Shown here piece after piece: positions 1 to 35,474 of a stretch of DNA of 35,474 bases. The notes under the pieces are model-generated. The model saw only the letters and a list, made by a program, of their open reading frames with translations. It searched no databases and had not been told where the DNA came from. Both the position numbers and the translations under genes were made by a program. Origin of the DNA: Myxococcaceae bacterium. Its GTDB lineage: Bacteria > Myxococcota > Myxococcia > Myxococcales > Myxococcaceae. The first letter of the stretch is position 1; every line of letters starts with the position of its first letter. Location: positions 1 to 35,474 of the forward strand of contig JAFGNZ010000159.1 in the NCBI GenBank assembly GCA_016926755.1, written 5' to 3'.

Positions 1-159
1 AAGCCGCAGCAGCGCCTCGCGTACCGTGCTTCGGGAGACGCCGTAGCGGCGCGCCAGCGTGTGCTCCGAGGGAAGTACTCCATCCTTCGGTAGCCGACCC
101 AACGAGATAACGCGCTCCAATTCCTGCTCGACTTGAAAGACGAGTCCCAACCGTTCCAT
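1..159 (-). CDS. GntR-family transcriptional regulator, N-terminal part (runs off the window)
   Basis: The first 53 codons are present; the rest lies beyond position 1. The ATG at 157-159 is preceded by a strong GAGGAGG ribosome site about 12 bases upstream. The translation contains LPSEHTLARRYGVSRSTVRE at about residues 30-49, the classic GntR winged-helix pattern (LPSE.. LA...GVSR.TVREAL). A DNA-binding regulator is therefore clear. The effector domain that would tell FadR, HutC or MocR subfamilies apart is missing, so the ligand and targets are unknown. It is transcribed in the same direction as the glycosyltransferase that ends 85 bases upstream, but appears to have its own promoter. Confidence 0.8.
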   Translation of the reverse strand, partial: MERLGLVFQVEQELERVISLGRLPKDGVLPSEHTLARRYGVSRSTVREALLRL

Positions 160-191
160 GTCCGCCACCCTCCTCGTTTCAGGTGGCTGCC

Positions 192-219
192 ATTACATCA
201 GCCGGGTCTGACATGGCAG
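192..219 (-). promoter_or_regulatory. Possible sigma70-like promoter of the GntR gene
   Basis: On the minus strand, CTGCCA (214-219) and TGTAAT (192-197) are separated by 16 bases and resemble -35 and -10 elements. They lie about 35 bases upstream of the GntR start. This is a pattern match only; myxobacterial promoters often deviate from the consensus. Confidence 0.3.
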
Positions 220-244
220 GTAGGCAGGCTCACTCCGCGAAGGC

Positions 245-2818
245 TCAGCGTGCGCGGGCGGAGCTCGGCAGATCGTGCGCGAGCGTATCCAGCGCCAGCG
301 CCTCGCCGTCCTCCGCGTGCCACCGCAGGCCCGCATCCGTGCCCTTCAACGTGAGGTGCGGGTTGTAGAACGGGTCTCCCGACCGCAACCATGGGCGATA
401 GGCCACGAACGACTGCCAGAGATCGTCCTCCGGGAGCTGATCCAGGCGACGGCTGGCCGACTCGTGATGCACCAGCGTCGCGTGCGGCGTGTAGACGACT
501 CGCAGCCCCCGGCGCACCAGGCGCAGCCCCAGCTCGATGTCGCTGCCCACGACCGTGAAGCGCTCGTCAAACCCGCCGAGCTCCTCGAACACCTCGCGCC
601 TCAGCATCACGCAGGCGCTGGTGACGGACAGGTAGTTGCGCACCCAGTCCGCATGGCCGAAGGGCGTCATGTGGCGCGTGTCTGGCATGCGCCAGAAGGG
701 GTGCCCGGCAAAGCCCGTGATGCCCACCACCACCCCCGCGTGCTGGATGGAGCCGTCCGGGAAGAGCAGCCTGGCGCCCACGGCCCCTACCTCGGGCCGC
801 TGCGCCTGGCCGATCAGCTCCTCCAGCCAGCCGGGCTCGACGATCTCGATGTCGTTGTTGAGGAAGAGCAGCAGCTCGCCCGCCGCCTGCCGGGCCGCGA
901 AGTTGTTGATGGCCGGGTAGTTGAAGGGGAAGTCCCAGGTGAGCTTGCGGATCCGTGGATCCGTCAGCTGCTCCAGCAGCGCGAACGTCTCCGGCTTCGT
1001 GCTGTTGTTGGAGACGAGCAGCAGCTCGTAGTTCCGGTAACGCGTCTTCTCCAGGCTCGTAGTCAGCGTGCGGAGCAGCTCGGGCTTGTCCTTGAAGGGG
1101 ACGATGATGGACACCCGCGGCTCGCCCTTCACGGGGTAGCGCACCCGGTAGTGCGTCGGCGCCACCTCCTCCACCTCCGCCGCCTCTCCCCTCCGCGCCA
1201 CGTGCTCCTTCAGCGCTCGCACACCCGCGGCAGAGGCCGCCAGGAGCCTGCCAGTGGCTCGCGAGTGGTAGAGGATGCCCGGCACGTGGGCAATGCGCTG
1301 CGTGCGCTCCGTCACCCGCAGGAGCAGCTCGTAGTCCCGCGCACCCTCGAAGCCCTCGCGAGGCCCGCCCACCTCCTCCAGCAGCGAGCGCCGCACCACG
1401 ACGAAGTGCCCCAGGTAGTTCACCGAGCGCAGAAGGTCCGGAGACCAGTCCGGCTTGAAGAATGGAGCTTCGCGCTTCCCCGCTGCGTCCAGGCGATCCT
1501 CATCCGAGTACAGCAGCTCCGCCTCGGGCTCCCGCGCCAGTCGCAGCGCCATCTCCGCCAGCGCGTGCGGCGCGAGCGTGTCCTCGTGTCCCAGGAAGCC
1601 CACGAAGGCGCCCGTGGCCAGCGCGAGCGCGGCGTGGGTGGCTCGAGCAGTGCCACCGTGGGCTTGCGAGCGCGCCACCCGGATGCGCGTGTCACGGCGG
1701 GCGTACGCCTCCATCAGCGCCACCACCTGCGACGAGCACGAGCCGTCGTCCGCCAGGCACAGCTCCCAGAAGGGATGCACCTGGGCTTGCACCGACTCGA
1801 TGCACGCGCGCAGCCACGGCACCGACGTCTCGGACACCGGGGTGATCAGGCTGATGACGGATGGCGCCTCCAACACCTTCGCCGCCTCGGCCGCCCGGGA
1901 CACCCACGCGGGCTCACGCTCCGTGTACCAGCGCTCGTAGTCCTCGGCGGGGGGAGCCGTCACCGGAGGGCGCGTCTCCAGCGCATCCGCCAGGAAGAGG
2001 GTGACCTCCCGGTTGAAGGTGTGCTGACGGCGAAACACCTCACGCCACACCACGGAGGTGAGCCGGTCCGGCAGCGACATCGTCCCCGCGCAGGGATCCG
2101 CCCGCTCCAGCAGCTCGGCCACGCGCCGCGCCCGCTCCTCCATCGACAGGCGCTCGGGGCGCATGGCCTCGAGGACCAGCGCCACCGCCTCCTCGTTCCA
2201 CCGCCGCTGCCGCCCCAGGGCATGGCGCATGAGCGGCTCGGCGACCTGGAGGTACGAGCGCTTGAGCAGCCGCACCACCCTCCCCGCCCCTCCCCCGCGA
2301 TGCGAGGTGACGCGAAAGGCCGAGGGCTCCATCAACGGCCCGAGCCTCGTTCGAGCCCGCTCTTCCAGCTCCGATCGGGCGGAGCTGTCACGCCGCAGGA
2401 GGAGCTGCTCCAGCACCGACAGCAGCTCCTGGTTGAAGGCCTGCTGCGGCCGCAACATCTCGATGTGGAACGGCCGGAGCCCCTCCACGAAGACGCGCTT
2501 GGCGGCGGTGACGACCCGTCCCAGTCGCCTGCGGTGCGACTCCGGCACCTCGAAGTGGAACAGTTCCGCCGAAAGGCGCGCGGCCTGCAGCGGGGTATGC
2601 GGCCGGGCGGGAGCCTCCCCCACCTGGCGCACCAGCTCCGCGGTGAGCAGCCGCAAGGTGCGCTCGTGGGACTGGAGCTCCTCGGCGGCCTCGCCCTGGC
2701 GCGGGCGCAGCGCTTCGATCACCCGTCTCTGCTCGGCGATCAGCTCCGCCAGCTCCCCCGCGGTGGCCGCGTGGGACAGGGCACGCTCCACGCCGGCCGC
2801 GCCGACGCTGGGGCTCAC
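245..2818 (-). CDS. Two-domain GT2 glycosyltransferase (RfbC/WbgA-like), O-antigen assembly
   Basis: The 857-residue protein carries two family 2 (GT-A) glycosyltransferase domains after about 300 helical, Arg/Glu-rich residues. Domain 1 (about 320-530) shows LADDGS at 355-360 and LYSDEDR. Its expected LDHDD-type metal motif reads LGHED (409-413), so it may be weaker. Domain 2 (about 568-800) has the expected NNDIE at 654-658 and GSDIEL at 758-763. The start is GTG, overlapping the wzt stop by four bases (GTGA), so translation is probably coupled. The order permease, ATPase, large GT2 enzyme matches the wzm-wzt-wbgA (rfbABC) O-antigen locus of Myxococcus xanthus. The inferred role is to build the polysaccharide that Wzm/Wzt export, at the cytoplasmic membrane. 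The sugars transferred cannot be told from sequence. Confidence 0.87.
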   Translation of the reverse strand: MSPSVGAAGVERALSHAATAGELAELIAEQRRVIEALRPRQGEAAEELQSHERTLRLLTAELVRQVGEAPARPHTPLQAARLSAELFHFEVPESHRRRLGRVVTAAKRVFVEGLRPFHIEMLRPQQAFNQELLSVLEQLLLRRDSSARSELEERARTRLGPLMEPSAFRVTSHRGGGAGRVVRLLKRSYLQVAEPLMRHALGRQRRWNEEAVALVLEAMRPERLSMEERARRVAELLERADPCAGTMSLPDRLTSVVWREVFRRQHTFNREVTLFLADALETRPPVTAPPAEDYERWYTEREPAWVSRAAEAAKVLEAPSVISLITPVSETSVPWLRACIESVQAQVHPFWELCLADDGSCSSQVVALMEAYARRDTRIRVARSQAHGGTARATHAALALATGAFVGFLGHEDTLAPHALAEMALRLAREPEAELLYSDEDRLDAAGKREAPFFKPDWSPDLLRSVNYLGHFVVVRRSLLEEVGGPREGFEGARDYELLLRVTERTQRIAHVPGILYHSRATGRLLAASAAGVRALKEHVARRGEAAEVEEVAPTHYRVRYPVKGEPRVSIIVPFKDKPELLRTLTTSLEKTRYRNYELLLVSNNSTKPETFALLEQLTDPRIRKLTWDFPFNYPAINNFAARQAAGELLLFLNNDIEIVEPGWLEELIGQAQRPEVGAVGARLLFPDGSIQHAGVVVGITGFAGHPFWRMPDTRHMTPFGHADWVRNYLSVTSACVMLRREVFEELGGFDERFTVVGSDIELGLRLVRRGLRVVYTPHATLVHHESASRRLDQLPEDDLWQSFVAYRPWLRSGDPFYNPHLTLKGTDAGLRWHAEDGEALALDTLAHDLPSSARAR

Positions 2819-4113
2819 GGGGTGACGGCCTGCGCGAGCGGCGCCGAGGAGACGAGCGCCTCGGGAGCCGGCTCCACCGTCCAGCGATGCGGCGGGAGCG
2901 CTTGCCCCTCCCCGCTGGCCTCCACGCTCAGACGGCAGCGGTCCCGGAAGGCCGAATACTCACGGCCCTCCGCGGAGTGCGCGCTCACGTCCAGCGTGTA
3001 GTGGCCCGGCGACAAGCCCACGCGCTCCAACCGCAGGCGGACCACCCCGGCGGGAGGCAGCGGCGTGGGCAGCGGCACCTGCTCGCGGAAGGTGCTGGTG
3101 CCGTACACCCTCACCCCATCCTTCGTGTGCAGCACCACGCTGAAGCCCACCTCCTCCACCGGCATCCGCGCGGTGAAGTGGATGGCCACCTCGAGTGGAT
3201 CCTGGGCGCCCAGCGTGCTCACCGGCGCCCCCGAGGAGCCCAGCAACCGCACCTCGGAGATCTCCACCTCGGGCCGCGTCGCGGGAGGCGCTGCCTGCAC
3301 CTGGGGCAGCGCCCCGCCATCAGCGGCCAGCGCGGCGGGCACCATCACCTGGGCCTGCTCCTCGGCCAGGGCCACGGCGCGGCGGTACTCGTCCACCACC
3401 TCGCCCGGAGCCCCCATCCGGCGGATGCGCCCGGCGTCGATCCACGCGGCCAGATCACACCACCGCTCGATGGTGCTCAGATCGTGCGTGACGAGGACGA
3501 TCGTCTTCCCCGCCTTCTTGAACTCCGTCATCTTCCCGAGGCTCTTCTTGCCGAAGTGCTCGTCCCCCACGGCGAGGATCTCGTCGATGATGAGGATGTC
3601 CGGATCCACGTGGGTGGCCACCGAGAACGCCAGCCGCATGTACATGCCGCTCGAGTACGTGCGCACCGGCTCGTCGATGAAGTCCCCCAGCTCGCTGAAG
3701 GCGATGATGTCATCCATCCGCGCGCGGATCTCCACGCGGGACATGCCCAGGATGATGCCGTTGATGAGGATGTTCTCCCGGCCGGAGAAGTCCGGGTGGA
3801 AGCCCGCCCCCAGATCCAGCAGCGCGGAGATCCGCCCGTTGATGTCGATGCTCCCCGAGGTGGGCGAGTAGATCCCCGTCATCAGCTTGAGCAGCGTGCT
3901 CTTGCCGGAGCCGTTGCGCCCGATGATGCCCACCGTCTTGCCTCGGGGGATGACCAGATCGATCCCGCGCAGCGCCTCGATGAAACGCGTGCCGCCGCGG
4001 TCCCGCTTGCCGGTGAGCCACCGCACCAGCTCCGACTTGAACGTCGTGTACTCGCGCCGGATGGTGCTCTTGCGGAAGTGCTTGACGACGTTGCGGATGA
4101 CGATGGCGTCCAT
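2815..4113 (-). CDS. wzt: O-antigen ABC transporter ATPase with C-terminal glycan-binding domain (Wzt)
   Basis: This is a 432-residue ATPase of the polysaccharide-export type. Walker A is GRNGSGKST at 65-73, the signature is YSSGM at 153-157 (the usual Wzt/TagH variant), Walker B is ILIIDE at 173-178, followed by a switch-type VTHD. After a linker (about 240-275), residues 275-400 form a beta-rich Wzt_C-like domain. In known homologues this domain recognises the finished O-antigen chain. The start chosen is the ATG at 4111-4113, giving MDAIVIRNVVKHF. The reading frame stays open about 100 bases upstream, but that extension lies inside wzm in another frame and resembles no family member. The start follows the wzm stop by 14 bases, and the end overlaps the next gene, so this is a tight operon. 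Confidence 0.92.
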   Translation of the reverse strand: MDAIVIRNVVKHFRKSTIRREYTTFKSELVRWLTGKRDRGGTRFIEALRGIDLVIPRGKTVGIIGRNGSGKSTLLKLMTGIYSPTSGSIDINGRISALLDLGAGFHPDFSGRENILINGIILGMSRVEIRARMDDIIAFSELGDFIDEPVRTYSSGMYMRLAFSVATHVDPDILIIDEILAVGDEHFGKKSLGKMTEFKKAGKTIVLVTHDLSTIERWCDLAAWIDAGRIRRMGAPGEVVDEYRRAVALAEEQAQVMVPAALAADGGALPQVQAAPPATRPEVEISEVRLLGSSGAPVSTLGAQDPLEVAIHFTARMPVEEVGFSVVLHTKDGVRVYGTSTFREQVPLPTPLPPAGVVRLRLERVGLSPGHYTLDVSAHSAEGREYSAFRDRCRLSVEASGEGQALPPHRWTVEPAPEALVSSAPLAQAVTP

Positions 4114-4127
4114 GTTCCCTGTCTGAC

Positions 4128-4907
4128 TCAAACGACCTCCGCGAACTCCTCGCGGCGACGCTCGAAGATGATGGACGCCACGGTCAAGAGCACGAACGCG
4201 ATGCCGGCCCACAACGCCAGCGGCCCGGCGGCGGGGAGCTGGTGATCATAGAAGATGGACTGGTACGAGGTGGCCATCACCGCCATGGGGTTGGCCAGCA
4301 CCATGGCGAGCCGGAAGTCCTCGGGGATCGTCGTGGCCCGGTAGAAGATCGGCGTGACGAAGAACCACATCGTCAGCAGGTTGTTGATGATCTGCTGCAG
4401 GTCCCGGAAGGTGACGTTGATGGCGGAGAGGAGGTAGGCCAGCGCCAGCGTCACCCCCAGCTGGGTGACGATGACCAGCGGCAGCGCCACGACGTGCCAC
4501 GAGGGCTTCCAGCCGAAGAACAGCCCGAAGAGGATCAGCAGCGGCAGCGAGAGCAGGAAGTTGCACAGGTTGGTGACCACCACCGAGGCCGGCAGCACCT
4601 GCGCGGGGAAGCGCACCTTGGTGAGCAGATCCCGCCGATCGCTGATCGCGCTCGCCCCGCCGCCCACGGAGCTGGCGAACCAGATCCAGGGCAGCAGCCC
4701 GATGAAGAGGAAGTACGCGTAGGCCTCGATCTGCTGCCGCATGTAGACCGAGAACAGCAGCGTGTAGACGACCATCTGCAACGTCGGGTTGAGGAACGTC
4801 CACAGGAAGCCGAGCACCGACCCGCGGTACCGCGCCTTCAGCTCCCGTTGCGTCAAGCTCAGCAGCAGGCCGCGGTACTGGTAGAGTTCTCGGAGGTTGC
4901 GAAACAT
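4128..4907 (-). CDS. wzm: O-antigen ABC transporter permease (Wzm)
   Basis: This 259-residue ABC-2 type permease is the usual length for Wzm. The N-terminus has the family's amphipathic stretch with REL..RYRGS.LG.LW, followed by about six hydrophobic segments. They include one around FLFIGLLPWIWF and another around FVTPIFY, both typical of polysaccharide exporters. Two copies are expected to pair with two Wzt subunits to push undecaprenyl-linked glycan across the inner membrane. It is the first gene of the operon and lies divergent from the acyl-AMP ligase-like gene, with 269 bases between the starts. Confidence 0.92.
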   Translation of the reverse strand: MFRNLRELYQYRGLLLSLTQRELKARYRGSVLGFLWTFLNPTLQMVVYTLLFSVYMRQQIEAYAYFLFIGLLPWIWFASSVGGGASAISDRRDLLTKVRFPAQVLPASVVVTNLCNFLLSLPLLILFGLFFGWKPSWHVVALPLVIVTQLGVTLALAYLLSAINVTFRDLQQIINNLLTMWFFVTPIFYRATTIPEDFRLAMVLANPMAVMATSYQSIFYDHQLPAAGPLALWAGIAFVLLTVASIIFERRREEFAEVV

Positions 4908-5176
4908 GCGGCGGTATCCCTACACCAGACGGATGGTCGTCCGCGAGCACCACCATTCGAAGGCTCGCAGCCAGACCGGGTTGAGCCCCCCCCACTCCTC
5001 GCCTACCGAGCGAGCAGCCATTCCGGAGGCGTGGCAGCTCATCCTACACTGGGCGCCATTGGATTTTTCCGTTGAATTTCCAAGCGATGGACAGCTCCCC
5101 GCTCTTCGATGGATCCTCGGAGGCCAGGGTCTGGAGCCTCGGGTTCCGGACCTTTCCTCGTAGCTGATGGGACGCC
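4908..5176. promoter_or_regulatory. Divergent intergenic region, wzm operon / acyl-AMP ligase-like gene
   Basis: These 269 bases separate two divergently transcribed starts and must hold promoters for both. An AT-richer patch around 5055-5085 stands out from the GC-rich background. No convincing -35/-10 pair, operator or riboswitch was recognised, and no small gene is evident. Confidence 0.4.
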
Positions 5177-8100
5177 GTGAAAGAACTCGCACACCCTCCC
5201 GCCAGCGGTGGGGCTCGGCTCGTCCGCAAGGACGTGCGGACCTTCGCTGATCTGCTCCGGCGGCGCGCGGGAGAGCAGGGGCAGACGCCCGCCTTCACCT
5301 TCCTGGGCGCGGAGCCTGGCGGAGACGTCACCCTCACGTACGGCGAGGTGGATCAGTGGGCGCGTGCCATCGCCCAGGAGCTGGAGTCGCGCGGGCTGGC
5401 CGGGCAGCGCGTCCTCATCGTCCTGCCCCCGGGCCCCGCCTACGTGGCCAGCCTCTTCGGCTGCTTCTACGCGGGGGTGATCGCCGTCCCCGTGCCCCCG
5501 CCGCTGTTCGACTCGCCGCGAGCGGGGCCGGGGCTGCTGTCCACCATCGCGCAGGACTCGGGGGCCGCCGCCGCGCTCGTGGGTGGGCCGCGCCCCGCGG
5601 AGGGCCAGCGCCTGACGATCGAGGGCCTGGCCTCCCACGTCGAGCTGATCGCCACCGAGGGCATCTCCCCCGCTGGCCTCTCCTCTGACTGGGCGCAGCC
5701 GTTCGTGGATCCGCGCGCCATCGCGCTCCTCCAGTACACGGCGGGCAGCACGGGCTCGCCCAAGGGCGTGCGGGTGACGCACGCGGGCCTGCTGGACAAC
5801 GCCGAGGCGCTGCGCCGAGGGCTGGCCCACACCGCCTCGGACAAGATCCTCCTGTGGCTGCCCGCCCACCAGGGCCTGGGGCTGCTCGAGGGGGTGCTCC
5901 AGCCCGTGTGCGCTGGCATCCCCTCCGTGCTCCTGCCGCCGCGCGCCTTCTTCCAGCGGCCCGTGCGGTGGCTGGAGGCGCTCTCCACCCACGGCGCCAC
6001 GATCAGCGGCGCCCCGGACTTCGCCTACGAGCTGTGCGTGCGGACCACCGGCGAGGATGAGCGGGCCCGGCTCGATCTGAGCCGCTGGCGCGTCGCCATC
6101 AGCAGCGGCGAGCAGATCCGCGCCGAGACGATGGAGCGCTTCTCGGAGCACTTCGCCCCGTGCGGCTTCAACCCGAAGGCCTTCCGGCCGGTGTACGGGC
6201 TCGCGGAGTCCACGTACCTGGTCGCCAACTCGAAGTCGGAGGACGGGCCCACCCTGCGCGGGGTCGGCGTGGACGCGCTGGCGCAGCAGCGGATCACCGA
6301 GCGCCGGGGCGCGGCGACGAAGCTGGTGAGCTGTGGGCCGACGGCGAGCGTCCAGGTGATCATCGTCAACCCCACCACGCGCGCGCTGCGCAGCGAGCAG
6401 GAGATTGGGGAGATCTGGGTCACCGGCCTGAGCGTCGCGGATGGCTACTGGGGCCGGGTGGGCACCACGGAGGAGACGTTCCGCGGGCGCATGGCCGGCA
6501 CGGCCGCTGGGATGCGGGCCTTCCTGCGGACCGGAGATCTGGGAGCCATCGCGGGCGGGGATCTCTTCGTCACGGGGCGGATCCGGGATGTCGTCATCTG
6601 GCAGGGCCAGGATCTGCGGCTGCATGATCTGGAGTTCGACGTGGAGGCGAGCCACCCGGCGCTGGTGCCCGGCAGCTGCGCGGCCTTCTCCCTCAAGCAG
6701 GGCCGCGAGGAGCGCTTCGCCCTCGTCGCCGAGGTCTTCCTCCCCGAGAGCACCCAGGCCCCGAAGGAGCAGGCCCTGCTCCAGGAGCTCGCCCGCACCC
6801 TGCGTCGGAACGTGAGCCAGCGCCACGGGGTGGTGCCCGCGGAGATCGCCCTGCTGCCCGCCTTCCGCCTGCCGAGATCCTCGACGGGGCGCGTCTCCCG
6901 GGAGGCCGTGCGCGCGGCGTACCTGGCCTCCGAGCTGGAGCCGCTCGTGCGCGATCGCGGCGAGGGGCCGGGAGATGGGGTGCAGGCGACGCCCCCGCCC
7001 GCCGCGCGCGGGGGGGAGGAGGCCCGGAGCGAGGCGCCCTCGCCCACGGAGCTGGTGCCGCTGACACCCGCGATGTACGCCGGGCACGATCCGACCCGCG
7101 CCCCCTCCAGCCGCGCCGGCGCCAGCAGGGTCCTCGAGCTGCCGCAGGGCACCGAGGCGCTCCACGTGGAGGAGGCCCTCCACGCCGTGTGGACCATGCA
7201 CGAGACGCTGCGCCTGCGCTACACGCGCTCCGACACGGGAGCCCTGGGTGCCCAGGCCGCGCTCATCCCGCCCGAGAAGGGGCCCGTGCCGCTGACACGG
7301 CTCGAGCTCGCCTCGCGGCCGGACGAGGAGTGCTGGCAGGCCATGGAGAGCGCGGCCCGGCGGCTGGCCACCGAGCTCCGCCAGGGCACTGGAGCCCTGG
7401 CGGGCTTCGTGCTCTGCAATCGGGGCCCCAGGAACCCGCCGTGGCTCCTGGTGGTCTGCCACCCTGCCCTGATGGACGAGTCCTCCTGGCGGATCCTCGC
7501 CACGGATCTGGCGGACACGTGCGAGCAGGCCCGGGCGCGCGGGCGGGTGCGGCTGGCGCCCCAGAGCGGCGCGCTGGCGCAGTGGGTCCAGCAGCTCATC
7601 ACCGAGGTCCACCTCCCCCGGATCACCTCGCAGGCCCGCGAGCACTGGATCGCGCGCCCCATCCTGCCCGCCCCCGGGCGCCCCCTCACGACCGGCGCCG
7701 TGACGGCCCCCGCGCCGGGAGCGCTGGCCGTGGTGGAGGCCTCGGCGCTCCAGCGGGCCGCCACCCTGTTCGAGGTCTCCCGAGAGGCGATCCTGCTGGC
7801 GGCCTGCGCGCTCGCCTATGGCACCCATGCCCAGCGCTCCTGGGTCCGGGTCAGCCTGGAGCAGAGCGCGCGCGGGAGCAGCCACTATCAGGTGGACGCC
7901 TCGCGCATGCTGGGCAACCTCGACTACGTGTTCCCCGCCGTCCTCTCGCTCGAGCCGGAGGCCGAGCCGGTGGCGCTGGCCCGGCAGGCCCATACCGAGC
8001 TGCTGGAGGCGCCGCTTGGGGGGCTCGCGTACGAGGCGCTCCGGGCGTATGGCTCGGATCGCGAGCTGGCGGAGGCGCTCCAGGCGCTGCCCGCCGCGGA

Positions 8101-8413
8101 CTTCAGCCTGCGCCTGGAGGATGAGGGCGCCCCGTCGAGCCGCCGGATGCTGCGCACCCTGGCCATCTTCGAGTCCCGCCCACAGCCTGGCGCGAGCGCC
8201 GCGCCCCTGCGCGTGGAGGCCCAGCTGTCCGCGGAGCGGGCGCAGCTGATGTGGAACGGCGACACCTCCGACGCGCAGCTGCTGAGCGCGCTGGCGAAGC
8301 TGACCGAGCAGACGCTCCACTTGCTCATCGCCCAGGCCGAGAGCCTCCGGGCCGCGTCCGCGCCCGGGCGTGATGCGGCCCTCCGGGCTTCCACCGCGGG
8401 GCGCTCCCACTGA
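5177..8413 (+). CDS. Fatty acyl-AMP ligase-like domain fused to a degenerate NRPS condensation/epimerization-like domain
   Basis: The protein has 1078 residues and a GTG start. Residues 15-600 form an adenylating domain of the FAAL type, with the ATP loop TAGSTGSPKG near 188-197, YGLAEST at 340-346, VGEIWV-like GEIWVTGLSVADGYW, and FLRTGDL at 449-455. The A10 lysine, normally in a GK..R context, is Arg572 (STGRVSR). Residues about 640-1060 follow the condensation/epimerization fold. The HHxxxDG motif reads HPALMDE (762-768), so the second, catalytic His is Pro763. No carrier protein (DSL serine motif) lies between or after the domains. FAALs normally activate fatty acids for transfer to carrier proteins in lipopeptide synthesis. 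Whether this protein catalyses anything is uncertain. The ribosome site is weak, but the start suits the family N-terminus. Confidence 0.85.
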   Translation: MKELAHPPASGGARLVRKDVRTFADLLRRRAGEQGQTPAFTFLGAEPGGDVTLTYGEVDQWARAIAQELESRGLAGQRVLIVLPPGPAYVASLFGCFYAGVIAVPVPPPLFDSPRAGPGLLSTIAQDSGAAAALVGGPRPAEGQRLTIEGLASHVELIATEGISPAGLSSDWAQPFVDPRAIALLQYTAGSTGSPKGVRVTHAGLLDNAEALRRGLAHTASDKILLWLPAHQGLGLLEGVLQPVCAGIPSVLLPPRAFFQRPVRWLEALSTHGATISGAPDFAYELCVRTTGEDERARLDLSRWRVAISSGEQIRAETMERFSEHFAPCGFNPKAFRPVYGLAESTYLVANSKSEDGPTLRGVGVDALAQQRITERRGAATKLVSCGPTASVQVIIVNPTTRALRSEQEIGEIWVTGLSVADGYWGRVGTTEETFRGRMAGTAAGMRAFLRTGDLGAIAGGDLFVTGRIRDVVIWQGQDLRLHDLEFDVEASHPALVPGSCAAFSLKQGREERFALVAEVFLPESTQAPKEQALLQELARTLRRNVSQRHGVVPAEIALLPAFRLPRSSTGRVSREAVRAAYLASELEPLVRDRGEGPGDGVQATPPPAARGGEEARSEAPSPTELVPLTPAMYAGHDPTRAPSSRAGASRVLELPQGTEALHVEEALHAVWTMHETLRLRYTRSDTGALGAQAALIPPEKGPVPLTRLELASRPDEECWQAMESAARRLATELRQGTGALAGFVLCNRGPRNPPWLLVVCHPALMDESSWRILATDLADTCEQARARGRVRLAPQSGALAQWVQQLITEVHLPRITSQAREHWIARPILPAPGRPLTTGAVTAPAPGALAVVEASALQRAATLFEVSREAILLAACALAYGTHAQRSWVRVSLEQSARGSSHYQVDASRMLGNLDYVFPAVLSLEPEAEPVALARQAHTELLEAPLGGLAYEALRAYGSDRELAEALQALPAADFSLRLEDEGAPSSRRMLRTLAIFESRPQPGASAAPLRVEAQLSAERAQLMWNGDTSDAQLLSALAKLTEQTLHLLIAQAESLRAASAPGRDAALRASTAGRSH

Positions 8414-8420
8414 GCAGCCA

Positions 8421-8440
8421 CGCCCCTCCGGGAGGGGGCG
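8421..8440. terminator. GC-rich hairpin between convergent genes, possible bidirectional terminator
   Basis: Arms CGCCCCTCC and GGAGGGGGCG pair almost fully, with one bulged G and a tiny loop. The hairpin fills the 27-base gap between two convergent stops. No U-tract follows on either strand, so the terminator role is inferred from position. Confidence 0.5.
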
Positions 8441-10786
8441 CTACCTCACGGCCCGCCAGGTGAACCAGGCGTCATAGGCGAGGTTGGCCAGGGGGATGCC
8501 GCTGCGCCTCACCACCCCGTCGCGCCAGGGAGTGTCCCTGAAGGCGTGCCAGAGCACGCGCAGCACGCCCCGCGGCGAGCGCTGGGACGTCAGCTTCCGA
8601 AGATCCACCTTCAGCCCGAAGGTGGTGATCTCATGCACCCCGAAGCTCTCCACGTGGGAGTACTGGAGGAAGGAGTCCGCCTCCTCTCGCGTCGGGTAGC
8701 GGATGTAGCGGAGGAGCTCCTGGAGCACGCCGGGCCGCAGCTCCTCCGCGGAGAAGGGCAGCAGTCGGTAGAGCCGGGCGAAGTCTCGCGCGTAGTCAAA
8801 GATGCCCTGCTGGGCCTGGCGGAAGAAGCGCGCGCTGTTCTCCTTCTCCTTGCCGTGGTGGACGAGCTCGGGCAGGGGGATGGAGGGCGCCCAGGGGTTG
8901 GCGCCGTAGCGCACGGTGGTGCCGTGGTTCGCCGTGGTCACCATCTCGAAGATGGCGGTGTTGCGGACGAAGTCGGCCTCCTCGCGATCCTCTCTGCGCA
9001 GGTCCGCGAGGTAGCCATACTTGAAGGAGCGCGCCAGCGGCCGCTCCCAGCCCGGCGTAAAGGCCAGGTAGAAGCCGTGCAGCTCCGGGAAGTCACGCCT
9101 GCCCTCGAAGGCGCGCGCCAGGTTGTCCTGCATGCTCCCCTTCCAGCCGATGTCCACCAACCCCACCCGCTGGGCGCCCATGAGGCCGCGGTAGCGCAGG
9201 TAGCGCTCGAGCTCCGCGCGGGCCCGATCCCGCTCCTGGGTGAAGGCGCTCCGCACCTCGCGGCTCTCCAGGAAGCGCCGGAAGGCCTCGTCCGACTCCG
9301 GCGGGGCGAGGGGACGGTTCGGATCGGTGAGGCCACACTCGGCCGCCAGCGGCAGGAACACCTCCGCGGGCAGGGAGAGGTTGTCCAGCAGGCTGCGCAG
9401 GGACTGGCGGCTGTACTGGCGCCAGAAGCGCTGGAGCTCCTCCCAGCTCAGCTCGGGCATCGAGGCCAGGAGGGTGGAGGCGCGACTGACGAAGAGGTAG
9501 TGCGCCTTGGGGAGCCGGCGGAACACGCCCGAGCGCCGCAGGCTGCTGAAGATCTTCAGCAGCGTCAGCCCCTCTCGCGCCAGGAAGTAGACGTGCTCGA
9601 TGCCCAGCTTCTCGGTGCGCTCGATCAGATCGATGACGAAGGCCACCAGGCCAGGGGCCACGAGCCGCCCCACCTGATAGCTGCCGTCGCCATCCTCTCG
9701 CACGTGGACGGACTCGTTGCGCAACACCTCCTGGACGTAGTGGGCCGCCCAGAACGGGTTGCGCTCCGCGGCCTGCTGCGCGGCCTCCAACCTCCGTCGC
9801 CGCTGGCGCTCCGCCGAGTCCTCCACCCGCAGGGTGGAGATTCCCAGCCGCGCGGGCTGCAGGTGATCGCTGTTCTCGTCATCACCGATGAACAGGAGCT
9901 GCTCGGGCCGAAGGCCCTCCAGCGCCAGGACGCGCGGGAACAGCCGCCCGGAGGCCTTGCGCAGCCCGTGATCGGTGGAGACATAGCCGGCGTCGAAGTA
10001 CCCCTCCAGGCCACAGTGGCGCAGCAGCTCGCGCAGCACGGGGGCGGACAGGTACATGTCGCTGACGAAGATGAGCCGCTTGCCCAGCGCCTTCAAGCCC
10101 TCGAGGACATCGGTGATGCCCGGCGCGGGCCGCAGGGCGAGCCTCTCCAGCTCCAGCTCCAGCTCCCGGACCTCGGCGATCAGCGGCGCGCAGTAGGGCT
10201 CCCGAGGCACCCAGCTCCTCACCCACCGCGCCAGCAGCTCCTCGAAGTCCACCTCGTCGTCCTCGCCGCGGGCCATCCGCTCCGAGGCGATCTCCACCTC
10301 CAGCTCGGAGCGCCGCTGGCGCACCGCCGCCGGCGTGGGCATCCGCAGGGGGTGCAGACACTCCTTCAGCCGGCAGTGCAGCCCGCGCGCGACGGCCGTC
10401 TTCAGCCACTCGCCCTCGACGCTGCGGACGACCAGGGTGTTGAAGACATCGAAGCCCACCACGTCATGCGCGGCGGCCCGGGCGAGCACTCGCTCGCGCA
10501 GCGTGGCAAAGGGCACGGCCTCCGCACCCGGCGCGGGCGCGGGCAGGCGACCTCCTCCGACGAGGCCCTCCCACGTGCGTGACACGTGGCCCAGCGCCTC
10601 CTCGACTCCGAGCGGCAGGTGCCGGGCCGCCAGGATCGCCAGCTGCTCCTGGAGCTGGGGCCGTGGGAGCTGGGTGGCCACGGGGCGCCTCTTGCGCTCC
10701 AGATAGAGGTCTCGCGCGAACTCGACGACCCAGCGCTCGGGCCGAGGCAGGAACACGTCAGGTGCGCGCTCACGCCGAGCGGTCAT
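8441..10786 (-). CDS. Large HAD-superfamily protein of polysaccharide loci, with a conserved C-terminal half of unknown role
   Basis: This is a 781-residue protein. Residues 105-320 carry all four HAD motifs: GFDVFNT with nucleophile Asp113, motif II Ser242 in FVSDMYLS, Lys277 in GLRKASGR, and GDDENSD at 301-307. Motif I lacks the usual second Asp (Phe115), as in haloacid dehalogenase-type enzymes, so it need not be a phosphatase. The C-terminal half (about 370-780) includes HVYFLAREG and VGLVDIGWKGSMQDN, the latter typical of HAD-fusion proteins in capsule and O-antigen clusters. Its function is not known to me. The ATG start (10784-10786) overlaps the previous gene by 17 bases and has GGAAG upstream, so it is third in a glycosyltransferase operon. 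A role in sugar-chain modification is inferred from context. Confidence 0.8.
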   Translation of the reverse strand: MTARRERAPDVFLPRPERWVVEFARDLYLERKRRPVATQLPRPQLQEQLAILAARHLPLGVEEALGHVSRTWEGLVGGGRLPAPAPGAEAVPFATLRERVLARAAAHDVVGFDVFNTLVVRSVEGEWLKTAVARGLHCRLKECLHPLRMPTPAAVRQRRSELEVEIASERMARGEDDEVDFEELLARWVRSWVPREPYCAPLIAEVRELELELERLALRPAPGITDVLEGLKALGKRLIFVSDMYLSAPVLRELLRHCGLEGYFDAGYVSTDHGLRKASGRLFPRVLALEGLRPEQLLFIGDDENSDHLQPARLGISTLRVEDSAERQRRRRLEAAQQAAERNPFWAAHYVQEVLRNESVHVREDGDGSYQVGRLVAPGLVAFVIDLIERTEKLGIEHVYFLAREGLTLLKIFSSLRRSGVFRRLPKAHYLFVSRASTLLASMPELSWEELQRFWRQYSRQSLRSLLDNLSLPAEVFLPLAAECGLTDPNRPLAPPESDEAFRRFLESREVRSAFTQERDRARAELERYLRYRGLMGAQRVGLVDIGWKGSMQDNLARAFEGRRDFPELHGFYLAFTPGWERPLARSFKYGYLADLRREDREEADFVRNTAIFEMVTTANHGTTVRYGANPWAPSIPLPELVHHGKEKENSARFFRQAQQGIFDYARDFARLYRLLPFSAEELRPGVLQELLRYIRYPTREEADSFLQYSHVESFGVHEITTFGLKVDLRKLTSQRSPRGVLRVLWHAFRDTPWRDGVVRRSGIPLANLAYDAWFTWRAVR

Positions 10787-11723
10787 GGGCTGCTTCCGGT
10801 GCGGGGCTGACGACCTTGGGAGGGGCCAGGCGAGAGAGGTGCTCCCGCGGTGAGGCCAGGAGGCTGGCGTCGTGCAGCAGTCGCCGGAAGCACCCCGAGG
10901 CGTCGAAGGCCTCGCGCAGCTTCTGCCAGGCCCGGATGCGCACGGCCTTGTGCGCCTCGGGGGTCCGCACGAACTCGTCGACCGCGCGGATCAGCTCATC
11001 CCCCGGGCGCAGGAGGAACTCGTCCTCCGGCTCGATGTACCAGTCTGGCGCGAAGGGGCTGTCGGAGATGAGCAGCAGGCCCTGCGCCATCGCGAGCATG
11101 GGCAGCGCGTCGAACCGCCCCAGCACATCCCGCGACGAATAGAGCAGCACACCCGCCTCCGCCAGGCGCTCGAGCACCTGGGCCAGGGGCATGTCGCCCG
11201 GCAGCACCTCGATGGGGGCGTACGCCTGCATCCGCGCCAGGGCGCTCGGCGACGGCCGGGCCCAGTCAGGCACGAGGAACCCGCGCCGCTCGAGCCGAGG
11301 GCCCGCGGCGAAGCGGGCGGTGTCCACCGGCAGCGGCAGAGACTGGAGGAGCGGCAGCCGCGCCAGCGCGGGAGGAGGAGGCCACTCCAGGTAGGTGAGC
11401 CATCGAAAGCCCCCCGTGTCAGCGCCCGTGTTGAGCTGCAGCCGGCGGACCTCGTCCTCGATGAACAGCGGCGTGGGGATGATGCCCAACTTCATCGCCC
11501 CTGGCAGGCTCGCGGCGAACTCCGCGGACACGTCCTGCGGACGGAAGACGACGGTGGCGTCCGGCCCCCACTCGCGCGCCTCCTCGGCAGCGGCCTGCCA
11601 CGCGCCACCCCGCACGGCGAAGAAGCGCACCTGGGCCCAGTCCGCCGAGGCCGGGGCATGCGGCTCGAAGTCGGGCGCCCCGAGGAAGGCCACACGCCCA
11701 TGGGCAACGGTGGCGACTCTCAT
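10770..11723 (-). CDS. Glycosyltransferase-like protein (GT-B fold, CgeB-like C-terminus)
   Basis: This 317-residue protein looks like a short GT-B glycosyltransferase. The C-terminal half has the pattern of glycosyl-transferase group 1 domains: VLPGDMPLAQVLERLAEAGV, YSSRDVLGRFDALPMLAMAQ, then SPFAPDWYIEPEDEF followed by a helix where a chain of residues is counted per position. The N-terminal half is divergent, with no clear EX7E motif, so activity is not assured. Its ATG overlaps the upstream glycosyltransferase stop by four bases (ATGA) and its end overlaps the HAD gene. The three are probably translated together and work on one surface glycan. Confidence 0.7.
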   Translation of the reverse strand: MRVATVAHGRVAFLGAPDFEPHAPASADWAQVRFFAVRGGAWQAAAEEAREWGPDATVVFRPQDVSAEFAASLPGAMKLGIIPTPLFIEDEVRRLQLNTGADTGGFRWLTYLEWPPPPALARLPLLQSLPLPVDTARFAAGPRLERRGFLVPDWARPSPSALARMQAYAPIEVLPGDMPLAQVLERLAEAGVLLYSSRDVLGRFDALPMLAMAQGLLLISDSPFAPDWYIEPEDEFLLRPGDELIRAVDEFVRTPEAHKAVRIRAWQKLREAFDASGCFRRLLHDASLLASPREHLSRLAPPKVVSPAPEAAHDRSA

Positions 11724-13000
11724 GACATCACCCGGAACAGGCCCGCGCGCACCCGTTGCATGAAGTGGGAGGGCAGCAGGCGCTTGACCGCGCGGAATGG
11801 CCGCGACTCCTTGAGCTTGCGATAGCGCTCGAGCAGCGCGAGCTCCCCCGGGCCGTTGTAGGGCCGCAGGCTCGCCAGGGTCTGCTCGAAGCGCCCCAGG
11901 TCGTCCAGCCAGTGCCCGCGCAGGGTGGCGGCGGCCGCGAGCGCCGGGCGCAGGTGCGCGTTGCTCCAGCCCTCCGCCTGGAGGTGCTCCAGGTAGCTGA
12001 TCACCCTGTGCGTGCTGGCATCCCAGGTGGTGAAGGCCCGGGCCGTCTCCAGCGCATGGGCGCGCAGGTGGGCCAGGTACGCGGGCTCCTCGCTCAGCAA
12101 CCGCAGATACGCGATGAGCTGCCGGCGGTTGTAGGGCTCCACCAGCAGCGCGTTGTGCCCGTGCACCATGTACTCGTCCGCGCCGGTGACGGTGTACGTG
12201 ATGGCGGTGCCGCCCTGGGAGAACATCTCCAGCGGGGGCCCGAACATGCCCTCCACCTTGGAGAGCTTGATCAGCACGTCATACTGCTGGAAGACCTGAT
12301 GGACCTGGGTGATGGGGATGCGCTCGTGGACCGCCACGGGCTGCTCGCCGATCGCCGGCCTGGCCCCGCCCGAGGTGGAGGTGAGCCAGCCGGTCTCGAA
12401 CCTCACGCCCTCGGCGTGGGCCGCCTGCAGGATCTCGAACGTCTCCGGCACCCCCTTGAAGCCGACGCCCCAGGGGCCCTCGACGAGCACGCGCAGGGGA
12501 CCCGAGCGCTGGGGCGGCGCCTCCACGCAGGGGAAGTGCTCGCGGCTCAGCCCGTTCTGGACGTAGAGGATGCGCCCCTCGGGCTGGAGCCTCTGGATGA
12601 ACTCCACCAGCCACTTCGCCTCGGTGATGAAGAGCAGCGGCAGCGTGTACGTCTGCCGGTTGAGCAGCTTGAAGTGCCGCTCCGCGTGGAAGCGCGACTC
12701 CAGGCTCTGGTTCAGGTAGCCGTACACCCGGCTGTTCACGCGCCACAGATCGAAGTACGTGATCCACCAGGTGGCGAAGACGAAGTCGAAGTGCTCCCCG
12801 TCCTTCTCCACCTCGGCCACGGTGCGGATCGGCAGATCCTTCAGCCGCGGGTGCCACAGCGGGTGCACCCGCTTCGCGGGCACGGGGGGGATGAGCACCA
12901 CCTCATGCCCGAGATCCTTCAGACGCCCGGCATACTCGAGGATGACGTTGGAGCCGCCCGAGATGTTGACGATATCTCCGACAAGGAAGCCAATCTTCAT
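11720..13000 (-). CDS. GT4-family glycosyltransferase
   Basis: The protein has about 426 residues. It opens with MKIGFLVGDIVNISGGSN, the standard Rossmann start of GT-B enzymes with the glycine-rich acceptor loop. The nucleotide-sugar half contains a KLSKVEGMFGPPLEMFSQGG stretch, which includes the EX7E catalytic/donor motif, and TGADEYMVHGHNALLVEP, typical of GT4. The start at 12998-13000 was chosen because the family begins MKI(G/A). In-frame starts 30 and 57 bases upstream add only a Pro/Arg-rich tail. The ribosome site is weak for all three. It is first of the three-gene glycan operon, only 87 bases after tolC in the same direction, so read-through from the efflux operon is possible. Confidence 0.83.
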   Translation of the reverse strand: MKIGFLVGDIVNISGGSNVILEYAGRLKDLGHEVVLIPPVPAKRVHPLWHPRLKDLPIRTVAEVEKDGEHFDFVFATWWITYFDLWRVNSRVYGYLNQSLESRFHAERHFKLLNRQTYTLPLLFITEAKWLVEFIQRLQPEGRILYVQNGLSREHFPCVEAPPQRSGPLRVLVEGPWGVGFKGVPETFEILQAAHAEGVRFETGWLTSTSGGARPAIGEQPVAVHERIPITQVHQVFQQYDVLIKLSKVEGMFGPPLEMFSQGGTAITYTVTGADEYMVHGHNALLVEPYNRRQLIAYLRLLSEEPAYLAHLRAHALETARAFTTWDASTHRVISYLEHLQAEGWSNAHLRPALAAAATLRGHWLDDLGRFEQTLASLRPYNGPGELALLERYRKLKESRPFRAVKRLLPSHFMQRVRAGLFRVMS

Positions 13001-13087
13001 GCCTGGGTCGCTCGGGAAGGGGCGCGTCATGTAGCCCGAGGGGCGCGGCCCGGTCAACGGCCGCTCCCCTCTCAGGCGCGCGCCGAC

Positions 13088-14476
13088 CTACGGGGCCTCC
13101 GCCTCACCGGCGGGCGGCGGGGCGAACTTCCCGGCGGCCTTGAGCACTCGCAGGGCCGCCAGGGAGGCGTTGAGCGTCTCCCCCACGAAGCCGTTCTCCG
13201 CGGCCGCGAGCGCCGTGTTGGCGTCCGTCACCTCCAGGTAGGTGGCCGTGCCTGCCTTGAAGCTCACGTCCACCAGCCGCTGGCCCTCGCGCGCCAGCCG
13301 GAGCTGCTCCTCAGCCTTGATGCGGTTGGCCCGGGCGCTGGCCAGATCCAGCAGCCCCCGGCGCACCTCGTCCCGAGCGCGGTTCTGCGCGGCGAGCGCG
13401 TTGGCCTTCGCCTCGGCTACCTTGGCGCTGCTCTCCCGCAGGTTCGCCTCCCGCAGGCCGCCGTCCCACAGCGTCCACTGCAGCCCCACGGTGACGAGCC
13501 AGCTGGTGTTGGAGCCGGTGAAGCCCGCCACGTTCGCCCACCGGTAGGCGGCGGACAGGGCCACGGCCGGCGCGTAGCTCCACTTCACCTGTCTGCGCCC
13601 GGCCTCGGCCAGCTCCACGCTCCGCTGGGCCGCCGCCACGTCCGGCCGCTCCAGCGCCGCGGCCTCCAGCTCCTCGATGCCCGCGGGCAGCACGGGCTCC
13701 TCCGGCACCACCACGTCGAAGTCCGCCGGCTCGTTCATCAGCGTGGCCAGCGCCATGAGCGTGCTCTGGTGCGAGTTGCGCGCGCGCAGCAGATCCTGCT
13801 CGGTGCGAGCCCTGTCGATCTGCGCGCGCAGCAGCGCCACCTTGGGCTGGGCGCCCGCGTCGAAGCCCACCTGGGCATCCTTCTCGCGGGCGGCGGACAC
13901 CTCCAGCAGGCGCTCCTGCACGTTGACCGCCTGCTTGAGCCCCGCGGCCCCGAAGTAGAGCTGCGCGGCGGCGAAGAGGATCTCCCGGCGCGCCGCCTCC
14001 ACGTTGAGGGCCACCATGTCCTCGGCGATCCCGGCGCTCTTGATGGCCACGCACAGCGCGGGGGCGATCAGCACCTGGTTGAGCTGCACCTGGGCGCCCA
14101 GCTGGTTGTAGCGCTGGATGGGCGCCTCGATGAAGCCGGTGGGCACCAGGGTGAGGTTGGTAGGCGCGCCCGGAAGATCCGGGGTGGGTTCGCTCGTTGG
14201 CCCGCCCACGTCCCGGATGGCGTAGGCCTGGGGCAGCCGGATGGACGCCTCATCGCTGTTGCGCGTGTAGGAGGCGCCGGCGGTGATCTGGGGCAGGTAG
14301 CCGCTCCACGCCTTGGCGGACAGCTCCTGGGCCTGGGCCAGCCGCGCGCGGGCCGCCTGCAGCTCCAGGCTCTGGGACTCCATGCGGGTGAGCACTTCCT
14401 GGAAGGTCAGCGTCCGCGAGGCGGCGGCGGGCTCCGCGGCCAGGGCGACGAGGGCGACGAGGGTAAGGGGGGTCAT
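13088..14476 (-). CDS. TolC-family outer-membrane efflux channel
   Basis: This 462-residue protein starts with a short signal peptide (cleavage probably after about residue 19). It has the duplicated TolC layout: TLTFQEVLTRMESQSLELQAAR-type helices, a beta segment (SAKAWSGYLPQITAGASY), and a second repeat with YAPAVALSAAYRW and LQWTLWDGGLREANLR near residues 300-350. Long Ala/Glu/Arg helices between these form the periplasmic tunnel in the family. The start has GGAGGGAG five bases upstream. It is last of the regulator, adaptor, pump, channel operon and would form the outer-membrane exit duct. Confidence 0.9.
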   Translation of the reverse strand: MTPLTLVALVALAAEPAAASRTLTFQEVLTRMESQSLELQAARARLAQAQELSAKAWSGYLPQITAGASYTRNSDEASIRLPQAYAIRDVGGPTSEPTPDLPGAPTNLTLVPTGFIEAPIQRYNQLGAQVQLNQVLIAPALCVAIKSAGIAEDMVALNVEAARREILFAAAQLYFGAAGLKQAVNVQERLLEVSAAREKDAQVGFDAGAQPKVALLRAQIDRARTEQDLLRARNSHQSTLMALATLMNEPADFDVVVPEEPVLPAGIEELEAAALERPDVAAAQRSVELAEAGRRQVKWSYAPAVALSAAYRWANVAGFTGSNTSWLVTVGLQWTLWDGGLREANLRESSAKVAEAKANALAAQNRARDEVRRGLLDLASARANRIKAEEQLRLAREGQRLVDVSFKAGTATYLEVTDANTALAAAENGFVGETLNASLAALRVLKAAGKFAPPPAGEAEAP

Positions 14477-14563
14477 GACTCCCTCCGGGACACAGCGAGG
14501 CTCACGGCAAGGTGTTGCGGTTGGAGGCTCATAAGTGGCGGTTTGTCGTGTGAGAGGAGACTG

Positions 14564-14595
14564 CGGGAGGGAGCGGGTACACCGCTCCCCTCCGG
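14564..14595 (-). promoter_or_regulatory. Strong intercistronic stem-loop between the RND pump and tolC
   Basis: GGGAGCGG (14569-14576) and CCGCTCCC (14582-14589) form a perfect 8-bp stem with a GTACA loop. Pairing extends outward by several more bases with one bulge. It lies in the 167-base gap after the pump stop and before the tolC start. No U-tract follows, so it is more likely an mRNA stability or partial-termination element than a full terminator. Confidence 0.45.
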
Positions 14596-14619
14596 GTCGG
14601 AGACCGCGGGTGGCTCGGG

Positions 14620-14637
14620 GCGCGGAGCACTCCGCGC
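14620..14637 (-). promoter_or_regulatory. Second hairpin just after the RND pump stop codon
   Basis: GCGCGGAG and CTCCGCGC form an 8-base inverted repeat around a 2-base centre, seven bases after the pump stop on the minus strand. Together with the hairpin at 14564-14595 it could separate expression of the pump from that of tolC. The role is inferred from position. Confidence 0.35.
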
Positions 14638-14643
14638 CTCGAC

Positions 14644-17745
<3,102 letters not shown>

Positions 17746-17772
17746 GGCGGTATGTCCGTTCGGTCCGCGGAG

Positions 17773-18891
17773 TTACTGCACCACGCTCACGGCGAGCCCC
17801 TCACGCAAGGAGGCGGCGCTCTCCACCACCACCTTGTCCTGGGGCTGCAGGCCGCTGCTCACCTGGGCGAAGCGAGGGGTGACGGGCAGCGCCTGCACGT
17901 CCCGGCGCACCAGCCGCCCGTCCTCGACCACCCACACATAGCTGCCCTTGTCATCCTTGAGCAGGGCCTGGGACGGCACGAAGAGGCCGGCCAGCGCCTC
18001 GCTGCGCGAGAAGTCCAGGTCCGCCAGCGAGCCCGGGCGCAGCACCGTGTCCGGCTTGCCCGTCACATCCGCCAGCACCTCCACGGTGCGGCTTTGCGGG
18101 TCCACCACCGCGCCCACCGTGCGGACGGTGGCCTCGAAGGGGGCGTTGCCGGGGATGACCCGGCCGCTGATCTTCATGCCCTCCTTGAGCGCCCCGGCCA
18201 TGGACTCGGGCACCGGCAGGCGCACCTCCAGTTGGTCCACGTTGGTGACCATGAAGATGGGGGTGGGCGGCATCATCGCCACCGTGTCACCGATGTTCTT
18301 CAGCCGCGCCGTGATCACCCCGTCGAAGGGGGCGCGCAGCGTGTGGTCGCGCAGCATCTCCTGGGCGGAGCGCACCGCCGCCTCGGCCTGGGCGAACCCC
18401 GCGGCGGCCTGGCGCTGGCCCGCCTGCGCCCTGTCCAGCAGCGCCTGCGGAGCGCTGCCGCCCTCGAACAGCTTCTTCGTGCGCTCCAGCTCCGTGGTGG
18501 CGCTGTCCAGCGCGGCGCGGGCCATCTCGCGGGCGGCCTGGGCCTGCTCCACGCCGATGACGATGTTGGAGGTGTCCAGCACCATCAGCGGCGCGCCCTT
18601 CTTCACCCGATCACCCACGTTCGCCAGGTGCTGGGCGATGGTGCCGGTGGCCGGCGCGCTCAGCGTGGCCTCCAGCCGGGCGCGCAGCTGCCCCGTCACC
18701 CGGGTGACGTCCCCCTGCAGCTTGTCCAGGGGCGGCGTCGCGCGGACGCCGAGCGTGGGCTGCCCGCCCGTGGCGCTCGCGCCAGCGGGCAGCTGGGCCT
18801 TGTTGGCCTGGGCTTCGGAGCACCCCATGCCGACCGTGGAGGCCAGGGCGCCAAGGATCAAGAGACGAGTCAGGGAACGAGTGGTCATCAT
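17773..18891 (-). CDS. RND periplasmic adaptor (membrane fusion) lipoprotein
   Basis: This 372-residue HlyD/AcrA-type adaptor has an N-terminal hydrophobic segment ending in GMGC, so Cys24 is a likely lipid anchor although the lipobox is imperfect. Then come the half-lipoyl motif around APATGTIAQHLANVGDRVKK and a helical hairpin (about 110-170). The second lipoyl half follows (RAPFDGVITARLKNIGDTV), and beta-barrel and membrane-proximal parts end near residue 372. It links the inner-membrane pump to the TolC channel. Two adjacent ATG codons exist at 18886-18891; GAGG lies about ten bases before the first. It follows the regulator gene by 24 bases. Confidence 0.92.
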   Translation of the reverse strand: MMTTRSLTRLLILGALASTVGMGCSEAQANKAQLPAGASATGGQPTLGVRATPPLDKLQGDVTRVTGQLRARLEATLSAPATGTIAQHLANVGDRVKKGAPLMVLDTSNIVIGVEQAQAAREMARAALDSATTELERTKKLFEGGSAPQALLDRAQAGQRQAAAGFAQAEAAVRSAQEMLRDHTLRAPFDGVITARLKNIGDTVAMMPPTPIFMVTNVDQLEVRLPVPESMAGALKEGMKISGRVIPGNAPFEATVRTVGAVVDPQSRTVEVLADVTGKPDTVLRPGSLADLDFSRSEALAGLFVPSQALLKDDKGSYVWVVEDGRLVRRDVQALPVTPRFAQVSSGLQPQDKVVVESAASLREGLAVSVVQ

Positions 18892-18915
18892 AGGGATTGG
18901 TCCTCGAAGGGAAGA

Positions 18916-19443
18916 TCAGGAAGTGGTGCGGGACGGCGTGGCCTCGGAGGCAGGCGCAGGCTCCTGGCTCCGGTTGCGCCAGCTCCCGAGCGCGGACTCG
19001 AGGACGCCGTGCATGAACTGGAAGAACTCGATGGCCTGGCTCATCCGCTGGCAGCGGACATGCTCCTCGGGGCGAAGCCGGGCCAGACTGCCGCGGAAGA
19101 TCTTCTGGGCGGCCGTGACGGCCCCCATGGCCGACTGGAACTGGTGCTCCCAGGCCGCGTCGCTGAAGGTGTAGTAGTGGCGGCGATCCCCCGGGTAGCT
19201 GATCTCCTCGATCAACCGCCGGGTGTGGAACAGCCGGACGTTGGTGGAGACCGAGGCGGGGCTCACCTTGAGCAGCTCCGCGATCCGCCCGAGCGACAGG
19301 GGCTTCTCGGCCAGGATCAGCAGCCCGAGCAGGCGACCACCGATACGGGGGATGCCCTCATCCTCGAAGTGCCGCCCTATCGCCTCGATGAACTGATGGT
19401 CATCGGGCGTTAGAGAGAGACCGTCCTTTTCGCCGTCCTCCAC
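18916..19443 (-). CDS. MarR/GbsR-type winged-helix regulator of the efflux operon
   Basis: The 175-residue protein has a winged-helix domain at about residues 45-100 (RIGGRLLGLLILAEKPLS, then RIAELLKVSPASVSTNVR and a wing with YPGDRRHYY), as in GbsR-like MarR proteins. A C-terminal helical part would form the dimer. The start is placed at GTG 19441-19443 because an exact AGGAGG lies six bases upstream. A longer reading from TTG at 19507-19509 would start on the -35 element of the apparent promoter and is rejected. As first gene of the efflux operon, next to two palindromes, it probably represses its own operon and is released by a pump substrate. The ligand is unknown. Confidence 0.88.
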   Translation of the reverse strand: MEDGEKDGLSLTPDDHQFIEAIGRHFEDEGIPRIGGRLLGLLILAEKPLSLGRIAELLKVSPASVSTNVRLFHTRRLIEEISYPGDRRHYYTFSDAAWEHQFQSAMGAVTAAQKIFRGSLARLRPEEHVRCQRMSQAIEFFQFMHGVLESALGSWRNRSQEPAPASEATPSRTTS

Positions 19444-19477
19444 GCGCTGCCTCCTAACAAAGGACCTTGAACGCGGC

Positions 19478-19503
19478 GAACGAATAGTTTCTTCGGTTCG
19501 TTC
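19478..19503. promoter_or_regulatory. Inverted repeat GAACGAA-N12-TTCGTTC over the -10 and spacer, candidate operator
   Basis: The arms at 19478-19484 and 19497-19503 are perfect 7-base complements around 12 bases. They cover the -10 region and most of the promoter spacer. A bound regulator here would block RNA polymerase. Which protein binds is inferred, with the adjacent MarR/GbsR-type protein the likely candidate. Confidence 0.5.
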
Positions 19504-19510
19504 AGTCAAG
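19482..19510 (-). promoter_or_regulatory. Promoter of the efflux operon
   Basis: On the minus strand TTGACT (19505-19510) and TATTCG (19482-19487) are exactly 17 bases apart, close to sigma70 -35 and -10 consensus. Transcription would begin near 19475, giving a leader of about 30 bases that contains the AGGAGG site of the regulator GTG. Two inverted repeats overlap these elements. Confidence 0.6.
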
Positions 19511-19516
19511 ACTGAA
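19501..19516. promoter_or_regulatory. Perfect palindrome TTCAGTC-AA-GACTGAA over the -35, candidate MarR operator
   Basis: Two 7-base arms around a 2-base centre give a 16-base site, the usual size and symmetry of MarR-family operators. It contains the -35 hexamer of the efflux promoter and its left arm touches the neighbouring inverted repeat. Autoregulation is inferred. Confidence 0.55.
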
Positions 19517-19727
19517 ACATCAAGAAATTTAAAGGCTTGGGGTGCCGGGAACCCGACACCCCCGGAATCCCGTCATGTGGGATGTCCGGGGGCCCGCCCA
19601 AGGGTCCGAAATGACAGCCCTCAGGCCCCCCGGCGGCGCTTAAACCTTTTTCCGGAGATGTCCGTTCGAGGGGGACCGGCCGCGCCCACCTCGCGCGCCA
19701 CGGCCCTTTCACCCCCGGAGAACGTCC

Positions 19728-20918
19728 ATGCTCAAGCCCTTCGCCCTCGGCCTCGGCCTGCTCACCCTGCCCACCGTCGCGCTCGCCGGCGATGCCGCCC
19801 CCCGCAAGGCACCGCCCGCGCAGGAGAAGCCGGCGCCGCAGCCCGCCACGTCGGCCGCGCTGGACGCGGCCCACAGCGCGCCGCGGGTGCAGATCGCCCT
19901 GCTGCTGGACACCAGCAACAGCATGGATGGGCTCATCGATCAGGCCAAGCGCCAGCTCTGGACGGTGGTGAACACCTTCCAGAAGGCGCGCCGGGGCACG
20001 CAGCTGGCGCACCTGGAGATCGCCCTCTACGAGTACGGCAAGAGCTCGCTGGCGGCCGAGGGAGGGTACCTCCGCCAGATCGTCCCGTTCACCACGGATC
20101 TGGACAAGGTGTCCGAGGAGCTGTTCGGCCTGAAGACCAACGGCGGCGACGAGTACTGCGGCATGGTCATCCAGAAGGCCACGCGCAACCTGGCGTGGAG
20201 CAAGTCGCCGGGGGATCTGAAGCTCATCTACATCGCGGGCAACGAGCCCTTCACCCAGGGCCCTGTGTCGTACCAGAGCGCCATCGCGGACGCGAAGGAG
20301 CGGGGCATCGTGGTGAACACGATCCACTGCGGCTCGCCGCAGGAGGGCTCGAGCACGGGCTGGGCGTCGGCCGCGCAGCTGGCGAAGGGCCAGGCGCTCA
20401 ACATCGATCAGAACCGCGCCGTGGCGCACATCGCCGCGCCGCAGGATGACGAGATCGCCCAGCTGGGGCGCGAGCTGAACAAGACGTACCTGAGCTACGG
20501 GAAGAAGGGCGAGGAGGCCAAGAAGCGGCAGGCGGCGCAGGACAGCAACGCCGCCGCGCACATGGGCAGCGCCACCACGCGCGCGGTGTCCAAGGCGAGC
20601 CGCCTCTATGACAACTCGGGGTGGGATCTGGTGGACGGCTCGAAGAAGGGCGCGGTGAAGCTGGACGCCCTCAAGGACGAGGATCTGCCCGCGGAGCTCA
20701 AGGGCAAGAGCGTGGAGGAGCGCAAGGCGATCGTCGACGCGAAGGCGAAGGAGCGCGCGGAGATCCAGGCCCGCATCCAGAAGCTCCAGTCCGAGCGCGA
20801 GGAGTTCGTCGCCGAGAAGCAGAAGGCCGCGGCCGCCGAGGGCGCCGACACGCTGGATCAGGCGATCATCGAGTCCGCCAGCCAGCAGGCCGCCGCGCAG
20901 GGCATGGCGCTGGAGTGA
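19728..20918 (+). CDS. Secreted von Willebrand factor A domain protein
   Basis: This 396-residue protein has a signal peptide cleaved near residue 20 (TVALA/GD), a Pro/Ala-rich linker, and a VWA domain from about residue 53 to 240. The MIDAS metal site DTSNS is at 61-65 (D-x-S-x-S), with further Asp residues in the NGGDEYCG loop. The C-terminal third (about 310-390) is highly charged and probably a coiled coil. VWA domains bind protein partners through a divalent metal; the partner here is unknown. GGAG lies seven bases before the ATG. The gene is divergent from the efflux operon and its own promoter must lie in the 200 bases before it. Confidence 0.85.
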   Translation: MLKPFALGLGLLTLPTVALAGDAAPRKAPPAQEKPAPQPATSAALDAAHSAPRVQIALLLDTSNSMDGLIDQAKRQLWTVVNTFQKARRGTQLAHLEIALYEYGKSSLAAEGGYLRQIVPFTTDLDKVSEELFGLKTNGGDEYCGMVIQKATRNLAWSKSPGDLKLIYIAGNEPFTQGPVSYQSAIADAKERGIVVNTIHCGSPQEGSSTGWASAAQLAKGQALNIDQNRAVAHIAAPQDDEIAQLGRELNKTYLSYGKKGEEAKKRQAAQDSNAAAHMGSATTRAVSKASRLYDNSGWDLVDGSKKGAVKLDALKDEDLPAELKGKSVEERKAIVDAKAKERAEIQARIQKLQSEREEFVAEKQKAAAAEGADTLDQAIIESASQQAAAQGMALE

Positions 20919-20973
20919 GCGTCGCGGCCTGCGGAGGAAGAAGTAGCGTGGGCTCTTGCGGTATGAAGCCGCC

Positions 20974-22329
20974 ATGGCCCCTTCGTGGATGCTCCGCCAC
21001 TGCCTCGCGTCCCTTGCCCTGCTCGCGCTCTCGGGGTGCCCGGGGGAAGGCGAGCCACCTCCCTTCATCTGCGTCGATGAGCCTTCCCCCCCGCCGATCT
21101 TATTGTCTCCGCATCCAGCGGCCGTGCGGGTGGGCCAGAAGACCCGCCTGCAGATCGAGGCCCTGCTCTCCGCCAGCTGCGGCGGCACGACCCACACCCG
21201 CCCCACCTCCGTCACGGCCGAGGTCGAAGGCCCGGGGGGCCAGCTGATCGCCAGCCAGATCACGCTGGCCTCGACAGGCGCCACCGCGACCCTCGAGTTC
21301 ACGCCGGAGCGTCCGGGCCCTCACCACATCCTCGTCGCGTTCTCCGAGGTAGGCGGGCTCCACCAGTTCGATCTCCACGCGGCGATGGATCGCTCCTCAG
21401 AGGCTCCCCCCCAGCTCCTCGCCCCGCCATGCCCTTCCCTGGAGCGCACCCTCCAAGGCGCCTGGGTGTGTGCGCCCGAGGTGCTGCGCGGCGACACGTC
21501 CCTGGGGAGCTTCCCCAACTCCCGGATGGCCGTGGCGGGAGATGTGATCTGGGTGGTGCTCGGCACGCGCGTGGAGCGCTATGTCGACACGGGCACGGAG
21601 CTCCTCTTGACGGGATCCGTGACGCACTCGCGCGGTGCCGTCGAATTCCTCCGCGCATCTCCCGACGAGCTGATCGTGCTGCATGGCTCCGCCCTCGCGC
21701 GCTACGCCTTCCAGAACGGCGCCTTGGAGGCCACGGGTGCCCTGGCCTGGAGCCGCCCCACGCTGCCGATCATGCCTGCAGGCCCCCATGGCGTCCTCCT
21801 GCGCGAAGGAGATTGGCTGGCCCTGGGCACCCGGTCCATCGCTGAAGGCATGGCCACCGTCCAGGTGTGCCCGTACGAGCGGGTCGCCGGTACGCTCCAG
21901 CCCACGCAGGAGGTGTGCCGGACGATCCCAGGCGAGATCGCCGGCTTCGAGCCCACGGTGCTCTGGACGAAGGATGTGCCCGTCCCCACCCCCTCGGGTG
22001 GGCAGAGCTGGCTCCTGCGCCGTTGGGAGTGGAGCGGCGGCCAGCTGGTGGAGCAGGGCTCGCTGGTGCTGAACGCCAATGCCGTCGTCCTCGACCGGAC
22101 GGACACGAGCTCCGCCGCCGTTCCCCTCGTCGGCTCCCTGCTCACCACATCCTCGACTCCGCCCATCATCGCCGTCGCGACGTGGTCTCCCCAGCTGCGT
22201 GTGATCCTCCTCGAGTACCTGGATCCCGCGCTGACCGAGGTCCATGCCTCGCCCACCCTCTATTGGACCTTGAACCCTCAGGCGATGGGCCAGGCCACGA
22301 GCGTGCGGCTCAGGCCGCCGCCTCCGTGA
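20974..22329 (+). CDS. Putative lipoprotein of unknown function
   Basis: This 451-residue protein has an N-terminal signal ending in LALSGC, a good lipobox with Cys22, so it is probably anchored in a membrane facing the periplasm or surface. Residues about 40-130 look like an Ig-type beta domain. The remainder is rich in short beta strands with Trp/Gly turns (WVVLGTRVERY, YAFQNGALEATG), suggestive of a beta-propeller. I do not recognise a family. The ATG at 20974 was chosen; a TTG 18 bases upstream and an ATG 15 bases downstream are also possible, and none has a clear ribosome site. Its 3' end overlaps the convergent mvdD-like gene by 20 bases. Confidence 0.7.
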   Translation: MAPSWMLRHCLASLALLALSGCPGEGEPPPFICVDEPSPPPILLSPHPAAVRVGQKTRLQIEALLSASCGGTTHTRPTSVTAEVEGPGGQLIASQITLASTGATATLEFTPERPGPHHILVAFSEVGGLHQFDLHAAMDRSSEAPPQLLAPPCPSLERTLQGAWVCAPEVLRGDTSLGSFPNSRMAVAGDVIWVVLGTRVERYVDTGTELLLTGSVTHSRGAVEFLRASPDELIVLHGSALARYAFQNGALEATGALAWSRPTLPIMPAGPHGVLLREGDWLALGTRSIAEGMATVQVCPYERVAGTLQPTQEVCRTIPGEIAGFEPTVLWTKDVPVPTPSGGQSWLLRRWEWSGGQLVEQGSLVLNANAVVLDRTDTSSAAVPLVGSLLTTSSTPPIIAVATWSPQLRVILLEYLDPALTEVHASPTLYWTLNPQAMGQATSVRLRPPPP

Positions 22330-23317
22330 GGAGCCGGGGGGCTCGCCGGCGTGCCGCGCGCCCGACGAGCACGTCCGCCAGGGCCTCGGCGATGGGCAGT
22401 CCCGGGTACTGCATCAGCCAGGTGAACTCGCCCGCCGGGTTCACCTCGAGGAAGACGTGCCGCCCCTCGGGCGTGACGATGAAGTCGAACGCGCCATAGT
22501 TGAGCCCCAGCGCCTCCATCAGCCCCAGCACCCGAGCCTCCACCGGCTCGGGCAGCGAGTACGGCTGCCACGCGTCGACCAGCGCCAGGCCCTCGCGGCG
22601 CCAGTCATTGCGCGCACGCGGCAGCACCTGCGAGTCGATGGCCGCCGCCATCACCCGATCCCCCACGACCGTCACCCGCAGCTCCAGCGCCTTGGAGATC
22701 CGCTCCTGGAAGGTCATCGGACACAGGTCCAGCCCCTCCAGATCCTCGAGCTCCTCCGCCTCCAGGGGCGTGGTGAACACCACCTGCTCCTGGCCCTGCG
22801 CGTCGTACACGGCGAACGAGGCCATCATCTTCGTCACCACGCCGCCGGGGCAGCTCGCGGCGAAGGCTCGCACAGCCTCCGGATCATTGCTCATCAGCGT
22901 GCGGGGCACCTCCAGCCCCAGCGTGCGGGCCAGCTCGAGCTGCAGCGGCTTGTGCTCCGCGCGCCGCACCTGCTCGATCGCGTCCAGCTGGAAGGCCCCG
23001 AGCGCCGCCAGCATCCCGAACACCATCCGCCGGCTCTCCTCCACCGAGGGCTGACGGAGCTGCGGATCGAGCTCCTGGGGGATGCCTGCCCCCGTGGCGC
23101 TGCGGCGGTACCAGACGGAGGTCACCTCCGCCAGCTCGAGCACCCCCGCGGGTCCGGAGAGCCGCCCACCGCCGGCCTCATCGAGCGTGAGCCGGATCTG
23201 AGTGGGGAACAGATCCGTGTCGAACCGGTAGGCCCGCTCGCCGCGAGCCTCGAGGGCGTGGGCCACGGCGGCAGGCGCCTCGTGGTCGGTGGAGCGCGTC
23301 ACGATGAGGGTCGTCAA
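22310..23317 (-). CDS. mvdD: MvdD-like ATP-grasp ligase (ester-forming graspetide maturase)
   Basis: The protein has 335 residues and a TTG start. The sequence tracks MvdD/MdnC of microviridin clusters: TTLIVTRSTDHEAP at the N-terminus, YRFDTDLFP, SVWYRRSATG, HKPLQLELARTLGLEVP, CPMTFQERISKALELRVTVV, and the metal/ATP-binding end FIVTPEGRHVFLEVNPAGEF. In characterised pathways MvdD/MdnC makes the ester bonds (Thr-Asp, Ser-Glu/Asp) in the KYPSD core. The start is set by AGGAG six bases before TTG (23315-23317); that TTG shares four bases (TTGA) with the mvdC-like stop, so the pair is translationally coupled. The frame is open about 280 bases further upstream but only as antisense-like sequence inside mvdC. 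Confidence 0.93.
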   Translation of the reverse strand: MTTLIVTRSTDHEAPAAVAHALEARGERAYRFDTDLFPTQIRLTLDEAGGGRLSGPAGVLELAEVTSVWYRRSATGAGIPQELDPQLRQPSVEESRRMVFGMLAALGAFQLDAIEQVRRAEHKPLQLELARTLGLEVPRTLMSNDPEAVRAFAASCPGGVVTKMMASFAVYDAQGQEQVVFTTPLEAEELEDLEGLDLCPMTFQERISKALELRVTVVGDRVMAAAIDSQVLPRARNDWRREGLALVDAWQPYSLPEPVEARVLGLMEALGLNYGAFDFIVTPEGRHVFLEVNPAGEFTWLMQYPGLPIAEALADVLVGRAARRRAPRLLTEAAA

Positions 23318-24339
23318 AGGCTGTCTCCTGCGTGGGTTGTCAGGGGGGCGCCGCGCTCGGCGACGAGGGCCTCGGCCAGGGCCGCGGCGATGGGCAGGCC
23401 GAGATCTCGCTCGAGCATTCCCCACTCGCCCCCAGGGTTCACTTCGAGGAAGACGTGCCGCCCGTCGGGTGTGACGATGAGATCCACGGCGCCGTACACG
23501 AGCCCCAGGGCAGCAACCAGGCGCTCCAGGCGCACCGCCACCTCCGCCGGCAGCTCGCCAGGCTCCCAGCGACACTCTCCCGGCCCGGCCCGCCTCCAAT
23601 CCACCTGCCCTGCCTCCGAGCGCGAGGCATCGATCGCCCCGACGAAGCAGCGCCCGCCCACCACGGCCACCCGCAGCTCACGGGCCTTGTCCACGCGCTC
23701 CTGGAACACCATGGGGCTGTGGCGCAGCCCCGCGAGCTCCTTCAGGTCCTCGGGGCCGATCGCGCTCGTGTAGACGAAGGGCTGGCCGCCCTCCATGGAC
23801 TGGCTGAGGGGCGTCAGCATCTTGGCCACCATCCGGCCGCGCACCTGATCGAAGAAGGACCGCACCCTCGCCGCGTCGTTGGTGACCAGGGTGGCGGGCA
23901 CCTCCAGCCCTAGCGCGCGAGCCTGCCGAAGCTGGTGCAGCTTGTTCTGGGCCGCGAGCCCCGCCTCCTGCGGGTTGATGAAGCGGCAGCCCGCCGCCGC
24001 GAGTCCATCGAGGAAGCCGTCGAGGGCCGCCTGGGACTCACGCAGGCAGCCCTCGCGCCAGGCGGGCTCCAGCTCCTCATCGAGCCGAGGGGGCACCACC
24101 CGCCGCAACCAGACCGCCCGGACCTCCTCCCCTCGCAGCTCGCCGCCGGCCGTGTGAAGGGCCACCCGGCTCCCCTCGCCTGCCAGTGACGTCGACAGCT
24201 CCAGCTCGGCGGGAAAGTCGTCCGTATCGACGCGCAGCGGATGTGCCCCCCGCCGCGACAGCTCCTGCGCCACGCGATCGACCGTGTAGTGGTCAGCGCT
24301 ATGAGTGAGGAGCAGGACGAAGTCGCGAGCGGGGGGCAT
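23314..24339 (-). CDS. mvdC: MvdC-like ATP-grasp ligase (amide-forming graspetide maturase)
   Basis: This 341-residue ligase resembles MvdC/MdnB more than MvdD: LLLTHSADHYTVDRVAQEL at the N-terminus, RVDTDDFP, AVWLRRVVPP, NKLHQLRQARALGLEVPATL, the ATP-grasp lysine region RMVAKMLTPLSQSMEG, SPMVFQERVDKARELRVAVV, and LIVTPDGRHVFLEVNPGGEW. In known systems MvdC/MdnB closes the Lys-Glu/Asp amide ring after MvdD has formed the esters. The ATG at 24337-24339 lies 36 bases after the precursor stop, with only a weak ribosome site. It is followed by the mvdD-like gene with a 4-base overlap. Assignment as MvdC rather than MvdD rests on remembered family sequences. Confidence 0.92.
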   Translation of the reverse strand: MPPARDFVLLLTHSADHYTVDRVAQELSRRGAHPLRVDTDDFPAELELSTSLAGEGSRVALHTAGGELRGEEVRAVWLRRVVPPRLDEELEPAWREGCLRESQAALDGFLDGLAAAGCRFINPQEAGLAAQNKLHQLRQARALGLEVPATLVTNDAARVRSFFDQVRGRMVAKMLTPLSQSMEGGQPFVYTSAIGPEDLKELAGLRHSPMVFQERVDKARELRVAVVGGRCFVGAIDASRSEAGQVDWRRAGPGECRWEPGELPAEVAVRLERLVAALGLVYGAVDLIVTPDGRHVFLEVNPGGEWGMLERDLGLPIAAALAEALVAERGAPLTTHAGDSL

Positions 24340-24375
24340 GAGCGGAAGAAGTCCCTACGACGGGGTGGAGGGTGG

Positions 24376-24567
24376 CTACTTGCAGTAGCCCTCGTCAGTG
24401 TCCGAGGGGTACTTCAGGGTGAAGAACTCGTCCGAGTCCGAGGGGTACTTCTTCGTCTCGATGGGGGCCCCCCCCGCCGCCTGCTCGAGCTCCTGCGCCT
24501 CCAGCAAGCGGGCGAAGAACGGCTTCTTTCCCTTCTGCTGCTTCTTGTCCTGGGTGTTCTTTTTCAT
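24376..24567 (-). CDS. mdnA: Microviridin-type graspetide precursor peptide with two tandem core motifs
   Basis: This is a 63-residue precursor. Leader residues 16-25 read PFFARLLEAQ, close to the PFFARFLE helix that binds the ATP-grasp enzymes in microviridin precursors. A Lys/Gln-rich head (1-15) precedes it. The tail carries two cores matching TxKYPSDx(E/D)(E/D): TKKYPSDSDE (38-47) and TLKYPSDTDE (50-59), ending GYCK. By analogy each core would form T-D and S-D esters and a K-E amide, giving a caged serine-protease inhibitor. A double glycine (32-33) before the first core could be a processing site. AAGGAGA precedes the ATG. Both ligases follow directly. The final product, its cleavage points and its target protease are not known. 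Confidence 0.93.
   Translation of the reverse strand: MKKNTQDKKQQKGKKPFFARLLEAQELEQAAGGAPIETKKYPSDSDEFFTLKYPSDTDEGYCK
24391..24456 (-). repeat. Tandem duplication of the graspetide core (two copies, 36-base spacing)
   Basis: Copy 1 spans 24427-24456 and copy 2 spans 24391-24420. They share 16 identical bases in a row covering the KYPSD codons. The in-frame 12-codon spacing indicates a core duplication rather than chance. Confidence 0.85.
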
Positions 24568-24581
24568 TCCTGTCTCCTTGT

Positions 24582-24598
24582 CGCCTGTCCATCAGGCG
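24582..24598 (-). promoter_or_regulatory. Hairpin immediately upstream of the graspetide precursor ribosome site
   Basis: CGCCTG and CAGGCG form a perfect 6-bp stem around a 5-base loop, ending only two bases before the AAGGAGA ribosome site of the precursor. It could act as an RNA structure affecting translation or as a DNA operator. The rest of the divergent gap (24599-24753) shows no clear promoter. Confidence 0.35.
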
Positions 24599-24753
24599 GC
24601 TGAACGAGGACCGAGCCCTTGCGGGGATCTCCAATCCTCGACACGGGTCGACTCGGTGGAAGCCGAATGTGACTGATGGCGGGCGGCCCCCCGGCTCAGC
24701 GACCTGCTCGTCCAGCGTGAGACGGGGCACCTGATCGGTTACATTGCACCGCC

Positions 24754-25476
24754 ATGGGACGCATTTTCGAGACGCGCAAGACCACGATGTTCGCCCGCTG
24801 GAACAAGATGGCGAAGCTGTTCACGCGGATCAGCAAGGACATCGCCATCGCCGTGAAGGCGGGAGGCCCCAACCCGGAGAGCAACCCGGCCCTCCGCCGA
24901 GCGCTGCAGAACGCCCGCGCCGGCAACATGCCGAAGGACAAGGTCGAGGCCGCCATCAAGCGCGCCAGCGGCCAGGACGCGAAGGCCTACGACGTGGTCC
25001 TCTACGAGGGCTATGGGCCGCACGGCATCGCCGTCCTCGTCGAGACGGCGACCGACAACGGGGTGCGCACGGTGGCCAATGTCCGCATGCACTTCAAGGA
25101 CGGCGGCGGCAACCTGGGCACCACGGGCAGCGTCTCCTACCTCTTCCAGCGCATGGGCGTCTTCCGGCTCGCGCCCGAGGGGTTGGATCTCGAGGCGCTC
25201 GAGCTGGATCTCATCGACCACGGGCTGCAGGAGATGGGGGAAGGGACCGGGGAGAAGGGCGAGAAGCAGATCATCATCCGCTGCGCCTTCAACGACTTCG
25301 GGCAGCTCCAGTCGGCCATCGAGGCCCGTGGGCTCACGCCCCTGTCCTCGGAGTCCGAGTACATCGCCCAGAACCTCATCGAGCTGCCCGAGGACAAGGC
25401 CAACGAGGTGCTGGAGATGGTGGACGCGCTCGAACAGGACGAGGACGTCCAGCGCGTCTTCCACAACCTCGCGTGA
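24754..25476 (+). CDS. YebC/PmpR (TACO1) family protein
   Basis: This 240-residue protein has the family layout. The N-terminal helical domain has [21 protein letters not shown] and [22 protein letters not shown]; the conserved [16 protein letters not shown] segment is near residues 55-70. After that come [37 protein letters not shown] and the two C-terminal alpha/beta domains. Members act as transcriptional regulators or as translation factors that relieve ribosome stalling at proline runs; sequence alone does not decide between them. The N-terminus differs from the standard GHSKWA start, so this is a paralogous branch. It is divergent from the graspetide operon, with 186 bases between starts, and convergent with lepB. 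Confidence 0.92.
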
Positions 25477-25477
25477 C

Positions 25478-25499
25478 GGAGGCTCCGCGCGGCGCCTCC
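25478..25499. terminator. Inverted repeat between convergent genes, possible terminator
   Basis: GGAGGC (25478-25483) and GCCTCC (25494-25499) can pair around a 10-base GC-rich loop in the short gap between the YebC-family stop and the lepB stop. No U-tract is present. Confidence 0.35.
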
Positions 25500-25500
25500 T

Positions 25501-26091
25501 TCAGAGATTGCCAGCCCGGCCAGGAGGCCAGAAGCGCAGCCAGGCCCGCCCGATGACGCGCTGCTGCGGCAGGAAGCCCCAGTGGTGGGAGTCGCTGCTG
25601 ACGTTGCGGTTGTCTCCGAGGACGTAGAGCATGCCCTCCGGCACGCGGAGCGGGCCGGCGGTGTACCGAGGCGCCTCCGCGACGTAGGGCTCGTGCAGCG
25701 CTTGCCCATCGACGAAGACCTGCCCGCCACGGACTTCCACGCTCTGACCGCCCAGGGCAATCACCCGTTTGACGGCGGCAGGTCCTTCCAGCGCGCCGGG
25801 CCTCCGCGTCTGAGGGGGAAGGTCGAACACGACGATGTCGCCGGGGCGCGGAGGATGAAACCGGTAGGACAGCTTGTCCATCACCAACCGGTCCCCGAAG
25901 ACCAGCGTCGGCGCCATCGAGTCCGTAACGATGACGCGAGGTTGGACGACGAAGCCTCGCAGCAACAACACCAGCACCAGCAGCGCAGCTCCCGCGATGA
26001 GCCGCCCCCACGCCTTCCTCCCCCAGCGGCGCGGTCCCCCCTGGACGAGGACCCCTTCGACCTGCCTCTCCTCCTCAAGTTTTCTTGCCAT
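25501..26091 (-). CDS. lepB: Signal peptidase I
   Basis: This 196-residue S26 family protease has one membrane helix (about 30-48). The nucleophile is Ser58 in TDSMAPT and the general base is Lys108 in AVKRVIALGG. The conserved box GDNRNVSSDSHHWG lies at about 159-172, ending with the family's VIGRAWLRFWP. It removes signal peptides from secreted proteins at the inner membrane. The start at 26089-26091 was preferred because AGGATCAGGG lies just upstream; an ATG 24 bases earlier is possible. It is short compared with enterobacterial LepB (one membrane helix), as is common for extra copies. It is divergent from a secreted Cys-rich peptide gene. Confidence 0.9.
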   Translation of the reverse strand: MARKLEEERQVEGVLVQGGPRRWGRKAWGRLIAGAALLVLVLLLRGFVVQPRVIVTDSMAPTLVFGDRLVMDKLSYRFHPPRPGDIVVFDLPPQTRRPGALEGPAAVKRVIALGGQSVEVRGGQVFVDGQALHEPYVAEAPRYTAGPLRVPEGMLYVLGDNRNVSSDSHHWGFLPQQRVIGRAWLRFWPPGRAGNL

Positions 26092-26191
26092 CCCTGATCC
26101 TGAATGCTCTGACATGGGGTATGGGTGGAATGCTTGAATCCACACGCCATGTCCGTATCGTTCCACCCCGACACGGCAGGAGGAATGTCAC

Positions 26192-26413
26192 ATGAAGAAG
26201 TTCCTGAAGGTAGGGCTGATCGGTCTCGCCCTGGGCGCAGCAGCGGGAGTGGCCTCCGCGACCGTCGGTAGCGAGGAGACCGTCGCCCCCTTCTGCTGCG
26301 ACGACTGTGATCCGGGCTACAACACTTGCATCTCCGGCTGCAGCACCAGCTCCTGCTACGACTCGTGCGAAAGAATCTACGACTCGTGCGTGCTCAGGTG
26401 CATCGACTGCTGA
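26192..26413 (+). CDS. Small secreted ten-cysteine peptide
   Basis: This 73-residue protein has a clear Sec signal (MKKFLKVGLIGLALGAAAG, cleavage after ASA near residue 23). The mature part of about 50 residues has ten cysteines, an even number that could pair fully. It contains two copies of the pattern C-x3-Y-x2-C-x3-C: CDPGYNTCISGC and CERIYDSCVLRC. It also has three C-x3-C pairs, as in helical-hairpin mini-proteins. AGGAGG lies eight bases before the ATG. I do not recognise a family; a periplasmic or extracellular disulfide-rich peptide is all that can be claimed. Confidence 0.8.
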   Translation: MKKFLKVGLIGLALGAAAGVASATVGSEETVAPFCCDDCDPGYNTCISGCSTSSCYDSCERIYDSCVLRCIDC

Positions 26414-26574
26414 TGCACAGTCTGGACGGGCTTGCCTGAAGGTACTCCTTCCGGAAACCGACACCGTCCCATACCTCTGGCCGCCTGCGCCATGGCCTAC
26501 ACCCAAGGGCATGTCCCTGCCCCGCCCGCGGTGCTATGTGGCCCCGCCTGATTCCCACCGACAAGGAGCAGATC

Positions 26575-27336
26575 ATGCGGCGCCTCTTCCTATGGACCCT
26601 GCTGTTGCTCTCCACGACAGCCCTGGCGGCCGAGACGCGGCTGGTCGTGAGGGCCCGCGCCCGGGACGGCAAGTTCGTCGGGACCTCGATGGGTGGCGCG
26701 CAGGTGGTGATTCGGGACGCCCAGACCGGCCAGGTGCTGGCCAGCGGCATCACCGCCGGCAGCACCGGCAACACCCAGACGCTGATGAAGCAGCCTCAAG
26801 CCCGAGGCGCGCGGCTCGCGGATGAGGCGTCCGCGAAGTTCACGGCCACGGTGGACCTCGCCGAGCCGCGCCTGGTGACGGTGGAGGTGTCGGGGCCCCA
26901 GGCTCAGCGGCAGGCGCTCGCCACCAGCACCACCCAGCTCTGGCTGCTACCCGGCAAGCACATCGAGGGCGATGGCCTCTTCGTGGAGCTGCCCGGCTTC
27001 GTTGTGGATGTGCTGACCCCCCCGGCGCACGAGTTCCTCAAGCTCGTGGCCAACAAGAAGCTCAGCGTCCCCATCCGCGCCAACCTTGTTCTCATGTGCG
27101 GCTGCCCCACCGAGCCCAAGGGGCTCTGGGACTCCAGCCGGTACGAGCTGCAGGCCCTGGTGAGCCACAACGGCAAGCCGCTCTCCCAGTTGCCCCTGAA
27201 GTACGCGGGAAAGACCAGCACCTTCGAGGGCGAGCTGTCCGTCGAGCAGAAGGGCGCCTACGAGATCACCGTGACCGCGTTCGATCCCGCCACCGGCAAC
27301 ACCGGGGTGGACCGGACGACCTTCCTCGTCGAGTAG
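26575..27336 (+). CDS. Exported protein of unknown function with a CGCP motif
   Basis: This 253-residue protein has a signal peptide (MRRLFLWTLLLLSTTALAA) and is otherwise beta-rich. Its one notable motif is CGCPTEPKGLWDSSRY near residues 175-190, followed by a probable Ig-like C-terminal domain (YELQALVSHNGKPL ... TVTAFDPATGN). The paired Cys175 and Cys177 could bind a metal or form a disulfide. The start is set by AAGGAG seven bases before the ATG at 26575; an upstream GTG lacks such a site and would spoil the signal peptide. It lies 18 bases before the DUF3365 haem lipoprotein gene, so the two are likely co-transcribed and may share a redox or sensing role (inferred). Confidence 0.75.
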   Translation: MRRLFLWTLLLLSTTALAAETRLVVRARARDGKFVGTSMGGAQVVIRDAQTGQVLASGITAGSTGNTQTLMKQPQARGARLADEASAKFTATVDLAEPRLVTVEVSGPQAQRQALATSTTQLWLLPGKHIEGDGLFVELPGFVVDVLTPPAHEFLKLVANKKLSVPIRANLVLMCGCPTEPKGLWDSSRYELQALVSHNGKPLSQLPLKYAGKTSTFEGELSVEQKGAYEITVTAFDPATGNTGVDRTTFLVE

Positions 27337-27354
27337 CAGGATGGAGCGGCAGCC

Positions 27355-27942
27355 ATGAAAGCAGGCTTCTGGGTAGCAGGCGTGTTGCTGGCAACCAGTG
27401 GGTGCTCGAAATCTTCCACCGCGCCCAGCGCGCCCACGGCGCTGGACGCGGTGCCCCCCGCGCTCGCCGAGAAGACGAAGGCCGCGGAGGGCGCAATGCA
27501 GGCGCTTCAGCTCCGACTGTTCCAGCGGCTGTCACAGGAGCTGGAGCGCGGCGGCCCCGGAGGTGCGGTCACCGTCTGCCGGGATGAGGCCCAGGCGCTC
27601 ACGGCGGCGGTGGCCCGCGAGCAGGGCATTGAGGTGGGCCGCACGAGCCACCGACTGCGCAACCCGAAGAACGCGCCCCGCCCCTGGGTCGAGCCCTTCA
27701 TCACCGCCGCCGCCGGAAAGAAGGCCGCGGAGGTGAAGCCCGTGGTCGTGGATCTGGGCGACCGGCTCGGCCTCCTGAGGCCCATCCCCACGGGTGAGCT
27801 GTGCACCACCTGTCACGGCGCCGCGGACGCCCTCTCGCCCGAGGTCACCCGCATCCTCAAGGAGAGCTACCCCGAGGATCGCGCGGTCGGCTTCGCGCCG
27901 GGCGAGCTGCGCGGGTTCTTCTGGGCCGAAGTCCGCAAGTGA
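27355..27942 (+). CDS. DUF3365 (Tll0287-like) haem-binding lipoprotein
   Basis: This 195-residue protein has a signal ending in LLATSGC, so Cys17 is the probable lipid anchor. It carries the Tll0287-like domain hallmarks: VTVCRDEAQAL, GRTSHRLRNPKNAPRPW near 95-111, a c-type haem site CTTCH at 150-154, and the closing FAPGELRGFFWAEV. Members of this family are periplasmic haem proteins or sensor domains thought to act in redox sensing. As a stand-alone lipoprotein it could donate or accept electrons in the periplasm. GGAG lies upstream of the ATG, 18 bases after the preceding gene. Confidence 0.85.
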   Translation: MKAGFWVAGVLLATSGCSKSSTAPSAPTALDAVPPALAEKTKAAEGAMQALQLRLFQRLSQELERGGPGGAVTVCRDEAQALTAAVAREQGIEVGRTSHRLRNPKNAPRPWVEPFITAAAGKKAAEVKPVVVDLGDRLGLLRPIPTGELCTTCHGAADALSPEVTRILKESYPEDRAVGFAPGELRGFFWAEVRK

Positions 27943-28146
27943 GCCCTGCGCTGGAGGCTCCGCGGACAGCGCGCCCTGCTCGCGCCAGGGCCCTCCGTCT
28001 CATTCCATGGACGATCCCGTCCGCCAGATGAGACCCCAGGTTTCGGGTCCTCTGCGTAGATGCCCGGAATGACGAGGCCTTCCTCTGGCCCGGATCCTGC
28101 TCATCGCCTCGCCGCGGTCCACCCCACTCCACCGAGGCAGACAGAC

Positions 28147-28890
28147 ATGAGTGAGCAGCGCGCGGAAATCATCTCCAGCACAATGACTCTCGAGCAGTGC
28201 CACGACTCCATTCTTCAGTGCCTGATGCAGGGCACGGCAGGCCACTACCGGATCGGCCTGCTCTACAACCACATCGTGGCCAACCGGCTGGCCGTCAATC
28301 GTGGATACAGGACGACCCGCGAGTACTTCCGCCGGCACGTGCGGGTGCTCTCCCAATCGACCCTGACGATGTACGGCGCGGTGGCGCAGTCGTTCCACCT
28401 GCCCGTCGCCGAGAAGTACGGCATGGCCCCCCTCGGGGCGCTGCTTGAGTACCTGCGGCTTGCCCATGTCTGGCTCTGGCAGATCGACACCCACGAGCCG
28501 GGCCCCACCCCCATCGAGCTCCCGCGCCGAGGGGGGCTGAAGCTCGCGAAGCCCTTCGCGGACTGCACCGCGACGGACCTGAGGGATGCCATCCAGGCTC
28601 GGCGCGCCTGGCCCGGCCATGGACCGCTGGAGCCGGAAGAGGAGCCCGTGCAGCACTACCTCCAGACGCTCCAGCGCCACTTCGCGGACAACGCCCGCTG
28701 CCCTCCCAAGATCGACGTGCAGGTGCACAGCCGGCGGATCCACCTGCGCATCCGCCACCTCCGGGTGTGGGAGCTGGCGCGGCTGACGGCGGCGCTGGGG
28801 CCCACCCTCAAGCCCGCGGAGTTGCCAGTGGGGGCCACGCCTTCACCCACGGGGCTGAAGGCTCAGCCCGGCGCGGTGGCCACCTCCTGA
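28147..28890 (+). CDS. Hypothetical protein, all-alpha N-terminus
   Basis: This 247-residue protein has no signal peptide, so it is presumably cytoplasmic. The first 130 residues are predicted helical (LEQCHDSILQCLMQGTAGHY, YNHIVANRLAVNRGY, REYFRRHVRVLSQSTLTMYG) and recall a DNA-binding-like or scaffold fold seen in unnamed myxobacterial proteins. The middle has YLRLAHVWLWQIDTHEPG. A C-terminal domain (about 180-230) is basic, with VHSRRIHLRIRHLRVWELARL. No family or function is assigned. GAGG lies nine bases before the ATG; an in-frame ATG 87 bases earlier adds only a Pro-rich tail. The 204 bases before it contain no other gene that I can support. Confidence 0.65.
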   Translation: MSEQRAEIISSTMTLEQCHDSILQCLMQGTAGHYRIGLLYNHIVANRLAVNRGYRTTREYFRRHVRVLSQSTLTMYGAVAQSFHLPVAEKYGMAPLGALLEYLRLAHVWLWQIDTHEPGPTPIELPRRGGLKLAKPFADCTATDLRDAIQARRAWPGHGPLEPEEEPVQHYLQTLQRHFADNARCPPKIDVQVHSRRIHLRIRHLRVWELARLTAALGPTLKPAELPVGATPSPTGLKAQPGAVATS

Positions 28891-28987
28891 CGGCCCGCGC
28901 CCCATCGCTCGACAGCTCGATGCCTCGGACAAGGGGCGCTGAGCCCAGGCTGGCATGGCGCAGCACGCTGCGCTTGAATGGGCCACG

Positions 28988-29617
28988 ATGCCCCAGCACG
29001 TCGTGAAAGCGGGAGAGTGCCTCGCGAACATCGCGCAGCAGTACGGCTTCGCGGACTGGAGGACCCTCTACTCCCACGCGCAGAACGCCGCGCTGCGCGA
29101 GAAGCGCCCGAACCCCAACCTGCTCTTTCCGGGGGACGTCGTCTTCATCCCGGAGCGACAGGCGAAGTCCGCCAAGGCGCAGACAGGCAAGACGCACCGC
29201 TTCATCATCAAGCGGCAGGCCAGCAAGCTCATCCTCGTGCTCCAAGCCAAGGGAGAGCCGCTGGCGAACCGCGCCTGCGAGGTGGAAGCGGACAACCGCC
29301 TGGAGTCGCTCACCACGGATGGGGACGGGCGGCTCGAGGTCCCGCTGCATCCCGCCACCACCAGCGTCAAGCTGACCGTCGAGGGGCTCGATGAGGAGCT
29401 CCTGCTGCAGGTGGGACACCTGGACCCCGTCACCGAGCTGAGCGGCGTGCAGGGGCGTCTCCTGGCCCTGGGCTTCTACCTGGGGAGGGTGGACGGAAAG
29501 GCGGGGCCGGCCACCCGCCGATCCCTGCGCGACTTCCAGCGCGCTTCTGGCCTCGCGGCCTCGGGCGAGCCGGATCCGGACACTCAGCGAGCGCTCGAGA
29601 AGGCTTTTGGAGGTTGA
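28988..29617 (+). CDS. LysM and peptidoglycan-binding domain protein
   Basis: This 209-residue protein has an N-terminal LysM-like domain (about 3-57: HVVKAGECLANIAQQYGF, DWRTLY, PNPNLLFPGDVVFIP). A small beta-sandwich follows (about 70-145), then a PG_binding_1 domain at 148-207 (LSGVQGRLLALGFYLGRVDG ... ATRRSLRDFQ). There is no signal peptide. LysM proteins of this build occur beside contractile-injection and type VI secretion cargo genes, so a role in loading or anchoring a wall-active effector is plausible but inferred. An ATG 33 bases upstream (28955) also fits the frame. It begins a four-gene operon with gaps of 3, 11 and 9 bases. Confidence 0.82.
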   Translation: MPQHVVKAGECLANIAQQYGFADWRTLYSHAQNAALREKRPNPNLLFPGDVVFIPERQAKSAKAQTGKTHRFIIKRQASKLILVLQAKGEPLANRACEVEADNRLESLTTDGDGRLEVPLHPATTSVKLTVEGLDEELLLQVGHLDPVTELSGVQGRLLALGFYLGRVDGKAGPATRRSLRDFQRASGLAASGEPDPDTQRALEKAFGG

Positions 29618-29620
29618 GCC

Positions 29621-29809
29621 ATGGCACCCCAGGGAAACACTCCGGCAGAGGCCACGGGCGCCGACGCGGAAGCCGTGCCGAAGCCCGGCCAGCTGCTCCA
29701 GGAAGAGCGTCCGCGAAAGCAGCGCGTCTTCGTGGTGGCCCGCTCCGTGGAGGGGCATGACGTCGTGAACACGCTCGATCTGTCCCCGCATTTCGAGTTC
29801 TCTTTCTAG
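29621..29809 (+). CDS. Small hypothetical protein (62 residues)
   Basis: GGAGG lies seven bases before the ATG, and the gene sits three bases after the LysM gene and eleven before the next, which supports real translation. The first half is acidic and Pro/Ala-rich. The second half is compact (RKQRVFVVARSVEGHD) and ends with FEFSF. No cysteines, membrane segment or family are seen. It might be a chaperone or adaptor for its neighbours. Confidence 0.55.
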   Translation: MAPQGNTPAEATGADAEAVPKPGQLLQEERPRKQRVFVVARSVEGHDVVNTLDLSPHFEFSF

Positions 29810-29820
29810 GTGAGGGTGCC

Positions 29821-30918
29821 GTGATACAGCCATGTCGTGCGATTCTCGGTCTCTGTCTGTGGGGAGCGCTCTGGGCAGGAGGAACCGGCTGCTCCGAGCA
29901 AGCATCGCCATCGCCTCGGCCCGCAGCAGCCCCCACCAACGCGGGAGCGAGGAGCGGCCCCCAGGCTTCCGAGCACAAGGCCTCCCAGAAGAATGAGTCG
30001 CCGCCAGTCCCAGCCCCAGCCCCCACCTCAGGAGAGGGCGCCAGCGCCACCTGGCCGTCGGAGCTCCCGACGCGCTGGTTCGAGGCCGCGAAGGACAGCA
30101 AGGGCCCCTTCGTCCCGGTGGACTGCGCCGACAGGCCGCTGAATCAACTGGTCTATCGCGAGGTACCGGGCGGAGCTCAGGTGGTGTTCCAGGCGCCGTG
30201 GGGCGGCAGTGGCTTCTCCCTGCGTGAGGTGCAGCGCACCGAGGCGGGCGTGGTGCTGAAGCTTGCCCCCTCCGACCGAAAGCAACCCACGACGCAGCTC
30301 ATCTACCAACGACAAGGAGAGAGTGGTGGCCAGTGGCTGCGCGACGACAAGCCGCTGGAGCTCCACCCCATGGAGCAGTTGGACCGCTGGCGGGTGCGCC
30401 GTGTCTGCATCGGCTCGCCTTTCTTCGAAAATACAAGCGAGCAGGAGTACGTCAACGCCCTCCTGGCGAAGCCGCCAAAACCTGGTCAGGAGTTCCAGGG
30501 ACGCCCTCCCAAGCCCAAGCTTCACGTCGTGCCCTGGAGCGAGGGCCTCCTGAGGGGGCTCCCCAGGCGTTGGATCGAGCTGTCTGCGCGTGAGGAGCAG
30601 GCCCTCCAGTTGGGCTGCGATGGGGTGGTGGGCAACGGCTGGTTGGAGCTACGTGCCGAAGACGGCAGGCTCGTGCTGGATCAGCCCTACCTCATCTATG
30701 CCGTCACCGAGGTGAAGCAGGGCCCGGACAGCATTCGGCTGTCGCTCGCCAACCCGCTGCGCGGAACAGTCGACGAGACCGTGGAGATCCGTTACATCCC
30801 TGGCGCAGCCGAGGCGACCTGGGAGTGGACCCTCCTGGCGGACGCCGAGGTAGAGAAGCGGCGCGTCCTCCCCCTGGAGGCGGCTCGGGCGCTGCCTCAG
30901 CGGCGCGTGTGCCAGTAG
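29821..30918 (+). CDS. Putative lipoprotein in the wall-enzyme operon
   Basis: This 365-residue protein has a GTG start. The N-terminal hydrophobic stretch ends in AGGTGC, so Cys24 is a likely, though not ideal, lipidation site. It is followed by a 50-residue Ser/Pro/Ala linker. The remaining 270 residues are mixed alpha/beta, with no recognisable catalytic motif (WPSELPTRWFEAAKD, LPRRWIELSAREEQALQLG, DQPYLIYAVTEVKQG). Lipoproteins beside secreted wall hydrolases often protect the producer, so it could be an immunity or tethering partner of the next gene; this is inferred from position only. It ends nine bases before the 812-residue gene. Confidence 0.65.
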   Translation: MIQPCRAILGLCLWGALWAGGTGCSEQASPSPRPAAAPTNAGARSGPQASEHKASQKNESPPVPAPAPTSGEGASATWPSELPTRWFEAAKDSKGPFVPVDCADRPLNQLVYREVPGGAQVVFQAPWGGSGFSLREVQRTEAGVVLKLAPSDRKQPTTQLIYQRQGESGGQWLRDDKPLELHPMEQLDRWRVRRVCIGSPFFENTSEQEYVNALLAKPPKPGQEFQGRPPKPKLHVVPWSEGLLRGLPRRWIELSAREEQALQLGCDGVVGNGWLELRAEDGRLVLDQPYLIYAVTEVKQGPDSIRLSLANPLRGTVDETVEIRYIPGAAEATWEWTLLADAEVEKRRVLPLEAARALPQRRVCQ

Positions 30919-30927
30919 GAGCCGGGA

Positions 30928-33366
30928 ATGCGCTTTCGCAAGAAGTGGATCGAGATCCCTCAACTCCACCAGAAGAATCCCAAGAACAAGAATTCGGCGG
31001 CGTGGTGCGGGCGCACCAGCGCCAGCATGATCCACAACTACTACAAGATGTTGGCGGGAGAAGCGGATGCGCTCATCAGCAATCAGGTCAACGCCCCCCA
31101 GATGGCTGACAGCGTCTATGACACCAAGCGCAACCTCTTCTACCCGGCCGCGCCTGGCGCGACAGCCCAGATTGCCGCGCCCGATTGGAACCTCTTCGAG
31201 CCGCTGGAGCGAATTGATGGTGCGAACTCGTGGACCCGCCCCGAGCTCTATCCCGTAGCAGGGAGGGAGGCCGGCACCGCGCTCTCCAACGAGAGCATTG
31301 CGGAGATCCTCGCTCCAATCTTCACCTCCATCGACAACAACAACCCGCTCATCTTCTACTCGTCCATCTCCATGGGCCGCCTGGATGCCGATGTAGGGCC
31401 GGGCATCCAGCACACGCGGCACATCATCGTCATCTCCGGTTACGAGTTGGATGACCAGGGCGACATCTGGCTCCACATCGACGACACAGTGACGATGAGC
31501 GAGCTGCCCGGAGAGGACAACGACAAGATCGACTTCTTCGGCAGCGCGAACCTGCGCATTCTCGATGCGGGTGAGTCTCTCACGCGCGGGGCCCGCTACT
31601 GGCTGCGTGCCCGGCGCCTCTTCGAGAAGAACCAGCGCAGTGAGGACGCGGATGATCTGTGGTGCGACCACTCGGACCGCAAGGGCTTCGCCGTCATCCT
31701 CAACAAGGATCGGGCCACGCCCAACACCCGCGCGCACGAGACGACGGCCTATGTCTTCCCGGTAGGGACCAACAACACCTGCCTCCCCTCCAACGTCATC
31801 CAGCTGCACCGCACGGTCGAGCACCAGTCCCAGGGCGGGTTCTTTCCCATCGGGGCCAACAGCATCTGGCACGGGGGCGTCCACCTGCCGAGCGCGGGCG
31901 GCGGGGCGGTGAGGGCGTGCGCCGACGGCGAGCTGGTGGCGGCGCGCCTGGCGCCCGAGGAGGAGCAGGCGCTGGGCCACTTCGGCAGCATCAACTTCGT
32001 CCTGCTCAAGCACGAGGTGACGGGAGACTTCCTCAACCACGTCCACAACCGGCAGCAGCTCACCGGCCTCAAGGTGCTCGAGAAGCGCCACCTGCGGGCC
32101 GCCGCGTCCACGCAGGCGGAGTCCCTGGCCATGCTCGAGAAGGGAGACGAGCTGAGCCTGGTGGACACCGAGGAGGTGGACGACGGACAGTACCGCTGGG
32201 CGCACGTGAAGGTGGATACGTCCGCGGTGGCGGAGCGGGTCGGGCTGGAAGGCTACGTGGCCCAGGGCAGCGAGTTCTTCGCGCCCCGGACCCAGGTCGT
32301 CGAGGTCTTCGCCAAGGACGCGGTGTACCCCTGGTACTCGCTCTATATGCACCTCCACCACGAGCCCCTGGTTGCATCCAACAGCCGCCTGCGAGAGCTC
32401 AAGTGGCTCATGAGGCCCGTGACCCTGGTGAAGTCAGGCCTCAACCTGCGACAGGCGCCGCAGACGACGGACGCGTCCAACATCCTCGGTGTGCTGGCGG
32501 CAGGTGACCGGCTCGAGCGGCTGCCCCCACCCGAAGGTGGAACGGTCCCCGGGGGATGGGCCCGCGTCCGGGTGCTCACCGCGTCCAACGCCGCCCTCGC
32601 GGGCCAGGAGGGCTTCGTCGCCAGCTCCTACATCCAGGACGCGCAGGAGCCAGAGCCGGAGCTCCTGGACGCCCTTTGCGGGGGCAACGTCGCCCGCCTG
32701 AGCAAGAAGGTTCGCGCCTCCGAGGTGCTCTGGTGGGCCGGGACGGCAGGCTCGGAGCAGTGCGGCCAGCCCACCACCATCCACTGGGAGATCTTCTCCG
32801 AGGATCAGCTCCTGCCGAGCTGGCGCACCGCGGAGGATGACGGTGAGGATCTCGCGATCGACAGCCAGTCCATCCTGTCGCTCGTGGAGCAGGACGGCTG
32901 GGGAGACAACGACCTGCTCTCTCCCACGGAGGTGGCGCGCTTCTACGCCAGGGATGCGGACGCCCCGCAGCTGCGCACCTGCGCGTGTCGCTTCTTGAGC
33001 GAGTGGGCCGTCGATCTGGACAAGGCGATCAGCGCCCTCTCCACGCGCTGGTGGACCGCGGGCCTGAAGGGACGGCTGGAGCCCTATCAGTGGTGGAAGG
33101 AGGCCGAGGCGGCCGGCGTCCCACTGCCTCCCTCCCCCCATGTCTGGCATTACAACCCCATCTCCCTGCTCGCGGCCTTCAGCCGCTTCGGCGGCGAGGG
33201 GTGCCCCGGCGAGATCATCGATTTCCAGGACTGGCTACAGCGGCACGCGAGCACGAAGAGCCTGTGGCTGCCAGATCTCCCCACCCCCTCGAGCACGGCG
33301 GCGCCGGGAGCTCCGCAGGGAGGGAGCACTCCCGCTCCGGAGCTGACGGGGAGCAGCGGGAGCTGA
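30928..33366 (+). CDS. Multidomain cell-wall-type enzyme: papain-like N-terminus, SH3b repeats, degenerate M23 region
   Basis: This 812-residue protein has no signal peptide. The N-terminal 200 residues resemble C39-like papain-fold peptidases, with Cys27 in AAWCGRTSASMIHNYY, His165 in RHIIVISGYE and Asp185/186 in WLHIDD. Residues 305-480 recall an M23 metallopeptidase: WHGGVHL (His315, with the usual Asp replaced by His319), ADGELVAAR and LYMHLHHE. The closing HxH element appears as TIHWEIF (His619) with the first His missing, so metal binding is doubtful. SH3b-like segments lie at about 395-455 and 500-570. The C-terminal 180 residues are unassigned. GGAGCCGGGA precedes the ATG. Export without a signal suggests delivery by a secretion system. 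Confidence 0.75.
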   Translation: MRFRKKWIEIPQLHQKNPKNKNSAAWCGRTSASMIHNYYKMLAGEADALISNQVNAPQMADSVYDTKRNLFYPAAPGATAQIAAPDWNLFEPLERIDGANSWTRPELYPVAGREAGTALSNESIAEILAPIFTSIDNNNPLIFYSSISMGRLDADVGPGIQHTRHIIVISGYELDDQGDIWLHIDDTVTMSELPGEDNDKIDFFGSANLRILDAGESLTRGARYWLRARRLFEKNQRSEDADDLWCDHSDRKGFAVILNKDRATPNTRAHETTAYVFPVGTNNTCLPSNVIQLHRTVEHQSQGGFFPIGANSIWHGGVHLPSAGGGAVRACADGELVAARLAPEEEQALGHFGSINFVLLKHEVTGDFLNHVHNRQQLTGLKVLEKRHLRAAASTQAESLAMLEKGDELSLVDTEEVDDGQYRWAHVKVDTSAVAERVGLEGYVAQGSEFFAPRTQVVEVFAKDAVYPWYSLYMHLHHEPLVASNSRLRELKWLMRPVTLVKSGLNLRQAPQTTDASNILGVLAAGDRLERLPPPEGGTVPGGWARVRVLTASNAALAGQEGFVASSYIQDAQEPEPELLDALCGGNVARLSKKVRASEVLWWAGTAGSEQCGQPTTIHWEIFSEDQLLPSWRTAEDDGEDLAIDSQSILSLVEQDGWGDNDLLSPTEVARFYARDADAPQLRTCACRFLSEWAVDLDKAISALSTRWWTAGLKGRLEPYQWWKEAEAAGVPLPPSPHVWHYNPISLLAAFSRFGGEGCPGEIIDFQDWLQRHASTKSLWLPDLPTPSSTAAPGAPQGGSTPAPELTGSSGS

Positions 33367-33441
33367 AGGCCACCCGGGAAAGAGCCTCCGGAGAGGCCTC
33401 GTCCAAGCCAGCCGAGAAACGAAGCTACGGCTGGGGGCCTG

Positions 33442-34044
33442 TCAGATCGTCCATGATCTCTCGAACTGGTCCAAGGGCGTGAACTTCACGTTCCGGATCT
33501 TCGCCCGTTCGAACGTCTTCTTCACCTCTTCCACCACGAACACGAACCCGAAGCGTTGAGCCGGCATGAAGAAGTCCGAGCCATCCCACGACGCGGGATC
33601 GAAGAAGAGCCCCTTCCACACAGGGAAGATGCCACCCGGATAGATACGAGGCACCTCGACGCTCATGGATTGATCGAGGTTGCCGCACCGACCCGTGACG
33701 GCAAGGCCGCTGTAGCCTGGAACCGGCTGCCTCTGCTTGTCTCGGATAGAGACCGGGTAGAGAGACCACCCAGTGAATCCGTTCGTTCGTAGAAGTTGCA
33801 CCACGGGATCAGCGATAATGATTGGGACCGCATGTGTCGTCCAAACCACCTCTCCAGGCTCCGCGCTTCCCATCGCCCATTCGACCGTGACTGGGTGAGT
33901 CGGATGCACTTCGGCGCGAGTCAGGCCGACATCCTCTGTCTCCACCGCCATCCTGCCTCTGAATGCCTTCCTGCCTCCTGTCCCCCCCAGATAGAAGATT
34001 TTGTCGAAACCAGGGAAACCCTTAGTAGTTGACTTGGAATCCAT
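33442..34044 (-). CDS. Immunity-like protein paired with the SitA-like toxin
   Basis: The protein has 200 residues and no signal peptide. The layout (W.LYPVSIRD....PVPGYSGLAVTGRCGNLDQS, then PASWDGSDFFMP and a C-terminal VEEVKKTFERAKIRNVKFTPL) resembles small myxobacterial immunity proteins of the imm11/DUF1629 type, judged by eye. The ATG (34042-34044) lies inside the toxin's last codons, overlapping by 23 bases, with AGG five bases before it. Such coupling is typical of toxin-immunity pairs. Its reading frame is intact although the toxin gene is broken. The local base composition is less GC-rich than elsewhere in the window, suggesting horizontal gain. Confidence 0.65.
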   Translation of the reverse strand: MDSKSTTKGFPGFDKIFYLGGTGGRKAFRGRMAVETEDVGLTRAEVHPTHPVTVEWAMGSAEPGEVVWTTHAVPIIIADPVVQLLRTNGFTGWSLYPVSIRDKQRQPVPGYSGLAVTGRCGNLDQSMSVEVPRIYPGGIFPVWKGLFFDPASWDGSDFFMPAQRFGFVFVVEEVKKTFERAKIRNVKFTPLDQFERSWTI

Positions 34045-35403
34045 ACTTACCTGCCAACTCTCTGCCAAATTGAAGAACCTGCTCAAATGTGGGGGTCTTG
34101 AAGAGAAACTCTTCCCACTGCCGGTTGTATTCGTATGCCTTCTTGAGGTGCTCGGTGCGGTTCCACCAAGCGCCGAACCTCGGATCGTGAACGTTGATCC
34201 CCACCTTCTAAAACTTTTCCGCGAGCACGTGAGGGAACACGTGATGGGCATGTGCGTCTTCAGGCATCCTCCCCGTCAAACGCGCGAGGTTCTCTCGGAA
34301 GTTGCCTTCCGTGAATGACTTGAATCCTTGGCGTGCGGCCTTCCCGTCACCGGCTTCCCCCGGCCCCGAGTCTGCGCTCGTGAGGACATAGACAGCTCCA
34401 GCGCCTGTTCCCAGCACGGCTGCCGTGGCCCCCACTGGCACCGCCACCTGCTCCAAGGCCAACGCCCCCTCCGCCGTCAGTGAAAGCACCGGGAGCCGCG
34501 CACCCGCCGCGCCCAAGCGCGTCGCCGTCCCAGCCGCGCTCCCGTACAGCATGAGCAGGTGCGTGGACAGCCGCGCCGCCTCGCGGATCTGCTCCTGCAC
34601 TGGCAGGGCGGAGTAGCGCGCGAAGTACTCGGGCGAGGAGGCAATCAGCGCGGCCACCGCGGACGGCAGCTGAGCCAGCCCCTGCACGCTTCTCACCGGT
34701 GAGGTGATGAGCTGGCCCAGGGCCACCATCACCTCCGCCACCGCATCTTCAGCCCCATCGAGAGCCGCGTTGACCCAGTCCCGCTCCAGCCCCAGTTCCC
34801 CCATCAGGATGCCGGGCCTGCTCAGCGCGCCGTCCACCGTATAGAAGACGCCCCCCTTGTCCCAGTAGAAGGCGCCCACCTCGAAGCGGCCGGCCATCAA
34901 CCTGCCCTCGCGCACGGCCACCCGGCCCATGCGCTGGAGCGGCTTTCCGCTGAGCGCTCCCGCCAGATAGCCGTCCGGCCTCATCACCACCAGGAAGCGT
35001 AGCGCGCGCACGCGCTCCAGCACCTGCGCGTACGACGCCTCCTCCTTCTGAGCCAGCACCTGCCCCAGCAAGAAGAAGAGCGAGCGGCGCGGGGCAAAGT
35101 TCCTCAGGGTTGTCTCTGTACGTACGAGCGCTTCCCATAGCGCTCGCGCGCCCCCGCTCTCCAGTTCCTCCCCGGCCTCGTGCCAGTCCTCTTCCTCGAG
35201 TCCCGCTGATTCCAGAAGGCGTTGGAAGTCATCTCCCTTCTTCCAGAAACCGAAGCCTCCCCCCCTGCGTCGTGCAGCGCACCAGAGGCTCCTCGCCTGT
35301 CCTGCAAGGTGGAGCGCCGGCCTCTCGCGCTGCCCGTGGCGCAACCCGTCAGCCACACCAGCGCCGACAACGTGAGCAGCGCCAACAAGGTGTTACCGAG
35401 CAC
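34022..35403 (-). pseudogene. SitA-like lipoprotein toxin with AHH/DUF2380-type nuclease domain, two disabling changes
   Basis: From a GTG at 35401-35403 the protein begins with a hydrophobic stretch ending in WLTGC (lipobox). After a linker, the frame breaks at a run of seven G (35259-35265); continuing one frame over gives GFGFWKKGDDFQRLL and the body of the protein. A membrane-active middle (about residues 190-320) leads to AHAHHVFPHVLAEKF, where an in-frame TAG (34208-34210) interrupts. The same frame continues with GINVHDPRFGAWWN and ends at 34022. Adding one G restores a 461-codon gene apart from the TAG. SitA toxins of Myxococcus are passed to kin by outer-membrane exchange. The gene is probably dead, unless the G-run is phase-variable and the stop is read through or a sequence error. 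Confidence 0.75.
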
Positions 35404-35474
35404 GGTGTTTGAGGGCTCGAGGCCGACCAATGATCCAGCTCGTTGCCGGGTAGCGTTCTTGCAGACGAGCTGCA
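35393..35474 (-). CDS. Possible C-terminal end of another gene upstream of the toxin (partial)
   Basis: A third minus-strand frame reads from the window edge as RLQERYPATSWIIGRPRA and a few more residues before TAA at 35393-35395. The composition is protein-like, and the stop overlaps the toxin's GTG by 11 bases, as in tightly packed sit-type cassettes. Only 26 codons are visible, so identity is unknown. Confidence 0.35.
   Translation of the reverse strand, partial: AARLQERYPATSWIIGRPRALKHRAR

Follow-up and report, generated by a model that had tools for sequence, protein, structure and literature searches.

The locus described here raises the question of whether one ribosomal peptide with two microviridin-type cores gives rise to a single inhibitor with two heads or to two separate inhibitors. 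It lies in a window of 35,474 nucleotides (the whole stretch of DNA analysed, contig C245) of a 9.6-Mb host genome in 409 contigs. A preliminary description had assigned this DNA, correctly, to a myxobacterium and had read from it a two-core graspetide precursor of the microviridin type, possibly double-headed, a reading that the profile matches and the ligase pair reported below support. The host very probably belongs to the genus of Hyalangium versicolor; genome G082 is of the same genus as the host, and its precursor is that of Hyalangium versicolor H56D21. We consider it probable that this class II locus yields a peptide with two cages, a double-headed and bispecific serine-protease inhibitor that is cut and exported by a C39 exporter. 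If the product is indeed one piece with two heads, it would provide a short scaffold that is genetically encoded and on which bispecific protease inhibitors could be built, together with a clean test of one versus several molecules for class II precursors that lack internal cleavage sites. As a find the cluster is ordinary, since an existing list of conserved, uncharacterised antiSMASH clusters includes the 'microviridin' type for the related myxobacteria Archangium, Cystobacter and Sorangium (PMC12766979). These are of the same type and from the same myxobacterial group; the passages of that paper considered here name them by type and give neither core counts nor a specificity analysis.

Precursor, ligases and cluster composition

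Translation confirmed the precursor ORF, MKKNTQDKKQQKGKKPFFARLLEAQELEQAAGGAPIETKKYPSDSDEFFTLKYPSDTDEGYCK (63 aa), which reads from 24567 to 24376 (Table 1). Its two cores, beginning at T38 and T50, are twelve residues apart, as the preliminary description had it, although the strand was absent from that account. The precursor scored 39.3 bits against NF033738 (cut-off 26, E 8.7e-10), far above chance, and 35 bits against Pfam Inhibitor_I10 (PF12559, cut-off 21). The core motif of microviridin-type (group 1) graspetides, TxK(Y)PSDx(D/E)(D/E), is matched twice in full (T38-E47 and T50-E59), and each core has every residue needed to form a pair of lactones and a lactam. The PFFARLL stretch corresponds to the PFFARFL of microviridin leaders, visible in chain P of 5ig9. 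Ahead of core 1 stands ELEQAAGG, which most relatives carry as ELEQ(A/V)(A/S/T)GG; with L-12, E-8, L-7, A-4, G-2 and G-1 this leader end fits the C39 peptidase consensus. Two tandem cores thus follow one leader with a double-glycine motif, the arrangement that characterises class II (PMC13039773).

Table 1. Features of the microviridin-type locus, in window coordinates
Feature	Position	Strand	Basis
MvdD/MdnC-like ATP-grasp ligase, 335 aa, predicted two-lactone former	22310..23317	-	TIGR04184, PF21068, 5ig9
Predicted lactam-forming ATP-grasp ligase, MvdC/MdnB-like, 341 aa	23314..24339	-	TIGR04185, PF21068, 7m4s/5ig8
Class II microviridin-type precursor, two cores	24376..24567	-	translation, NF033738, PF12559, orthologues in relatives
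C-terminal tail GYCK, single Cys	24379..24390	-	sequence; position varies in relatives
Core 2 (residues 50-59), TLKYPSDTDE with Leu at x, a P1 of elastase/subtilisin/chymotrypsin type	24391..24420	-	sequence; PMC7823629
Inter-core linker FF, two residues, without protease motif	24421..24426	-	sequence
Core 1 (residues 38-47), TKKYPSDSDE with Lys at x, a P1 of trypsin type	24427..24456	-	sequence; PMC7823629
Double-glycine processing motif ELEQAAGG, residues 26-33	24469..24492	-	sequence; putative cleavage site
Leader helix PFFARLL, residues 16-22, ligase-docking motif	24502..24522	-	likeness to PFFARFL leaders
Shine-Dalgarno AAGGAG, 6 nt ahead of ATG	24574..24579	-	direct sequence reading

Adjacent MvdC- and MvdD-type ligase genes follow the precursor on the same strand, with TIGR04185 and TIGR04184 as their best NCBIfam matches. 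The lactam-type ligase scored 417 bits against TIGR04185, slightly below the equivalog cut-off of 425, and the lactone-type ligase 436.7 bits against TIGR04184, slightly below 475. By these scores both are diverged members, and the shortfall is a point against the reading that we prefer. The MvdD pre-ATP-grasp domain (PF21068) was over cut-off in the lactam-type (116.6 bits) and the lactone-type ligase (114.5 bits). The best solved match of the former was AMdnB (7m4s, E 5e-96), followed by MdnB (5ig8), and that of the latter MdnC (5ig9, E 1e-103). Moreover, the lactone-type ligase retains the ATP/Mg residues K163, GAFD and FLEVNPAGE; its TTG start overlaps the TGA of the upstream lactam-type gene, which suggests that the two may be translationally coupled.

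The locus is a genuine, intact, minimal class II microviridin cluster of three genes, and an ordinary new addition to the known multi-core class. No acetyltransferase, transporter or protease was found in the cluster of precursor and two ligases, whereas an acetyltransferase and an ABC transporter have been described in Microcystis clusters. The C39-peptidase transporter that is common, though not obligatory, in class II is not located inside the cluster. Flanking genes vary between genera, the shared part being only the precursor and the two ligases, and a single genome (G081) has flanking genes in common with the window. A larger cluster including the neighbours was rejected because the surrounding genes differ in this way. 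Searches of plasmid and phage collections with the precursor and the locus returned no match.

Ring pattern, processing and number of products

By analogy with characterised homologues, the leader helix would dock on both ATP-grasp ligases. Two esters in each core would come from the MvdD/MdnC-like enzyme (T38-D44 and S43-D46; T50-D56 and S55-D58); after this its MvdC/MdnB-like partner would add one amide per core (K40-E47 and K52-E59), with six waters lost overall across both cores. An exporter of the C39 (double-glycine) type, whose gene lies at another site of the genome, would cut after GG33 and export one 30-residue peptide, in which Phe-Phe joins two three-ring cages. Six-fold dehydrated, this 30-mer has a predicted [M+H]+ of 3366.53 with the Cys reduced; for the full-length precursor the corresponding monoisotopic values are 7093.53 after six dehydrations and 7201.59 without modification. 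The first head, with Lys as P1, would be directed at trypsin-like targets and the second, with Leu, at elastase-, subtilisin- or chymotrypsin-like ones.

The enzymology of a multi-core precursor has been characterised for the three-core AMdnA of Anabaena sp. PCC 7120 (PMC5934393), which resembles the present system in its PFFAR leader, its several cores and its lactone and lactam ligases (AMdnC and AMdnB, the latter being the solved structure closest to our lactam-type ligase). AMdnA differs in having three cores and long spacers with a quasi-core, as against two cores, 63 aa and a two-residue linker here. AMdnC handles each AMdnA core independently (PMC5934393). Moreover, one AMdnA core uses Asp for the second ester: core 3 forms this lactone via Asp95, and mutation of Asp95 abolished exactly that lactone (PMC5934393). 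The preliminary description had remarked on Asp at the second ester position. The residue is there, but it is neither novel nor unusual, as the published consensus TX1KYPSDX2D/EE/D includes Asp. The MdnA-MdnB-MdnC systems of microviridins J and B (5ig8, 5ig9) share the core motif, the leader helix and the ligase pair; unlike the present precursor, theirs has a single core (class I) and no double-Gly.

We found a single Peptidase_C39 domain in the host genome, in a 740-aa exporter on contig C5 preceded by an HlyD-type adaptor. Congeners that lack the microviridin locus (G078 and G080, which have neither precursor nor ligase) have this exporter too, and it is therefore not dedicated to the cluster. 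Two genomes of genus g3 carry a C39 exporter at a distance of 8 kb from the cluster and two of genus g7 at 14-15 kb, the latter 60% identical to the host exporter. The case for a C39 exporter as partner of the cluster is suggestive only, and the linked exporter stays a weak candidate, as C39 exporters also occur in cluster-free genomes. Two other candidates found no support: the tripartite efflux genes at 13088-18891, considered as exporter, encode AcrB/HlyD/OEP-type drug efflux parts and are >5 kb away, and the adjacent signal peptidase at 25501-26166, considered as leader protease, is separated from the cluster by an opposite-strand yebC.

The same precursor with the same rings could also be cut between the cores, for example at the FF linker, to release two single-headed inhibitors. 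The class I microviridins known so far work as one cage each, a chymotrypsin-like protease could cleave Phe-Phe, and some class II precursors have double-Gly sites between cores (PMC7823629). However, between the cores of the window precursor there is neither a double-Gly nor any other processing motif in repeat, the inter-core linkers of 24 relatives (2 to 12 residues) have no motif in common, and a dedicated protease would find little space on a linker of two residues. We consider such separation unlikely and favour the single-piece product. Microviridin B remains a low-nM inhibitor of elastase while it carries its entire leader (PMC11672978), so an N-terminal extension is tolerated and the second cage, extended at its N-terminus by the first, should bind. 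That one molecule would carry both activities we infer from the P1-equivalent residues, Lys in one core and Leu in the other, a pairing kept in relatives. Bowman-Birk inhibitors, small plant peptides with two inhibitory loops that often act on trypsin and chymotrypsin, are a functional parallel only: theirs is a disulfide scaffold rather than side-chain ester and amide cages, with no sequence or chemical relation.

Specificity residues and constraint on the cores

Position x of TxK is the specificity (P1) residue; in microviridin J, Arg5 contacts Asp189 in the S1 pocket of trypsin, and exchanges at x switch inhibition, with Arg or Lys directed to trypsin, Leu to elastase and Met to subtilisin (PMC7823629). 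The window precursor has Lys at x in core 1 and Leu in core 2. Among the two-core precursors of relatives, 14/24 have a basic x in core 1, as against 2/24 in core 2 (p 5e-4, Fisher test). One core with Lys or Arg is combined with another with Leu or Met in 15 of the 24, against 7.1 expected by random pairing (p 5e-5). Once the set is collapsed at 80% identity, the count is 11/18, where 5.8 would be expected (p 0.002). The relatedness of the precursors is not fully removed from these tests. In two precursors (L031 and L042, close relatives that count as one event) the order is swapped, with Leu in core 1 and Arg in core 2, so that the pairing is kept; their second core contains KWPSD.

The basic/aliphatic pairing does not occur in the sister clade of precursors, where x is Gln/Gln or mixed, nor in seven two-core precursors of other phyla and a distant Myxococcales MAG. 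Bispecificity would therefore be limited to one lineage, and there is moderate support for the pairing as a feature of that lineage and not of two-core precursors generally. The broader proposal, that Myxococcaceae of this lineage conserve a double-headed, bispecific caged inhibitor with one basic and one aliphatic P1, and that paralogues swap the order of the heads, we put forward tentatively and with slightly less than even confidence.

Both the leader helix and the cores are under purifying selection. The helix is the most conserved stretch of the precursor (pN/pS 0.10), followed by the cores (0.34 and 0.35), as against 0.76 for the N-terminus. Moreover, dN between same-position cores across relatives is 0.12 and 0.11, compared with 0.19-0.22 between the two cores of one precursor. 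Since same-position cores from different species are closer to each other than are both cores of one precursor, the two cores are kept distinct and are not homogenised. These values bear on a further explanation, in which the second core is a spare: full cyclisation or use would be confined to one core, and the other would be a passive duplicate. Such redundancy would fit a congener locus (L104) that is down to one altered core and a PSDL fragment, and the major AMdnC product, which has only one lactone in AMdnA core 1 (PMC5934393). We nevertheless regard a spare core as decidedly improbable, given the equal constraint, the retention of all cyclising residues and the distinct identities of the two cores across genera.

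The GYCK tail with its single Cys had been read correctly, but it is not a conserved feature, the nearest relatives ending in GYCK, DICK, GCAR, GYAR and DFSK. Exactly one Cys follows the leader, at varied positions, in 10 of the 17 precursors of Lys/Leu type and in 0/7 others, a count for which the post-leader stretch is longer in four sequences owing to how GG was located. This excess is weak (p 0.014 in a binomial test with the Cys frequency assumed to be 0.95%). A use of the single Cys in dimerisation or conjugation is possible.

Distribution in relatives and other graspetide loci

We surveyed 145 genomes of the order, with a threshold of E 1e-60 or better for the lactam-type ligase. The precursor was found in 20/145 and the ligase in 22/145, all 20 precursor genomes carrying both. 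The preliminary description had regarded loss of the core motifs in close relatives that keep the ligases as evidence against it. The co-occurrence in 20/20 genomes speaks in its favour; as for the two ligase-only genomes, G051 has a distant (44%) ligase match and in G076 both parts have decayed, with a precursor minus its cores and only one, shortened, ligase. The second locus of Hyalangium versicolor (L104, in G082) retains a ligase beside only one, altered, core (TNKSPSDKED), with the second truncated to PSDL.

Decay of this kind, as in G076, could suggest that the window locus is likewise decayed or silent and its precursor a relic, and a simple scan, a weak method for this organism, found no sigma-70-type promoter. 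Three intact frames, a good ribosome site, tight spacing and purifying selection on the helix and cores stand against this, and we find a relic scarcely credible.

Two cores had been presented as a rarity. Class II is, however, defined by up to five tandem cores (PMC13039773, PMC7823629), and in this lineage two is the norm: of the distinct precursors in relatives, 24 carry exactly two cores and two carry three, while in other genera there are some with at least twelve. Outside the order, named relatives from Planctomycetes, Acidobacteria and cyanobacteria have two to four. As two-core precursors dominate among relatives and multi-core ones also occur outside the order, the two-core layout is ordinary here.

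The arrangement of genes also varied. The two-core precursors L106, L107, L109, L111, L113, L115 and L116 have no adjoining ligase and the ligase pair is elsewhere in the genome, implying that they may be modified in trans; conversely, the ligases of G047 (L049) lack a neighbouring precursor. L015, L023, L025 and L028 are very long precursors, of ~240-300 aa or above, whose T.K(Y/A)PSD cores number at least twelve and lie in Gly-rich spacers, L028 having an additional, longer N-terminal domain.

Lastly, other small ORFs and ligases were seen in the host genome. A 73-aa ORF at 26192-26413 (+) of the window, CCDDCDPGYNTCISGCSTSSCYDSCERIYDSCVLRCIDC, has a signal-peptide-like start and a Cys-rich tail, with no family match in Pfam or NCBIfam. 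Six more graspetide-type ATP-grasp ligases (L003-L008) are nearest to TIGR04187, below cut-off. One of these (L005) is adjoined by a 73-aa ORF with the repeat MRMSYxGDPRDTG, and L004 and L006 by small ORFs with double-Gly leaders.
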